64,000 nt of DNA from Thiomicrospira pelophila DSM 1534 (lineage in GTDB: Bacteria > Pseudomonadota > Gammaproteobacteria > Thiomicrospirales > Thiomicrospiraceae): assembly GCF_000711195.1 (NCBI RefSeq), contig NZ_JOMR01000001.1, positions 1,488,001 to 1,552,000 of the forward strand. The letters are read 5' to 3'. Position numbers and translations under genes: made by a program. Below the pieces are notes generated by a model that worked only from the letters and a program-made list of their open reading frames with translations, did not search any database and was not told the DNA's origin. Position 1 is the stretch's first letter. Every line of letters starts with the position of its first letter. Shown piece by piece: positions 1 through 64,000 of the stretch.

Positions 1-32
1 CTGTACAAAGCATTAACTTCATCTCTAAACAT
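1..32 (-). CDS. start of an unidentified gene downstream of SPS (partial)
   Basis: An ATG at 32-30 overlaps the stop codon of the sucrose-phosphate synthase gene by 8 nt and opens a frame reading MFRDEVNALY to the window edge. Such overlap suggests translational coupling in one operon. By context it could encode another sucrose enzyme, such as a phosphatase, kinase or amylosucrase, but ten residues do not allow identification. Confidence 0.4.
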   Translation of the reverse strand, partial: MFRDEVNALY

Positions 33-2217
33 CCTTGCCTTCTATGGCGTCACTACTGTCTATTTCTGCTTGCACTTCTGGTGGACGGCATTTACCAAAA
101 AAATCATAGTGTTCAATAGCCTCTAAAATGCCTGCTTCGTAGCTTTGCTTTGCATAATAAATCCTCTTAAATTCTTGAATTTGAGAAAGATCCTCTTTAT
201 GACGGTTAGCAACCACGACCGCGAGCGTATTCCCCCGCATCATATCCTCATCGGCACCAGAGCCACCTGCAACCAGAATATGTTCTATTGGTATTTGCCA
301 ACGATCAGCCACATAGCGCAAAGCCATCCCTTTGGATGCACGCATAGGCAATATGTCTAGGTAATTATCAAATGAAAGCTGTGTATTTGCCGACAGGTCT
401 TCTTGATGAAGTATGGCGTTAATATAATCAAGGTCGGTTACATCCTTATTAAGATAATAACTAATTTTAAAAGGCGTTTGCTCAGCCTTTGGTTGAATAT
501 TTAAGCCCGGGTGACCATCCATAATATCTTTGATTTTATGTCTTACCCAATGAAAATCGATGTGTTTTGCCCAATACTGGTCTTGATTAAGCTTGGGCGC
601 ATAGTATATTTCAGTACCGGAACTGGTGATTAAGGTGTCTGGCTCTGGAATTTTGTAATGTTTGAGCATACGCAGAGCTGAATCCAGCCTTCTATTAGTC
701 GCAATAACAAACAAAGTCGATTTACGGTGTTTTTTCAACAATGCGATGAGCTCGGCTAAGGCTTCTGGATTGCCTACTAAGTTGTGATCTAGGCTTGTTA
801 CCAAGGCTCTATCCCTATACAGTTCCGAGCGTCTTGAAATAGGTGTTCTTGGCAATCGTTCTGAGTTTTTCACAATTGGGGTTATTAAATCTAAATAACG
901 TTCTGCGTGGGCTTTCCATGCATAGTGTTGCTTCACACCACTTAACCCATGCTTAATCATTTGATTTTTCTGCTTTGGCTGATTAAACATATCAAGCAAG
1001 GCTTGGGTAATGGTTTGTGGCTCTAATGGGTCTATAAGAATTCCATTTTGACAATTCGCAATAATATCATTTGGCCCACCGTCTTCGGTTGCCACAATTG
1101 GCAAGCCCGATGCAGATGCCTCAATTAAGGTTAAACCAAACGGCTCTGTTAAGGCTGGATTAACAAAAACGCCGCCCGATGCGGCCGCGATTCGATAGAT
1201 AAAGGCCACGTCATTACGACAATGATGTTTTGGCAAAGACACTTTTCCATACAAGTCATAGCGATCAATCATTAACCAGATTTCATGAAACACTTGTTGT
1301 GCTCCAGATTCCAAGTCATCCACATCATCTCGGTTACCCGCGATAATCACTAAGTTGGCTTTTTCTTGTAGTTCAGGTGATTGGCCAAAAGCTTCAACCA
1401 AAGCGGCAATATTTTTACGTGGGTCTGGTCTGGACAGCGCAAGAACGATCGGTTTGCCTGGGTCGGTGAGCGAATAGGTTAACTGCTGATAAAGCTCTGA
1501 ACTTAATTCATCACCTCGCGGCGGCTGAAATTGATCTAAATTGGTGCCAGGAGGAATAACCCGCATTTGATCTGGCTGATAGAAATCATATATTTCATAC
1601 TGCTCTTCAATTTCTTGGTGTGTACTGGCAATCACCCTTTCGGCTGTGGCCAAAACATGCTCTTCGGCGTTAATCCGTCTGGACATGTTGTACTGTTCTT
1701 CAATCTCTTTTGACGGAACACCGTTTGCAAAGAGTCGTGCTCGCTTAATACGTCCTAACGAATGACCTGTATGAATAAGGGGGATTGATAATTGATTCGC
1801 TAATTGACTACCCACATAACCTGCGTCAGCATAATGGCTATGAATAATGTCTGGGTAATGGTTTTGATGACGGAAATACCCCATCATATTATCAGCAAAA
1901 GTATCAAGGTAGTCCCATAACTGCTCTTTAAAAATATACTCTTCTGGGCCTGCTTCTATTCTGATTATAGAGAGCTTATCGTTTAGCTTTTCAATCGGTT
2001 GTGCATACTCAGAATCACAAGCCTTATCTTTAACTAGGCGCGTAAAAAGCTCGACCTTCCCCACTTCAGGCCTTTCTGATAATGCCTGAGCGAGCTCAAG
2101 GACATAAAGAGTTTGACCGCCTGTATCAGCATCTCGACCTAACTCCAGGTTGTTTCCTCGAATAAGACCATGAACACTAATAAGAGCTATGTAAAAATCA
2201 GCTTGCTTTTCGTTCAT
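25..2217 (-). CDS. sucrose-phosphate synthase with degenerate C-terminal HAD domain
   Basis: GT-B glycosyltransferase of family 4 that would make sucrose 6-phosphate from UDP- or ADP-glucose and fructose 6-phosphate in the cytoplasm. The N-terminal GT half spans about residues 8-450, with the GGQT loop near residue 34, the SRPDPRKN donor-site segment near 262 and the E-x7-E motif EPFGLTLIE at 358-366. Residues about 470-715 form a sucrose-phosphatase-like HAD domain. Its first motif reads LVTSLDHNL, so the nucleophilic Asp is Ser (about 475) and the usual Thr is Asn, and the fourth motif has GGSG in place of GDSG. The domain is therefore probably catalytically dead, as in some cyanobacterial SPS proteins. 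Likely role: sucrose synthesis as a compatible solute. Confidence 0.9.
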   Translation of the reverse strand: MNEKQADFYIALISVHGLIRGNNLELGRDADTGGQTLYVLELAQALSERPEVGKVELFTRLVKDKACDSEYAQPIEKLNDKLSIIRIEAGPEEYIFKEQLWDYLDTFADNMMGYFRHQNHYPDIIHSHYADAGYVGSQLANQLSIPLIHTGHSLGRIKRARLFANGVPSKEIEEQYNMSRRINAEEHVLATAERVIASTHQEIEEQYEIYDFYQPDQMRVIPPGTNLDQFQPPRGDELSSELYQQLTYSLTDPGKPIVLALSRPDPRKNIAALVEAFGQSPELQEKANLVIIAGNRDDVDDLESGAQQVFHEIWLMIDRYDLYGKVSLPKHHCRNDVAFIYRIAAASGGVFVNPALTEPFGLTLIEASASGLPIVATEDGGPNDIIANCQNGILIDPLEPQTITQALLDMFNQPKQKNQMIKHGLSGVKQHYAWKAHAERYLDLITPIVKNSERLPRTPISRRSELYRDRALVTSLDHNLVGNPEALAELIALLKKHRKSTLFVIATNRRLDSALRMLKHYKIPEPDTLITSSGTEIYYAPKLNQDQYWAKHIDFHWVRHKIKDIMDGHPGLNIQPKAEQTPFKISYYLNKDVTDLDYINAILHQEDLSANTQLSFDNYLDILPMRASKGMALRYVADRWQIPIEHILVAGGSGADEDMMRGNTLAVVVANRHKEDLSQIQEFKRIYYAKQSYEAGILEAIEHYDFFGKCRPPEVQAEIDSSDAIEGKDV

Positions 2218-2675
2218 ACTTGCTCGCTTTTTAACTGCGTGAATTCAGAAAATAATGCAACACTTGAAAATTTTAGAATTGGCGGTCAATGTCCCAAAGA
2301 TCGTTACCTCACAAAACACTCTACCGCCAAAGATGACATAATTGCGCCAACTGACCCTATAAGAAAGATACCAGATTCATAAATACAATGCGCAAAGTTT
2401 TGTAGTGCCACTATCACCAAAATTTTGAAGGCGAGCCACCGCGAAACTAAAACAGCTAGTATTTTAAGTGTTCTCTGCCCCACTAGAAGCTGTAGCGGAT
2501 TCGAGTCTGAATTCAACTGAAAATATCGGTCTGGTTTTTGTCATCTTTGATATGATATAGATTTAACATCTATATTTAGGTAGCCAAGTTTGACTTCACC
2601 ACTAAAGGATGTCGATCTAGATAGGCATGTAAAACAAGTCATGAACGATTTAAAAGATTTACAAGCCGGATAGTT
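2218..2675. other. intergenic region without a convincing gene
   Basis: This 458-bp gap separates the divergent SPS and HD-GYP genes. A minus-strand open frame (2304-2516, 70 codons, hydrophobic) lacks a clear ribosome site and resembles no family I know. A possible promoter for the HD-GYP gene lies at its right end. I see no insertion-sequence ends or RNA gene. Confidence 0.5.
2547..2576 (+). promoter_or_regulatory. candidate sigma-70 promoter of the HD-GYP gene
   Basis: A -35-like TTGATA (2547-2552) and a -10-like TATATT (2571-2576) are separated by 18 bp, about 100 bp upstream of the HD-GYP start codon. The region is AT-rich, so chance matches are possible. Confidence 0.35.
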
Positions 2676-3863
2676 ATGCCCTACTCTACCTTTCAAAAAC
2701 CTGTTATGTGGCGTGATACCCTGACCCGGTTGCTATGGGTAAATTTGGTGTTCGTGCTATTAGCCATTTTCGCTAATTTTTTTCTCGCGCGCTGGCCGTT
2801 GCTAATAGCTCACTCTATTGCGTTTATCGCACTTACACTGATCCTAATCAGCACCTATAAGTTTAAAATCGAGCAGATACAACAAACCTATCTTGCCGTA
2901 ATGTGGGTGTACTTCTTCAGTTTTTTCTGGGTCGGTGACGCTCAAACCTATGATGTATTGTGGCTAACACTCTTCCCTGCGATGGCGGCCTTTGTTCTAG
3001 AAGAGCAACGCCAACTACTAGGCTGGCACCTAAGCTTCATCTTTGGACTTGTCGCCGTAATGGGATTAACCATCATCGCGCCTGACCATATAGAGTACAC
3101 GCCTCTTATCGTGAGTAACTTAATCTTTGCGACCAGTTTTATCAGCTTAATTGCCTGGTTTAATTTCCGCTTTAAACTTCAACTACAACAAGCTCAAATC
3201 GGCTTTCAAAAACAACTGGAAAGCCGCGTTGAACAGGCTACCAACACCATATCAAAACTGAATGACCAGCTAGAAGCTTCTCAGCGAGATGTGGTTCTGA
3301 GGTTGGGCGAAATTTGTGAAGTGCGCTCAAAAGAAACTGGCCAACACGTGCAAAGAGTATCTGAGTATAGTCGTTATCTCGCTCAACTCGCTGGACTGGA
3401 TGAAAAAGATATCGATATTATCCATGATGCCGCACCACTTCACGATGTTGGCAAGGTGGCTATTGAAGATTCAATATTAAATAAACCGGGAAAATACAAC
3501 GAGTATGAATACTCGATTATGCGCCAACATGCCCAAATAGGTTACGACCTGCTTAGCACCTCAAAACAGCCACTACTCCAAGCCGCCGCCACTATTGCGA
3601 GAGATCATCATGAATGGTGGAATGGTCAGGGGTATCCGAATCAAACATCCGGTGAACAAATTCATATTTATGGCCGCATTGTCGCTATCGCAGATGTATT
3701 TGATGCATTATCGTTTGAGCGCGTGTACAAACCGGCCTGGGAAGATGCAAGAATTCGTGATTTCTTCGAACAACAAAAAGGCGTTCAGTTTGATCCAGTC
3801 TTGAGTGAACTTTTCCTTCAAAACTTCGACCGGTTTACGGCGTTAAGAAATCAATACAGATAG
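2676..3863 (+). CDS. membrane-anchored HD-GYP phosphodiesterase
   Basis: Predicted c-di-GMP phosphodiesterase. About six hydrophobic segments (residues 18-38, 42-60, 70-86, 93-108, 118-136, 144-162) form a membrane sensor region, followed by a short coiled coil (about 165-205) and an HD-GYP domain to the C-terminus. Visible metal and catalytic residues include H256-D257 in APLHDVGK, HHE at 311-313 and the GYP triad at 319-321. Such proteins hydrolyse c-di-GMP to pGpG or GMP, promoting motility over biofilm. There is no receiver domain, so the input is presumably sensed by the membrane part. The ribosome site before the ATG is weak. Confidence 0.88.
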   Translation: MPYSTFQKPVMWRDTLTRLLWVNLVFVLLAIFANFFLARWPLLIAHSIAFIALTLILISTYKFKIEQIQQTYLAVMWVYFFSFFWVGDAQTYDVLWLTLFPAMAAFVLEEQRQLLGWHLSFIFGLVAVMGLTIIAPDHIEYTPLIVSNLIFATSFISLIAWFNFRFKLQLQQAQIGFQKQLESRVEQATNTISKLNDQLEASQRDVVLRLGEICEVRSKETGQHVQRVSEYSRYLAQLAGLDEKDIDIIHDAAPLHDVGKVAIEDSILNKPGKYNEYEYSIMRQHAQIGYDLLSTSKQPLLQAAATIARDHHEWWNGQGYPNQTSGEQIHIYGRIVAIADVFDALSFERVYKPAWEDARIRDFFEQQKGVQFDPVLSELFLQNFDRFTALRNQYR

Positions 3864-3890
3864 TCACAGAAAAAAGATGTAAGAGATAAT

Positions 3891-3967
3891 TGGTACAACC
3901 GAGTGGATTCGAACCACCGACCCCTACCATGTCAAGGTAGTGCTCTAACCAACTGAGCTACGGTTGT
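3891..3967 (-). tRNA. tRNA-Val (GAC)
   Basis: The reverse strand folds as a full cloverleaf: acceptor ACAACCG/CGGTTGT, anticodon stem CTACC/GGTAG with loop TTGACAT giving anticodon GAC, a GGTTCGAATCC T-arm and an encoded CCA end. It is co-transcribed after tRNA-Leu. Confidence 0.95.
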
Positions 3968-3989
3968 ATATAGTAGGACTTGCAGAATT

Positions 3990-4075
3990 TGGTACCAGTG
4001 GGCGGACTCGAACCGCCACGCTTATTAGGCATCGGATTTTGAATCCGACGTGTCTACCAATTTCACCACACTGGC
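3990..4075 (-). tRNA. tRNA-Leu (CAA)
   Basis: A class II tRNA of 86 nt on the reverse strand, with anticodon stem TCGGA/TCCGA and loop TTCAAAA (anticodon CAA), a long variable arm, a T-arm GGTTCGAGTCC and an encoded CCA. The first acceptor pair is G-U. It lies 22 bp upstream of tRNA-Val. Confidence 0.95.
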
Positions 4076-4095
4076 ATGTTTTGAAACGTGAGCGC

Positions 4096-4124
4096 ATTAT
4101 AGGAACGCGCCCCCAACTTGTCAA
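4096..4124 (-). promoter_or_regulatory. consensus sigma-70 promoter of the tRNA-Leu/Val operon
   Basis: On the reverse strand, TTGACA (4124-4119) and TATAAT (4101-4096) are both perfect consensus hexamers with a 17-bp spacer, and transcription would begin just before tRNA-Leu. The GCGCTC discriminator after the -10 fits a stringently controlled stable-RNA promoter. Confidence 0.9.
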
Positions 4125-4160
4125 GCTAGCAGGCTTAAGTTTGTGAAAATTCTTTTGCGG

Positions 4161-5069
4161 TTATTTCGGTGCGTTAAAGGGGTTGAGTAGCAGTAAGGCT
4201 GACTTACCAATGCGTTTAACCAGTACTCCAGTGCTGGCGGCTTTACCGGCTTGCTGGCTTAAGCCACTTAACAACCCTTTACCCAGTACACTAACGCCCT
4301 CTTCAATCAACATATCCGTTGCTTGTTGAATTATCACGTTTTCCAAACTCATACGCAGTAGTTTCATGTTACCCACTAGGCCTGGTCGATAACCGTAGAG
4401 GTTGGCTATACGTTTGACCACGCGCGCGCTACGCCACATCAACATCAAGGTTTCGATCATGTTATTCGGGCTTAATAAACCCACGCCACCGGCTTGCAGG
4501 GCTTCTTTATTAATAATCGCTTTGGCTTGCGCTAATAATGGCTTGGCTACCATGGTGTCGTAAATAAACCATTGTTGTTCGATATCGTGGTGCGGTTTGA
4601 TTGTGTTTTTGTAGGCCTGCGCCAATGAATTAGCCGTTGGGCTTTTGGCATGCAAACTTAATAAATAATTCAATAGACTTTTGGCTTGTTTAACATCGTC
4701 TTGTTCTATTGCTTGTTGCCACTTCTCCGCAATCTGCTGAATATGCCCCATGCGCCAGTAACCCGCCACCTCGCGTGTTATTAAACCCAGCAATAAGCCA
4801 AAAAACACCAAACTAACCAACCCTAACGCCGCTGATAAAACCGGGTGCACCAACCAGGCCTGCTGCAAAGTCAAATACACATCAAACGCCATAAAGCTGA
4901 GCAAAGCCAATAAACCAAAACTGATTAACCAAAAGCCCATTCCGATTCTCGAATTGACGGTCTCGTCTTTAAGCGGTGCGGGCATGCCGGATGTGGGCTC
5001 AGGCCGCGTTACCAAATCATCCAAATCTTGGTTGAGTGACTCGGTTTTAGTACGTGAACGCTGGGTCAT
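4161..5069 (-). CDS. ycjF: YcjF-like inner-membrane protein (DUF697)
   Basis: A protein of about 302 residues with two adjacent hydrophobic helices in its first third (GFWLISFGLLALLSFMAF and HPVLSAALGLVSLVFFGLLL) and a soluble C-terminal DUF697-like region ending in a hydrophobic, Leu-rich stretch. The chosen ATG overlaps the ycjX stop as ATGA, indicating translational coupling; a longer frame to 5126 would overlap ycjX by 61 bp. YcjF accompanies YcjX in many gammaproteobacteria and belongs to envelope-stress regulons in E. coli; the molecular role is unknown. Two near-copies of the ACCAGGCCTGGT palindrome lie inside the gene. Confidence 0.85.
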   Translation of the reverse strand: MTQRSRTKTESLNQDLDDLVTRPEPTSGMPAPLKDETVNSRIGMGFWLISFGLLALLSFMAFDVYLTLQQAWLVHPVLSAALGLVSLVFFGLLLGLITREVAGYWRMGHIQQIAEKWQQAIEQDDVKQAKSLLNYLLSLHAKSPTANSLAQAYKNTIKPHHDIEQQWFIYDTMVAKPLLAQAKAIINKEALQAGGVGLLSPNNMIETLMLMWRSARVVKRIANLYGYRPGLVGNMKLLRMSLENVIIQQATDMLIEEGVSVLGKGLLSGLSQQAGKAASTGVLVKRIGKSALLLLNPFNAPK

Positions 5070-6463
5070 GTTAAAGCACCTTTTAGAAAATAATCCATTA
5101 ACTGATCTAACCCCATGCTTTGCCAATCTTGTACCGATTCGAGCTTAGGTGGCAAAGCTTGAATACGTGGATAAAAATCACCTAATGGCAAATCTTGTAG
5201 CTGAGCTGGGATAGGTTCGAAGTGCTGACGCAGGGTTTGACCTTCGGCATCTTTATATATGACGGTTTGATCTTCCGGCTGGGTTGAAATCAGCGATGCG
5301 ATTAGAAAATGTTCAAAACTGACTTCTGGTAAATCGCTTAAACGCGTACGTATGCCTTGGGTTAAAGCTTGCAGTAAACGCAATAAATTGGCGCGTTCTT
5401 GCACCGGAATCAAGTCTGACTTGGTGGCGACAAAGCCCACCTGAGTAATCTTATTTTTTCGACCTAAACGCTGGTACCATTTGCGTTTTCCGTAAACAAA
5501 ACTGCTCGATAAATGACTCATTGCCTCTTTCATTTCTTCTAGGTAATCGCGCCCAAAGCTTAAGCCTTCCAGAACGTCCACCAAGACCACTTGTTTGTCA
5601 GCTTGGTTAAAGAAATCCTGGCGAAAGGGTTTCACCCAACCTTCAACAAAACGTGTATAGTTCTGCGTCATTTTTTGCGTCCAAGGATGGGATGGATCAC
5701 TTAATACTTTGTTGGGCAAAGGACAAAATGTTTGATTCATCCAATCAAGGCCAGGTGGTGGCAAAATTAACGCACCCGGCTGCAATAACGACACACCTTT
5801 TGCCTTAGCTTTGGTTAGATAAGTTTGATAAGCCTGTACCAAACTAGCAAACGCCATATCATTTGGCATTTGGTCAAAATCAAAATTACGCAGCTCAGCT
5901 AACCAGTCTTGCGACAAGGCCGACTGCGGATCGCTCGCTAACTGGGCAAAGACTTGGGCACTCCACTGTGCGTAACTAAGTTGTTGCAACGGCAAGTCCA
6001 TCAACCATTCACCCGGGTAATCGTAAAAAAACAAACTCAATCGCTTTGAGCCAAGCAGTTTTTGCTTGATGGCATTTGACTGCTTCAGCCACAAGGTTAA
6101 ACGAAATGCGCTCACTTGATCGGTCGCTTTAGGCCACTCTCGCTTTTGCAGTTTCATCAAATTTTCGGCAAACGGAAAAGTCGATACGCCCGAAAACTCA
6201 GTGCGCAAATCCACTTTTTCAATGCGATCACGTGGTATGGCATTTAATAAGGGCAACGGGTCATGCGCACTACTGACTCGTTGATTGAGCTGCGCAATTA
6301 AGGCGGTAAACAGCATGGACTTACCACTACGGCTTAAGCCGGTAATCACAATATGGTGTTCGCGATCTTGAATCCGATCCAGCTGATCGAACCAAGCACC
6401 CAATCGAGCTTCGGCTTTATATAGCCAGCGATTGAGTCGAGTAGTTTTAGTCGTTGGATTCAA
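5066..6463 (-). CDS. ycjX: YcjX-family P-loop GTPase-like protein (DUF463)
   Basis: A 465-residue protein with an N-terminal Walker A motif GLSRSGKS (about residues 43-50), then YDYPGEW and VLVDVLEG segments typical of the YcjX family, and FVATKSD as the base-recognition motif. The length matches the family. It is followed by ycjF with a 4-bp overlap. YcjX proteins are stress-induced nucleotide-binding proteins of uncertain function, thought to act at the membrane with YcjF. Confidence 0.9.
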   Translation of the reverse strand: MNPTTKTTRLNRWLYKAEARLGAWFDQLDRIQDREHHIVITGLSRSGKSMLFTALIAQLNQRVSSAHDPLPLLNAIPRDRIEKVDLRTEFSGVSTFPFAENLMKLQKREWPKATDQVSAFRLTLWLKQSNAIKQKLLGSKRLSLFFYDYPGEWLMDLPLQQLSYAQWSAQVFAQLASDPQSALSQDWLAELRNFDFDQMPNDMAFASLVQAYQTYLTKAKAKGVSLLQPGALILPPPGLDWMNQTFCPLPNKVLSDPSHPWTQKMTQNYTRFVEGWVKPFRQDFFNQADKQVVLVDVLEGLSFGRDYLEEMKEAMSHLSSSFVYGKRKWYQRLGRKNKITQVGFVATKSDLIPVQERANLLRLLQALTQGIRTRLSDLPEVSFEHFLIASLISTQPEDQTVIYKDAEGQTLRQHFEPIPAQLQDLPLGDFYPRIQALPPKLESVQDWQSMGLDQLMDYFLKGALT

Positions 6464-6494
6464 ATCTAGTTTTGTCCGTTCAATAGTGAAAAAC

Positions 6495-7093
6495 CTAACA
6501 AGGCATAATGCCTTTCAAAAAAATACGCGTGGCTTGAGCTAAAGCTTGCTCACGCTCCTGTTTACAAACCGCATCGCCAAACAAAGCTTTAAAATACATC
6601 GGCCCCTTTATCATCTCAATAAATTGATAAGCCGCAAGGTCATAATCCTCAATCTGCAAAGCGTGCTTAGCCGATTGGTTACGTAAATAATTCGATAACA
6701 CCCGCGTGATTTTATGTGGACCATTTTCGAGGAAAATGCGCTGAACTTCAGCTTGATCGCCACTGTTATCGTTCAATACGAGTCGATATATTAATAATGC
6801 ATCCGGCTGAAACATCAGCTCCTGCATCTCACGGCCAAATTTAGTTAAGGAATCTTGCAAACTATCCGTCCAAAACTCATCGGCGTGGAATTGCGAAAAT
6901 AAGCCTCAAACAAACCCAGTTTATTGCCGAAAAACTTATATACCGTGCCCAGCGAACCACCGGATCGACGTACAATTTCATTAATACTAGCTCCAGCATA
7001 ACCCTGCTCGGCAAACACCTCACCAGCCGCCTCTAAAATTCGTTCGTGACGTTCATAACCACGTTTAGTTAAGGGGGTTTGACACTGTTCCAT
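6495..7093 (-). pseudogene. TetR/AcrR-family regulator broken by a 1-nt frameshift
   Basis: The N-terminal part from the ATG at 7093 (ribosome site GGAAAG) encodes a classical TetR helix-turn-helix, with ERILEAAGEVFAEQGY and GSLGTVYKFFGNK. The frame then shifts near 6885-6900: a TTTT run after GCTTA puts the remaining coding sequence in another frame (HADEFWTDSLQDSLTKF onward to 6495), which carries an AcrR-type C-terminal ligand domain. One extra T would restore a single protein of about 200 residues. The gene is divergent from the RND efflux operon and is its likely repressor. Either the repressor is inactivated, so efflux is derepressed, or the run was miscounted in sequencing. Confidence 0.8.
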
Positions 7094-7154
7094 AAACTTT
7101 CCATTAAACCTTTTATTACATTCATTATAGTCTATAACCATATAGTTTATGCGC

Positions 7155-7182
7155 TTGACCAAAGTGTAATGTATGCTACACT
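7155..7182 (+). promoter_or_regulatory. RND operon promoter with overlapping inverted-repeat operator
   Basis: TTGACC (7155-7160) and TACACT (7177-7182) with a 16-bp spacer form a sigma-70 promoter upstream of the adaptor gene. An inverted repeat, GTGTA-N8-TACAC (7164-7181), lies over the spacer and -10 box, as expected of a TetR-type operator. A second small repeat, TATAG-N-CTATA, at 7126-7136 lies on the side of the tetR gene. Confidence 0.6.
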
Positions 7183-7217
7183 ATTAACAATTTTAATCAA
7201 CATGGAAGAGCTGAACC

Positions 7218-8348
7218 ATGAAACACTCTATTCAATCACTCCTGAAAACTTCTTTAATTTCAGGCCTTTTTGCGTTCTCAAGCTCGGTTTTTGCGCAGAC
7301 CCCGCCGCCCTTGCCTGTCAAAACTTTGACCATAGAAAAAACAAATGTGCCTTTGTCTTATACCTACCCAGCTAGAGTCCAAAGTGCCAGTCAAATTGAA
7401 ATTCATGCACGTGTGAGTGGCTTATTATTAGAAAAGCATTATCAGGATGGCGAGCAGGTCAAAGCCGGCGACCTGCTTTATACAATTGACCCCAAGCCTT
7501 ATCAAGCGACAGTTAACCGTGCTAAAGCCCAAGTTTTAATGGAGCAAGCTAAATTGCGCCAAGCTGAACGTGAGAAAAAACGAGTGGAAGGCTTGTATCG
7601 TGAAAAAGCGGTGAGTGAGCAAGAGCGCGACCAAGCTATTTCGGCTTACGAGTTAGCTCAAGCAGGCCTGGTGGGTGCGCAAGCCGCGCTACAAGAAGCT
7701 CAGCTTAACTTGGATTACACCCAAGTGACTGCACCAACCCAAGGTTTAACTGGACAAAGAATGCATAGCGTGGGTGATTTAGTTGGGCGCGATTATGGCG
7801 CAACCCATTTAACCAACATCACACAGTTAGATCCAATTGAAGTGCATTTTTCAATTGTTGAAAAAGAGTTTGTTGAACGCGAAACGCAAATTCAGCAAGG
7901 TCAAATTCGTTACCAAAATGGCGCATCCCCAACTGTTTCGGTCACCCATTTAGGAGAAACTGTTAAGGGGCAACTCGACTATCGTGGTCACCAAGTAGAA
8001 ACGGCTACTGGCAGCGTTAAGCTACGTGCCCGCTTTGACAACCCAAACAAAAGCTTATTACCGGGTGCGTTTGTGCATGTCGATTTAACCGGAATTGAAG
8101 CGGTAAATGTGATTCAGATCCCACAAAAAGCCGTATTACAAATCGGGACACAGTCATTTGTGTATGTCGTCAAAGACGATAAAGCCACAATGCTACCAGT
8201 CGACCTTCAAACTCAAGTCGGCAATAGCTGGTTAATTAAGAAAGGACTTGAGCCGGGAGATCAATTAATTACCAATAACCTGGTTAAATTACGCCCTAAC
8301 GCACCCGTGGCCATTCAATCTGACGACGCTGAAAAAGCGGCGCAATAA
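7218..8348 (+). CDS. RND efflux periplasmic adaptor (AcrA/MexA-like)
   Basis: A membrane-fusion protein of 376 residues that links the inner-membrane pump to the outer-membrane channel. It has an N-terminal signal peptide ending near VFAQ with no lipobox, a barrel-sandwich hybrid (GLLLEKHYQDGEQVKAGDLLYTID), a helical hairpin at about residues 95-165 rich in Ala, Glu and Gln, and a C-terminal beta-barrel and membrane-proximal domain. It is first in a three-gene operon, 11 bp before the pump gene. The substrate cannot be read from sequence; AcrAB-type pumps export lipophilic drugs and detergents. Confidence 0.93.
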   Translation: MKHSIQSLLKTSLISGLFAFSSSVFAQTPPPLPVKTLTIEKTNVPLSYTYPARVQSASQIEIHARVSGLLLEKHYQDGEQVKAGDLLYTIDPKPYQATVNRAKAQVLMEQAKLRQAEREKKRVEGLYREKAVSEQERDQAISAYELAQAGLVGAQAALQEAQLNLDYTQVTAPTQGLTGQRMHSVGDLVGRDYGATHLTNITQLDPIEVHFSIVEKEFVERETQIQQGQIRYQNGASPTVSVTHLGETVKGQLDYRGHQVETATGSVKLRARFDNPNKSLLPGAFVHVDLTGIEAVNVIQIPQKAVLQIGTQSFVYVVKDDKATMLPVDLQTQVGNSWLIKKGLEPGDQLITNNLVKLRPNAPVAIQSDDAEKAAQ

Positions 8349-8359
8349 GGAGCCCCTGC

Positions 8360-11505
<3,146 letters not shown>

Positions 11506-11509
<4 letters not shown>

Positions 11510-12921
11510 TTCGTACCACGCGTAAAATTTTACCGCTCAGTTTGATGTTGGTTTTAGCGGGTTGTTCGCAGATGCCTAACTACGAAAAGCCGCAAACCGA
11601 TTTACCGCAAACAATTGGCGAAATTCAACAAGCACCAGGCCTGGTGATCCCTGAAACTGAACAGGCCTGGTGGTTGCAGTTTGATGATGCCACTTTACAG
11701 GCCATGCTGGACAAAGCCTTGGAACGTAATGCCGATTTTAATATCGCACAACAGCGTTTATTCCAAGCTCGCGCCGCCTTAACCCAAGGTCGCGCCGAGC
11801 ACTGGCCCAGCTTGCAAGTGCAAGGTGGTTTAGGCCGCCAACAAACCAGCGACAATGCCCCACAAGCTCCAGGTGCAGAATTCGAAAGCTATAACCTGGA
11901 CGGCCTAATCAGTTATGAAGTTGATTTATGGGGACGCGTGCGCTCAAACCAACTGCGTTTAAGCGCCGAGTATGAAGCCATGCAAGCCGACACCCAAGCT
12001 TTGCGTTTGAGCTTAACTTCTGCGGTGGCCACCAGTTATTTCAACTTGCGCGCACTCGATCAAATGGTGTCTATTGCGCGCAACACGGTCAGTTCTCGCC
12101 AAGAAAACTTACAGTTGCGCCAACGCCAGTATGAGTTGGGTCGTTTAACCCAACTGGCCGTGCAGCAAGCTGAAGTGGAATTAACGCGTGTTGAAATTGA
12201 GTTAATTAATTTAGAACAACAACGTGATGTCCAACGCCATGCCCTAAGTTTGTTAGTGGGTGACACGCCCGCCCAAATGGTCAAAGCTAGCCAAGCTGAA
12301 GCTGGTAACGGCGGGTTTACGGATACCGAAATTCCGGCTTTGCATTCGGATTTAGCGTCCGAGTTATTAATGCGTCGTCCCGACATTCAAGCCGCTGAGC
12401 AACGTCTTATTGCGGCCAATGCCAATATTGGTGTAGCACGAGCCGCCCTATTCCCTAAACTAAGTTTAAACGGCTTAATTGGAGTTAATAGTAACTCGGT
12501 AGATACCTTGTTTGATGGCAATTCAACCCGTTGGCAAGCCCAAGCCGGTCTAACCGCGCCGATTTTTAATGCCGGTTCCTTACGCGCTCAGGTGCAAATC
12601 AGCGAAGCGGAACAACAGATCATGTTGAACCAGTATCAACAAACTTTGCGCCAAGCCTTTGCTGAAGCGTTAGATGCCTTAAACATGCATAAACGTTCAG
12701 AACGCCAGCTTGATGTTCAACAACGTCAAGTGATCGCATTGCGCAGCACCTTGGATTTGGCGCAAAAACGTTTTGATTCGGGCTATTCAAGCTACCTAGA
12801 AGTGTTGGATGCTCAACGTACTTTATTTGATGCTGAAGTCGCGATGGTCACCACCAAGCGTAATTATCTGAACGCTAGCATTGAACTCTACAAAGCCTTG
12901 GGCGGTCATTGGCAAGGCTAA
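11506..12921 (+). CDS. outer-membrane efflux lipoprotein (OprM/NodT family)
   Basis: The TolC-like trimeric channel completing the tripartite RND pump, 471 residues. The start is the ATG overlapping the pump stop, preceded by AGGAGA; it gives a lipoprotein signal ending LVLAGC with the lipidated Cys at residue 20. Two OEP repeats follow, with the conserved ELLMRRPDIQAAEQRLIAANANIG segment and a second helical repeat ending LNASIELYKALGG. The longer upstream frame would bury the signal peptide, so it was rejected. Two palindrome copies lie within 30 bp of each other at 11634 and 11661, encoding PGLV and QAW. Confidence 0.93.
11634..11645. repeat. iterated palindrome ACCAGGCCTGGT, perfect copy 1
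   Basis: Perfect 12-bp palindrome inside the outer-membrane channel gene, read in frame as PGLV. Confidence 0.9.
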
Positions 12922-12961
12922 CACTAAGTTAAAACCTTTCAGGTTCCGCATTATGCCAACC

Positions 12962-12973
12962 ACCAGGCCTGGT
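12962..12973. repeat. iterated palindrome, perfect copy 2
   Basis: Intergenic copy after the RND operon; its right part forms the 5' arm of the operon terminator. Confidence 0.9.
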
Positions 12974-13001
12974 GATCCGCATCACCGGGCCTTTTTGTTT
13001 T
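12965..13001 (+). terminator. intrinsic terminator of the RND operon
   Basis: AGGCCTGGTGAT (12965-12976), loop CCGC, then ATCACCGGGCCT (12981-12992) pair over 12 bp with one U-G wobble, followed by TTTTTGTTTT. The palindrome supplies the left arm of this hairpin. Confidence 0.85.
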
Positions 13002-13032
13002 ATAATGGCGCGAAAATTATCGGAATAAAAAC

Positions 13033-13452
13033 ATGAGTTCAAACGCTTTAACCCTCGGCATTCAAGTTTCTTATCAAGGTCAGGTGCACCACTTTAAAGC
13101 ACCCATTGATTTAGATGCGCGTTTAGCTAAACACGGTGCATTACCAGACTTTCATGATTGGGTCGCGCGCGCCAGCCAAGTGGATACCTATTCATATCTA
13201 TTTGAAGCCATGCAAATGGAGCCAGTTGAGATTTTAGGTGCCCAAGGTCGCGCAGCCGATTTTGTGGTGAATGGCGTGTTTGATGAGGCTGGTTTTATTG
13301 AAGATTGGCACCAGAAAAACGCGCTGCCTAGCCTGCAACGCTTAGCTAAACAACTGTTAGACATTGAGGACTTAGATCAACACCCCATGCTGAAGCAAGC
13401 TCTATTGGCCGCCTATCAACAAGGTTTTCAAGCGAATCAGCCTGCGTCTTAA
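13033..13452 (+). CDS. conserved hypothetical protein, 139 residues
   Basis: I do not recognise this family. The product is soluble and acidic, without signal peptide or membrane segment, and predicted to be mostly helical, with aromatic-rich motifs such as DFHDWVARASQVDTYSYLFEAM. A TATAAT box at 13001-13006 just after the RND terminator suggests its own promoter, although no good -35 is visible. It is convergent with tesA (17-bp gap), so it is probably monocistronic. Codon use resembles the neighbours. Confidence 0.7.
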   Translation: MSSNALTLGIQVSYQGQVHHFKAPIDLDARLAKHGALPDFHDWVARASQVDTYSYLFEAMQMEPVEILGAQGRAADFVVNGVFDEAGFIEDWHQKNALPSLQRLAKQLLDIEDLDQHPMLKQALLAAYQQGFQANQPAS

Positions 13453-13469
13453 ATCCGCTTAAATCTGTT

Positions 13470-14144
13470 TTAATCTTGCGAAAGAATTAAGCGGGTCAAC
13501 TTTGGCCACAATCGTTGCAATATGATCGGCTGAGCTTTGGGGTTAGGGTGCAAAGCATCGTTTTGCATTAAGTCTGGATCTAACGCCACATCTTCTAGAA
13601 AAAACGGGTCCAAATCTAACTGATAGGTTTCGGCCAAACTCAGATAGGTTTGCGCTAAACGCGCATCGTAAGCCGGCCCATAATTAGTTGGCAACCGAAT
13701 ACCTAACAACAGCACTTTAGCACCGGCTTGCTGACTGATCTCAATCATGCTTGCTAGGTTATGTTCTGTCGTGCTTAAATTTTGACCACGCAATGCATCA
13801 TTTGCCCCCAGTTCCAAAATGACATAGCTTGGCTGATGACGTTTAATCAGATTCGGTAAACGTTGTAAACCACCCGACGTGGTCTCTCCGCTCAAACTCG
13901 CGTTCACCACGTTAATATTGAACAATTTATCCTGAGTTTGTTTATTCAATTTTTGTTGTAATAAAGCCACCCAACCTTGCTCAGTCGACATACCATAAGC
14001 CGCGCTTAAACTGTCGCCCATAACCAGCATCACGTCTTGCGACTGGGCTTGAACGGGGTTAGTATTGAACCCAAACATTATGATTAAAAAAACGAATAGG
14101 CTAATATGAAAACAAGCTCGGTACTTCAGTTGAAGGATGTTCAC
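13470..14144 (-). CDS. tesA: periplasmic SGNH/GDSL esterase, TesA-like
   Basis: Multifunctional acyl-CoA thioesterase I / lysophospholipase type hydrolase. The GDSL block is VMGDSLSAAYGM (nucleophile Ser), followed by the Gly (SLSGETTSGG) and Asn (LELGANDALRG) oxyanion blocks and the catalytic DALHPN Asp-His block near the C-terminus. A GTG at 14144 gives a good signal peptide (hydrophobic core ISLFVFLIIMFGF, cleavage after VQA) with GAGGA upstream; the first ATG at 14078 would cut into the signal. The gene overlaps the divergent ybbA start by 39 bp, an arrangement like E. coli tesA-ybbAP. Confidence 0.88.
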   Translation of the reverse strand: MNILQLKYRACFHISLFVFLIIMFGFNTNPVQAQSQDVMLVMGDSLSAAYGMSTEQGWVALLQQKLNKQTQDKLFNINVVNASLSGETTSGGLQRLPNLIKRHQPSYVILELGANDALRGQNLSTTEHNLASMIEISQQAGAKVLLLGIRLPTNYGPAYDARLAQTYLSLAETYQLDLDPFFLEDVALDPDLMQNDALHPNPKAQPIILQRLWPKLTRLILSQD

Positions 14145-14780
14145 TACCAGGTGTCCTCTGCGCAAGAAAATATCTCTATCTTAAAGGGCTGCAACCTAGA
14201 TGTCGAGCCGAATCAAAGCTTAGCTATTGTCGGGCGTTCAGGTTCAGGCAAATCCACGCTATTGGCCTTAATGGCTGGATTAGACACCCCCACTTCAGGT
14301 GAAATTGAGTTACTCGGACATTCAATGAACCAATTAAGCGAAGACCAACGCGCCCAAGTCCGCGCCTTAAAAGTGGGATTTGTCTTTCAGAATTTTCAAC
14401 TCATGCCAGGGATGAACGCGCTGGAAAATGTAATGATGCCGCTGGAATTATTTGGCGTGGACCAAGCACGTGAACGCGCTGAAGCGGCACTGGAGAAAGT
14501 GGGCTTAAGCCACCGTTTAACTCACACACCGCGTGCCTTATCCGGTGGTGAACAACAACGCGTCGCAATTGCGCGCGCGATTGTCACCGAACCCGACATT
14601 TTGTTTGCAGATGAACCCACAGGCAACCTAGACGAAACCACAGCTAAACAAGTCCAAGATTTATTATTTGATTTGCAACAACACACTACATTGGTTCTGG
14701 TCACGCATGACCGGGCCTTTGCACAACTTTGCCAACGCCAAGTTACCCTGCAACACGGTCAACTTGAGGACGGCTTATAA
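14106..14780 (+). CDS. ybbA: ABC transporter ATPase, YbbA/LolD-like
   Basis: Nucleotide-binding subunit of 224 residues with Walker [11 protein letters not shown]-loop VFQNFQLMP, signature LSGGEQQR, Walker [10 protein letters not shown] and switch His in LVTHD. It belongs to the MacB/LolD class, whose members work as mechanotransmission or lipoprotein-release ATPases. The TAA stop overlaps the permease ATG (TAATG), so the two are coupled. Divergence from tesA with overlapping 5' ends supports the YbbA assignment over LolD. Confidence 0.9.
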
Positions 14781-17278
14781 TGCGCGCCAACACCGGAATA
14801 GTCTCTAGTTTTAAAGCGGCTAGCTTGTGGTTTATGCGCGGATTTAGGCGTGGAGACTGGCTTTGGTTATGGCTGGCGGTGGTGGTCGCCAGTTCGAGTG
14901 TGACCCTGGTTGAACAATTGGCTCACACCGTTCATCAAAGCATGCTAGCAAAATCGGCCGAATCCTTGTCCGCGGACTTGGTGATTCGTTCCAGCCGTCC
15001 GATCGAACCGACTTGGGCCAAGCAGGCTCAAGCAGATGGTCTGGACACCAGTGCAAACATCACCCTCACAACCATGGCCATGTTTAACGATCAGTTTCAA
15101 ATGGTGCAACTAAAAGGTATCGAGGCTAACTACCCACTGCGTGGTGCATTGCAAACGAAACAACAAACTTCGCTTAGTCAGGTGCAAAGCGATCAAATAT
15201 TGGCCGACCCACAACTCAACGGGTTAATTGATTTAAAGCTAGGCGACACACTCACTTTAGGGCGTAAAGAATTTAAGGTGCGAGATTGGTTAAGTGGACA
15301 GGACGTATTTCAAGCTACTTTTTCGCAATTCGCGCCGCAAGTGATTTTGCCGCTCAATCAACTTGATGGCTTAGGTTTAATTGGCCCGGGCAGCCGGGTT
15401 AATTACGAATTGGGTTTTAGTGGCGACCCGGCTACTCTCGCACGCTGGCAGAAACAGTTAGAAAATGAAGCTCAAGCGCATTGGCAAATTATTAACGCAC
15501 GGGCACCGACACCGGATTTAGAAAAATCCTTAGATACGGCTTGGTTGTTTTTAGACTTATCCGCCTTGGCAACCGTACTCATTGCCGGGCTTGCGATTCT
15601 AATCGCCAGTCGATTCTATTTACAGCGTTGGACGGCTTCGATGGCGCTGATGCGCGCCAGTGGTGCATCCAATCTTCAATTAACCGGTTTATTTGCGATT
15701 CAACTCATGTTGCTCGCGCTGATCGGCAGCGTGATTGGGGTTTTGATTGGCCAAGGCTTATTTCAACTGCTGCGGCCCATATTGGATAATTACTTCGACC
15801 CATTAGTCATTACCGGTTATGGACGTGCCATCGGCTTAGGTCTGTTAAGTGGTACATTAGCGCTTTGGACCTTTGCTTGGCCGGCATTTCGACAAGCCAC
15901 ACGCGTCTCACCTTTACAAGTCCTGCGAATGGGAGATACACGTTACAGCGCCACTGCGATGTTATTAGTCAGCTTATTGTTGTTAGTTGGTTTAATGTGG
16001 CTTTTACTCAGCACGCAAGTTATTTTATGGGCCGTTCCGGTGTTGTTAATCAGCGCAGCCTTGTTGTACGGCGTAGCACAAGGCTTGCTTTGGTTGATTA
16101 GTAAACTGCAGCCTTTTAGCTCAGGTTGGTTGCGTTTGTCTTTAGCCGCCTTAGCCCGTGAACCAGGCCTGGTGACTTTGCAGTTAATCTCGTTAGGCTT
16201 AGTGGTGTTCATTTTGGTGCTCATGACGTTTGTGCGCCAAGACTTATTGCAAAACTGGCAAGCTTCCTTACCAGAAAACACCCCTAATACCTTTATGATG
16301 AATATTCAACCGAATCAAGCTGGATCAGTGAACCAGCTGTTACAAAGTAAACAACTACAAGCTGACTTAGTACCCATGGTACGCGGTCGATTGGTTGCAC
16401 TAAACGAGCAGACCTTACGCATACAAGATCAAGACGAAGGCCGCGCGCAACGTTTATTGGAGCGCGAAGCCAATATAGCGTTATTAGAAAACCCACCCGG
16501 CTACAATCGCATCACACAACAGTTAAGCGCTGACCAGCGTTCGGATTTACCCGGCGTGTCAGTGGAAGCCGAAATTGCGGAGTTATTGAATTTAAAATTA
16601 GGTGATCGCTTAACCTTTGATTTGATTGGTCAGCGTTTCAGTTATCAACTGGTGAGCCTACGAGAGGTAGAATGGCAAAGTTTCCGGCTTAATTTCTTTT
16701 TTATCTTAGAACCGGTAGCCGACCAAAACTTACCGATCAGTTACATCACTAACTTTAAATCCGATTTATCAAAAGCGGAAACCGCAGGTTTACGCAAAGC
16801 GATCAATAATGAAGTTCCAGGCGTGTTGTGGATTGATGCGCGAGATATGATTGGTCAAATTCAGCAAATTATGCAACAAGCCTCAATGGCGGTGAGTTTA
16901 CTGTATGTGTTTACCTTAGTGTCGAGTTTGATTGTTATTTTTACGGCTACTCAAGCCTCGCAACTTGGACGCTTGCGTAGCTGGTTGTTGCTTCGAACAT
17001 TAGGCGCACGCCAAACCGACATCGTCAAAATTGGTTTAACCGAGTTTGTATTAATTGGTTTATTAGCCGGTGTGTTTGCCGCCTTTCTCGGGCAAATCAC
17101 CAGTGGTATGATTGCGTTTTTCTGGTTGGATATGACACCACAACTGAATCCAACATTATGGCTGATCTCAGTAGGTATGAGTAGTTTGCTATTATTGATG
17201 ATTGGCTGGCTAACTCAACGACGTTCGCTAAAGCAGACGCCAAAACAGTTATTACAACAACTGCAAGCCGATAGCTAA
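14780..17278 (+). CDS. ybbP: ABC transporter permease, YbbP-like (FtsX superfamily)
   Basis: An 832-residue permease with an N-terminal membrane anchor, a large periplasmic domain (about residues 50-250), an FtsX-type core of TM segments around residues 255-370, a further membrane block near 395-500, a second periplasmic domain and a second FtsX core at the C-terminus. The length and duplicated FtsX architecture match YbbP. Paired with YbbA and beside TesA, it may act in envelope lipid or hydrophobic-compound handling; the exact substrate is unknown. It contains one perfect palindrome copy at 16162. Confidence 0.88.
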   Translation: MRANTGIVSSFKAASLWFMRGFRRGDWLWLWLAVVVASSSVTLVEQLAHTVHQSMLAKSAESLSADLVIRSSRPIEPTWAKQAQADGLDTSANITLTTMAMFNDQFQMVQLKGIEANYPLRGALQTKQQTSLSQVQSDQILADPQLNGLIDLKLGDTLTLGRKEFKVRDWLSGQDVFQATFSQFAPQVILPLNQLDGLGLIGPGSRVNYELGFSGDPATLARWQKQLENEAQAHWQIINARAPTPDLEKSLDTAWLFLDLSALATVLIAGLAILIASRFYLQRWTASMALMRASGASNLQLTGLFAIQLMLLALIGSVIGVLIGQGLFQLLRPILDNYFDPLVITGYGRAIGLGLLSGTLALWTFAWPAFRQATRVSPLQVLRMGDTRYSATAMLLVSLLLLVGLMWLLLSTQVILWAVPVLLISAALLYGVAQGLLWLISKLQPFSSGWLRLSLAALAREPGLVTLQLISLGLVVFILVLMTFVRQDLLQNWQASLPENTPNTFMMNIQPNQAGSVNQLLQSKQLQADLVPMVRGRLVALNEQTLRIQDQDEGRAQRLLEREANIALLENPPGYNRITQQLSADQRSDLPGVSVEAEIAELLNLKLGDRLTFDLIGQRFSYQLVSLREVEWQSFRLNFFFILEPVADQNLPISYITNFKSDLSKAETAGLRKAINNEVPGVLWIDARDMIGQIQQIMQQASMAVSLLYVFTLVSSLIVIFTATQASQLGRLRSWLLLRTLGARQTDIVKIGLTEFVLIGLLAGVFAAFLGQITSGMIAFFWLDMTPQLNPTLWLISVGMSSLLLLMIGWLTQRRSLKQTPKQLLQQLQADS
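16162..16173. repeat. iterated palindrome, perfect copy 3
   Basis: Within ybbP, read in frame as PGLV. Confidence 0.9.
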
Positions 17279-17305
17279 TTTAAGGATTTTAAGAAGGTGG
17301 AGGCC

Positions 17306-17343
17306 GAAGCCCTCAAGCACCAGGCCTGGTGCTTGAGGGCTTC
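17306..17343. terminator. bidirectional terminator: 38-bp perfect palindrome
   Basis: Two perfect 19-bp arms (17306-17324 and 17325-17343) meet with no spacer, exactly centred on ACCAGGCCTGGT. It lies between convergent ybbP and ilvA. There is no long T run on either side, so it may act as a hairpin stop or as a protein site. Confidence 0.65.
17319..17330. repeat. iterated palindrome, perfect copy 4
   Basis: Centre of the 38-bp perfect palindrome between ybbP and ilvA. Confidence 0.9.
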
Positions 17344-17347
17344 GTTG

Positions 17348-18871
17348 TTAGTGAGTGTTTAAAAATAAGTGGTAACCCGGATTATCCTGCTCGCAGATAA
17401 ACGGATATTTCAGCTCATTTAAATAGATTTCAAATGCATCCTTTTGCACCGGTGGCACCTGCACACCTACCAATACTCTTCCATACGCATCGCTATGGTT
17501 TCGATAATGGAACAAGCTGATGTTCCACTCCTCGCTCATTCGACTTAAAAAGTTGAGCAAAGCCCCCGGGCGTTCAGGAAACTCAAAACGATATAAGGTT
17601 TCGTTTTGCAAACCTTCGGCCTTGCCACCTATCATATGGCGCAGGTGCAGTTTGGCCATTTCGTTTTCTGACATATCTTCAACTTCATAACCTTTTCCAC
17701 GCAAACTATCAATTAGCTGATGCTGCTCGGCTCGTCCGCCTTCGGTCCGCACGCCAACAAATACAATTGCTTGTTTAGAATCGGCATAACGATAGTTAAA
17801 CTCAGTAATAGCTCGGCGTGCGCCTAGGTCCTCACAGAACTGTTTAAAGCTACCCGGCTCTTCTTTGATTTTTACCGCAAAAATAGCTTCGCGTTTCTCA
17901 CCAAACTCGGTGCGCTCAGCAATATGATGCAAACGATCAAAATTCATATTCGCGCCACTAACGATCGCCGCCATTTCCAAACCAGCCACTTCACGCTGGG
18001 CGACAAATTTTTTCAAACCGGCCACGGCTAGCGCACCAGCCGGTTCAGCAATCGCACGGGTATCTTCAAACACGTCTTTAATCGCCGCGCAGATTTCATC
18101 GGTGCTGACGGTAATCATTTCATCCACGCAGGTTTGAGCAATGCGGAACGGAATCTCCCCCACTTGCGCCACGGCCACACCGTCGGCAAATAACCCGACT
18201 TGCTTTAATACTACACGTTCATTAGCTTTAAGTGCTTCGGTCATACACGCTGAATCTTCGGGTTCAACGCCCACAACACGCGTACTTGGCCAGACTTGTT
18301 TCAATACCGCAGCGATACCCGCAATCAGTCCACCACCGCCCACACAAACAAACACAACATCCAAAGGTTTCGGATGCTGACGTAACATTTCCAATGCCAC
18401 CGTACCTTGGCCGGCAATCACATCATAATCGTCATAAGGATGAATAAAGGTGTAATGATGCTCACGCATCAACTGATTGGCGTGTACCGAAGCTTCATCA
18501 AACGCATCACCATGCAGCACCACCTCCGCACCTAAGCGTTTAACAGCATTTACTTTGATTGGTGGTGTGGTTTTTGGCATCACAATCGTGGCCTTTATGC
18601 CCATTTTATTAGCGGCTAGTGCGACACCCTGTGCATGATTGCCAGCCGAAGCGGCAATCACACCGGCTTGTTTTTGCTCGTCTGTCAGTTTCACCATGCA
18701 GGCGTAGGCGCCACGCAATTTAAACGAAAATACCGGCTGCAAATCTTCACGTTTTAACCAAACTTTGTTTTGCATACGCTGAGACAAAAGCGGTGCCATT
18801 TCAAGCGGCGTTTCATCGGCTACGTCGTAAACCGGCACGGTTAAGACTCGTTTTAAAACTTGTTCGGGCAT
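17348..18871 (-). CDS. ilvA: threonine dehydratase, biosynthetic
   Basis: PLP enzyme converting threonine to 2-oxobutanoate, the first step of isoleucine synthesis. It has 507 residues (E. coli IlvA 514). The PLP Lys lies in SFKLRGAY (K51), the phosphate-binding loop is VGGGGLIAGIA, and two C-terminal ACT-like regulatory domains (from about residue 325) indicate feedback control by isoleucine and valine. The start was chosen at 18871 because AAGGGG lies 6 nt upstream; the longer frame to 18937 lacks support. It is transcribed alone and convergent with ybbP. Confidence 0.93.
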   Translation of the reverse strand: MPEQVLKRVLTVPVYDVADETPLEMAPLLSQRMQNKVWLKREDLQPVFSFKLRGAYACMVKLTDEQKQAGVIAASAGNHAQGVALAANKMGIKATIVMPKTTPPIKVNAVKRLGAEVVLHGDAFDEASVHANQLMREHHYTFIHPYDDYDVIAGQGTVALEMLRQHPKPLDVVFVCVGGGGLIAGIAAVLKQVWPSTRVVGVEPEDSACMTEALKANERVVLKQVGLFADGVAVAQVGEIPFRIAQTCVDEMITVSTDEICAAIKDVFEDTRAIAEPAGALAVAGLKKFVAQREVAGLEMAAIVSGANMNFDRLHHIAERTEFGEKREAIFAVKIKEEPGSFKQFCEDLGARRAITEFNYRYADSKQAIVFVGVRTEGGRAEQHQLIDSLRGKGYEVEDMSENEMAKLHLRHMIGGKAEGLQNETLYRFEFPERPGALLNFLSRMSEEWNISLFHYRNHSDAYGRVLVGVQVPPVQKDAFEIYLNELKYPFICEQDNPGYHLFLNTH

Positions 18872-18984
18872 GAGATTCCCCTTTGTGATAATGCAGGCAT
18901 TATACCAAGGCGCAACGCTATTCGAGAAAATTCGCAACCAGGCCTGCTACTTACCATTCAAACTTAGATTCAGTCGATCAAAAC

Positions 18985-19030
18985 TTCTCAATAGTTTCTC
19001 AATAGTCCTTATTTATATTGTGGATAAAAT
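18985..19030 (+). promoter_or_regulatory. tandem 11-bp operator repeat and -10 box of the first copper-cluster operon
   Basis: TTCTCAATAGT occurs twice in direct tandem (18985-18995 and 18996-19006), ending 18 bp before a -10-like TAAAAT (19025-19030). No -35 consensus is present. The ungapped 46-bp segment from 18987 is about 70 percent identical to one at the same spacing before the second receptor gene. Direct repeats with one-helical-turn spacing replacing a -35 are typical of OmpR/PhoB-type response-regulator sites. Confidence 0.6.
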
Positions 19031-19060
19031 AGCCTCACCTAAAATTACAAGGATGATCCG

Positions 19061-21151
19061 ATGCAGCATAAACGTCTATATTTAGCCCTAACGACCTTAC
19101 TCTTTGCCCCCACCTGCGTTATGGCGGAAAACCAACTGGATACTATTAGTATCACCGCTACAAAAATAGAACGTGAATCTAAAACCGTTCCACAAAGCGT
19201 ATACGTCATTGATGAAAAGCAAATTGAAACTGAAAATGCCACCAGCATTAATGAAGTGATCAGCAATATTCCCGGCGTCACCGCCGTCAGTAAGAACAAT
19301 GGCTATGATTCTCGACTCATTATCCGAGGTGCTGGATTAAAGGCTCCTTATGGCGTGCGTGAGATCATGGTGATTCGTGATGGCGTACCGATGACCGATC
19401 CGGACAGCTTCACCCGTTTTGATGTCATTGATATTGATGATATTGAATCGGTCGAAGTGTATAAAGGGCCGGGTTCAATTTTCGCCAGTAATGCCACCGG
19501 TGGCGTGGTATTTATCCAATCAAAATCCGTGTTTGACGACCAACAGGATCGTGTAAAAGTCGGCTATGGCAGCTTTAACACCGTCAAACTGAATGCCAAA
19601 AAATCACTACAACTGTCTGATACAGATAATATTTCGATCAACGTCTCACATCGCCAGTCAGAAAACAGCTGGCGCGATTGGAATAAATTTGACACATCCC
19701 AGTTCAGTATTAAACACGGTCACTTTTTTGACGATGACTCGGTGCTTGAAACCGAGATTGCTTACACCCAAGCCAACCTGCAACTACCTCAATCCTTGAG
19801 TGCTGCAGAGTTTGAAGCTTATAAAGATACCGGCGAAACCACCAACACCAGCAGCGCCTGGCAAAAGAGTGGTCGCTATTCTAATACCTTGTTTATTAAC
19901 AGCCGCTATGAAACCACGATGGGTGAATTCGACTTTAAACCCCAAGTATATATGACTCGCTGGGATCATTTTCACCCAGTTACCGGCATGATTAACGACT
20001 CACAAGACAATACCGTTATTGGTACCGATCTATCCTGGAGCCGTAGTCACGATTTTTTCAACATGCCTTCTGAACAGATTTTCGGACTAGGCTTGCGTGC
20101 TGATATTCAAAACGATGCCAAGAAATACGAATACGCGGATATTACCACCGGATTTGGCGGACGCATCACTCAAGTTAACTCAGATGAAAAAGGCAATTTA
20201 GCCAATATTGAAGACAGCGACAGCCAAATTTATAGCGCCTACTTTCAAGAGTCTTTCACACCGAGTTCAAAGTGGGTCATAGACCTAGGTATTCGCACCG
20301 ATATTTTGAACATGAACATCAAAGGCACCGAATATTCAAGTTACAACTTTTCAACTGGTGTATATGAAGCAGGCGATGGTGATTTTAAATATCAAGAATC
20401 CTATCAACTCATCTCCCCAAAAATTGGCGCTAGTTATGCTTTAACTGACACACTGAATGTGTTTGCGATTGCCGTTTCGGCCAACCAGGCACCAACTGTG
20501 AGTGAGATGCAAGCCAATCAAACTTACGACAAGGGCGACCTAAAAGGTTCGACCTCAAGCAATTTTGAATTTGGCTTAAAACAGCGTGGTCATAAACTCA
20601 GTGCGGATTTAAATGTCTACTACACCCAACTGGTTGATGAAATCGTTTCGGTAAAAGGCGGCAGCTTTCCAAACCTTTATACTTACTATGAAAATGCCGG
20701 TAAAAGTGAACGCAAAGGCATTGAATTAAGCGCACAATACCAAACCACATCAGATCTCAGCCTTGGCGCTAATGCGAGCGCGATGGATTATAGATATATC
20801 GACTATGTCAGCTCAGGCACAGATTACTCTAATAACCGCCCTCGTTTTATTCCTGACTATCAATATGCTCTATTTGCCAATTGGCATAAACAGGCGTATT
20901 CCGCTCGAGTCGAAGCAATTGGCTTTGGTCCCTACTATATTGATGATGCCAATACGGAACGTGATCAAGGGTATGACGGGGTATTCAATTTAATGCTTGG
21001 TTACAGCAAACAATCCCATCTTGTAAACCTAAGTGTGCGTAATCTATTAGACAAACGCTATGCTCAAGAAGTTTCGGCATCCTACGGTGGAAACCTCTAT
21101 ACCCCGGGCGCGCCAAGAAGCCTGATGCTGACCTATCAATATAAATACTAG
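19061..21151 (+). CDS. TonB-dependent outer-membrane receptor
   Basis: A 696-residue receptor with a signal peptide ending VMAE, a TonB box-like DTISITATK, a plug domain with VIRDGVPMTDPDSF and VEVYKGPGSIFASNATGG, and a 22-strand barrel ending in the aromatic LTYQYKY. It lacks an N-terminal signalling extension, so it is not a FecA/FpvA-type transducer. It is followed after 9 bp by a polyferredoxin gene. The ligand is uncertain: a ferric or cupric chelate is likely, and the copper genes downstream favour copper. Confidence 0.88.
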   Translation: MQHKRLYLALTTLLFAPTCVMAENQLDTISITATKIERESKTVPQSVYVIDEKQIETENATSINEVISNIPGVTAVSKNNGYDSRLIIRGAGLKAPYGVREIMVIRDGVPMTDPDSFTRFDVIDIDDIESVEVYKGPGSIFASNATGGVVFIQSKSVFDDQQDRVKVGYGSFNTVKLNAKKSLQLSDTDNISINVSHRQSENSWRDWNKFDTSQFSIKHGHFFDDDSVLETEIAYTQANLQLPQSLSAAEFEAYKDTGETTNTSSAWQKSGRYSNTLFINSRYETTMGEFDFKPQVYMTRWDHFHPVTGMINDSQDNTVIGTDLSWSRSHDFFNMPSEQIFGLGLRADIQNDAKKYEYADITTGFGGRITQVNSDEKGNLANIEDSDSQIYSAYFQESFTPSSKWVIDLGIRTDILNMNIKGTEYSSYNFSTGVYEAGDGDFKYQESYQLISPKIGASYALTDTLNVFAIAVSANQAPTVSEMQANQTYDKGDLKGSTSSNFEFGLKQRGHKLSADLNVYYTQLVDEIVSVKGGSFPNLYTYYENAGKSERKGIELSAQYQTTSDLSLGANASAMDYRYIDYVSSGTDYSNNRPRFIPDYQYALFANWHKQAYSARVEAIGFGPYYIDDANTERDQGYDGVFNLMLGYSKQSHLVNLSVRNLLDKRYAQEVSASYGGNLYTPGAPRSLMLTYQYKY

Positions 21152-21160
21152 GAGCCGGAT

Positions 21161-22540
21161 ATGAAAGTAGTTGAACGCCAATCGAGTCGTTTGAATCTAT
21201 TACGCTGGCCGGTCATCGGCTGGTTTTTTAATCACACGCCGACCATGCAAGTCATGCGAGTTATCGTATTGGCAATGATGGTCAGCGCGATTTATTTCGG
21301 TTTGGTTTATCCAACCGAAGACCTCAACCCATACACCGGAGCGATTTTTTGGTCGCTGTTTTGGCCGTTCTTTCTGATTGTCAGCATGGCGACCTTAGGC
21401 CCGATTTTTTGCGGCATTTGCCCGCACAGTTTTGTCGGAAAATACCTCAACAAAATCGGACCACAAAAACCGATCCCGGCTTGGCTAAAAAAGCGTTGGA
21501 TCGGATTCGGGCTTTTACTGGCGGCTTATTGGGTTCCTATTTACGCCTTTCCTGACCTACTTAAAACGCCTTGGATTACCGCTTTGTTCTTTTTGGTATT
21601 AACCATTTTTGCCTGGGTTAGCTTTTATTTATTTAGAAACATGGCCTATTGTTCAAACCTATGCCCTATCGGATCAGTGACCAGTGCTTTTGGTAAAGTC
21701 GGCTTTGCCAAGCTAACTAGCGACCAAGACCACTGCACAAGTTGCCGTACATTTGACTGTATGAAAGCCTGCCAATGGAACCTTAAGCCTTACCTTTTTG
21801 AACAAAAAAATTCGATGGGCGACTGCACCCTATGCATGGATTGCACCAAAGCCTGTAATGCGGTCGAATTCAAGCTATCCAAGCCGTCTATTCAACTTTG
21901 GAAGCCCTCAAAAGCCAAAGAGCCTATGAATGTTTGGGTGTATGTTTGGTTGCTAGCGGTGATCTCCATTACCATGCGTTTCCATCACTCGTTAGGTCAC
22001 TCTTCCATCAAAGAACAACTGCCTTGGGTACAAGCCGGAACTTGGATGAACCAGGCCTGGCCGATGCCAATGTTTGATTGGATTGGCGCGATTGCGTTGG
22101 GTATGGCGGTGGCTATCACTTTTGCGATCGTCTATGCCAGCTTCGCATTAAGCGCAAAACTGATTAATAAACCTTTTACGGAATACTTCCAGTCGGTGGG
22201 TCAAATGTTAGCCCCCTTAATGTTAATTGGTGGGTTAAGCCATGTTGGGAGTTTTTTCTTCTTACACTATGCCTCAGATGTCGGCAATGCGTGGTATTGG
22301 CTAATCGGCTCGTTCGACCAAATGCAACCGCTTGCCAGCTTTCGTGATGGTTGGGTGCACCTATTTGGATTGTTTAACTATGTCGCGGTGGTTTGGGCCA
22401 TGTTTATTCTGCATAAACGTTTAGGGATGCTTGCCTTAAACGGACCAAAGCGCTTGGTTATATTTATGATTAGCGGCTCAATGATCTGGTTCTACCTATA
22501 TCTAGTCGTACTACGGGCCATGATTCCTCGAGGACATTAA
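21161..22540 (+). CDS. membrane 4Fe-4S polyferredoxin (NosR/CcoG-like)
   Basis: A 459-residue integral membrane iron-sulfur protein. It has about three helices before and after CGICPHSFVG (C84, C87) and CSNLCPIGS (C164, C168), then two ferredoxin clusters: C192-x2-C195-x4-C200-x3-C204 and C222-x2-C225-x2-C228-x3-C232. About five more hydrophobic segments follow to the C-terminus. The CxxCP pairs and ferredoxin sites recall NosR C-terminal regions and CcoG/RdxA, the latter reported as a cupric reductase in cbb3 oxidase assembly. Sharing an operon with a TonB receptor, it may reduce the imported metal. The C-terminal part lacks the CcoG Ig-like domain, so orthology is not claimed. Confidence 0.8.
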   Translation: MKVVERQSSRLNLLRWPVIGWFFNHTPTMQVMRVIVLAMMVSAIYFGLVYPTEDLNPYTGAIFWSLFWPFFLIVSMATLGPIFCGICPHSFVGKYLNKIGPQKPIPAWLKKRWIGFGLLLAAYWVPIYAFPDLLKTPWITALFFLVLTIFAWVSFYLFRNMAYCSNLCPIGSVTSAFGKVGFAKLTSDQDHCTSCRTFDCMKACQWNLKPYLFEQKNSMGDCTLCMDCTKACNAVEFKLSKPSIQLWKPSKAKEPMNVWVYVWLLAVISITMRFHHSLGHSSIKEQLPWVQAGTWMNQAWPMPMFDWIGAIALGMAVAITFAIVYASFALSAKLINKPFTEYFQSVGQMLAPLMLIGGLSHVGSFFFLHYASDVGNAWYWLIGSFDQMQPLASFRDGWVHLFGLFNYVAVVWAMFILHKRLGMLALNGPKRLVIFMISGSMIWFYLYLVVLRAMIPRGH

Positions 22541-22547
22541 GTTTTAG

Positions 22548-22571
22548 CCAACCACCAGGCCTGGTGGTTGG
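22548..22571. terminator. 24-bp perfect palindrome after the polyferredoxin gene
   Basis: CCAACCACCAGG and CCTGGTGGTTGG meet without a loop, centred on ACCAGGCCTGGT. It lies 8 bp after the stop codon and is followed by an AT-rich stretch without a solid T run. It is a candidate terminator or protein-binding site. Confidence 0.55.
22554..22565. repeat. iterated palindrome, perfect copy 5
   Basis: Centre of the 24-bp intergenic palindrome. Confidence 0.9.
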
Positions 22572-22643
22572 TTTAGAACAAAAATTATAAGCTCTTCACC
22601 TACACAACTTAATTCCCTAAACCACGTAAAACCAAACAATTAT

Positions 22644-22687
22644 CTCAAGACTGTTTCAATACTCTTTATTTTTAAGCTTTCTAGAAT
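22644..22687 (+). promoter_or_regulatory. second copy of the copper-cluster operator and -10 box
   Basis: CTCAAGACTGTTTCAATACTC aligns without gaps to the operator before the first receptor gene, and a -10-like TAGAAT (22682-22687) sits at the identical 38-bp distance from the CTCAA. The repeat unit spacing is again 11 bp. Confidence 0.55.
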
Positions 22688-22724
22688 AGACGCACTATTT
22701 TAATTGTCATCTCAAAGGATAATA

Positions 22725-24758
22725 ATGAAACAACGTCTCGTTACATTAGCCGTATTATCGGCACTGTCTTATCAAGCTCACGCCGCGACTTTAATGCCTA
22801 TTCAAGTTAAAGCGGATGTTCAGTCTGAAACCGTTGAACTTTCTGAGAGCTTGAAACAATCGGGTAATACGGAAGCCGGTTCGGTGCTTCGTCAATTTTC
22901 AGGTGTAGAAGCTCAGCGATTAGGCGGCATTGGCTTGGATATCCTGATTCGCGGACAAGGCCAATCGGCCGTCAATATTTTAATTGATGGCGGTAAAATT
23001 GAAGGTGGCTGTCCGAATCGCATGGACCCGCCAACTCATTACACCGAACTATCGAGCTTCGACAAAATTACGGTTCTAAAGGGCGTGCAATCTTTACAAT
23101 ATGGTGTCGGTGGTACCGCGGGTACCTTGTTATTGGAACGTGACAAGCCAGAGTTTGAAGACGGCAAAGCCTACAAGGGTGAAGTCTATGCCGCGACCAA
23201 CTCGAACGGTTTGACACAAGATGTCGGCGCCGAAGTAGCAGTTGGCAACGACCAAATGTACATGGTATTACAAGGCTCGAATAAATCCGCTGATGATTAT
23301 AAAGATGGCAATGGCGATGATGTGCGAGCCAGCTACGAAACCCAACAAGGTCATATTGATTTAGGTTGGACCCCGTCTGAAGATCATCATGTCAAACTTT
23401 CGCATGAAACATCAAATACCCAAGATGCCTTATATCAAGGTTCGAGCATGGATGCGCCTAAATCTAACGGAAGCATGACGCGCTTAAGTTATGAGGGAAA
23501 AAACTTTAGCGGCCCAGTGAATGAAGTCGCAGTATCGGCGTATCAATCGAAAGTCGAACACGTGATGGATAACTTTAGTTTGCGTACGGCCCCTTCCGCC
23601 ACAATGTGGATGGAAACCCCAACTGAGGTTAATACTCAGGGCGCCAAGATAAAGCTCACCTCTAACCTCAACCAAACCCGTTTAGATTATGGCTTGATGC
23701 TACAAACCATGGAAAAAGATGCGATACTTTATAATCGTGCGCCGACTTCACCCCAATACAATAACTCTCAGTATTTAATGTGGCCCAACACCTTAACTGA
23801 GCAGAACAGCCTATTTGCCGAGGCCAATACGGCGTTATCCAATAGCCAAAACTTAATGTATGGCGTGCGCATTGATCAAGTGACCGCACAGGCTAAAGAT
23901 GCTAATCAAGCACCGGATAACACAATGATGGCACCTCAGCCACGTACGCCCATTGATCTATATGATGCCGCTTATGCTGATTACTCAGGTGATACTAAAA
24001 TTGATGAAACCAATTGGAATGGCTTGATTCGTTATGAACAAACACTCAGCTCTTCATTAGCTTGGTTTGGTGGCTTAAGCCTCACCACTCGCACCGCGGA
24101 TGAAACCGAACGTTTTATGGCGCGCGATACCTGGACAGGTAACCCAGACTTAAACCCAGAAAAACACATGCAAATCGATCTAGGTCTAAGTCAGCAAGCT
24201 CATGCTTTTAATTGGTCAGCCAATATTTATTATGACCAGGTAACCGATTATATCTTGAGAGATAAAGCGGCAAATCAAACAGAAATCACCAATTCTGGTG
24301 AAGGTTACGTCAATGTCGATGCGGTGATTTATGGTGCCGAATTCGACTGGGGTTATCAGCTTAACCAGGCCTGGTTATTAGGCGGCAACCTGGCCTTAGC
24401 CAAAGGTCGCAATACCACGGATGATCGCAACCTAAGCAATATGGCGCCAGTTAACGGTCAAATTAATGCGCGCTATGAACGTGAAGTTTGGTATGCCGGT
24501 TCGCGCTTTAATTTTGCCAGCGAGCAAACAGAAGTAAATACCCTTTATGCTGAAGAAAAGGCGCCGGCTTGGAGTACCTTAGATGTGTTTGGTGGCTACA
24601 GCCTAAATAAAACCTTCCAGATACAAGCTGGCGTAGATAACCTACTTGACCACGCCTATTTCACCCATGTTAACCGGACCGACTCCTTTACCGGAGAAAG
24701 CTACAAAGTTATGGAACCAGGCCGTAACATTTGGGCTCGCGTGGCCGCGAAGTTTTAG
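22725..24758 (+). CDS. TonB-dependent copper receptor (OprC/NosA family)
   Basis: A 677-residue outer-membrane receptor. The ATG at 22725 follows AAGGA and gives a signal peptide ending AHAA. The family-diagnostic GGCPNRMDPPTHY motif is present in the plug, together with Met-rich loops (MWMETPTEV, YLMWPNT, NTMMAPQ), as expected for copper binding. OprC/NosA proteins import copper or supply it for nitrous-oxide reductase and oxidases. The sequence ends with a barrel strand and terminal Phe. It is followed by an intrinsic terminator, then Sco and PCuAC genes, which strengthens the copper assignment. Confidence 0.9.
   Translation: MKQRLVTLAVLSALSYQAHAATLMPIQVKADVQSETVELSESLKQSGNTEAGSVLRQFSGVEAQRLGGIGLDILIRGQGQSAVNILIDGGKIEGGCPNRMDPPTHYTELSSFDKITVLKGVQSLQYGVGGTAGTLLLERDKPEFEDGKAYKGEVYAATNSNGLTQDVGAEVAVGNDQMYMVLQGSNKSADDYKDGNGDDVRASYETQQGHIDLGWTPSEDHHVKLSHETSNTQDALYQGSSMDAPKSNGSMTRLSYEGKNFSGPVNEVAVSAYQSKVEHVMDNFSLRTAPSATMWMETPTEVNTQGAKIKLTSNLNQTRLDYGLMLQTMEKDAILYNRAPTSPQYNNSQYLMWPNTLTEQNSLFAEANTALSNSQNLMYGVRIDQVTAQAKDANQAPDNTMMAPQPRTPIDLYDAAYADYSGDTKIDETNWNGLIRYEQTLSSSLAWFGGLSLTTRTADETERFMARDTWTGNPDLNPEKHMQIDLGLSQQAHAFNWSANIYYDQVTDYILRDKAANQTEITNSGEGYVNVDAVIYGAEFDWGYQLNQAWLLGGNLALAKGRNTTDDRNLSNMAPVNGQINARYEREVWYAGSRFNFASEQTEVNTLYAEEKAPAWSTLDVFGGYSLNKTFQIQAGVDNLLDHAYFTHVNRTDSFTGESYKVMEPGRNIWARVAAKF
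24364..24375. repeat. iterated palindrome, perfect copy 6
   Basis: Within the copper receptor gene, read as NQAW; the palindrome extends to 16 bp (24362-24377). Confidence 0.9.
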
Positions 24759-24793
24759 TAGAATAGCTTAATAAAGCGACTATTATTTTAATG

Positions 24794-24814
24794 AGCCCGC
24801 AAAAGCGGGCTTTT
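24794..24814 (+). terminator. intrinsic terminator after the copper receptor
   Basis: AGCCCGC, loop AAAA, GCGGGCT, followed by a short T run. It separates the receptor from the Sco gene. Confidence 0.8.
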
Positions 24815-24828
24815 GCGTGGAGAGAACC

Positions 24829-25446
24829 ATGAATCAAACTAAGCTCAATCGAGCCTTTTTAATTTTGCTCTTAGCCTTTGGCGTATTTTTGGCGGGCAGT
24901 TACGCGTTAGTTTATACACTCAAACCTGACAACACTCACTCCAGTGCCAACCAAATTCCGATGGAAGCGCCCACTGGCGGTGATTTTAGGCTAACCTCGC
25001 TAAATGGTGAGGTGGCGTTATCAGACTTTAACGGAAAAGTGGTATTTGTGTATTTCGGTTATACCTTCTGTCCCGATATTTGCCCTACCAATTTGGCACA
25101 GATTTCGATGGCTTATCGTCAACTATCGGATGAACAAAAACAAAACTTACAAATTTTGTTCGTCTCGGTCGATCCTGAACGTGATACGCCGGAACGTTTA
25201 CAAGAATATGTCAATTATTTTGATGCCAACATGATTGGTTTAACCGGTTCGAAACAAAAAATTGACGAAATTGCACAACGTTATGGAGTTGTGTACCAAA
25301 AAGTCGAGGGCGATGTAGAAAACTATGCGGTTGATCATTCGGCCTTTACTTATGTAATTGCACCAAATGGTGAACTCAAGCAGCAATTACCGCATGCAAG
25401 TGATCCTCAACAGTTTATTGAAGCTCTTAACCGCTATTCACTTTAA
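24829..25446 (+). CDS. SCO1/SenC-family copper chaperone
   Basis: A thioredoxin-fold membrane-anchored copper protein of 205 residues for assembly of cytochrome oxidase. It has an N-terminal anchor (about residues 9-30), the metal-binding C81-P-D-I-C85 motif and the distal ligand His170 in VDHSAF. The start is the ATG with GGAGAG upstream, in preference to an in-frame GTG at 24817. Only 12 bp separate its stop from the PCuAC start, so the two are co-transcribed, as in many bacteria where they load the CuA or CuB site. Confidence 0.93.
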   Translation: MNQTKLNRAFLILLLAFGVFLAGSYALVYTLKPDNTHSSANQIPMEAPTGGDFRLTSLNGEVALSDFNGKVVFVYFGYTFCPDICPTNLAQISMAYRQLSDEQKQNLQILFVSVDPERDTPERLQEYVNYFDANMIGLTGSKQKIDEIAQRYGVVYQKVEGDVENYAVDHSAFTYVIAPNGELKQQLPHASDPQQFIEALNRYSL

Positions 25447-25458
25447 ATGGAGATATTT

Positions 25459-25947
25459 ATGTTTAAACGCCACACAATTTTAGCTATCGCTCTACTCAGC
25501 AGCCTAATCGGCTTTAACGCCATGGCAAACCAAGCGGCTGACCTTGAAATTGAAAACCCATTCGTACGTGAAATGCCACCAACGGCTCCTGCTACTGGTG
25601 CGTTTATGACGATGATTAATAGCTCAGATCAGGATATTGCCATTGTCAGCGCAAAGTCAGACGCGGCTAAAACAGTCGAGTTGCACACTCATACGCACGA
25701 TAATGGTGTTATGCGCATGCGTGAAATCCCAAAAATTCTAGTGCCCGCGATGGGACAAGCCGAGCTAAAACCAGGCGGATTACACATTATGCTAATCAAC
25801 CCAACTCGTGCTTTAAAAGAAGGTGACGAGGTTCGCATTGTGGTGACCTTAAAAGACGGTTCCGAACAAGAAATTATCGCGCCGGTACGTAAAATCATGG
25901 GCATGGGTCAACATAAAGGCATGGGCCACGGCATGAAAAACATGTAA
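25459..25947 (+). CDS. periplasmic copper chaperone PCu(A)C
   Basis: A 162-residue secreted cupredoxin-like protein with a signal peptide ending AMAN. The diagnostic copper motif is exact: H76-x10-M87-x21-H109-x-M111. A Met/His-rich tail (MGMGQHKGMGHGMKNM) adds likely further copper sites. It is thought to hand Cu(I) to Sco and the oxidase. The ATG at 25459 is preceded by GGAGAT. Last gene of the copper cluster, convergent with the next gene. Confidence 0.93.
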   Translation: MFKRHTILAIALLSSLIGFNAMANQAADLEIENPFVREMPPTAPATGAFMTMINSSDQDIAIVSAKSDAAKTVELHTHTHDNGVMRMREIPKILVPAMGQAELKPGGLHIMLINPTRALKEGDEVRIVVTLKDGSEQEIIAPVRKIMGMGQHKGMGHGMKNM

Positions 25948-26259
25948 TTAAAATGCCTCTAGCTTAATCACTTCATAAGCAGGCTCTTCATACGGATGAG
26001 CCTGCTTTAATGCTTCAATCACGGCCATCACACATTCTGAATCGACCAAAGTCTCAACGCGATATTCCACCACCCTTTCCAACTGATTTTGTTTACCAAT
26101 ATAAGGCTGACTGCCCTTTAATGGTCTAAACTGACCTTCACCCTTCGCTTGCCAAGCACATTGATCGTAATCGCCTTGATGACCCGCTCCTGCTTTAAAT
26201 ATGGCCGCTTTTACAGGCTCTACCGTCGACTCGGGTACAAAAAAGATTAACTTATACAT
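25948..26259 (-). CDS. NIF3/YqfO-like small protein
   Basis: A 103-residue single-domain protein like the stand-alone YqfO-type insert domain (COG3323): MYKLIFFVPESTVEPVK at the start, GQFRPL in the middle and AHPYEEPAYEV near the end. The fold resembles PII/CutA trimers. The function is not established. It starts directly after the PCuAC stop on the other strand and is monocistronic. Confidence 0.8.
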   Translation of the reverse strand: MYKLIFFVPESTVEPVKAAIFKAGAGHQGDYDQCAWQAKGEGQFRPLKGSQPYIGKQNQLERVVEYRVETLVDSECVMAVIEALKQAHPYEEPAYEVIKLEAF

Positions 26260-26324
26260 AAAAACCTGCCTTTTAGTGCAGAAACTTCACTAAAATAACC
26301 TCGATATTAAATCAAAGGTGTTCT

Positions 26325-26618
26325 ATGAAATTAACGGCTATGAAAAAATTACTGATTACATATTTTGTAATCTTACTGCTAGGTATTGCCTCTTATACAA
26401 CAGGGGTTGTTTATTATGCAAACATTGCCGGCTTTATTGGTGCGGTTGGTTTGATGCTGGTGTTCTTTAAAGACCGCCCAGATTTTGAAGCCGAGTCAGC
26501 TGAAGCCTTGGCAGAGAAAAAAATGCGTCGACTATGGTATATCACCTTTGGTACGGGCATTTTATTCAGCTTAATTTTTGGCAGCCTCTGGAATCACCAA
26601 ATGGGCGGCATGATTTAA
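26325..26618 (+). CDS. small membrane protein, hypothetical
   Basis: A 97-residue protein with three hydrophobic segments (about residues 8-26, 29-47 and 72-88) and a charged cytoplasmic-type loop KDRPDFEAESAEALAEKKMRR. AAAGGTG precedes the ATG. I do not recognise the family. It is followed by a strong bidirectional terminator. Confidence 0.65.
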   Translation: MKLTAMKKLLITYFVILLLGIASYTTGVVYYANIAGFIGAVGLMLVFFKDRPDFEAESAEALAEKKMRRLWYITFGTGILFSLIFGSLWNHQMGGMI

Positions 26619-26648
26619 AACGTTTTTTGACTTTTAAATGAGTCATAA

Positions 26649-26710
26649 AAAAGCCCCGATCATGAATGGCTGCGATTACATCGTAACTTTTCATTCGGGG
26701 CTTTTCTTTT
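26649..26710. terminator. bidirectional intrinsic terminator
   Basis: AAGCCCCGA (26651-26659) pairs with TCGGGGCTT (26695-26703); inside it ATGAA pairs with TTCAT and CGAT with ATCG, giving a long structured hairpin. T runs follow on both strands. It serves the small membrane protein and the convergent transducer gene. Confidence 0.85.
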
Positions 26711-26717
26711 TTTAACC

Positions 26718-26729
26718 ACCAGGCCTGGT
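26718..26729. repeat. iterated palindrome, perfect copy 7
   Basis: Intergenic, between the bidirectional terminator and the stop of the transducer gene. Confidence 0.9.
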
Positions 26730-26732
26730 AGG

Positions 26733-27953
26733 TTAGAACATTTCGATCTCACCTTCGTCCATCGTGCCGGTACTTACTCGACGCATACGCTTGCCTTCAA
26801 TTTCTTGACGTTCGGCATGCATGGTCTGTCTAAACTCTTCTAAACGTTCTTTATACTCATGCGCTGAAGAAGCTGGATTTTCTTTACTTTCTTCTAGGTA
26901 CTGGTTAATTTGACGCGAGAAACTGCTTAAGTTTTCTAGGTGGTTCATAACCTGTTCAACCAACTGACGCACGATGTCTTCAAATTGCAACGAACGCACG
27001 GCATTTGAGACGCTATGCTCAATCCCACTGATAATTCCGGACACATCACTTAACTTAGTCGAAATTGTTTTATTCATAGACTCAAGATCACCCAGCATGT
27101 CATTCACACGCGCTTGTGAGGTAGAAGCTTGCTCCATGTCTTTACTTGCCATTTCACTTACAATTCCGCGCACCTGGTCAACCGTATGACGTGCTTTTTG
27201 AGCCTTCAGACGAATCTGTTCGTTTAACTGATTAGAGTTTAGTGATAACTTACGCACCTCGTCCGCAACCACTGCAAATCCTCGACCAGCTTCACCTGCT
27301 CGAGCCGCTTCAATCGCGGCATTCAATGCCAATAGGTTGGTTTGATCCGCAATACCTTTGACATCTTCCAGCAAGGTGAAAATGGCTTCGATTTGCGCCA
27401 CCATGTCATCAATTTTGGTCATGGTTTGATTACTACGCTTACTGCCGTTAGTAATCATATCAATCAACTGTTGTAAAACCTGCTTAGTTTCGCCTGAGAA
27501 CTTCTCGATACTCATACCCTCACCTGTGCCGCCTAAGTTGGCCAACAAAGATAATACAAGTTGATACTGTTCATTCGTTTGAGAGTGCAGTCCGGTGAAA
27601 CTGGTGTTTAAGGTATCAATCGCTTCTGCTACCAAATCTTTTACTTGCAACAATTCAGTCCGTACTACATCTACTTCTTCATCAATTACAGCGTCCACGT
27701 CACTCATAATCAACTGCAACGAACCACCGGATTCACGCACACTGACCATCGGCTCAGCCTGCTGACGTGCCTGAATTTTTGCAATACCTGAATCTGAAAC
27801 ATTTCGTGTATTAGTTAATATTAAGCGCGTCCAAACCAATGAAATAATCAGCGCAACAATCATCGGCATATATGGGATATCAAGCCACATTAAGCTAATG
27901 CCTACTAGAGTGACTAGCCAAGCTGGCCAATAAAGTTTGATAATTTGAAACAT
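26733..27953 (-). CDS. methyl-accepting chemotaxis-type transducer without periplasmic sensor
   Basis: A 406-residue protein. Two close N-terminal hydrophobic segments (about residues 10-28 and 30-46) leave almost no periplasmic loop and there is no HAMP domain. The signalling hairpin is typical: [33 protein letters not shown] at about 204-235. Downstream lies LQFEDIVRQ (322-330), a D-x3-Q pattern like the CheZ active site. The C-terminus ends GEIEMF, related to tails on two other chemotaxis proteins in the window. It heads toward the terminator after cheR and cheB (cheR-cheB-transducer order), 69 bp from cheB. Confidence 0.88.
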
Positions 27954-28022
27954 GCGATGAATTCCTTCCGCTTATTGCATTTGGTGTTGAATTGTAGTGG
28001 ATATAAGCACGCTTTGTGCCAT

Positions 28023-29147
28023 TTATTTCGTTACGAGGTCTAAAATAACTTTAGCGATTTTGTCCAAAGGCAAGATTTGATCGGCCGCTCCTAACTTAAC
28101 GGCTTCGCCCGGCATGCCCCATACAACACTGGTTTTTTGATCCTGAGCAATGGTTGGCGAACCCGATTGTTGAATTTCCTGAAGACCGAGGGCACCATCG
28201 GCCCCCATACCTGTCAATATAACTCCAACCGCATTGATACCCACATTTTGCGCGACCGAACGGAACATAACATCCACCGATGGCTTATGTCGATTAACCG
28301 GAGACCCGTCGTTTAATCGACATATATAACGCGCGCCATCACGCTCAACCAGTAAATGCTTTCCTCCAGGTGCAACATAAACATGACCCGGCAATATTTG
28401 CTGGCGGTCTTTGGCTTCCATCACCGTCATTTGCGAAACTGAATCCATACGAACTGCAAACGGGCCACTAAATGCGGCCGGAATATGCTGTGAAATAACA
28501 ATGCCAGGGCAAGAAGCCGGCATGCGCATTAGAACTTCTTTAATCGCCTCTGTACCACCAGTAGACGCACCTATCGCAATAATCTTCTCCGTCGTTTTAA
28601 AATGACGTGCCGGTGAAGAAAGTGGTTTGATAATCGCATCGGCACTATATTTTTCACTAGGGCGAGAAGCAGGAAGAACTTCAACCTTAGGGTGGGATTG
28701 CTGATTCGCCACATATCGGGCATATTGACGCTCTAAACTGGATCGAGACACTCTTGCGGCCGCTTTCACCTTTTGACAAATTTCTTCACCATATTGTTCA
28801 AACGTATGCGCCAAATCTATTTTAGGCTTGGTAACAAAATCAATTGCTCCCAATTCCATCGCCTGCAAGGTAACATCGGCCCCTTTCTCTGTAAGCGATG
28901 ACACCATCACTACCGGCATGGGGTGCAAGCGCATTAAATTGCGTAAAAAGCTCACACCATCCATACGCGGCATCTCAACATCCAGTGTTAAAACATCCGG
29001 ACGGTGCTCTTTAATCATATCTCTAGCCACATAAGGATCAGACGCGGCACCCACAACCTCAATAGCCGAATCACTTTCTAGCATGGCTTGCAACATCTGA
29101 CGAACTAAAGCCGAATCATCAACAATTAGTACTTTTATCCTTTCCAT
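28023..29147 (-). CDS. cheB: chemotaxis response regulator protein-glutamate methylesterase
   Basis: Demethylates and deamidates transducer glutamyl residues during adaptation. Its 374 residues comprise a receiver domain (D10, D11 and phospho-acceptor D56 in [15 protein letters not shown] at the C-end), a linker of about 60 residues and a methylesterase domain with catalytic Ser in IGASTGG, His in SQHIPA and Asp in TGMGADG. It lies between cheR and the transducer on the minus strand. Confidence 0.95.
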
Positions 29148-29198
29148 AACTTTACTTTCCTTTTACGCCACGCTTAACTCTAGTTCATAAGACATAGT

Positions 29199-30026
29199 TC
29201 AACGCAGTTTTCGGTAAACCGTTTGGCCAAGTAATTCAAAGCGATCACATACCTTATACAAAGACTCTGAGTGCCCAATAAACAAATGACCTTCTTCTTG
29301 TAGCAAGTCCGCGTAACGATTAAAGAGCTTACTCTGCGTAGGTTTATCAAAATAAATCACCACATTTCGGCAAAAAATAACATCAATCTTGTCACGAATA
29401 GGCCATTCATTCATTAAATTTATCTGACCAAAATCAATAATTTGTTGCAACTCAGGCTTTACTTTTACAAATCCCGATCGCTCACCACTGCCTTTTAAAA
29501 ACCAACGTTTTTTTCTTGCTTCCGATACGCCTTTTAAACGTTCAATGTTGTATACACCTCGTTGTGCGGTTTCAACAACCGTGGTATCCAAATCCGTTGC
29601 CAAAACACGAGCATCCCAGCCCGCCGGCACAGTCTCTTTCAACACAACAGCTAATGAATAGGGTTCCTCACCAGTGGAACAACCTGCCGACCAAATACGA
29701 ATTTTTTTGCTGGCCTTGTTTTTTGCCAATAAATGCGGAATAACATTATTTGCCAAATATTCAAAGTGATGGTTTTCTCTAAAAAAGAAGGTTAGGTTCG
29801 TTGTGATGGCGTTAATCAAATTAACGAATTCTTCCTCACCCACTTCTTCAACATAATCTAAATATTCACTGAAACGGTTCATTTGTAAAAACCGAATACG
29901 CTTAGCTAATCGGTTGTATACCAAATTCTTTTTAGACTCATTTAAATCAATACCCGCAAAGTCATAAACCATTGACTTAACGCGTTTAAAATCCTTGTCA
30001 CTAAAGTCAAATTCATTTACGCTCAT
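29199..30026 (-). CDS. cheR: chemotaxis protein methyltransferase
   Basis: SAM-dependent methyltransferase of transducer glutamates, 275 residues. An N-terminal helical domain (to about residue 75) precedes the SAM-binding core with IWSAGCSTGEEPYSLA and a beta-subdomain (KRWFLKGSGERSGFVKV) that in E. coli CheR docks receptor C-terminal peptides. DVIFCRNVVIYF is the conserved motif IV. It is 51 bp upstream of cheB in the same operon. Confidence 0.95.
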   Translation of the reverse strand: MSVNEFDFSDKDFKRVKSMVYDFAGIDLNESKKNLVYNRLAKRIRFLQMNRFSEYLDYVEEVGEEEFVNLINAITTNLTFFFRENHHFEYLANNVIPHLLAKNKASKKIRIWSAGCSTGEEPYSLAVVLKETVPAGWDARVLATDLDTTVVETAQRGVYNIERLKGVSEARKKRWFLKGSGERSGFVKVKPELQQIIDFGQINLMNEWPIRDKIDVIFCRNVVIYFDKPTQSKLFNRYADLLQEEGHLFIGHSESLYKVCDRFELLGQTVYRKLR

Positions 30027-30122
30027 AGCCGAGTATTCCTTCGTAAAGAGTCCATAAGTTTCAGCGTAAAACTAACCACGCTGTATTCATAATTATATTT
30101 TAAACCAAACGCAGCTTAGACT

Positions 30123-31163
30123 ATGTCCAAAATTCAAGGCAATTTGCCCCCAAGCTCTAGTTTAAAGCTTAACGCCTCAACACCAGTGGCTTTAAATCTT
30201 TTAAAGCCACTAATTGGTCAAACGGTGAGCGTGCAAGTTATTAAGGTAAGCTCAGATCATGTTAGCTTAAATCTGGGAGGGCAAACCTTACAGGCTCAAA
30301 CCCAACTGAACCTAAAACCCAACGACCAATTACGTGTCAACGTACAAGAGCATCAAGGCCAGATACGCCTGCAAATTCAATCTAATAATAACGCAGTCGA
30401 CCTTAGTAAAACGCATTTACGCCAACTGCTACCACAACAAAGCCCTATTCAACAGACCCTAAACTTTCTGTCACAGCCACAGTTTCTTCAACAATTGCCG
30501 CCCATTATTCAAGGTCAAATCAGCGCTATCTTAGACCAACTATTAAAACCTAACAGCCATTTCAATGCTAAAAACATTCAACAAGCACTGATAAATAGCG
30601 GAATCTTACTTGAAAACAAACTCAGTTCAAAAAATAACTCTTTTCAGTCAACCCAATCCGATCTTAAAGGTCAATTGATTAAACTGCAACAAAGCCTACA
30701 ACCGCTCGCAGCTCAATCCAAAAACCCAAACATTACGCAAGCACTTACGCTAGTTAATCAAAGCATTAATAAAATCACACTAAATCAACTGCACTTTCTC
30801 GACAATGCGTCAATATTAACCAACCTTCCCTTACAACTGCCTCACCAAGTTGGTGCCATCACACTAGAAATTAGAAACAAAGTAGACAAAGAAAAGTCTC
30901 ACTGGGAAGTCATCTTGCAAATTTCAGTGCAAGAAGCAGACGACGTGACTTGCAAATTAAGCCTTAAAAATGACGATCAACTCGACTGTTACTTCCATAC
31001 AGAGTACAAAATGCTTGCCAACCAAATACAACAAGCCTTTCCTACTTTGCGAGAAATGTTTAACCAAGCCGGATTGGCATTAAACCTGCTTGAGTTAAGT
31101 ATTGTAAAACCTAGCTTTAGCGCAAACACCCAACAAGTCGGTTTGATCGACATTAAAGTTTAA
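30123..31163 (+). CDS. FliK-like flagellar hook-length control protein
   Basis: A 346-residue Gln/Asn/Leu-rich protein. The N-terminal part (about residues 30-95) has a small beta-domain (GQTVSVQVIKVSSDHVSLNLGG), the middle is low-complexity and helical, and the C-terminal about 120 residues resemble the FliK C-domain (LEIRNK..WEVILQISV, then CKLSLKNDDQLDCYFHTE). FliK measures hook length and switches FlhB export specificity. An FlhB C-domain-like gene lies 0.9 kb downstream, which supports the assignment. It is divergent from cheR. Confidence 0.65.
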   Translation: MSKIQGNLPPSSSLKLNASTPVALNLLKPLIGQTVSVQVIKVSSDHVSLNLGGQTLQAQTQLNLKPNDQLRVNVQEHQGQIRLQIQSNNNAVDLSKTHLRQLLPQQSPIQQTLNFLSQPQFLQQLPPIIQGQISAILDQLLKPNSHFNAKNIQQALINSGILLENKLSSKNNSFQSTQSDLKGQLIKLQQSLQPLAAQSKNPNITQALTLVNQSINKITLNQLHFLDNASILTNLPLQLPHQVGAITLEIRNKVDKEKSHWEVILQISVQEADDVTCKLSLKNDDQLDCYFHTEYKMLANQIQQAFPTLREMFNQAGLALNLLELSIVKPSFSANTQQVGLIDIKV

Positions 31164-31331
31164 TAAAAGCTAGCAAAAAAGCTAGCCTCAGCGGAGTTTT
31201 CAGTGCTTAAGACGAGCATTTAAGATAATAGGAATAAGCGGCTTTTAAACATATCCATTTTACAGCCGCTATAATTACGCGTAAAATCACTCACAATTAA
31301 TTTCAAACTTTAAAGAATAGAGAGAAAGACA

Positions 31332-31691
31332 ATGTCAAAAATCTTAGCAGTTGACGATTCTAAATCAATGCGTCAAATGGTTAGTATGTCTCTTAAATCA
31401 GCCGGCCACGATGTTACTGAAGCGGAGGATGGTGCGGTTGCATTGGATATCGCTAAACGCGAACAGTTCGATTTAGTTGTCACCGACATCAACATGCCAA
31501 ACATGAATGGTATTGAACTCATTGGTGAGCTAAGAGCCATGCCAAACTACAAGTTTACCCCTATCTTGTGTCTAACCACCGAGTCATCCGGTGACATGAA
31601 AACAAAAGGCAAAGATGCGGGCGCAACTGGCTGGATTGTGAAACCTTTCAGTCCTGAAAAATTGCTATCTGTGATTGGTCGCGTACTATAA
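31332..31691 (+). CDS. cheY: CheY-type response regulator
   Basis: A single 119-residue receiver domain: acidic pocket D8-D9, phospho-acceptor D52 in VVTDINMPNMNG, Thr in CLTTES and Lys in IVKPFSPE. It likely carries the CheA signal to the flagellar switch. AGAGAAAG precedes the ATG. It is first of a three-gene group with the STAS and FlhB-like genes. Confidence 0.93.
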   Translation: MSKILAVDDSKSMRQMVSMSLKSAGHDVTEAEDGAVALDIAKREQFDLVVTDINMPNMNGIELIGELRAMPNYKFTPILCLTTESSGDMKTKGKDAGATGWIVKPFSPEKLLSVIGRVL

Positions 31692-31726
31692 ACATTATTG
31701 CAATTAAGCATTAAGGAGCCTGTATT

Positions 31727-32002
31727 ATGAGCAGCCAAGTTACTCTTCCAGAAAATCTAACGATTCATCACATTAATGACCACTTTGCCGAACTTAAGCA
31801 AAGTGTGGTCTCTGAAAATGAGAGCGTGGTATTTGATGCAGGCCAAATTGATTCGATTGATACCTCCGGCTTACAAATGTTGCTAGCCTTGGTAGAAAAC
31901 TTAAAGTCTCGCCAAGTGCCATTTGACTGGCAAAACGTCAACAACACTCTTAAAGATAACGCCCTTAACATCGGCCTAGTTTCCCAGCTTCAGCTGCAAT
32001 AA
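31727..32002 (+). CDS. STAS-domain protein (anti-anti-sigma type)
   Basis: A 91-residue single STAS domain with the typical phosphorylatable Ser in SIDTSGLQMLLALVE (about residue 46). Such small STAS proteins often accompany cheY and cheA in gammaproteobacterial chemotaxis operons; their partner there is unclear. It is 35 bp after cheY, with AAGGAG before the ATG. Confidence 0.88.
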   Translation: MSSQVTLPENLTIHHINDHFAELKQSVVSENESVVFDAGQIDSIDTSGLQMLLALVENLKSRQVPFDWQNVNNTLKDNALNIGLVSQLQLQ

Positions 32003-32018
32003 TACTTAAGGAAGGACG

Positions 32019-32330
32019 GTGTCGGATAAACGCAGTTTAAAAGACACTTTTGCTGTCAGCCTGGAGTATTCCGGTGACAGTGCGCCTCGAGTTACGGCAA
32101 AAGGAGCTGGGCACTTAGCCCAACAAATCGTAGATCTCGCCAAGCAACACAACATTCCTATTACTCAAAATGCCGAGCTTACCGAACTACTCAGTCAAGT
32201 TGAATTGAATGAACAGGTGCCGCCTGCTCTATATGAAGCCGTTGCGCAAGTTTTAGTGTTCGCTTACCAGTTAAGTGGCAAGTCTCTACCTAACAACTCC
32301 CCCACGACACCCCCTACTAACAATTTATAA
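32019..32330 (+). CDS. FlhB C-terminal-domain-like protein (FhlB)
   Basis: A 103-residue protein resembling the cytoplasmic C-terminal domain of the flagellar export switch protein FlhB, without membrane helices: AVSLEYSGDSAPRVTAKGAGHLAQQIVDLAKQHNIPI. The NPTH autocleavage motif of FlhB is absent, as in stand-alone FhlB/YlqH proteins. It starts at GTG with AAGGAAGG upstream. The Pro/Thr/Asn-rich tail is probably disordered. Confidence 0.8.
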   Translation: MSDKRSLKDTFAVSLEYSGDSAPRVTAKGAGHLAQQIVDLAKQHNIPITQNAELTELLSQVELNEQVPPALYEAVAQVLVFAYQLSGKSLPNNSPTTPPTNNL

Positions 32331-32359
32331 AATAAACACAATTAAGCCTCTCAAGCTGC

Positions 32360-32387
32360 TTGCTTCAACTTCAAAAACCGCTATAAT
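32360..32387 (+). promoter_or_regulatory. candidate promoter of tRNA-Pro(GGG)
   Basis: TTGCTT (32360-32365) and TATAAT (32382-32387) with a 16-bp spacer lie 12 bp upstream of the tRNA 5' end. The -10 box is perfect consensus and the -35 is partial. Confidence 0.65.
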
Positions 32388-32399
32388 CTACAGCTTGTT

Positions 32400-32476
32400 C
32401 GGGGCATGGCTCAGCCTGGTAGAGCACCGTCATGGGGTGGCGGGGGTCGAAGGTTCAAATCCTTCTGTCCCGACCA
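32400..32476 (+). tRNA. tRNA-Pro (GGG)
   Basis: Cloverleaf with acceptor CGGGGCA/TGTCCCG, D-arm GGCTCAGCCTGGTAGAGC, anticodon loop ATGGGGT (anticodon GGG), T-arm AGGTTCAAATCCT and an encoded CCA. Confidence 0.95.
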
Positions 32477-32800
32477 ATTTTTACAAAAATTCAATGAATT
32501 ATTCAATCCAGTCTAAAAAAAACAACATAACACCAATCTCGTTTTTAGAAAACATCTTCACTTTCTATAAAAAAGCATAAGCCGCCTAATGACTTCGCTA
32601 ATATATATTTGGCTTTTCTTAACATATAAACAAGCAAACTCTAAAAAATTTCACGCCAAGCCTTTCCATGTTCCTATAATCAGTACACTAGGGGTAATAA
32701 TAGAAGCGACAAAATGAGCTTTTAGGTGGAAATTGCGACTAACACAAAATAAATAAAAAAGATAAGGAATTGTAATAAAAGGAAAAAGATGGGGTAAAGA
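32477..32800. other. AT-rich spacer between tRNA genes
   Basis: This 324-bp stretch follows tRNA-Pro(GGG) and precedes the convergent tRNA-His end. I see no gene, clear terminator or integration-site duplication in it. Open frames crossing it are tRNA shadows. Confidence 0.5.
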
Positions 32801-32877
32801 TGGGGTGACCGACGGGGATCGAACCCGCGACAACAGGAATCACAATCCTGGGCTCTACCAACTGAGCTACGGTCACC
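32801..32877 (-). tRNA. tRNA-His (GTG)
   Basis: Reverse-strand cloverleaf with anticodon stem CAGGA/TCCTG and loop TTGTGAT (anticodon GTG). It has the extra 5' G opposite the C73 discriminator typical of tRNA-His, and an encoded CCA. Last gene of the three-tRNA operon. Confidence 0.95.
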
Positions 32878-32904
32878 ATATTGTAAATAAAGCGTATGTT
32901 GAAT

Positions 32905-32981
32905 TGGTACGCCCAGCAGGACTCGAACCTGCAACCCTCGCCTTAGAAGGGCGATGCTCTATCCAGTTGAGCTATGGGCGC
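32905..32981 (-). tRNA. tRNA-Arg (TCT)
   Basis: Reverse-strand cloverleaf with acceptor GCGCCCA/TGGGCGT, anticodon loop CTTCTAA (anticodon TCT), T-arm CAGGTTCGAGTCCTG and an encoded CCA. Middle gene of the operon. Confidence 0.95.
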
Positions 32982-33029
32982 TCATTCGAACCAAGGGTAC
33001 TTTCTGACAAGATGTCAGAAAGTGAAATC

Positions 33030-33107
33030 TGGTCGGAGTGGAGGGATTCGAACCCCCGACCACCTGTACCCAAAACAGGTGCGCTAGCCAGGCTGCGCTA
33101 CACTCCG
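33030..33107 (-). tRNA. tRNA-Pro (TGG)
   Basis: Reverse-strand cloverleaf of 78 nt with acceptor CGGAGTG/CACTCCG, anticodon stem CCTGT/ACAGG and loop TTTGGGT (anticodon TGG), and an encoded CCA. First gene of the operon. Confidence 0.95.
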
Positions 33108-33162
33108 AGTATCGACCAACGCATGTTAGATTAGATCTGCCAGTGCGTTAAAAGATGCGCGT

Positions 33163-33191
33163 ATTGTATAGAGCGCCCCGCCGCCTGTCAA
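33163..33191 (-). promoter_or_regulatory. sigma-70 promoter of the tRNA-Pro/Arg/His operon
   Basis: On the reverse strand TTGACA (33191-33186) and TACAAT (33168-33163) are separated by 17 bp. The spacer and discriminator are GC-rich, as in stringently controlled tRNA promoters. Confidence 0.9.
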
Positions 33192-33281
33192 CTGCGTTAT
33201 CAAACATTTTACAATAATATTTTATCGTCAAATCGGTTATTATTGTCGACAATTAAACCTGCTTAATATTAAGGGAACATT

Positions 33282-34130
33282 ATGTCTGCTAAAATTTTAG
33301 ACGGAAAAGCCATTGCTGCTGAACTGCGTGCGAGTATTAAAACAGAAGTAGATCAATTAATTAGCCAAGGCAAACAACGACCAGGCCTGGCGGTCATCCT
33401 AGTGGGCGAAAACCCAGCTTCTCAAGTGTATGTGCGCAATAAAAAGAATGCCTGTAAAGAAGCCGGCTTTAATGATTTTGCTTATGATTTACCGGCTACA
33501 ACTAGCCAAGCAGACTTATTAACGTTAATTGATGAGTTAAATGATCGCAATGATGTACACGGTATCCTCGTACAGCTTCCCCTGCCCGATCACATTGATC
33601 CTGAAACGGTAATTGAGAGCATTACACCATCTAAGGACGTAGATGGCTTTCATCCATACAACGTTGGCCGTTTAGCGACTCGTATGACGAAGTTAGCTCC
33701 TTGCACCCCGCATGGCGTCATGACCATGCTTTCTAAGACAGGGATTGAGTTGCGTGGTTTAAATGCGGTTGTAGTAGGTGCATCTAATATTGTTGGTGTA
33801 CCGATGACTTTGGAACTATTAAACGCGCGGGCTACCGTAACAGTTTGCCACAGTGCTACTAAAGACTTGCCAAAGATGGTATCCGAAGCTGATTTGGTGG
33901 TCGTAGGTGTTGGAATTCCTGAAATGGTGAAAGGCGAATGGATTAAGCCTGGCGCGATTGTTATTGATGTGGGCATTAACCGCATGGACGATGGCCGTTT
34001 ATGCGGTGATGTCGAGTTTGCGACCGCTCAACAACGGGCTAGCTGGATTACTCCGGTTCCAGGTGGCGTTGGTCCCATGACTATTGCCACCCTCTTAGAA
34101 AACACCTTGCAAGTCGCCAAATCACAATAA
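33282..34130 (+). CDS. folD: bifunctional methylene-THF dehydrogenase / cyclohydrolase
   Basis: NADP-dependent interconversion of methylene-, methenyl- and formyl-tetrahydrofolate in the cytoplasm. It has 282 residues, the usual length. The first signature is [18 protein letters not shown], with the catalytic Lys in that block; QLPLPDH and the PCTPHGVM second signature follow, then the Rossmann segment [12 protein letters not shown] and C-terminal [17 protein letters not shown] precedes the ATG. A near-perfect palindrome copy at 33380 encodes RPGLA. Confidence 0.95.
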
Positions 34131-34142
34131 GGCTAACTCTTA

Positions 34143-34172
34143 AGTCCTAAGGCGTTTATAACGCCTAGGGCT
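34143..34172. terminator. convergent hairpin after folD
   Basis: AGTCCTAAGGCGTT and AACGCCTAGGGCT pair around loop TAT with one bulged A and one wobble pair. It lies between convergent folD and the Spy-like gene. T runs are lacking, so termination efficiency is uncertain. Confidence 0.6.
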
Positions 34173-34596
34173 ATTGAACATCGGCCGCTAAACCCACAAG
34201 CAAGTCCCATTGCGATGGTGTCAAAATAGCACGCAGTTGCGTCGCACACTCAACACTCATGGCCACTCGTCGCTGTTCAGCTTTGGAAATCAACTGAATC
34301 AACTCCTTCAAATCATCTTGTTCAGGTTCTTTCGAACTTGATAACAGCTCCCACAACTCTTTGCGTAACTCCTTACTGTACAACTCATTATCCTCTCGCT
34401 CGGGATTTACATTTGACGATATCTCACGTACTTTCTGAGCTTGATCCGGGGTAATTTCAAGCAATTCGGCATTGGGCAGAACATATGGCATTAGTATCAC
34501 AACAGGCGTGGCCAAGTTAAATGAACGATCCGCTTGGGCCGACAGACTCCAAACACTCAACATTACCAGAACCACAAACTTCAACTTACTTAGCAT
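34171..34596 (-). CDS. Spy/CpxP-like periplasmic protein
   Basis: A 141-residue secreted protein with a signal peptide ending SAQA. The mature part is helical, with ITPDQAQKVREI near the start and LTPSQWDLL near the end, the paired LTxxQ-like motifs of Spy/CpxP/CnrX-type proteins that act as periplasmic chaperones or metal-stress sensors. It is last in the run of minus-strand genes after the ABC exporter. The family assignment rests on motif pattern and size only. Confidence 0.6.
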   Translation of the reverse strand: MLSKLKFVVLVMLSVWSLSAQADRSFNLATPVVILMPYVLPNAELLEITPDQAQKVREISSNVNPEREDNELYSKELRKELWELLSSSKEPEQDDLKELIQLISKAEQRRVAMSVECATQLRAILTPSQWDLLVGLAADVQ

Positions 34597-34620
34597 TTTT
34601 TTACTCCCAGTTAAAAGCGA

Positions 34621-36423
34621 CTAACGATACAAACGGTGATAGGTTCCCTGCATTTGAAGTAGTTCTTCATGATGCCCACTTTCAATAATTCGACCATCTT
34701 CAAATACCAAAATACGGTCTGCCTGACGAATCGAACTTAAACGGTGCGCCACAATTAAGGTGGTGCGACCTTCAAAGAAAGGGGCTAGATCTTCGTATAG
34801 CTTACGCTCGGTTTCCATATCTAATGCGGAGGTAGCTTCATCCATAATCACCACCTTAGGGTCTTGTAAAATCATACGTGCAATCGCTAAACGTTGTCGC
34901 TGCCCCCCGGATAACTTAATCCCGCTACGACCGACCTGTGTATCCAGTTGATGCTCCAAGGCCTTAATAGTTTCATCCAGTTGCGCCATTTCTAGAGCGC
35001 GCCAAAGCTGTGATTCGCTGAGATCTCGACCTAAGGTTAAATTAAAGCGCACCGTTTGATTAAACAGCATCGGTGTTTGCAACACCGTGGCAACATGCTC
35101 ACGTACGACATCATATCCAATTCGTTCAATGGGTTGCTGATTGAAAAAAACGCCACCGGAATCGGGGCGATAAAAGCCTAGCAGCATTTGCACAAGCGTC
35201 GTTTTACCACCACCACTTGCACCCACTAGGGCGAGCTTTTCGCCGGCTTGAATTTCAAAACTCAAACCATCCAAAACATACTCGGTTTTACCGGGATAAT
35301 GAAACTTGAGGTTTTGAACACTGACGGAAACGGCTTGATTAGACTTAAACGGATTCACTTTTGAGGAGTAATATGGCTCTTGCTTTAAATCCAACACACT
35401 ATTTATACGCTGTAAGCCGGCTGTAGCGGCATTATAGCTATATTGAATCGCCAGCAGTTCTTGTACCGGCCCCATCATGAACCAGAGATAACCAAACACC
35501 GCCATCATTTCGCCAATACTAAGTCCTGAAAACACCACCATCAACATACTGACACCGCGAAAGACATCAAACCCAACTAAAAAAATTAAAAATGAAATTC
35601 GGCTAGCGGCATCACTTTTCCAGGTAAAACTTTCCGAATGTCGCTTTACATCAAACGCGGTACGATTAATACGCTGGAAAAATGATTTATCTTGATTTGA
35701 AGCACGTACTTGCAACAAAGCTTCTAAGGTTTCACTTAAAGCTTGTTGGAACGCGTCCAATGCACTGTTTTCAGACTTTTTAAGCGTTTTAACTTTACGT
35801 CCCATACGCATGGTGAAATACACCACCAAAGGGTTCATTAGCAAAATAAACAGAGCCAACTGCCAATGCAACCAAAGCAAAATCAGGGTCATACCAATTA
35901 AGCTAAAAACCGCGATAATTAACTTGCCGACTGTCGTGCCTAAAAACGTATCAATAGTATTAACATCGTTTACCAAGGTCGCATTGACCGACCCAGTACC
36001 CAAAGTTTCATATTGAGCCATCGACACGCCTTGCACCCGCGCTAACAAATCTCGCCGAATTCGATAAGTAACATCTTTCGAAATCACGGTAAATTGTTGC
36101 ATCTGCCAAACGCCAAATCCGACTCCTGTTGCACGTAACACAATAGTTAACAACGTCATCGCAGCAATATAATAAAGCGGGCTGTACCAGTTTTCGGGCG
36201 CTATGGCTTGTAAACTGGCGACAATCCAAGCTGGCTGATCGAGCAAGACCTCATCCACCAACAAGGGCAATAAAAGTGGTAAAGGCACGGTTGCCAGGGT
36301 CGCAAGCAAAGCAATAATATGCGCTTTGATTAACAAAGATTTATGTTGCACAACCAAGTCAAAAATACGTTGCCAGCTATAAGCTTCGCCTTCCACCAGG
36401 CCTGGTAGTTGATGGTCTGACAT
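34621..36423 (-). CDS. ABC exporter, fused permease and ATPase (MsbA-like)
   Basis: A 600-residue half-transporter that would dimerise in the inner membrane. Six membrane helices lie within residues 30-335, followed by a nucleotide-binding domain with Walker A GASGGGKTT, Q-loop VLQTPML, signature LSGGQRQR, Walker B VVIMDEATSALD and His in VAHRLSS. It resembles lipid and multidrug exporters; the substrate is unknown. The ATG follows the tatD stop directly (TAAATG), so it is translated in the same operon. A perfect palindrome copy near the start encodes PGLV. Confidence 0.9.
   Translation of the reverse strand: MSDHQLPGLVEGEAYSWQRIFDLVVQHKSLLIKAHIIALLATLATVPLPLLLPLLVDEVLLDQPAWIVASLQAIAPENWYSPLYYIAAMTLLTIVLRATGVGFGVWQMQQFTVISKDVTYRIRRDLLARVQGVSMAQYETLGTGSVNATLVNDVNTIDTFLGTTVGKLIIAVFSLIGMTLILLWLHWQLALFILLMNPLVVYFTMRMGRKVKTLKKSENSALDAFQQALSETLEALLQVRASNQDKSFFQRINRTAFDVKRHSESFTWKSDAASRISFLIFLVGFDVFRGVSMLMVVFSGLSIGEMMAVFGYLWFMMGPVQELLAIQYSYNAATAGLQRINSVLDLKQEPYYSSKVNPFKSNQAVSVSVQNLKFHYPGKTEYVLDGLSFEIQAGEKLALVGASGGGKTTLVQMLLGFYRPDSGGVFFNQQPIERIGYDVVREHVATVLQTPMLFNQTVRFNLTLGRDLSESQLWRALEMAQLDETIKALEHQLDTQVGRSGIKLSGGQRQRLAIARMILQDPKVVIMDEATSALDMETERKLYEDLAPFFEGRTTLIVAHRLSSIRQADRILVFEDGRIIESGHHEELLQMQGTYHRLYR
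36395..36406. repeat. iterated palindrome, perfect copy 8
   Basis: In the first ten codons of the ABC exporter gene. Confidence 0.9.
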
Positions 36424-37206
36424 TTAAGAATTTAATCCAAACAAGCGTTCAAAATTTGCTGAAGTCGCCGCCGCCACCTCAGAAAACTCTAAACCGCGCA
36501 ATTGAGCAATTTCTTCCACCACATAGCGTGTATAAGCGGGTTGATTAGTCTTTCCACGATAAGGAACTGGAGCCAAATAAGGTGAGTCGGTTTCGACTAA
36601 AATCCGATCTAAAGGCATCGCCTTCGCTACCGCTTTTAAGTCCGTCGCGTTTTTGAAGGTTACAATCCCCGAGAAAGAAATATAAAAACCTAAATCCATG
36701 GCTTGCTGGGCGGTATCTAAATCTTCCACGAAACAGTGCATAATACCGCCAACCTGATCCGCACCCTCTTCGCGTAGAATCTGCAGTACATCTGGCGTCG
36801 AGGCGCGGGTATGAATTACTAAAGGCTTGTTTAATTGTTTCGCAATCCGTATATGTTGGCGAAAACGATCATGTTGAAAACTTAAATCTACCTCACTTGG
36901 GCTTTGATGAAAGTAATCTAAACCAACCTCACCAATCGCCAACACCTTGGGGTGACTGGCGGCTTGAATAATCTCGTCATCGGTGGCGGTAATCGTGTCA
37001 TCGCTGCATGGGTGAATGCCGATACTGGCATACACACTTTCGTAACGATCTGCCAAGTCTAAAACTTCTGGCCATTTAGATGGATCAATCGCCACGCACA
37101 TCATGCGCTCAACCCCATGTTCTTTGGCCTGTTGAAGCACTTTTTCGGTGTTGCCTACCTTGTCTTCCGGTAAAATATTTAAGTGGCAATGTGAATCAAT
37201 AATCAT
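36424..37206 (-). CDS. tatD: TatD-family metal-dependent deoxyribonuclease
   Basis: A TIM-barrel hydrolase of 260 residues (YcfH/TatD family) with metal ligands in DSHCHL, IGEVGLDY, IHTR and ETDSPYLAP. Members act as 3'-5' exonucleases or D-aminoacyl-tRNA-type hydrolases. The start overlaps the holB stop as ATGA; two upstream in-frame ATGs fit this coupling less well. Gammaproteobacteria such as Pseudomonas have pilZ between holB and tatD; here it is absent, as in E. coli. Confidence 0.92.
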   Translation of the reverse strand: MIIDSHCHLNILPEDKVGNTEKVLQQAKEHGVERMMCVAIDPSKWPEVLDLADRYESVYASIGIHPCSDDTITATDDEIIQAASHPKVLAIGEVGLDYFHQSPSEVDLSFQHDRFRQHIRIAKQLNKPLVIHTRASTPDVLQILREEGADQVGGIMHCFVEDLDTAQQAMDLGFYISFSGIVTFKNATDLKAVAKAMPLDRILVETDSPYLAPVPYRGKTNQPAYTRYVVEEIAQLRGLEFSEVAAATSANFERLFGLNS

Positions 37207-38171
37207 GCCCATCTCCCTCGTATCCATTCGCCTTGAAAAACCTCCGCTAACGGAACATTTGCTTGATTGGCTTGTAAAAATAACAAGCACAAACTTTCTA
37301 ATAATAATTCTTTGTTGGCATTCTGTCGCCAGTCTTGTTTGGCTTGCAACAAAGCTTGTTGAAATTGAAACCAGTTGTTATTCAATTCGGCTTGTTGATA
37401 AAACGCGCGCCGTATTTCGGTCACACTGGTTAAATAAAATTGATCAAATACTCGCTCGGGTTCTGGCCATTTAAGCCAAGCCGCCACCACTTGTGATACC
37501 GATTCCGTGCCGGTTTGCAAGCCTCGCATATTATTTTGCCAACTCTCGTCCTGCTCCCAGCCCTTTTGTTCTAACCACTTCAAAGCCGCTAAGGGCGCAC
37601 CCCAGTTTAAACGTAAGGCACGTTTCACCAATTGCTCATCGGCGCCCTGTTGGGCCAGCCATGCTTGGCTTTCTTTAATGGGTGGTGCCGTAAAACTCAT
37701 TTTTTGACAACGACTAATAATTGTCGCGGGTAATCGGCTAACCTGATAAGTGGTTAAGATTAATAAGGTTCGCTCAGGTGGTTCTTCTAGTGTTTTAAGC
37801 AAGGCATTAAACGCGGAGGCGTTTAGCCATTCGACTTCTTGCAAAATCGCCACCTTGTAACCACCTTGGTGGGCGGTTTGCATTAAACGCTGAGTAAGCT
37901 GCCGAATTTGCTCAACCCCAACTTCTTTTTTACCTTCTAGCACTTCAAGTTGTACAAAGTCGGCATGCGTAGACTCATCAAATTGAATGCACCCCGCACA
38001 CTGTCCGCAAGGCTTGGTGTGATCTGATTGGCAAAACATGCTTTTGGCCATTTGACGCGCAAATTCGGTTAATCCTAAACCACTTGCACCTGATAGGAGA
38101 TAAGCATGTCCTACTCGATTAAGCTGAGACTGCCAAAAGTCCCACTGGGTTTGCTGCCAAGGAAAAGTCAT
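37203..38171 (-). CDS. holB: DNA polymerase III subunit delta prime
   Basis: Clamp-loader subunit of 322 residues. The Walker A is degenerate (SGASGLGLTE, no Lys), as expected for delta prime, which does not use ATP. A zinc module is visible at C47, C55, C58 and C61 (PCGQCAGC). SRC in IISRCQ provides the family's arginine finger. It is joined to tmk and tatD by 4-bp overlaps. Confidence 0.93.
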   Translation of the reverse strand: MTFPWQQTQWDFWQSQLNRVGHAYLLSGASGLGLTEFARQMAKSMFCQSDHTKPCGQCAGCIQFDESTHADFVQLEVLEGKKEVGVEQIRQLTQRLMQTAHQGGYKVAILQEVEWLNASAFNALLKTLEEPPERTLLILTTYQVSRLPATIISRCQKMSFTAPPIKESQAWLAQQGADEQLVKRALRLNWGAPLAALKWLEQKGWEQDESWQNNMRGLQTGTESVSQVVAAWLKWPEPERVFDQFYLTSVTEIRRAFYQQAELNNNWFQFQQALLQAKQDWRQNANKELLLESLCLLFLQANQANVPLAEVFQGEWIRGRWA

Positions 38172-38794
38172 GTGTTCACCAAGACGTCAAGTTGGTATTG
38201 AATGTGAGCCTGAACCTGATCTAAAGATTGAGCGGCGTCCAACACACAGTAACGCTCCGGGACTTGAGATGCGCGAGTTAAATAAGCTTGGCGAACCTGC
38301 TCAAAAAACTCGACCTTTTCTTGTTCAAACCGGTCTATTTCGGCACCACGGTTACGAACACGCTGCATACCGACTTCGACAGGCAAATCAAATACAAAGG
38401 TTTGGTTGGGCGCAAACCCTTGCTGCACCCAGTCCTCAATTAACTTGATGCGGTCAAACCCTAAACCACGAGCGGCACCTTGATAGGCATAAGTTGCATC
38501 GGTAAAGCGATCGGATACGACCCATTTACCCTCAGCCAAAGCGGGTTTTATCACTTCATCAATATGCTGAGCACGCGCTGCAAACACCAATAATAACTCA
38601 CATTCAGTCGTCATATTGCTATTGGATTTATCCAGCAATAGTTCGCGGATTTTTTCACTTAACTTGGTGCCGCCGGGCTCACGTGTCACAACAAACGGAA
38701 TATCATGAGCTTCTAACCAGTCTTTAATAAAGGCCAAGTTGGTAGACTTTCCTGCGCCCTCTCCACCCTCTAAGGTAATAAATTTTCCCGCCAT
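38168..38794 (-). CDS. tmk: thymidylate kinase
   Basis: Phosphorylates dTMP to dTDP; 208 residues. It has the P-loop EGGEGAGKST, the DR-type motif VTREPGG and VVSDRFTDATYAYQGAARG with the lid region. The gene is in the conserved mltG-tmk-holB-tatD operon and overlaps holB by 4 bp. Confidence 0.95.
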   Translation of the reverse strand: MAGKFITLEGGEGAGKSTNLAFIKDWLEAHDIPFVVTREPGGTKLSEKIRELLLDKSNSNMTTECELLLVFAARAQHIDEVIKPALAEGKWVVSDRFTDATYAYQGAARGLGFDRIKLIEDWVQQGFAPNQTFVFDLPVEVGMQRVRNRGAEIDRFEQEKVEFFEQVRQAYLTRASQVPERYCVLDAAQSLDQVQAHIQYQLDVLVNT

Positions 38795-38840
38795 GTGATT
38801 CCTTTTTTCGTGACGACTTATAAATAGGCCACTCGATACC

Positions 38841-39929
38841 CTAAGGTTTATTCAAAATATAACGTCTAACGGCTCGATTATGTTCTTCTAGCGTGCTCGA
38901 AAAGTAATGTTCGCCATTGCCTTTTGAGACAAAATAAAGCGCATCCGATGCATCTGGGCGCAAAGCGGCACGAATTGATTCACGACTTGGCATCGCAATT
39001 GGGGTCGGCGTTAAGCCTCGGATACGATAGGTGTTATAAGGTGTTACCGTATCTAAGCCTTCGCGACCAATATGACCTTGATAACGTTCACCCATGCCAT
39101 AAATAACGGTTGGATCGGTTTGTAAACGCATGCCTTTTTGCAAACGCCTAATAAAGACCCCTGCAACCTGATGACGCTCATGCGCGACGCCGGTTTCTTT
39201 TTCAATGATCGAAGCTAAGGTTAAAGCTTCATAAGGTGTTTTTAACGGTAAACCACCATCACGTGTCGACCATTCGGCTTCTAAAGTTTGCTTCATGGCT
39301 GCGATCGCGCGCTTAACCAGTTCAAGATCGGTTTCACCTTTATGATAATGATAAGTCTCAGGTAACAACCAACCCTCAAGATGCTCGGTCACTCCCATTT
39401 TTTCGCCAAGTGTTTGCCAATCTGATGCTTGCATGACCTGATTAAGCTTTGGTAGTTGCTGTAGTTTTTGTTTTACTTCCGCCAAACTATCACCCGGAAT
39501 AATCGCAAAAGGATAACTTACATTTCGCCCTGAAACCAAGGCTTGCATTAAAGCTCGAAAGTCCCACGCTGGTTGAATCATAAATTCGCCAGGTTTGAGA
39601 TTGTTGGCTTGCTGATTAAGACGTAAATACCAAACAAACGCCTCTGGATTTTTCAACATACCGGCCTGATTAAGTTGTCTCGCCATGGCTTTTGCAGAAG
39701 CACCTTTGGGCAATTCAACAATTTGTGGTTGAGCAGAACTTGATATGGGACTATGAGATATGTGATAAGCCCAAGCCAATCCAGCGATCAGAAGAACTAA
39801 CAGACTGAATAGGCTGATAAGTCCGATGCGCGTCACAAACAACAGACGACTTAGTCGAGCCACTTGGCTAGATAATTGTTGGGTTTTGGTAACCGAACCT
39901 TTGTGTTGAGATTGACGTGACTTAGGCAT
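38841..39929 (-). CDS. mltG: endolytic peptidoglycan transglycosylase MltG
   Basis: Membrane-anchored lytic transglycosylase of 362 residues that cuts nascent glycan strands. One membrane segment (about residues 37-58) precedes a LysM-like and YceG domain with the catalytic Glu in LASIIEKETG. LQTDPTVIYGMG and NTYRIRGLTPTPIAMPS are family hallmarks. The ATG at 39929 has GAGGGTT upstream; the longer frame would overlap pabC. Confidence 0.92.
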   Translation of the reverse strand: MPKSRQSQHKGSVTKTQQLSSQVARLSRLLFVTRIGLISLFSLLVLLIAGLAWAYHISHSPISSSAQPQIVELPKGASAKAMARQLNQAGMLKNPEAFVWYLRLNQQANNLKPGEFMIQPAWDFRALMQALVSGRNVSYPFAIIPGDSLAEVKQKLQQLPKLNQVMQASDWQTLGEKMGVTEHLEGWLLPETYHYHKGETDLELVKRAIAAMKQTLEAEWSTRDGGLPLKTPYEALTLASIIEKETGVAHERHQVAGVFIRRLQKGMRLQTDPTVIYGMGERYQGHIGREGLDTVTPYNTYRIRGLTPTPIAMPSRESIRAALRPDASDALYFVSKGNGEHYFSSTLEEHNRAVRRYILNKP

Positions 39930-39957
39930 AACCCTCGACTTTCTAGTTGCGTTAAAA

Positions 39958-40830
39958 TTAATCAAATCCTGGCTGGTTTAAATTCCATAACCACCAGGCC
40001 TGGTGAATCATCTGAACAGGCTCGATAGCATAATCAATCGCAACCTTGTCGCTTATTATAAGTTGTTTAATCGCTTGAACACCGCGAACTGCATTGCAAA
40101 CGAATACGGCTTCAGCAGTTCTCAATTCACTCAATGAAATGGTTTTTTCTTGCCAATTTAAATCCAAGCTTAAATTCTTTAAGGCTGACAAACAGGTACC
40201 TTTTACACCACTTAAATCCAACTTAGGCGTCAAAGCTTGGCGGCCATGCGAGGTTTGGTTAATTAATACAATATTTGACTGAGTGCCACCTACTAAATGA
40301 CCGAATTCATTGAACATTAGGCCTTCATCGAATTCATTGTCAACCACTTCATTTCGTGCCAATACGTTTTCTAGCCGGTTTAAATGTTTTAAACCAGCCA
40401 TGCTTGGGTTAATTGACGCGGCAGTTTGACAAATCATTGCGCTGAGCTCAACCAAGCTTGGGGCAACATCCGTTGGTTGAAAAGGAGTCGGCATCACATA
40501 AATTAAACGATGTAAATTTGAAGGTTTAGGTGGCGCATAACCACGTCCACCCGTACCTCGTGTCACAATCAACTTCAGTATACAAAAGCCGTCACTCGCT
40601 GACTCGTATAAAGCCGTTTGTAATTCATTTATCAGTTGGTTTTTATCTATTTCACCGAGTCGTAACGTTTGCAAACTCTCTTGAATACGCTGCCAGTGGC
40701 CCAACCAATTAAGTGGTTTTTTCTGATAACACAGGATGGTGGTAAAAAAACCATCACCATAAGCCAATCCCCTGTCATAGGCGAGCAACTGCTCAGTCGG
40801 CTCCCCGTTTAACCAGGCCTGTTGGTTCAT
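39958..40830 (-). CDS. pabC: aminodeoxychorismate lyase
   Basis: PLP-dependent fold-type IV enzyme of 290 residues releasing p-aminobenzoate and pyruvate from aminodeoxychorismate for folate synthesis. DRGLAYGDGFFTT is the N-terminal family motif, and the PLP Lys lies in MAGLKHLNRLENVLA. The start overlaps the pabB stop as ATGA. Palindrome copies lie at both ends of the gene (40812, 11/12; 39993, perfect), both encoding QAW. Confidence 0.9.
   Translation of the reverse strand: MNQQAWLNGEPTEQLLAYDRGLAYGDGFFTTILCYQKKPLNWLGHWQRIQESLQTLRLGEIDKNQLINELQTALYESASDGFCILKLIVTRGTGGRGYAPPKPSNLHRLIYVMPTPFQPTDVAPSLVELSAMICQTAASINPSMAGLKHLNRLENVLARNEVVDNEFDEGLMFNEFGHLVGGTQSNIVLINQTSHGRQALTPKLDLSGVKGTCLSALKNLSLDLNWQEKTISLSELRTAEAVFVCNAVRGVQAIKQLIISDKVAIDYAIEPVQMIHQAWWLWNLNQPGFD
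39993..40004. repeat. iterated palindrome, perfect copy 9
   Basis: Near the 3' end of pabC, read as HQAW. Confidence 0.9.
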
Positions 40831-42251
40831 GAGATAGTTGTCTCGTTCGTCTCGCAACCCAATGCGCGCAATAAACCTTTGGCCTTATGCCGAGTTTCTT
40901 TAAGCTCACCCGACGCAACTGAATCCGCCACAATGCCAGCACCCGCACGAAAACGCAATTGGTCTTGTTGTTGAATAAAACTACGAATTAAAATATTAAA
41001 GTCCATTGAGCCATCGCGATTAATGTAACCGACTGAGCCAGTATAAGCATCCCTAGGCCCGCTTTCCAATTCAGAAATAATTTGCATACAGCGAATTTTG
41101 GGACAGCCAGTAATCGTCCCTCCGGGGAACAAAGCGTGAACTACTTGGAGAGGACTAATGCCACGTTTAAGTTGGCCGCGGACATTCGAAACAATATGAT
41201 GGACATGTTCATAGGTTTCGATCACCATCAGCTCATTCACCTCAACGCTACCCGGCTCGCAAATACGCCCCAAGTCATTACGTTCAAGATCAATCAACAT
41301 AATATGTTCTGCGCGTTCTTTAGGATGCGAAATTAATTCTTCCATTAAGGCTTGATCCTGCACTAGTGAATCACTGCGCTTGCGTGTACCCGCAATCGGA
41401 CGTGTATCTACACACTGTGTTTGCGCGCTGTAACGCACTAAACGCTCCGGTGATGAACTAATAATTGCCCAGGGGTCTGGAAAATTTCCAGCAGGCTGTG
41501 AGAACTGAACCAAACAAGCAAATGGGGCTGGATTATGTTGACGTAATTGACGATAGACATCAATTGGTCTTGACTTTTTAGCTAGGTCAATTTGCCATTC
41601 ACGCGACAAGTTCACCTGAAAGACATCCCCAGCCAAAATATAGTTTTTTATGCCCTCTACACCCTGCAAAAATGAAGGTTCAGCTTCTTCACTTACGCCT
41701 GCCACCTCAATTGCAAAACTCGCCCTTTCAGCTTGTGGTGGCTGAACAAACTGCGCGTAATCGCGTTGCATATGTTCAACACAATCTGCGTATTCAGGCT
41801 CGGCCACAAAGCAGACTTGCTGTAGATGATGATCAACAATAATTGCCGCAGGAAATCGTTGTAAAACAGCCAAGGGTAAAGTTGATTCGGCCAAGTTTAA
41901 GCAGGGCTCAACCACCTGCGCATATTCGTACGAAAAATAACCAAACCACCCCCCACTAAAAGGCAAATCATCCACCAGGCCTGGTGTTTGTTCTAAACTG
42001 GAGAACTCGGTTTCAAATTGTTCAACAAAGCTCGTGGCAGAATTCAGATCTTGTAATACATGGGTCTGCTGAGGAAAGGCGAACAAGATTTCAAACCGGC
42101 CTAAACTATCCGCTTGATTAGGGTCGCCTTTGGCAACACTTTCCAATAAATGCGGGTAGCGCTCTGGAAGATGCTCTGACAATAACGTCAGATCAGAAAA
42201 AACTAAGGGCTGTCGAATGACAGCCCGAGTGGTTTGCGATAAGTCACGCAT
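40827..42251 (-). CDS. pabB: aminodeoxychorismate synthase component I
   Basis: Aminates chorismate in p-aminobenzoate synthesis. Its 474 residues show the chorismate-binding block: VFQVNLSREW, SSSPERLV, RPIAGTRKR, the ERAEHIMLIDLERNDLGRIC segment and GGTITGCPKIRCM, in which Lys is the nucleophile. Anthranilate synthase (TrpE) shares these motifs, but coupling to pabC favours PabB. E. coli lacks pabB at this locus. Confidence 0.9.
   Translation of the reverse strand: MRDLSQTTRAVIRQPLVFSDLTLLSEHLPERYPHLLESVAKGDPNQADSLGRFEILFAFPQQTHVLQDLNSATSFVEQFETEFSSLEQTPGLVDDLPFSGGWFGYFSYEYAQVVEPCLNLAESTLPLAVLQRFPAAIIVDHHLQQVCFVAEPEYADCVEHMQRDYAQFVQPPQAERASFAIEVAGVSEEAEPSFLQGVEGIKNYILAGDVFQVNLSREWQIDLAKKSRPIDVYRQLRQHNPAPFACLVQFSQPAGNFPDPWAIISSSPERLVRYSAQTQCVDTRPIAGTRKRSDSLVQDQALMEELISHPKERAEHIMLIDLERNDLGRICEPGSVEVNELMVIETYEHVHHIVSNVRGQLKRGISPLQVVHALFPGGTITGCPKIRCMQIISELESGPRDAYTGSVGYINRDGSMDFNILIRSFIQQQDQLRFRAGAGIVADSVASGELKETRHKAKGLLRALGCETNETTIS
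41974..41985. repeat. iterated palindrome, perfect copy 10
   Basis: Within pabB, read as PGLV. Confidence 0.9.
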
Positions 42252-42260
42252 AATGCCTGA

Positions 42261-43502
42261 TTATTTTACTCGCCCTAATACCAAACTGGCATTGGTTCCA
42301 CCAAAGCCAAATGAATTAGACAGCGCATAATCAATATTGGCATCACGTGCTTCGTGAGGCACATAATCTAAATCACACCCTTCATCTGGGTTGTCTAGAT
42401 TGATAGTAGGTGGCAAAACTTGGTCATATAATGCCAAAGTCGAGAAAATCGCTTCAATCGCACCGGCGGCACCTAACGAGTGTCCAATCATAGACTTAGT
42501 TGAACTCATCGCTAGTTTATAAGCATGATCGCCAAAGGTCGATTTAACCGCTGCGTTTTCACATACATCACCAGCTGGTGTAGACGTGCCATGTGCATTG
42601 ATATAGCCTATTTTTGACTTGTCCAAGCCCGCATTACGCAACGCATTTGTCATACAACGAGCCGCGCCTTCGCCACCTTGAGCTGGCAGAGTCATGTGAT
42701 AAGCGTCACCACTCATGCCAAAGCCCAGTACTTCACCGTAAATTTTAGCACCACGTGCTTTTGCATGTTCATATTCCTCTAGCACAACCGCACCTGCGCC
42801 ATCGGCCAATACAAAACCATCACGATCTTTATCCCAAGGGCGACTTGCCGCTTGTGGGTCATCGTTGCGCGTTGAAAGCGCACGAGCGGCCGCAAAACCA
42901 GCCAAGCCTAATTCGGTTGTAGAGTATTCTGCTCCACCCGCGACCATCACGTCGGCATCGCCGTATTCTATTAAGCGGGCTGCATCACCGATACTGTGTG
43001 TACCTGTTGCACAAGCCGTTACCAAGGCTAAATTCGGGCCCTTCAAACCATACTTAATTGAGACATGGCCCGAGATCATATTGATAATTGCGCTCGGAAC
43101 AAAGAAGGGAGAAACCTTTCTAGGCCCCCCCGCTTGGCATACAGCGTGTTGGGCTTCAATCGTGCCAATGCCACCAATACCAGAACCAATTGATACACCA
43201 ATTCGCGTGGCATTTTCTTCAGTGACTTCTATACCTGAATCTTCAAAAGCTTGAATACCAACGGCAATCCCGTAATGAATAAACGGATCCATTTTTTTGG
43301 CTTCTTTAGGTGAAATATAAGTATTCACATCAAAATCTGCAATCGTACCGGCAAACTTAACTGAAAACTTCTCCGTATCGAATCTAGAGATAGGCGTGAT
43401 GCCACTTTTGCCAGCTTTGATATTTTCCCAAGTTTGCTGAACATTAAGCCCAACAGGAGTTAGCAAACCTAGACCTGTAATAACCACTCGACGCTTTGAC
43501 AA
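42261..43502 (-). CDS. fabF: beta-ketoacyl-ACP synthase II
   Basis: Condensing enzyme of type II fatty acid elongation, 413 residues. The thiolase fold carries the catalytic Cys164 in TACATGTHS, His in INAHGTSTP and His in [10 protein letters not shown]. Its position directly after acpP, separated by an intrinsic terminator, matches E. coli. FabF (not FabB) is supported by length and context. Confidence 0.96.
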
Positions 43503-43576
43503 AGTAAAATCCTCCTAAACTCGTCACCAACTTAATGCAAACGCTTTCACCAAACACTAAATCTTAATCCAGATAT

Positions 43577-43604
43577 AAAAAAAGCCGTTTACACGGCTTT
43601 TTTT
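43577..43604 (-). terminator. terminator/attenuator between acpP and fabF
   Basis: AAAAAAAGCCGT and ACGGCTTTTTTT flank a 4-nt loop, a strong symmetrical hairpin with T runs on both strands. Partial termination here would give more acyl carrier protein than FabF. Confidence 0.88.
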
Positions 43605-43623
43605 GATCACGTAACGTGGAAAA

Positions 43624-43860
43624 TTATTCCATGTTAGCGTTGATGTAAGAAACGGCTTGCGCTAGCGTAGAGATTTTCTCTGCTTCTTCGTCAGGAATTT
43701 CGCAATCAAACTCTTCTTCCAAAGCCATAACTAATTCAACGGTGTCTAGTGAGTCCGCGCCCAAATCATCAACGAAAGAAGCGTCAGGTGTAACTTGCGC
43801 TTCCTCTACACCTAGCTGCTCAACTACGATTTTTTTAACGCGATCTTCAATACTGCTCAT
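43624..43860 (-). CDS. acpP: acyl carrier protein
   Basis: A 78-residue acidic helical carrier of fatty acyl chains. The phosphopantetheine Ser37 lies in [27 protein letters not shown] precedes the ATG. It lies 123 bp after fabG. Confidence 0.97.
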
Positions 43861-43983
43861 GGATAATCTCCAACTCTTACTTTAATGATGAAAAAAATTT
43901 AATGTATTTTGTACTCAGGGAACTAAATTTTCAAGCTTTTTAATGAAATAAAAGCCTAAAAAATCGAATTTTTTGATATTCGG

Positions 43984-44724
43984 TCACACCATGACCATAC
44001 CACCGTTGACATTAATCGTCTGCCCAGTAATGTAAGCTCCGCCTTCTGACGCTAAGAAAGTGACCGCTTTCGCGATATCTTCCGGCGAGCCCAAACGGCT
44101 CAAAGGAATTTGTTCAGTTAGCGCTTTTCTCTGTTCTTCGGGTAGCGAACGCGTCATGTCAGTATCAATAAACCCTGGTGCAACCGTATTAACAGTAATG
44201 CCGCGTGAGCCAACCTCACGTGCTAAAGACTTGCCAAAGCCGATAATCCCAGCTTTAGCCGCCGCATAGTTAGTTTGACCGGCATTTCCCATCACGCCAA
44301 CCACCGATGCAATATTAATAATACGACCTTGTTTGGCTTTCATCATGCCACGCAAACAGGCTTTACTCATACGGTACACAGAGCTTAAATTTGTTTGAAT
44401 AATATCGTCCCACTCATCATCTTTCATGCGCATGAGCAAGTTATCACGAGTAATGCCTGCATTATTGACCAAAATTGTAGGTGTACCAAACTCTTTGGTG
44501 ATCTGATCCATAATTGAGGCAATTTGATCCGCATCGGTTACATTCAGTGCTAAACCTTGACCTTTACCGCCGGACTGCTTGATGTAATCCGTAATCGCTT
44601 GAGCGCCTGATTCCGAGGTTGCGGTACCAATCACGGTTGCTCCTTGGGCTAGTAAATCCAGGGTAATGGCTTTGCCAATCCCGCGACTCGCGCCTGTAAC
44701 CAGGGCAATATTTCCAGTTAACAT
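43984..44724 (-). CDS. fabG: 3-oxoacyl-ACP reductase
   Basis: NADPH-dependent short-chain dehydrogenase of 246 residues, the ketoreduction step of fatty acid elongation. Cofactor loop TGASRGIGKA; catalytic S140, Y153 and K157; NNAG at 87-90. It lies in the plsX-fabH-fabD-fabG-acpP operon, 8 bp after fabD. Confidence 0.96.
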   Translation of the reverse strand: MLTGNIALVTGASRGIGKAITLDLLAQGATVIGTATSESGAQAITDYIKQSGGKGQGLALNVTDADQIASIMDQITKEFGTPTILVNNAGITRDNLLMRMKDDEWDDIIQTNLSSVYRMSKACLRGMMKAKQGRIINIASVVGVMGNAGQTNYAAAKAGIIGFGKSLAREVGSRGITVNTVAPGFIDTDMTRSLPEEQRKALTEQIPLSRLGSPEDIAKAVTFLASEGGAYITGQTINVNGGMVMV

Positions 44725-44732
44725 AATGGCTC

Positions 44733-45665
44733 CTACAATCCTTCTATTGCTTGGGCTAATGTAGCAGAATCGAAAATAGTTTCAACCGCCATGCGACGGT
44801 CAATACGACGATTTAAACCGGCCAACACTTTACCTGGGCCCAGTTCATATAATTTTTCAACACCTTCAGCTTTCATTTTCTCAACGGTTTTAACCCATTG
44901 AACTGGGCAGTATAACTGCTCAACTAAAGCTGATTTTATTTGCGCCTGATCCGCATGACACTCAACATCTACATTATGTAGCACCGAGACGTTTGGTGAT
45001 TCAAATGTCATATTATCTAGTTTTGATTTTAATGCCTCTGCCGCAGGTTTCATCAAAGCACAATGCGATGGTACGCTAACCGGCAAGGCGACGACTTTTT
45101 TAGCACCTAGCTCTTCGGCACGCTGCATAGCGCGTTCAACCGCTGCGACCTCACCTGCAATGACAACCTGGCCTGGTGAATTGAAATTTACAGCTTCTAC
45201 GACACCACCTTGCGCTGAATCAGCACACAATTCAACGACCTGCTGATCCTCCAGACCTAATACAGCGGCCATCGCGCCTTTACCAGCGGGCACAGCCGAC
45301 TGCATTAATTGACCGCGTGCTGCCACCAACTCAATACCTTGCGCTAGACTCATGACACCAGCCGCCACTAACGCCGTATATTCACCTAACGAGTGACCAG
45401 CCATAAAGCTAGGCTGTAAATCTGGTTTTTGTGCCTGCATCGCTCGAAAAACGGCAATGCCAGAAGCCAACATAGCTGGCTGAGTAACATCTGTTTGGTT
45501 TAAGCGAGCCTCTGGACCATTTTGAACCACATCCCACAAATCATAGCCCAGAACAGCGGAAGCTTCATTAAATACTTCTGTAACGACGGGGTGATTGGCA
45601 GCTAAGTCACTAAGCATACCGATAGATTGTGACCCTTGACCAGGAAAAACAAACGCGTATTTCAT
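44733..45665 (-). CDS. fabD: malonyl-CoA:ACP transacylase
   Basis: Loads malonyl groups onto ACP; 310 residues. GQGSQ at the N-terminus, the nucleophile Ser92 in GHSLGEYTAL, and a His in the PVSVPSHCALM segment. It lies between fabH and fabG in the fatty-acid operon. Confidence 0.96.
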   Translation of the reverse strand: MKYAFVFPGQGSQSIGMLSDLAANHPVVTEVFNEASAVLGYDLWDVVQNGPEARLNQTDVTQPAMLASGIAVFRAMQAQKPDLQPSFMAGHSLGEYTALVAAGVMSLAQGIELVAARGQLMQSAVPAGKGAMAAVLGLEDQQVVELCADSAQGGVVEAVNFNSPGQVVIAGEVAAVERAMQRAEELGAKKVVALPVSVPSHCALMKPAAEALKSKLDNMTFESPNVSVLHNVDVECHADQAQIKSALVEQLYCPVQWVKTVEKMKAEGVEKLYELGPGKVLAGLNRRIDRRMAVETIFDSATLAQAIEGL

Positions 45666-45717
45666 AATAAACCTTTAAACAAATATTCTAGTTGGCTTTA
45701 GCCAGGTTAAAACAAAT

Positions 45718-46695
45718 TTAATAACGGATTAAAGCCGATCCCCAGGTAAAGCCCCCACCAAACGCTTCCATTAGAATAAGCTGCCCACGCTGGATACGAC
45801 CATCACGAATGGCTTCATCCAGTGCCATAGGTACGGATGCACTGGATGTGTTTGCATGTTTATTAACCGTCACAACCACCTGACTTTCTTTCAGTCCCAG
45901 TTTTTTACCCGTCGCACTGATGATGCGTAAGTTAGCTTGATGAGGCACCAACCAATCAATTTGATCTTTGGTTAAGCCATTTGCTTCTAGGGTTTCGTTG
46001 GCAATACGACTTAATGTATTCACCGCAACCTTAAACACCTCATTACCTTTCATCGACATAGTGCGTTCAGCGACATCGTCAGTTTGTGGTAATTTAGATG
46101 GGCCTGATGGTACGTGCAATAATGTTTCGTATTGACCATCAGCATGAATATGAGTCGATAAAATGCCCGGTTCACTTGACGCTTCAAGCACCACGGCACC
46201 CGCACCGTCACCAAACAAAATACAAGTCGTACGATCTGACCAATTCGTAATGCGAGACAAGGTTTCCGCTCCCACTACCAATACACGTTTTGCCATACCG
46301 GTTTTAATAAACTGATCCGCCACACTGATTGCGTAAACAAAACCAGTGCAAACCGCTTGCACATCAAACGCCGGACAGCCATGAATATCAAGGCGCTGCT
46401 GTAATAGACAAGCAGTACTCGGGAAAATTTTATCTGGCGTGGTGGTAGCAACAATAATCATATCAATCGACTGCGCATTGATTCCAGCCATTTCAATGGC
46501 TTTTAGCGAGGCTTGCTCGGCTAAATCACACGTCGTTTGATTGTCAGCAGCAATATGACGTTGCTCAATACCGGTTCTTTCACGAATCCACTCATCACTG
46601 GTATCTACCATGGTTTCGAGATCTTTATTCGTCAGCACTTTTTCAGGCAAATAGCGGCCTGTACCAATAATTTTACTATAGATTTTTGAACTCAT
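45718..46695 (-). CDS. fabH: beta-ketoacyl-ACP synthase III
   Basis: Initiates fatty acid synthesis by condensing acetyl-CoA with malonyl-ACP; 325 residues. The catalytic triad is visible as C116 in [10 protein letters not shown], His in [10 protein letters not shown] and Asn in [10 protein letters not shown]. It overlaps plsX by 4 bp. Confidence 0.96.
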
Positions 46696-47735
46696 TCACT
46701 TACCACTTGGGTTGGCTGACTCAGTGCTTGCTGTTCCAATAGCTTCGAAACTTCGGCTTGGATACGCTCTGGTACGTTATTCATTACTTCTAAACGGGCT
46801 TCAGCAATCGCGTGAAAGAATGAGAAGCTATCAGCTCCACCGTGACTCTTGATAACGATCTTACGCAAACCTAAAAATGAAGCACCATTATAGCGACGCG
46901 GGTCAACTTTTTGCTTAAAGCTCTTCAGCACAGGCAGACTCAACAAGCCCACTATTTTGGTTAACCAGTTACGATTAAAGGCTTGTTTAAGATAGAACGA
47001 AATCATCTTAGCTACACCTTCCGAAGCTTTTAAGGCAATATTGCCATCAAAACCGTCGCAAGCGACCACGTCGACCGTACCTTTGAAAATATCATCTCCC
47101 TCTACATAACCAGCATAGTTAATAGAGGTTTGGCGCAGAATCTGCTGCGCCAATTTAATACGGTCATGCCCCTTCATCTCCTCTTCACCAATGTTCAACA
47201 AACCAACACTGGGATTAGGATTATTATCAATTGCGCGCGCTAAAACCGAACCCATGATGGCAAACTGAGCCAGACTTTCACCATCCGCGCCCACATTCGC
47301 ACCCAAATCCAGCATATGAACGTGACCATTGATCGTCGGCATAGATGTGCAAATCGCAGGGCGATAAATTCCAGGTAAAGTTTTTAAAACAAACTTAGCC
47401 GTGGCCATTAACGCTCCAGTATTACCCGCGCTCACACAGGCTTGCGCCTGGTCATCTTTCACCAAGTTCAAAGCAATACGCATTGACGATTGTTTTTTAT
47501 TACGCAGAGCGAATGAAGGCAAGTCATCCATATCAACCACTTGTTCAGCATGTTGAATAGACAAGTTTTCTGAGGTGAAATTAGCAAGCGTGAGCTGTTC
47601 ACGAATTAACGTCTCATCGCCCACTAAAATAATATGCAGATCTTTAAACTTTTTTAGCGCTTCGATCACCGCAGGAACAGTGACCTTTACACCATGGTCA
47701 CCGCCCATTGCATCTATAGACAGTGTAATTTTCAA
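46692..47735 (-). CDS. plsX: phosphate acyltransferase
   Basis: Converts acyl-ACP to acyl-phosphate for phospholipid synthesis; 347 residues. The family start [13 protein letters not shown] is present, with AGNTGALMA and GFDGNIALK. It starts 7 bp after the rpmF stop and overlaps fabH, so it is part of the rpmF-plsX-fab operon. Confidence 0.95.
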
Positions 47736-47741
47736 GACTAA

Positions 47742-47919
47742 TTATTCCTTATCTTGAATTACTTTCTTACCTTTGTAGTAACCATCAGCAGTGACATGAT
47801 GACGACGATGCACTTCACCCGTTGTAGCATCAACGGTCAAAGAAGCCGCAGTTAATGCATCATGTGAACGGCGCATACCGCGCTTTGAAGGGGTTTTTTT
47901 TGTTTTGTTGAACGGCCAT
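47742..47919 (-). pseudogene. rpmF: 50S ribosomal protein L32 with an apparent +1 frameshift
   Basis: From the ATG at 47919 (AGGAGA upstream) the frame reads MAVQQNKK and then, after an A8 run (47901-47894 on the reverse strand), [11 protein letters not shown] and stop, only 19 residues. In the next frame the sequence continues as a textbook L32: [41 protein letters not shown], ending at 47742 just before plsX. Seven A residues would give an intact protein of 58 residues. The gene is either rescued by slippage on the A8 run or the run was miscounted in sequencing. L32 is present in essentially all bacteria, so a true null is unlikely. Confidence 0.85.
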
Positions 47920-47989
47920 TTAAGTTCTCCTAATAAACACGCAAAATATAAAACTTCTACTCTTATGAAACGCTAAAGCGGATCGAGCC

Positions 47990-48499
47990 TTATTTTTTCA
48001 AATCTTGTAACTTGGCAAATGGGTTATCGTCAGCGGGCGATAACTCTACTTCTTCGAACGCCTCATCTTGCCAACTCAGCATCTCGCCTTCTTGTCGAGG
48101 CACCATCGGTATCGCTAATAGAACTTCGTCTTCAACCAATTCTAACAACGATACTTTGCCTTCTGGCATTTCATAAACCTCGATATCTTCATCAAGGTCT
48201 TCCGCCATCGACATGACCGAAACGTACACGCCTTGAGTTTGTCTATCAACCGGATAAACAAACGCTTCGAGCGTTCGCTGACATTCAAGAACGAGATCGG
48301 TTTTCACCGACAACTCGAACTGAGGTGTCTTTAATTGAGGATGACGACTGAAAACAATATCAACTTCAACCTCACCATTCGACTGCCTAACTTGATCGAG
48401 CAAACGCTTCATCGCAGACTGGTTGACACGAGCCTGAAAGCGCATATTATGTTCAGCACAGTGAACGGGATCGATCAAATCGGGAAGTTTCTCAAACAT
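47990..48499 (-). CDS. yceD: YceD/DUF177-family protein
   Basis: A 169-residue protein of the YceD family linked to 23S rRNA accumulation, always encoded before rpmF. LPDLIDPVHCAEHN at the N-terminus, VKTDLVLECQRTLEAFVYPV in the centre and an acidic C-terminal half (EDLDEDIEVYEMPEG) fit the family; the second Cys of the usual CxxC (LECQRC) is replaced by Thr here. No ribosome site precedes the ATG, and the promoter is so close that the mRNA may be leaderless. Confidence 0.9.
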   Translation of the reverse strand: MFEKLPDLIDPVHCAEHNMRFQARVNQSAMKRLLDQVRQSNGEVEVDIVFSRHPQLKTPQFELSVKTDLVLECQRTLEAFVYPVDRQTQGVYVSVMSMAEDLDEDIEVYEMPEGKVSLLELVEDEVLLAIPMVPRQEGEMLSWQDEAFEEVELSPADDNPFAKLQDLKK

Positions 48500-48507
48500 G
48501 GCGGGGA

Positions 48508-48536
48508 ATGATACTCTCAGAAAGTGTTTCTGTCAA
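48508..48536 (-). promoter_or_regulatory. sigma-70 promoter of the yceD-rpmF-plsX-fab operon
   Basis: On the reverse strand TTGACA (48536-48531) and TATCAT (48513-48508) have a 17-bp spacer. The expected start of transcription, near 48501, is only one or two bases before the yceD ATG at 48499. Confidence 0.8.
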
Positions 48537-48600
48537 AACTTTCACAGACTTACCGCACTATTTTTACGCATAAAACCTTTTATTAAATTAAAGGAACAAA

Positions 48601-49206
48601 ATGACGCTTGATTCACCTCAAATCTTACTGGCTTCTAGCTCACCTTATCGCCGCCAACTACTTGAAAAACTCGGCTTAACTTTTAACTGTGAATCGCCTG
48701 ACATAGACGAAACTGCGCATGAACACGAAACTGTGCGCGAGATGGTTGAACGACTTTCCCTAAAAAAAGCGCAAGCTCTCGTCCAGCAACACCCTAGTAA
48801 AATCATTATCGCATCCGACCAAAGCGCCAGTTTAAATGATCAAGCCCTGGGCAAACCAGGTAGTTTTGAAAAAGCCTTTGAGCAACTTAAAGCTCAGCAA
48901 GGCCAAGTCATTTGCTTTTATACAGGCCTGGTGGTTTATAACCCGCACGATCAAACTTACTTGAGTGCTCTCGATATCACCAAGGTTCACTTTCGCGAAC
49001 TGAGCGACCAGCAAATTCGCAACTACCTACTGACAGAGCAACCTTATGATTGCGCCGGCAGCTTTAAATCTGAAGGCTTAGGTATCACGCTTTTTAGCAA
49101 AATCGAAAACCAAGACCCTAATGCATTGATTGGCTTACCACTGATTGAGCTGGTTAACCTGCTATCTCAAGCTGGCCTCAGCCTACCATTAGATCCAAGC
49201 CGCTAA
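48601..49206 (+). CDS. Maf-like nucleotide pyrophosphatase (YceF type)
   Basis: A 201-residue Maf/HAM1-fold pyrophosphatase acting on methylated or non-canonical nucleotides. LLASSSPYRRQLLEKLGL is the family start, ASDQSASL the metal-binding Asp motif and YDCAGSFKSEGLG the C-terminal signature. By position between yceD and rluC it is the YceF homologue. AAAGGA precedes the ATG. Its 3' end overlaps the convergent HAD gene by 4 bp. Confidence 0.9.
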   Translation: MTLDSPQILLASSSPYRRQLLEKLGLTFNCESPDIDETAHEHETVREMVERLSLKKAQALVQQHPSKIIIASDQSASLNDQALGKPGSFEKAFEQLKAQQGQVICFYTGLVVYNPHDQTYLSALDITKVHFRELSDQQIRNYLLTEQPYDCAGSFKSEGLGITLFSKIENQDPNALIGLPLIELVNLLSQAGLSLPLDPSR

Positions 49207-49862
49207 CTTAGTAACCAGCGACCTAGAGCGCCTAAATCCTCAAAACTCGACATAGGCTCAAAGCTCGCCATTTGTTCTAAAGTATGCACGCCATGACTCA
49301 TCGCCACTCGAGGCATATGAATGGCCTGCGCCATCTGCATATCAAAACTGGTATCACCCACCATAACCGCTTGAGAAACATCCATATTGCTAAACTCCAA
49401 AATCTGCTTAAGCATTAACGGATCAGGCTTTGAAGCCGACTCAACTGGGGTACGTGTAATGTGAAAGTAAGGCTCAAAACCGGTCAAAGCCAATACCGCA
49501 TCCAATCCTGTTCGGCTTTTACCTGTCGCGACCGCTAGCTTAACTCCCCGCCCATGTAACTCGGATAACAACTCCTGCGCCCCTTCATAAGGCTGCATGT
49601 CCACCACTGAATCATGCAAAAAATGCTGCGTATAAGCTTTTGCCACTTCGACCACCAGGCCTGACTCAACCCCTGGATAAAGCTGATGAATGGCATTATC
49701 AAGACTCAAACCTATTATTTGTTTTGAATCGTGACGAGGTAAAACGGGTAAACCACAAATTTGAGCGGCCGACTGGATTGCATCAACAATCCGCGCTTCC
49801 GAATTCATCAAAGTGCCATCCCAGTCAAAAATAACTAAATCAAAACGGCGTGCTTTGGACAT
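49203..49862 (-). CDS. HAD-superfamily phosphatase (Gph-like)
   Basis: A 219-residue HAD hydrolase, subfamily IA: nucleophile D13 and acid D15 in IFDWDGTLMNSE, Thr in AVATGKSR, Lys in ESASKPDP and MVGDTSFDM as motif IV. It resembles phosphoglycolate and pyrophosphatase types; the substrate is not defined by sequence. Its ATG overlaps the rluC stop (TAATG). E. coli has no gene at this point, so it is an insertion into the conserved rluC-yceF interval. Confidence 0.88.
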   Translation of the reverse strand: MSKARRFDLVIFDWDGTLMNSEARIVDAIQSAAQICGLPVLPRHDSKQIIGLSLDNAIHQLYPGVESGLVVEVAKAYTQHFLHDSVVDMQPYEGAQELLSELHGRGVKLAVATGKSRTGLDAVLALTGFEPYFHITRTPVESASKPDPLMLKQILEFSNMDVSQAVMVGDTSFDMQMAQAIHMPRVAMSHGVHTLEQMASFEPMSSFEDLGALGRWLLS

Positions 49863-50797
49863 TATCTAGCCTCAAGTGTCTTTATTATGTTTTTAAAATC
49901 GACAAACAAGGGAGCCTCTATAAATAACTTTTCCCCCGTTGCTGGGTGCGTAAACCCAAGCTTTTGCGCATGCAAAGCCAAGCGCGCCATACCTAGTTTC
50001 TTAAAGCTGGCGTTAGCGACTTCTGATCCGTATTTATCATCACCAATAATCGGACACCCAACAGCTTGAGCATGAACACGAATCTGATGGGTTCGCCCCG
50101 TAATCAACTTAACTTCAACCAAGGCGGCATCACTAAACTGATTTAGCACTTTAAAGAAACTCACACTAGGCTTACCTTCCGGCGAAACTTCAACCATGCG
50201 CTCACCTGAGCGTAAGGTATTTTTCAGCAAAGGCAAATCTACCTTATATTTATCTTTTGGCCAAGCTCCAGCAACCAAAGCTAGATAATATTTTTCTACC
50301 TGGTCTTCTCGAATTTGGCGATGCAGGTCTCTTAGTATGGAGGTTTTTTTAGCCAGGATAATCGCCCCTGACGTATCTCGATCTAAACGATGTACCAGCT
50401 CAATCCGGCGCGCCTCTGGGCGCAAGTTACGGATCAACTCAATCAATCCCCAGCTAACGCCACTTCCGCCATGCACTGCAATACCAGAAGGCTTATTTAC
50501 AACAATTAAGTCAGAATCCTCATACAAAATATGTTGCGCAATCTTGTCCTGCTGCGTGCGTGGTGGCTTGACAGTTTGTCCTGCTTCCGCTGTTACAACC
50601 GGAGGAATTCGCACCACATCACCCGTCTGGACACGCACATTGGGTTGAGATCGCCCTTTATTTACTCGCACCTCACCCTTTCGAATAATGCGGTAAATCA
50701 GCATCTTAGGCACTTTTCGTAAATGCTTCAGCAAAAAGTTATCCAACCGCTGCCCGGCTTCATCCTCGGTCACTTCAACCCATCTCACACCCGACAT
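49862..50797 (-). CDS. rluC: 23S rRNA pseudouridine synthase RluC-like
   Basis: Pseudouridine synthase of 311 residues with an N-terminal S4 RNA-binding domain (GQRLDNFLLKHLRKVPKMLIYRIIRKGEVRVN) and a catalytic domain with Asp in ELVHRLDRDTSGA and GRTHQIRVHA. The start at 50797 is chosen because the family begins just before the S4 domain; the frame stays open to 50908. It is divergent from rne, as in E. coli. Confidence 0.92.
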   Translation of the reverse strand: MSGVRWVEVTEDEAGQRLDNFLLKHLRKVPKMLIYRIIRKGEVRVNKGRSQPNVRVQTGDVVRIPPVVTAEAGQTVKPPRTQQDKIAQHILYEDSDLIVVNKPSGIAVHGGSGVSWGLIELIRNLRPEARRIELVHRLDRDTSGAIILAKKTSILRDLHRQIREDQVEKYYLALVAGAWPKDKYKVDLPLLKNTLRSGERMVEVSPEGKPSVSFFKVLNQFSDAALVEVKLITGRTHQIRVHAQAVGCPIIGDDKYGSEVANASFKKLGMARLALHAQKLGFTHPATGEKLFIEAPLFVDFKNIIKTLEAR

Positions 50798-50918
50798 AAC
50801 GCCCACCAAAAAATTAAAATGACTCGCAATTTTAGCCGAAAGCCGCTCATTTTTCCGAAAAACTCGCGCGCCTTTTAACTTTAATAACCATAACAATGGC
50901 CAACACACGTATTAAGCA

Positions 50919-50947
50919 TTGCACCTGACCCCAAGGGGTGCTATATT
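50919..50947 (+). promoter_or_regulatory. sigma-70 promoter of rne
   Basis: TTGCAC (50919-50924) and TATATT (50942-50947) with a 17-bp spacer, about 500 bp upstream of the rne start. The long leader parallels the E. coli rne leader of about 360 nt used for autoregulation. Confidence 0.7.
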
Positions 50948-51225
50948 GCGCAAGCCTAGTGTAAATAACATAGGCAAGCAGAAATTCCGCGAAGCACAAA
51001 CGCGATGATTTAAACAAAACAGTTTTTTATCCATCCGGCAAGCGGTTGATCTAGAAGACATTATTGAGTACTAAGCATATCAGGCCGCCTAAGCGCACTC
51101 GCCTATTGATGCTCATAAAGATATGAACGCGCCGCCCACACAAATGGACGTAAGACGCTTCAGCTTTATCAGCACGATATGTAACAAGACATGCAAACAA
51201 GGTGAAACATACTTGTTTAGACTAA

Positions 51226-51255
51226 GAGCTTAGCGCAGCACAAAACGCTAAGCTC
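51226..51255 (+). promoter_or_regulatory. hairpin in the rne leader
   Basis: GAGCTTAGCG and CGCTAAGCTC form a perfect 10-bp stem with a 10-nt loop, without a T run. It is a candidate for the autoregulatory element bound by RNase E; function is inferred by analogy to the E. coli leader stem-loops. Confidence 0.5.
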
Positions 51256-51455
51256 GACAAAAACGATGAATAACGCTCTAACAGCGCTCGAACCAAATCA
51301 TGAACCTATTTTCATGTTAACTTTTGTTGTTAGCCGGACGAGAACCATTAGAACCTTATTCCTCAAGAAGTCTAACCTTCACCCCTGCATCCCTCTGCTA
51401 TTAGATCTCAACTTCTACGTCAGCCCCAAGCCCTAACATTGACAAAGAGAACAGC

Positions 51456-53660
51456 ATGAAAAGAATGCTTATAAATGCCACGCAAGCTGAAGAGTTACGC
51501 GTAGCCCTGGTTGACGGACAAACCCTATACGACTTAGACATCGAAACCCCGCACCAAAAGAAGAAAAAGGCCAACATTTACAAAGGCGTTATCACACGCA
51601 TCGAACCTAGCCTAGAAGCGGCATTTGTTGACTACGGCGCAGATCGTCACGGCTTCCTTCCTTTCAAAGAAGTCGCTGAAGAATACTACCCAAACAATAC
51701 CAACGACAACAACTTGTCGATTCAGCAAGTCCTAAAAGAAGGCCAAGAGCTGATTATCCAAGTTCAAAAAGAAGAACGTGGCAATAAAGGTGCAGCTCTA
51801 ACCACTCAAATCACTTTGGCCGGGCCTTATGTCGTCATGATGCCGAACAACCCAAAATCAGGTGGGATTTCTCGCAGAATTGAAGGGGATGAACGTTCTG
51901 ACTTGCGTGACACTTTAAAAGACATCGACATCCCTGATGGCATGGGCTTAATTGTCCGCACGGCTGGTGTAGGCAAAAGCCCAGAAGAGCTTCAATGGGG
52001 GATTAACTATTTAATCCAGCTTTGGGATGCAATTAAACAAGCGGCTAATGAAAAATCAGCCCCCTTCTTAATTCATCAAGAATCTGACATTGTCACCTTA
52101 GCTATACGCGATTATTTACGCCAAGACATTGGTGAAATTCTAATTGACGACATGGACACTTTTCACCGCGCTCGCGACTTCATCCAACAAGTTATGCCCC
52201 AGCACGTGCAAAAAGTGAAACCTTATCAGGATAAAATTCCGCTCTTCACACGCTTCCAAATAGAATCGCAAATAGAATCGGCTTACCAGCGAGAAGTCAT
52301 TTTGCCATCTGGCGGCGTGATCGTAATTGACATGACCGAAGCTTTGACCTCGATTGACATCAACTCTAGTCGCTCAACCAAAGGCGGCGACATTGAGGAA
52401 ACGGCTTTCCATACCAACATGGAAGCGGCTTGCGAAATTGCTCGTCAACTACGTCTAAGAGACTTGGGCGGATTAGTGGTGATTGACTTTATTGACATGC
52501 ATTCATCGCGCCACCAACGTGAAGTTGAGAACCAAATGCGTGATGCCGTCGTGAATGACCGTGCTCGTGTACAAATTGGCAAAATTTCGCGTTTTGGCCT
52601 GCTTGAAATGTCACGTCAACGCTTACGCCCTTCTATTGAAGAATCGAGCCAAATCGTCTGCCCTAGATGTAATGGTGTTGGCGTTATTCGAGGTGTAGAG
52701 TCGCTTGCGCTTTCTATCTTGAGGTTGCTAGAAGAAGAAGCCATGAAAGAAGGAACTCGTCGTGTCACGGTTCAATTACCCGTTGATGTCGCAACCTTTT
52801 TGCTAAATGAAAAGCGCAGCCAAATCATCAAAACCGAAGATCGCTATGATTTACACATTTTGATTGTTCCAAATGAACATTTAGAAACCCCACACTACCT
52901 GATTGAGCGCACTCGCAATGGTGAAGAGCCCACTCATAGCAGCAGCTATGAAGCAAAATCTATTATCACTCAAGAAATACCTAGCGTGGAAAAACCGCTC
53001 TCTCAAAAAGAAGAGCCTGCGATTAAAAACATACAACCTTCTGCGCCTCCACCCGCTCAAGTCGGCGAGAAACCATCGCAACCAGGCCTGCTAGCCAAAC
53101 TATGGAATTGGTTATTTAAACAACCAAAACCTGCGGCCCCCAAAAAAACCAAGCCAACTGAAAGAACTTCAAATCGCTCTCAAAATGCGCGTAAGAACAA
53201 CAATCGTCGCCGAGGAAATGGTCGCAAACGTAACAACGAAAATGACACGACCACGGGCAATGTAGAGTCAACAAGAGATACCAAATCAAATCAGCAGACA
53301 GAACGCTCAAGAAATCGCAGTAGAAACGATAACTCAAAGCGCAACCAGTCTAATGACGGTGCAAGAGAATCTTCTCGTGATGAGCAGGCTAACAAGTCAA
53401 CTCCACAAAAGCCAAATCATGCAGAAAATACAAAACCAAGTAATACTTCTCACGAGTCGGCCGTTGATCAAAAATCAACCAATGTGAATGACCAGCAAAC
53501 CAACGATGATGCCAACAAGAAAGGCCCGCGTCGTCGCAGTCGATACAACAGTCGCAGTTCACTAAACCGCAGACGCGCACCTAGAGATGCTGAAAACATT
53601 AGTGTTGCAAACCTAGGCACAAGTGACAAAACTGAATCCGATTCAAGTTCATCAACTTAA
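51456..53660 (+). CDS. rne: ribonuclease E
   Basis: Endoribonuclease of mRNA decay and rRNA/tRNA processing; 734 residues, shorter than E. coli RNase E (1061). An S1 domain (about residues 35-125), the 5' sensor and DNase I-like core with VIDMTEALTSIDINSSRS and LVVIDFIDM (metal-binding Asp residues) and the zinc-link CPRCNGVG are complete. The tail after about residue 500 is disordered, Asn/Arg/Lys-rich, with one amphipathic stretch LLAKLWNWLF that could bind membrane; the degradosome scaffold is much reduced. A palindrome near-copy at 53091 encodes PGLL. Confidence 0.94.
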   Translation: MKRMLINATQAEELRVALVDGQTLYDLDIETPHQKKKKANIYKGVITRIEPSLEAAFVDYGADRHGFLPFKEVAEEYYPNNTNDNNLSIQQVLKEGQELIIQVQKEERGNKGAALTTQITLAGPYVVMMPNNPKSGGISRRIEGDERSDLRDTLKDIDIPDGMGLIVRTAGVGKSPEELQWGINYLIQLWDAIKQAANEKSAPFLIHQESDIVTLAIRDYLRQDIGEILIDDMDTFHRARDFIQQVMPQHVQKVKPYQDKIPLFTRFQIESQIESAYQREVILPSGGVIVIDMTEALTSIDINSSRSTKGGDIEETAFHTNMEAACEIARQLRLRDLGGLVVIDFIDMHSSRHQREVENQMRDAVVNDRARVQIGKISRFGLLEMSRQRLRPSIEESSQIVCPRCNGVGVIRGVESLALSILRLLEEEAMKEGTRRVTVQLPVDVATFLLNEKRSQIIKTEDRYDLHILIVPNEHLETPHYLIERTRNGEEPTHSSSYEAKSIITQEIPSVEKPLSQKEEPAIKNIQPSAPPPAQVGEKPSQPGLLAKLWNWLFKQPKPAAPKKTKPTERTSNRSQNARKNNNRRRGNGRKRNNENDTTTGNVESTRDTKSNQQTERSRNRSRNDNSKRNQSNDGARESSRDEQANKSTPQKPNHAENTKPSNTSHESAVDQKSTNVNDQQTNDDANKKGPRRRSRYNSRSSLNRRRAPRDAENISVANLGTSDKTESDSSSST

Positions 53661-53675
53661 TCACAGACGTTTCAA

Positions 53676-53700
53676 CCTAAAAGGCTTAGCCTTTTAGGTC
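53676..53700. terminator. hairpin after rne
   Basis: ACCTAAAAGGC, loop TTA and GCCTTTTAGGT form an 11-bp stem between convergent rne and the phosphatase gene. It lacks a clear T run. Confidence 0.6.
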
Positions 53701-53708
53701 TCTACTGT

Positions 53709-54197
53709 TTATGAATTCGACTGGTTCTGCTTTATATGATCTAACAAACCTCTTGAAGCCGCTTCTACCATATCAAAAACATCCTCAAACCCATCAGCTC
53801 CACCATAATATGGATCGGGCACATAATCCTGTCCAAAACCGGGCGCAAACTCCATAAACAACCTTACCTTAGCCTGTAAGTCACTAGGCGCCATCTGCAT
53901 TAAGTTCTGATGATTATCCGCATCCATTGTTAAAACATAATCAAACTCAATTAAATCAGAAAAATCGACCTTTCGAGCACGCAAATCATCCATTTGAATC
54001 CCTCGATTGGCCGCTGTTTGCATGGAGCGACTATCTGGCGGATTGCCAACGTGATAAGCATGAGTGCCCGCTGAGTCAATCACCACCCAGTCCTCCAGTC
54101 CTTCATCTCGAACTAACTTTCTGAACACAGCATGCGCAGTAGGTGATCGGCAAATATTGCCCATACAAACGAATAAAACCGAAACTTTCTGTTTCAT
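53709..54197 (-). CDS. low-molecular-weight protein tyrosine phosphatase
   Basis: A 162-residue cytoplasmic phosphatase with the P-loop C11-x5-R17 (VCMGNICRSPTA) and general-acid Asp in VPDPYYGG. LMW-PTPs next to housekeeping genes usually act on small phosphoproteins or arsenate-like substrates; there is no tyrosine kinase or ars gene nearby. Transcribed alone toward rne. Confidence 0.92.
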   Translation of the reverse strand: MKQKVSVLFVCMGNICRSPTAHAVFRKLVRDEGLEDWVVIDSAGTHAYHVGNPPDSRSMQTAANRGIQMDDLRARKVDFSDLIEFDYVLTMDADNHQNLMQMAPSDLQAKVRLFMEFAPGFGQDYVPDPYYGGADGFEDVFDMVEAASRGLLDHIKQNQSNS

Positions 54198-54248
54198 TAA
54201 ACTCCCCTTCGTTAAAATAGGCTTTTAATTTTACACATATCTTAAGTC

Positions 54249-54893
54249 ATGAACAAAACACAGCCCCCAACAGATTGGATACTTTATGCTGACGAGCACC
54301 TTGTTATTGTAAACAAGCCTAGCGGCCTCTTATCCGTACCTGGAAAAAGTGAGCAAAATAAAGAGTGCGTGCTTACCCACTTACACCAAACACACCCAAG
54401 CGCTCTAATTGTTCATCGATTAGATATGGATACCTCTGGCATTATGCTACTGGCACTAAACAAACAAGCACATCGTTCGCTCAGCATTCAATTTCAAGAC
54501 CGACAAGTGAATAAAAAATACTATGCATTATGCGCAGGAAAGCTACTTGCTGACGAAGGTTACATTCAATTACCTATGCGATGCGACTGGGATAGACGCC
54601 CTAAGCAAATGATCGACTTTATCCACGGACGATCAGCTCAAACACTCTGGCAGAAAATTATCCAGTTTGACGATTATTTTTCTGTCGAGCTCAGTCCAAT
54701 TACAGGACGCTCACACCAATTAAGACTCCATATGAAGTCACTTGGCCACCCTATTCTAGGCGATAATCTCTATGCCGATTCGCTCAGCGTTGCAAATTAT
54801 TCAAGACTGATGCTACACGCTGGAGAGCTTGAGTTTTCACATCCTGAAACGCATCAAAGAATGAAAATCAAAAGTCCTCCAGAGTTTCTATGA
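54249..54893 (+). CDS. rluA: pseudouridine synthase RluA (23S rRNA / tRNA)
   Basis: A 214-residue enzyme without an S4 domain, close to the 219 of E. coli RluA, which modifies 23S rRNA U746 and tRNA U32. Catalytic Asp in IVHRLDMDTSGI, and GRSHQLRLHMKSLGHPILGD. It is divergent from the phosphatase gene. Confidence 0.9.
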   Translation: MNKTQPPTDWILYADEHLVIVNKPSGLLSVPGKSEQNKECVLTHLHQTHPSALIVHRLDMDTSGIMLLALNKQAHRSLSIQFQDRQVNKKYYALCAGKLLADEGYIQLPMRCDWDRRPKQMIDFIHGRSAQTLWQKIIQFDDYFSVELSPITGRSHQLRLHMKSLGHPILGDNLYADSLSVANYSRLMLHAGELEFSHPETHQRMKIKSPPEFL

Positions 54894-55013
54894 TATAACT
54901 GGCATATAAAATGCTGAGATTATATTTAGAATAATTTGTAAGTCCTTGTAAATGGATTCATAATTCATGTAGGTCAAAGTGATACTGACTCAGAATGTTA
55001 AGTGAGGTTTAAA

Positions 55014-55844
55014 ATGACGGATGTTGAAAAAGACGAGTTAGCAAACCAAGAAATGCTAAAAATGCTGGGCGAATCCGAGTCATCAAACAAAGAAGATGAC
55101 TTACTGGATGCTTTGAACGATCTCTCAAACCTGGATGACAACTCTTCAGTTGAGGTCAGCACACCCGAGGACTCACTTGAGCTAGATTCCGATCCCATAT
55201 CATCTGACCTAGAAACTAGCGAATCACTTTTAGACGAAACTGACATCGAAGACTCAGCAGACATCGAAAACTCAGCAGACATCGAAGACTCGGCTGACAT
55301 CGAAGACTCGGCTGACATCGAAGACTCGGCTGACATCGAAGACTCGGCTGACATCGAAGACTCGGCTGACATCGAAGACTCGGCTGACATCGAAGACTCG
55401 GCTGACATCGAAGACTCGGCTGACATCGAAGACTCGGCTGACATCGAAGACTCGGCTGACATCGAAGACTCGGCTGACATCTCTACACAGTCTGTCAATA
55501 CAATGGAAGATGCTATCCATATTGATCAAGATATTCATTCCATTGCCGAAGAACTAAAAGAGACATCAAAAGAAGTAACCAGTCTTGCGTTAGCTACAGC
55601 ACGACAAGCTCAAGAGTCAGCTCAAAAAACGCAAGCGGCTATTGAAGCAACTTTTAGTGCTGCAGAAAAAGCATTCGAAACTGTAAAAAATGCCGGTTAC
55701 ATGCTTAATGAACAAAACTTTGATAAAAACTTATCGGCAGATGAACTCGCTCAGCAACTGCAGGCGATTCGTGAACGAAATCAAACTTTAAAACAAGCTA
55801 GCAGCCAAATAAAAGAACGTTTAGCCGCTCTTAAACTGAAATAG
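55014..55844 (+). CDS. acidic repeat protein of unknown function
   Basis: I do not recognise this family. The 276-residue product has a short N-terminal helix (KDELANQEMLKMLGE), a Ser/Asp/Glu-rich segment, 13 tandem DIEDSA repeats (about residues 77-154) and a C-terminal coiled coil (about 180-276) with ALATARQAQESAQKTQAAIEATF. There is no signal peptide or membrane helix. The ATG follows GTGAGG. It is 57 bp upstream of a membrane coiled-coil gene with a similar AQESA-type helix, suggesting that the two work together. Confidence 0.7.
   Translation: MTDVEKDELANQEMLKMLGESESSNKEDDLLDALNDLSNLDDNSSVEVSTPEDSLELDSDPISSDLETSESLLDETDIEDSADIENSADIEDSADIEDSADIEDSADIEDSADIEDSADIEDSADIEDSADIEDSADIEDSADIEDSADIEDSADISTQSVNTMEDAIHIDQDIHSIAEELKETSKEVTSLALATARQAQESAQKTQAAIEATFSAAEKAFETVKNAGYMLNEQNFDKNLSADELAQQLQAIRERNQTLKQASSQIKERLAALKLK
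55242..55475 (+). repeat. 18-bp tandem repeat, 13 copies, coding DIEDSA
   Basis: Thirteen 18-bp units. Copies 3-13 are identical (GACATCGAAGACTCGGCT); copy 1 ends in TCAGCA, and copy 2 does too and reads DIENSA. Unit length is a multiple of three, so copy-number change keeps the frame. Confidence 0.95.
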
Positions 55845-55901
55845 AATTCACCCTGTTGTTTATAATGACAGGCCAACAATAACTGCAATAGGCATAGGTT
55901 G

Positions 55902-57029
55902 ATGAAAGATATTGCTGATGATCTAATTAATGACTTAGAAGACCTTGAGAACTCTACCGAAGAACTCAATGAGCAAGTTGACCAAGTTGTTAAGAACAAC
56001 GCCACACTAAATAAATATACTGGTGAAACGGCCATGGAGACAGCGGTATTGATGCTGGAAGCTTCTAAAATGGCTCAAGAGTCCGCCATCAGCAGCCAAG
56101 AGTCGGCCAGTGTCAACCTAAAGTTAGCTGGACAACAGCAGCAGCAAATTGACAGCATGCACGATGCAGGCATTTCTTGGCGCCAAACAATTCGGGATGC
56201 CAACTTAGAAATAAAATCATCTCGTGGTTTTTTTGTCGGAATGCTCACCAGTGCGATTATCTTAACTTTAATCGCAGCTGGCTTAATGAGCTGGTTAGTT
56301 TTGATGTCTAAAAACAATCAAGCTGAATCTCAATCTCAACTAATGGATATGATTCAGACTGAATCATCACTCAACCAGCGCCAAGTTAACATGAAGATTG
56401 ATGAGTTGGCTTCGGTTGTTGAAAATGCACTGAGCTACCAAAGAAACGGGGAAAGCAATACTGACAGCAAATCCTCAAAGTCGTCTGGTGAAGAACTGGC
56501 TGAAGGGTCAATCGATGTAAACAATCAACCGGCCGATATTACGAACACCCCCTTAAATGAAAGCCAAACCTCAGCCACCGCACAATTTGATGAAATTCAA
56601 AAAAGCATAGCTAAGAGCTTGAATGAGTATAAAGCTTCCCTAAAAGACCTCGCTAAGGCTAATACCTCAAATATGGACGGTCAAAAGGTTGATCTTGAAC
56701 CTTTAAACAATCAACTTGCTAAAATAGAAAATCTATTGCAAGCTCAGTCGGCTCAAATTGACTCAATCAATAAAAGGCTAGAACGCTCAGTTAAACAGAA
56801 TGTGGCCAACGAAAAACCAGAGCCGTCTGTTGTTAAAAACACAAACAACACCCTAAGCTCCCAGCTAGCTAATATCAAAAAACAACTAGATTCACTACAG
56901 AACCGTCAGAGCGATATCTATACTAACTTACAAAAACTCACTAATGAATTTGCGAAAGTGAAAGAAGAGGCGGCCAATGAAGGTCCCAAGCCCTACAGCT
57001 ATCGCAATCCTTACGAGTATAAACAATAA
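55902..57029 (+). CDS. membrane coiled-coil protein of unknown function
   Basis: I do not recognise this family. The 375-residue product has an N-terminal acidic helix (ADDLINDLEDLENSTEELNEQVDQVV), a helical stretch with MAQESAISSQESASVN, one membrane helix (about residues 110-133, GMLTSAIILTLIAAGLMSWLVLM) and a long C-terminal coiled coil (from about 225 to 360) with KIENLLQAQSAQIDSINKRLE. The tail is Tyr/Pro-rich (KPYSYRNPYEY). The ATG at 55902 is used; a TTG directly before it is also in frame. The pair with the acidic repeat protein might form a membrane scaffold; this is inference. Confidence 0.7.
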   Translation: MKDIADDLINDLEDLENSTEELNEQVDQVVKNNATLNKYTGETAMETAVLMLEASKMAQESAISSQESASVNLKLAGQQQQQIDSMHDAGISWRQTIRDANLEIKSSRGFFVGMLTSAIILTLIAAGLMSWLVLMSKNNQAESQSQLMDMIQTESSLNQRQVNMKIDELASVVENALSYQRNGESNTDSKSSKSSGEELAEGSIDVNNQPADITNTPLNESQTSATAQFDEIQKSIAKSLNEYKASLKDLAKANTSNMDGQKVDLEPLNNQLAKIENLLQAQSAQIDSINKRLERSVKQNVANEKPEPSVVKNTNNTLSSQLANIKKQLDSLQNRQSDIYTNLQKLTNEFAKVKEEAANEGPKPYSYRNPYEYKQ

Positions 57030-57122
57030 GCAAACCCAAGCACTCAAGATTGCCTAAACCTGGCTTAAGTGATAATGTATTTTTTTAATCCAAAATTCAT
57101 TTAAATTCAGTCAGGATAACTT

Positions 57123-57812
57123 ATGATTTCAAACAAGCTAGTTACGCTATCAGCTCTTGCCTTCACCTTCAGTTATGCCCATGCCGCCCCACTTTCAACG
57201 ACCGAACAAAAAGCCAGTTATGCGATCGGTGTTGACCTGGCCAACAACCTGCAAAATCAAGGCATAGATATTCAAGTCGACTCTTTTTTATTAGGCCTTG
57301 AAGACTCTCTAAAAGATAATGAACTAAAGTTAACCAGCGAACAAATGGGGGAATCACTTGATGCCTTCAGAGCCTCTCTTGAAGCTAAACAACAAGCTGA
57401 GCAACAAGCCTTAGCCGATCAAAATAAAAAAGAGGGGGAGGCCTTTCTAGCCAAAAACAAGGTTAAATCAGACATTAAAACTTTGGACTCAGGTTTGCAG
57501 TACCGTGTAATTGAAGAAGGCAAAGGGGCGCACCCTACTGAAAATGACACAATCATTGCGCATTATAAAGGCACCTTGCTGGATGGTACGGAGTTCGATA
57601 GTTCTTACAACCGTAATGCCCCCATCGAATTTAAAATGGATAATGTCATCCTAGGTTGGCAGGAAGCATTAAAACTAATGAAACCAGGTTCAAAATGGGA
57701 AATCTTTGTCCCAGCTCACTTAGCCTACGGCATGCGTGGAGCAGGCAATGTAATTGGACCAAATCAAACGTTAATCTTTGAAATTCACTTCATCTCTACC
57801 GCAGCTGAATAA
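57123..57812 (+). CDS. FKBP-type peptidyl-prolyl isomerase (FkpA/Mip-like)
   Basis: A periplasmic folding factor of 229 residues with a signal peptide ending AHAA, an N-terminal dimerisation helix domain (YAIGVDLANNLQNQGIDIQ) and a C-terminal FKBP domain (about 125-225) containing DGTEFDSSYNRN, VILGWQEALKLMKPGSKW and AYGMRG. The length is the same class as FklB/Mip. An intrinsic terminator follows at once. Confidence 0.93.
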   Translation: MISNKLVTLSALAFTFSYAHAAPLSTTEQKASYAIGVDLANNLQNQGIDIQVDSFLLGLEDSLKDNELKLTSEQMGESLDAFRASLEAKQQAEQQALADQNKKEGEAFLAKNKVKSDIKTLDSGLQYRVIEEGKGAHPTENDTIIAHYKGTLLDGTEFDSSYNRNAPIEFKMDNVILGWQEALKLMKPGSKWEIFVPAHLAYGMRGAGNVIGPNQTLIFEIHFISTAAE

Positions 57813-57817
57813 AAAAA

Positions 57818-57849
57818 AAGCCCGAGCTTAAATTCTTAAGCTCGGGCTT
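57818..57849 (+). terminator. intrinsic terminator after the FKBP gene
   Basis: AAGCCCGAGCTTAA, loop ATTC and TTAAGCTCGGGCTT form a perfect 14-bp stem, preceded by an A run. The T run after it is short on the plus strand; on the minus strand the A run gives a T tract, so it may also serve upstream-directed transcripts. Confidence 0.8.
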
Positions 57850-58018
57850 ATGCCATTCGGACAATAAAAGCTCTTCAAGAGGAGTTGTTGAAAACAACAG
57901 CCTCTATATTAATACAAGCGTTTACTAATATCAAGATTTTCTAATATAGTTTCTTTCTAATTTTTTTATAGGGACATAAAACAACTTAACCATATAAAAC
58001 AGTTAGTTAAGCAGTCAA

Positions 58019-59917
58019 CTATAAACCTACAGACAACAAGGCATTCACCCGCTTGATAAACTCAGATGGGGATTCTAAGTGATCGCCTTCAGCCACTTGC
58101 GCTTGTTCAAGCAAAAACATAGACCAGTCCTTTAATTGCTTATCATCTTCAATAGCTTCTAAACGCTTAACCAATACATGGTTAGGGTTTAACTCCAAAA
58201 TGGGCTTTGTTTTCGGCAGTGCTTGACCCATCTGCTCCATTAAACGTGCCATATGATTACTCACTCCACCTTCTTCTGAAACCACGCAAGCTGGAGAATC
58301 GGTTAAACGTACCGTCATCTTAACGTCTGAAACCAAGTCAGACAGAGCATTTTTAACCTTATCCGTTAGGTCACTACGCGCTTTTTTCTCGTCCTCTGTT
58401 AAGGATTGCTCCTCTTCTTCAACCAGCTCCTTAATATCACCCTGCGTGATTGACTTCAATGACTTGCCATCAAACTCAGTTAAATGCGCCACTAACCACT
58501 CATCAATACGATCTGACAGCAATAAGACCTCAATACCCTTCTTTCGAAAAACTTCTAAATGAGGGCTACCTAATGCGGCCGAATGGTTATCGGCTACAAT
58601 GTAATAAATCGCCTCCTGCGTTTCAGGCATCCTTGCAACATAATCATCCAGAGATGTGCGTTGAGGTTTAGCCGAATCATGTGTCGAAGAGAACCTTAAT
58701 AATTTAGCCAGTTTTTCGCGGTTAGCATAGTCTTCGACAATCCCCTCTTTTAATACTTGTCCAAAGGCATCCCAGAATTCATCATACTCAGTAGTATCTT
58801 CAGATTTGGCTAACTTAGTCAACTGGTCAAGAACTCGTTTGACTGAGCCCGAGCGAATTTTATCGACTACCTGGTTACTTTGTAAGATTTCACGTGAGAC
58901 ATTTAAAGGTAAGTCGTTCGAGTCAATAACTCCTCGCACAAAGCGCAGATAAGCCGGCATCAGATGCTCTGCATCATCCATAATAAAGACACGTTTAACA
59001 TAAAGTTTTAAACCGTATCGACGATCCCGATCGTACAAGTCGAATGGTGCTTTTTTAGGTAAATACAGTAAAGATGTATACTCTAAGGTACCCTCTACCT
59101 TGTTATGCATAACGGCTAAAGGCTTATCAAAGTCATGCGATAAGGTTTGGTAGAAGTTCGCATAGTCGTCATCGGTTAATTCAGACTTAGGTTGCGTCCA
59201 AATTGCGGTCGCTTTGTTAACCTGTTCCCACTCAACGGCTGAGCTTTCTTGCTCTTTCGAATCATCAGTATCAACGGTTTTACGCATTTGAATCGGGAAG
59301 TTAATGTGGTCAGAATAAGTTGTAATGATGTTCTTCAAACGATATTCGTTTAAAAATTCGTCCATACCCTCTTTTAAATGCAAAGTAATCTCAGTACCTT
59401 TTTTTGGCTTAGCTAAGTTTTCTAATGTAAATTCACCTTCGCCATTCGACTCCCACTGAACACCTTCTTCAACCGAGGAACCCGCTTTACGGGTATGTAA
59501 TGTTACTTTATCGGCCACAATAAAAGCCGAATAAAAGCCAACCCCAAATTGGCCAATTAAGTGGCTATCTTTCGCTTGATCACCCGTTAGTTTTTCCAAA
59601 AACTTTTTCGTGCCGGAGTTGGCAATCGTACCGATGTTTTCAATCACTTCATCACGTGTCATACCGATTCCATTATCACGCAATGTAATGGTCTTGGCCT
59701 GTTCGTCAAATTCAACTTGTATCGCTAACTCAGATTCACCTTCACTTAATGCGTCATTCGAAACCGTCTCAAAACGCAATTTATCCATTGCATCCGAAGC
59801 ATTTGAAATTAACTCTCTTAAAAAAATTTCTTTATTGCTATAAAGTGCATGAATCATTAACTTCAGAAGCTGCTTAACTTCTGTCTGAAACACATGGGTT
59901 TCTTTATTGGTGCTCAT
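58019..59917 (-). CDS. htpG: molecular chaperone HtpG (Hsp90)
   Basis: ATP-dependent chaperone of 632 residues. N-terminal GHKL ATPase motifs: ELISNASDAMDKLR, LRDNGIGMTRDE and GQFGVGFYSAF. The middle domain has NVSREILQ. The ATG at 59917 follows AGGAG; the longer frame adds an implausible N-terminal extension. It is a single gene downstream of the chemotaxis terminator. Confidence 0.96.
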   Translation of the reverse strand: MSTNKETHVFQTEVKQLLKLMIHALYSNKEIFLRELISNASDAMDKLRFETVSNDALSEGESELAIQVEFDEQAKTITLRDNGIGMTRDEVIENIGTIANSGTKKFLEKLTGDQAKDSHLIGQFGVGFYSAFIVADKVTLHTRKAGSSVEEGVQWESNGEGEFTLENLAKPKKGTEITLHLKEGMDEFLNEYRLKNIITTYSDHINFPIQMRKTVDTDDSKEQESSAVEWEQVNKATAIWTQPKSELTDDDYANFYQTLSHDFDKPLAVMHNKVEGTLEYTSLLYLPKKAPFDLYDRDRRYGLKLYVKRVFIMDDAEHLMPAYLRFVRGVIDSNDLPLNVSREILQSNQVVDKIRSGSVKRVLDQLTKLAKSEDTTEYDEFWDAFGQVLKEGIVEDYANREKLAKLLRFSSTHDSAKPQRTSLDDYVARMPETQEAIYYIVADNHSAALGSPHLEVFRKKGIEVLLLSDRIDEWLVAHLTEFDGKSLKSITQGDIKELVEEEEQSLTEDEKKARSDLTDKVKNALSDLVSDVKMTVRLTDSPACVVSEEGGVSNHMARLMEQMGQALPKTKPILELNPNHVLVKRLEAIEDDKQLKDWSMFLLEQAQVAEGDHLESPSEFIKRVNALLSVGL

Positions 59918-60004
59918 TTTTTGATGTCTCCTATTGATAACTACTGTATTTAATAACCCGCTTGTCATAGGGCCTAATTCGTAGTTTTTCAAGAGTTAAA
60001 ACGC

Positions 60005-60028
60005 AAAAAAGCCCCAAAAAAGGGGCTC
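60005..60028 (-). terminator. intrinsic terminator of the cheD-cheA operon
   Basis: On the reverse strand GAGCCCC, loop TTTTTT, GGGGC, then TTTTTT, directly after the CheZ-like gene. Confidence 0.88.
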
Positions 60029-60066
60029 CAGATTAATCTAAATACTTTGATTCAGTTACTTAACTC

Positions 60067-60654
60067 TTAGAACAGTTCAATCTCTTCTTCCTGACTTTCT
60101 TGCTCGGCATGCATGCGTTGAGACATACGAGCTTTCATAATTTCAATCGCTTGAGCGGAAGGTATTTTTTGATCAAAAATCAGTTCAAATAGTTCCTCTT
60201 CTTCACGCATCGTCGTGCCTTTTCGCACTGAAAGCTTAAACTTCTCCCACTCCTGCTCATCTTGCACTCGCATTTCATGCGATACAATTTCAGCTAAACT
60301 CGATAAACCATGCGAAACATGTTCTAAACGCTGACTAAGCTTGTCGTAAAATTGAAAAGCGATGATCGCTTGCTGCATTTTTTGCGATAAATCTGAAGTT
60401 TGACTCAACAATAAAGAGTGTTGTTTGTGAAACAAGGCATTATCCGTTTCAACCGTTCCAATTTCAGCTGTAGCATATTGAATCTCTTCAATATGCTGAG
60501 ACATGAAGCGAAACGAGTCAATCAGTGCATTAACAGAGTGGTCACCCTCGGTGATCGACAACTCTATCTGAGCAATAGATAAGTTAAGTATCAGAATTGT
60601 CTGTTGGACTTCTTTAGCGCCTAATACATAATTTGGCTCATTTAAGTCTGTCAT
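60067..60654 (-). CDS. helical chemotaxis protein, candidate CheZ-type phosphatase
   Basis: A 195-residue, almost entirely helical cytoplasmic protein. The segment AFQFYDKLSQRLEHV (99-113) places D104 and Q108 in the D-x3-Q spacing of the CheZ active site (E. coli D143, Q147 in QDFQDLTGQ). The rest lacks clear similarity to classical CheZ, so this is inference. The C-terminus, MHAEQES...EEIELF, resembles the transducer's MHAERQE...GEIEMF tail. It lies 9 bp after cheA and is last in the operon, where a CheY-P phosphatase would be expected. Confidence 0.6.
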   Translation of the reverse strand: MTDLNEPNYVLGAKEVQQTILILNLSIAQIELSITEGDHSVNALIDSFRFMSQHIEEIQYATAEIGTVETDNALFHKQHSLLLSQTSDLSQKMQQAIIAFQFYDKLSQRLEHVSHGLSSLAEIVSHEMRVQDEQEWEKFKLSVRKGTTMREEEELFELIFDQKIPSAQAIEIMKARMSQRMHAEQESQEEEIELF

Positions 60655-60663
60655 AGGTTACCT

Positions 60664-62763
60664 TTAAGCCGCCGCATCAATTTGCGCTAATTTTTCAGCA
60701 TTGGCCGTTTTATGATTTGAAACCGCACCAGCTACATCTAGAATTAAAGCGACTTTGCCATCACCTAGAATTGTTGCCCCTGCGATACCTTCTATTTTCA
60801 TAAAGTTACTTTCTAAGCTTTTAATGACCACCTGCTGTTGCCCAAGTAAGTCATCTACAAAAATACCAGCTCGGCGACCACCCTCTTCTACTACGACCAA
60901 TAGGCCTTCTGACAAGTCACTTTTGGCGTCATTCACACCAAAGCGATTATGCAGACGTATGACTGGGATATATTGATCTCTTAGTTTGTATAGTTCGGCT
61001 TGACCAGCGATACCTTTCACCAATGATTTATCTACCTGAATAGATTCAACAATAGAAACCAATGGGAATACATAGGTTTGACTACCGACAGACGCCAACT
61101 GTCCATCCAAAATCGCAAGTGTTAGAGGCAATCGAATCGTAAACACACTCCCCTCGCCTCGCTTAGTTTTAACCTCAACGGTGCCACCAAGTCCACGGAT
61201 GTTTCTACGAACGACATCCATGCCAACGCCACGCCCCGACACATCACTGACAACATCCGCCGTTGAAAAACCAGGATGGAAAATAAGATCCACAATCTCA
61301 TCGTGACTAAGGTTGATATCCGGATCAATCACACCCTTTTCAATTGCTTTTTGACGAACCTTGTCAACATTAATACCGGCACCATCATCCGTAATTTGAA
61401 TCATGATATTGCCACCCTGATGAAAAGCAGCCATCTTAACCACCCCTTTCTCAGGTTTACCAGCTGCAATACGATCTTGTGGACCTTCAATACCGTGGTC
61501 AATTGAGTTTCGCACAATATGAACAAGTGGATCCGTTAACTGTTCAAGCATAGTTTTATCCAGCTCTGTCGACTCACCTTCCATAACCAGTTCAATCGTC
61601 TTACCAAGTTTTTGACTGACGTCGTGCACAATTCGAGGCATTCGGTTAAATGCAAAACTAACTGGCAGCATACGAATATTCATGACGCTTTCTTGTAGCT
61701 CACGAGTATGACGTTCAAGGTGAGTTAAGCCTTCTTTTAACTTATCAATCCATTCGGTACTATCCGGGTTTTGTTCGGCTTGATCGCCAAACTGACTTAA
61801 CATAGATTGGGTAATAACCAGTTCCCCAACGAGGTTAACCATTTGATCTATTTTGCTAAGGTTGACGCGAATTGAACCATCTTGCTGCGGAGCGGGTCCT
61901 TTCTTTTGCACACTAGCTGGTTCTTTAGATGCGGCTCGGCTCACTTCTGGAAGTTTTTCAGCCGTTTCTGGAGCTTGAGATTGCTGTGTGACAGCTGATT
62001 CTGATAGAGACGTCTGTGAGCTAGGTGAGGATTCAGAGGTAATCGGTGCCTCGATAATCACTTCGGCACCATCGCCATCAATCCATTCAAACACTTCTTT
62101 AATATCTTCTAACTCAATTTCCATACCCGATAAAAGCAAAGTCCAACAGATGTGTAACTCTTCTGGATTGAAGTTTTCGATACCCGGTAAATTACTAGTA
62201 TGAGCGGTTACCTCAAGGTTACCCAAAGTTTGAAGCTCGCGGAAAATACGAATTGGTTCATTACCAGTTTTCAATAAACCTTTTTCTGGTTTCAGCTGAA
62301 TAACCCAGCTACTAGGCGCCTCACTTTTTACGGCAGCATCCGTAGCAGCCGCTTCAGGTACATTAATATTTGAAGCTGAACCACCCAATATAGCCTCAAG
62401 CCTAGCCTGCACTTCTGACGCGCGAACTTCGTCAATTTGATCGTGGTTTTGCAATCTAGTCAACATATCACGTAACACATCAACCGCGGCCAACATGGCA
62501 TCTATCGACTCTTGCGTAACGTCACGCTTGTAATCGCGCATTTCATCCAACAAGGTTTCCAAAACATGCGTAAAACCGGCAATCTCAATAAAGCCAAAAG
62601 TCCCGCTACCCCCTTTTATAGAGTGAGCTGCACGAAAAATTTCATTGATTTTTTCTGAGTCTGGACGACCTGGTGGCAATTCGAGCAAACCGGTTTCCAT
62701 GATTGCTAAGCCTTCAAAGCTTTCCTCTAAATATGTTTGTCGAAACGTTTCCATCATGTCCAT
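60664..62763 (-). CDS. cheA: chemotaxis histidine kinase
   Basis: Central kinase of chemotaxis, 699 residues. Hpt domain with phospho-His (H47) in AAHSIKGGSGTFGF; a Pro/Ser/Glu-rich linker without an obvious CheY-binding P2 motif; dimerisation domain from about 300; kinase domain with IVRNSIDHGIE, DDGAGI and VSGRGVGMDVVRRNI; C-terminal CheW-like P5. The ATG at 62763 follows TGAGGA; a TTG upstream is possible. It is preceded by cheD and followed by the CheZ-like gene. Confidence 0.95.
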   Translation of the reverse strand: MDMMETFRQTYLEESFEGLAIMETGLLELPPGRPDSEKINEIFRAAHSIKGGSGTFGFIEIAGFTHVLETLLDEMRDYKRDVTQESIDAMLAAVDVLRDMLTRLQNHDQIDEVRASEVQARLEAILGGSASNINVPEAAATDAAVKSEAPSSWVIQLKPEKGLLKTGNEPIRIFRELQTLGNLEVTAHTSNLPGIENFNPEELHICWTLLLSGMEIELEDIKEVFEWIDGDGAEVIIEAPITSESSPSSQTSLSESAVTQQSQAPETAEKLPEVSRAASKEPASVQKKGPAPQQDGSIRVNLSKIDQMVNLVGELVITQSMLSQFGDQAEQNPDSTEWIDKLKEGLTHLERHTRELQESVMNIRMLPVSFAFNRMPRIVHDVSQKLGKTIELVMEGESTELDKTMLEQLTDPLVHIVRNSIDHGIEGPQDRIAAGKPEKGVVKMAAFHQGGNIMIQITDDGAGINVDKVRQKAIEKGVIDPDINLSHDEIVDLIFHPGFSTADVVSDVSGRGVGMDVVRRNIRGLGGTVEVKTKRGEGSVFTIRLPLTLAILDGQLASVGSQTYVFPLVSIVESIQVDKSLVKGIAGQAELYKLRDQYIPVIRLHNRFGVNDAKSDLSEGLLVVVEEGGRRAGIFVDDLLGQQQVVIKSLESNFMKIEGIAGATILGDGKVALILDVAGAVSNHKTANAEKLAQIDAAA

Positions 62764-62869
62764 GATTTTTTCCTCAGAAAACAATTACCATTCAACCAGG
62801 TTATGTCATAAACCTGACTCCAACAATTACGCCGGCTAAAACTACAATTTATGCAGACATTGTAGCTTA

Positions 62870-63445
62870 TTAAAACAACTCAACATCACCTTCAACCGGT
62901 TTATGTTCAATGTTTTGAAAGTATCGACTCTCTTGATCAACCAACGATTGGTTATGCATCGCATTCAAGCGCCGAACTCGCACCCGTCCAGATAACGGAT
63001 AATAAATAACTTTGCGTGGATACACATCACCAATATCTTGTGAAACTACTTTAAAGCCTTCGGTATAAATATAGTCAAACACAAACCCTATGTTATACCA
63101 ACCAATATTGGTCATTGAACTCATTATGCGACCGCCACCAAAAATTTTAAACTCTAATCGGTTACGCATCGCACCTGAACTCAACAAGGCATTAATCATA
63201 TTTTCCATCGCATAGTTACCATAGCGGTTAGCGTCTGAAAGCTCAATACCTCGCGCATTGTTTTTATCCACCGGCAACATAAAATGATTCATACCACCGA
63301 TACCTGACACCGGATCGCGAACACATGCCGAAATACACGAGCCTAAAACCGTTTCAATTCGTTCTTCTTGACGTGTTACATAATATTCGCCAGGCAAAAT
63401 TTTGATGGTAGGAATACCCTCAGCTGGATCAATACTTCTTTGCAT
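62870..63445 (-). CDS. cheD: chemoreceptor glutamine deamidase
   Basis: Deamidates receptor glutamines for adaptation; 191 residues. Catalytic C37 in VLGSCISACV and H54 in GGMNHFMLP, as in Thermotoga and Bacillus CheD. The C-terminus ends EGDVELF, a tail shared with two other chemotaxis proteins in the window and unusual for CheD. It lies 106 bp upstream of cheA on the same strand. Confidence 0.93.
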   Translation of the reverse strand: MQRSIDPAEGIPTIKILPGEYYVTRQEERIETVLGSCISACVRDPVSGIGGMNHFMLPVDKNNARGIELSDANRYGNYAMENMINALLSSGAMRNRLEFKIFGGGRIMSSMTNIGWYNIGFVFDYIYTEGFKVVSQDIGDVYPRKVIYYPLSGRVRVRRLNAMHNQSLVDQESRYFQNIEHKPVEGDVELF

Positions 63446-63589
63446 AAAATTTATAACTTCTTAGAAGACTAAATATAGCCATAATACCGTTTGACTAAGA
63501 TAAATTCCAGCAACTCGCCATCAGATCAACAACAAATATCATAAAATTCAAATTAAATACTCTGAATCAATTAATCCAATTTGTCGACT

Positions 63590-64000
63590 TTAAGAATCCT
63601 GAATTGGTAAATTTTGTCTAAGTAACCGATGTTGCTCGCGTCTTTTTTTGAAAAACCCAGATAACAGTGCTGAACACTCCGATGCCAATACACCGGATTT
63701 GATAGGAATTTGATGATTAAAAGCCGAGTAATTGACTAAATTTAAGACCGAACCAGCCGAACCTGTTTTAGGGTCGGACGCTCCAAAAACCAGACGCTTT
63801 AATCGCGCATGCACCATCGTTGTGGCACACATGGCACATGGCTCTAGAGTTACATATAATTCGCAATCTGGTAGCCGATAATTATTAAGCTTTTCACCCG
63901 CTTCTCTAAGTGCAACAATCTCAGCATGAGCGCTCGGATCGTGACAGGTGATTGATCGATTAAAACCGGTGGCGATTAACTCATCGTCTTTTACAACAAT
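63590..64000 (-). CDS. tadA: tRNA-specific adenosine deaminase, 5' end outside the window
   Basis: Deaminates A34 to inosine in tRNA-Arg(ACG). The visible 136 residues run from VVKDDELIATGFNRS to the stop. Zinc ligands and catalytic Glu are seen in HAEIVALREAG and LEPCAMCATTMVHAR, with VFGASDPKTGSAGS beyond. The start lies beyond base 64000; the full protein would be about 150-170 residues. Confidence 0.93.
   Translation of the reverse strand: MVVKDDELIATGFNRSITCHDPSAHAEIVALREAGEKLNNYRLPDCELYVTLEPCAMCATTMVHARLKRLVFGASDPKTGSAGSVLNLVNYSAFNHQIPIKSGVLASECSALLSGFFKKRREQHRLLRQNLPIQDS

Follow-up and report, generated by a model that had tools for sequence, protein, structure and literature searches.

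Two neighbouring TonB-dependent receptor genes of Thiomicrospira pelophila DSM 1534 are preceded by the same direct repeat, which raises the question of what protein would read it and in answer to what signal. Within the window, the whole stretch of 64,000 nucleotides that was analysed, all features named here lie on the + strand. Receptor 1 (19061..21151, 696 aa), whose nearest solved structures are YncD and a PQQ transporter, is followed after 9 bp by a gene for a NapH-like membrane 4Fe-4S ferredoxin (21161..22540, 459 aa; below the NapH curated cut-offs), with which it probably forms one operon. Next comes an OprC/NosA-like TonB-dependent copper receptor (22725..24758, 677 aa from the ATG at 22725), which matches TIGR01778 (E 1.1e-139; 467.1 bits, slightly below the curated cut-off of 472.45) and has OprC as its best solved relative (E 2.7e-72). 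It is followed by genes for two copper chaperones, SCO1/SenC (24817..25446; PF02630, E 5.1e-46) and PCu(A)C (25447..25947; PF04314, E 1.5e-36).

Before receptor 1, the 11-bp half-site TTCTCAATAGT occurs in two tandem copies (18985-18995 and 18996-19006, together operator 1, 18985..19006), and before the copper receptor the pair reads ATCTCAAGACT GTTTCAATACT (operator 2, 22642..22663). The predicted -10 boxes are TAAAAT for receptor 1 (19025..19030, by consensus match) and TAGAAT for the copper receptor (22682..22687), and in both cases the initial T of the hexamer lies 38 bp downstream of the C that opens the first CTCAA (18987 to 19025; 22644 to 22682). A preliminary description had reported the tandem duplication and the equal spacing, both of which are borne out, together with an ungapped 46-bp match between the two segments; these do align, but its figure of about 70 percent identity is slightly generous, since 29/46 positions are identical in the computed placement and 31/46 when counted by eye from the first repeat base. 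We scored the window with a PWM built from the copper-receptor sites of eight other genomes of the genus, the genome under study (G000) being left out of training. Because operators 1 and 2 score 28.1 and 28.0, against 10.4 for the next best match, they are the sole strong sites in the window; the maximum among 20 first-order Markov control windows was 16.6. The score of 28.1 is obtained with half-sites 11 bp apart and drops to 16.7 or less at gaps of 8-10 and 12-15 bp, and a single 11-mer with up to two mismatches is unremarkable (18 matches in the window versus 20.5 expected). The genome-wide search that had been proposed returned seven matches to a looser pattern (up to two mismatches), with 0-1 mismatch in the two receptor sites only, and one of the other five, at 115342-115362, is a third conserved promoter. 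Separately, TGCGACAATTTGTCGCA is a candidate protein-binding sequence.

Lack of conservation in relatives was one of the findings by which, according to the preliminary description, its case would be refuted; conservation held. The repeat precedes the copper receptor in 9/9 genus genomes, as read from their sequences, each with a pair corresponding to operator 2, and it precedes receptor 1 in both genus genomes that have a close orthologue, G000 and G004, the latter with the same type of site. The 38-bp spacing is kept in 18/18 genus promoters examined; in other genera, where operators have up to four half-sites instead of two, promoters lie mostly at 38, 49 or 60 bp, that is, in steps of 11. 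Among 41 hand-picked promoters, 30 are in the phase 38+11k, three are one base off and eight are out of phase. Further targets of the repeat are SCO1 in G003, located apart from the receptor, and a MauG-type gene in G008. A family-wide pattern search gave 30 matches in 20/58 genomes versus one control match, while no site at p<0.01 was found at the copper receptor in nine genomes (G011, G014, G023, G029, G030, G031, G032, G033 and G034), all of which have the candidate regulator described below. A worldwide motif scan returned 12 stretches, of which three are from Thiomicrospira and one, on an OM182 contig, is a fourfold repeat at the extreme end; the remaining eight are taken as chance.

Tandem half-sites with an 11-bp period, held in fixed helical phase to a -10 box with no -35 box required, characterize class II activator operators of the OmpR/PhoB type. 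Because the 11-bp pair is conserved and its spacing is fixed at 38 bp or shifted in steps of 11, the repeat is, as judged from sequence, a conserved landing site for an OmpR/PhoB-type activator in place of a -35 box, with binding predicted, which supports the PhoB/OmpR likeness drawn in the preliminary description. Acting as a class II activator, such a protein would cover the -35 region with 11-bp half-sites on one helix face and would thereby be positioned beside RNA polymerase. Pho and PmrA boxes are likewise direct repeats of 11-bp period over the -35 region at a fixed distance from the -10 box, but they have TGTCA or CTTAA where the half-site here has CTCAAKACT.

No matching regulator gene lies in the window, as had been remarked before; all five OmpR-type regulators of the genome are encoded elsewhere. 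Since the response-regulator inventories leave, by elimination, one shared candidate, the most likely regulator of the repeat, on comparative grounds, is the product of a gene (G000:C1:1217133-1217867) that lies, with a histidine kinase gene (1215564-1217099), behind rpoN and a cupin gene; a SPOR gene is also among the neighbours. Of 36 family genomes, 30 encode the full-length candidate and G004 has a fragment of it at a contig end; it is missing from the four g2 genomes and from G025 (84 percent complete). In 18 family members its presumed DNA-recognition segment, QGVVERNTINTHICRIR, varies only by I/L at two positions, whereas their receiver domains diverge. There are four further OmpR-type regulators in the genome, and PmrA-type boxes are also 11-bp spaced, so the same operator might be read by one of these four (PhoB, BaeR, CusR or a PmrA/PhoP-like regulator) or by a protein from some other family. 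We regard this as rather unlikely, because in these inventories, which cover OmpR-type regulators only, each of the four is absent from at least one repeat carrier. G005 has four PF00486 proteins, none of them PhoB, so PhoB is not present in every carrier, a difference from the Pho box; CusR is likewise absent from G005; the PmrA-like regulator has no orthologue (no match above 42 percent identity) in G001-G003 and G005-G008; and BaeR is absent from G014 and G018. G005 is thus without PhoB, CusR or a PmrA-like regulator and yet has the repeat, and G014 and G018, both of which carry it, have PhoB and the candidate only.

The distribution of the candidate, the family minus g2, could be explained by mere phylogeny. 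The candidate pair was not adjacent to copper genes in the 20 fetched regions, and no regulator beside the receptors was common to the genomes seen (20 relative regions; L089-L094 in part). G011 has two regulator-kinase pairs near its copper receptor (L088), but a palindrome instead of the repeat there; CheY-like short proteins occur in L081, L082 and L086. Autoregulation of the candidate was rejected, as no good half-site pair lies near its own genes (best score 3.5).

The third conserved target of the repeat is a putative sRNA locus (G000:C1 ~115393-115498), predicted to form a hairpin followed by unpaired CUCCUCAG and an intrinsic terminator. By sequence and predicted fold it has its own promoter, the terminator and a conserved unpaired seed; the seed, CUCCUCA, is invariant, and 17/18 helix pairs are found with compensatory changes. 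Six sRNA loci gave no Rfam match at gathering score, and a separate Rfam comparison yielded only suhB below threshold (16.9 bits, E 0.59); an sRNA placed at the conserved repeat in this way is apparently undescribed. Weak matches without CTCCTCA were rejected (L301 in G026; L305 and L308 in G023), L306 proved to be L297 read on the opposite strand, and L307 (G006), which has CTCCTCA but no operator that we could see, was left out of the count. The search model used, which detects the genus type poorly, gave no sRNA match in 9/36 family genomes, including G001, G005 and G007, and none was seen in the examined loci of G001, G004, G005 and G007. In the 24 genomes first aligned, the RNA lies immediately upstream of a gene for a 148-aa protein, and it ends in an intrinsic terminator, as would a terminated leader (attenuator) of that gene. 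We consider an attenuator very unlikely: -10-like boxes can be seen by eye after the terminator, near the gene start, the seed is invariant and the stems covary, and the G022 copy, ~4 kb away from the gene, retains hairpin, seed and terminator. The 148-aa gene was itself set aside as a real target of the repeat once terminator and seed had come to light in the sequence before it.

What a trans-acting sRNA might pair with is suggested by the genes of the cbb3 oxidase. At ccoO and ccoP the seed is complementary to the ribosome-binding site, with G031 ccoP as the exception: YTGAGGAG is present at the Shine-Dalgarno of ccoO in 35/35 cases and of ccoP in 34/35, compared with 3/448 control starts and 0/8 at outgroup ccoP, where starts were estimated. 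Start-site searches in eight genomes found ccoP in all but one, where ccoO was found instead (among the 49 of 55 matches read). The duplex of seed and ccoP was equalled by at most six of 431 control starts in 15/26 genomes, by 7-12 in G024, G027 and G029, and by 16-23 in G006, G010, G016, G017, G022, G030 and G032; the pairing is lost in G031, where 167 of the 431 did as well. When the full-length sRNA was used in place of the seed, ccoP was unremarkable (41/77 controls as good). Flanking pairs extend the duplex in a lineage-specific manner: it reaches 13-14 bp in both G014 and G021, and in G022 TACTGAGGAG at ccoO stands opposite CUCCUCAGUA.

The start signals may nevertheless be kept for another cause, either because they form strong ribosome sites within small hairpins or because an RNA-binding protein (CsrA, for example) recognizes them, in which case the match to the sRNA would be incidental. 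They lie, by eye, within short inverted repeats, and they are present where the sRNA was not found; G001, G005 and G007 combine clear copper-receptor sites and the shared signals at the ccoP and ccoO starts with no sRNA match. For this last reason, the sRNA by itself does not, as matters stand, account for the conservation of the signals. However, YTGAGGAG is rare at other starts and missing at outgroup ccoP, and the flanking pairs in G014, G021 and G022 are lineage-specific, so that we hold an incidental match to be somewhat unlikely. The preferred reading is that the sRNA would base-pair at the ribosome-binding sites of two genes for subunits of the copper-containing cbb3 oxidase, ccoO and ccoP, and would lower oxidase synthesis in copper shortage.

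Because the targets are the copper receptor, the SCO1/PCuAC chaperones, receptor 1 with its ferredoxin, the sRNA and, in one species, a MauG-type enzyme, the signal is most likely copper scarcity, and the system probably concerns copper and not iron. It is less probable, indeed fairly improbable, that the system senses respiratory or envelope state (oxygen, or failure of oxidase assembly) and not copper itself. SCO1 and, via the sRNA, cbb3 oxidase are among the targets, no obvious metal site was seen in the kinase alignment, and the pair distantly resembles a sortase-linked two-component family; against this, an OprC-like copper receptor is a recurrent protein target. The resemblance is to the proteobacterial dedicated sortase pair TIGR03785/TIGR03787, the NCBIfam models that the candidate kinase and regulator match best, with scores far under the curated cut-offs (254.9 of 612.2 and 180 of 335.7) and with different neighbours here (rpoN, cupin and SPOR genes). 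Copper scarcity is the preferred signal. The histidine kinase and regulator after rpoN and the cupin gene would switch on the targets, and the pattern suggests one putative switch for copper import and copper sparing. That a copper-scarcity regulon exists in which the repeat is bound by an OmpR/PhoB-family regulator, with the protein after rpoN as likely candidate, and in which copper uptake is joined to a sparing sRNA, seems to us reasonably probable. The fuller proposal is evenly balanced: an undescribed two-component system would drive copper uptake and an sRNA that shuts down cbb3 oxidase at its ribosome-binding sites, and in g2, a sister genus, receptors and sRNA would apparently have been taken over by another regulator, one with a palindromic operator.

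RyhB and PrrF are iron-sparing sRNAs that are induced when the metal is scarce and that reduce the proteins using it. The inducing event there is loss of Fur repression, whereas an OmpR-type activator is proposed here. In plants, copper miRNAs such as miR398 are scarcity-induced and lower metal-using proteins, according to PMC8430956. Compared with both, the present case would concern copper in a bacterium, with cbb3 oxidase as target. Copper TonB receptors occur here as among the copper-regulated receptors CrtA/OptJ and OprC; in PMC12914433, bacterial copper acquisition is called poorly characterised, PCuAC and ScoI genes are reported from a few CrtA operons, and more than 40 percent of the operons there are said to start with a cruR upstream ORF. 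No bacterial copper-sparing sRNA was found in the open-access literature searched. If true, our reading would provide such an RNA, in direct parallel to the iron-sparing RyhB, and a gene set that changes its regulator between sister genera.

The tandem repeat TTCTCAATAGT claimed before the first TonB receptor gene (receptor 1) was confirmed at 18985-19006, as was its partner pair, ATCTCAAGACT GTTTCAATACT, before the copper receptor gene at 22642-22663, and the distance from the first CTCAA to the -10 hexamer is 38 bp at both operators, as the preliminary description had stated. A position weight matrix (PWM) trained on the copper-receptor sites of eight other genomes of the genus, Thiomicrospira pelophila (G000, a single contig of 2.1 Mb) excluded, gives the two pairs scores of 28.1 and 28.0, versus 10.4 for the next-best position in the window and 16.6 for the best score in 20 Markov windows. 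Operon 1 encodes a TonB receptor closest to YncD and a PQQ transporter, then a membrane 4Fe-4S protein of the NapH-like type, while operon 2 encodes the OprC-like copper receptor, SCO1 and PCu(A)C.

Conservation was examined in the sequences preceding the orthologous genes, each taken in its correct orientation. The pair was scored there with a second PWM, trained on all nine copper-receptor sites of the genus, including G000, at a threshold of p<0.01 from 300 Markov resamples each. The pair was found upstream of 16 of 28 copper receptors (the nine genus sites being the training set itself) and, outside the training data, upstream of receptor 1 in 7 of 13 cases and of a gene for a 148-aa protein in 17 of 29, these 29 including G012, taken from a wrong start. 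The copper-receptor site is absent at p<0.01 in nine genomes with the candidate regulator discussed below (G011, G014, G023, G029, G030, G031, G032, G033 and G034). Half-site spacings of 10 or 12 bp give mean PWM scores far below those of 11 bp. As a pattern, the repeat has 30 matches in 20 of 58 family genomes, and the control has one. Apart from those at the receptor and 148-aa protein genes, matches precede SCO1 in G003, where this gene stands apart from the receptor, a MauG-type di-haem gene in G008, and other genes at loci L163, L169 and L183; the intragenic matches L164, L167 and L182 were excluded from the promoter count. Each of the 18 promoters examined in the genus has a TANA(A/C)T hexamer whose start lies exactly 38 bp from the initial CTCAA, and among 41 hand-picked family promoters such a hexamer lies at 38, 49 or 60 bp in 30, is one base off phase in three, and has no in-phase counterpart in eight. 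If the -10 hexamer is placed at -12, the half-site pair is by arithmetic centred at about -41, the position of a class II activator. An operator-like fourfold 11-bp repeat, TCAATRCTCTY, was also seen at a contig end in OM182 bacterium BACL3 (L247:1-45).

A third G000 site, at 115342-115362, lies 206 bp upstream of the gene for the 148-aa protein (HGHGSD...GRAIRSWDPLFAALFE; L078:4070-4516, G000:C1:115569-116015), which is conserved, with matches in 31 of 57 genomes, in the family only, and no significant Pfam family. Between repeat and gene, 24 genomes carry a hairpin and an invariant CTCCTCA, and most of them also a GC-rich hairpin with a T-run, pointing to a small RNA (sRNA) with CTCCTCA as its seed. 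A model built from ten sequences matched 23 of 57 genomes, all family members, of which 22 were accepted, the G026 match being rejected on inspection; with G000, G002, G003, G008 and G021, read by eye, the sRNA is present in 27 of 36 family genomes. The model found none in the 21 other genomes, a weak test of absence because it also missed the five read by eye. The alignment, of 24 distinct rows, shows pairing in 93.7 percent of its cells and two-sided changes at 17 of 18 base pairs, a result reached by no shuffle; its fitting to the model favours the structure, and it contains one opposite-strand row from L213. The G000 fold has a z of -4.57 with the seed predicted to be unpaired, and Rfam holds no family for the sRNA. 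Among 24 sRNAs scored, the repeat lies upstream at p<0.01 in 17 and at p<0.05 in 20; it is non-significant in G030, G032 and G034 and borderline in G011 (0.057). The later-found sRNAs of G006 (also in the promoter survey) and G012 have half-site pairs recognisable by eye.

The predicted targets are ccoO and ccoP, genes of the copper-containing cbb3 oxidase. When eight genomes were searched for CTGAGGAG lying no more than 10 bases from an ATG, 55 matches were obtained versus 14 for the reversed control pattern, the related genomes being non-independent trials in this and the following counts. The matches include ccoP in seven genomes (G000, G003, G008, G010, G014, G023 and G033) and, in the remaining one (G022), ccoO; no further recurring gene with a true start was seen among the matches, all but six of which were inspected. 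YTGAGGAG stands at the ccoO start in 35 of 35 family genomes having the genes and at the ccoP start in 34 (the exception is G031), versus three of 448 starts of other genes in the loci examined, where TGAGGAG occurs at four; YTGAGGAG is at none of eight outgroup ccoP starts, as estimated, and CTGAGGAG is at one outgroup ccoO, in G043. Seed-ccoP duplexes, calculated for every sRNA-bearing genome except G034 (26 of 27), were compared with 431 control starts: the pairing is equalled by at most six in 15 genomes, by 7-12 in three, by 16-23 in seven and by 167 in G031. Uninterrupted pairing extends over 12 base pairs in G000, and G014 and G021 have 13-14. If the duplex is computed from the whole sRNA and not from the seed, ccoP does not stand out, with 41 of 77 controls pairing as well. 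The ribosome sites of both genes (L359-L393) lie within short inverted repeats (GAGTTGAGGAG..AACTC; TTATTCTGAGGAGAATAA), which possibly form hairpins hiding the start signal. CTGAGGAG is also found before rpoN, a neighbour of the candidate regulator, in G005 and G007 (L235, L236).

Five G000 proteins have an OmpR-type DNA-binding domain: PhoB, in the pst operon, a CusR-like regulator adjoining copA, a BaeR-like and a PmrA/PhoP-like regulator, and a divergent regulator adjoining a kinase, a cupin gene and rpoN. The PmrA-like regulator has no orthologue in seven genus genomes (no match above 42 percent identity). G005, with the repeat before the copper receptor, encodes BaeR and the divergent regulator plus two others; G018, likewise, and G014, with the repeat before the sRNA, have PhoB and the divergent regulator only. 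Because of these inventories and the PmrA-like absences, the divergent regulator alone is common to the carriers, which makes it, by elimination rather than proof, the candidate activator among the OmpR-type regulators surveyed. Of 36 family genomes, 30 encode it at full length (at least 48 percent identity) and G004 has a contig-end fragment; it was not found in G025 or the four genomes of the sister genus g2. Its segment QGVVERNTINTHICRIR, presumed from the family to be the recognition helix, is constant in 18 aligned family members except for I/L at two positions, and differs in the distant relative encoded by G049.

In g2, which yielded no match to the candidate regulator, the repeat is replaced by the palindrome TGCGACAATTTGTCGCA or near forms (e.g., GTGCGACAATTTGTCACAT) before the copper receptors of G009 (L054) and G026 (L056) and before receptor 1 and the sRNA of G022 (L012, L300). 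Such forms also precede receptors in G024 (L002), G032 (L009), G030 (L010), G011 (L034) and, outside the family, G044 (L055). On sequence grounds, TGCGACAATTTGTCGCA is a putative second, different operator for TonB/copper receptor genes and the g2 sRNA, and its exchange in g2 fits a changed regulator over one gene set. Another palindrome, CCAGGCCTGG, has 12 copies in the window, where none are expected (11635, 12963, 16163, 17320, 22051, 22555, 24365, 26719, 33381, 36396, 39994 and 41975), some of them intragenic, and also lies upstream of genes in relatives.

In the part of the literature covered by our search, we found neither a description of the repeat operator nor one of a copper-sparing sRNA in bacteria. 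We propose that copper scarcity would activate the kinase-regulator pair, and that the regulator would bind the repeats and recruit polymerase. Copper receptors and chaperones would then increase, and the sRNA would block translation of ccoO and ccoP, which would keep scarce copper from going into new oxidase. More speculatively, a divergent bd-oxidase-like subunit of G000 (L079:4126-5607, G000:C1:50125-51606), which has a C-terminal haem-c-like CSNCH motif and scores 22.6 bits for PF01654, under the cut-off of 26.2, may give a copper-free route.
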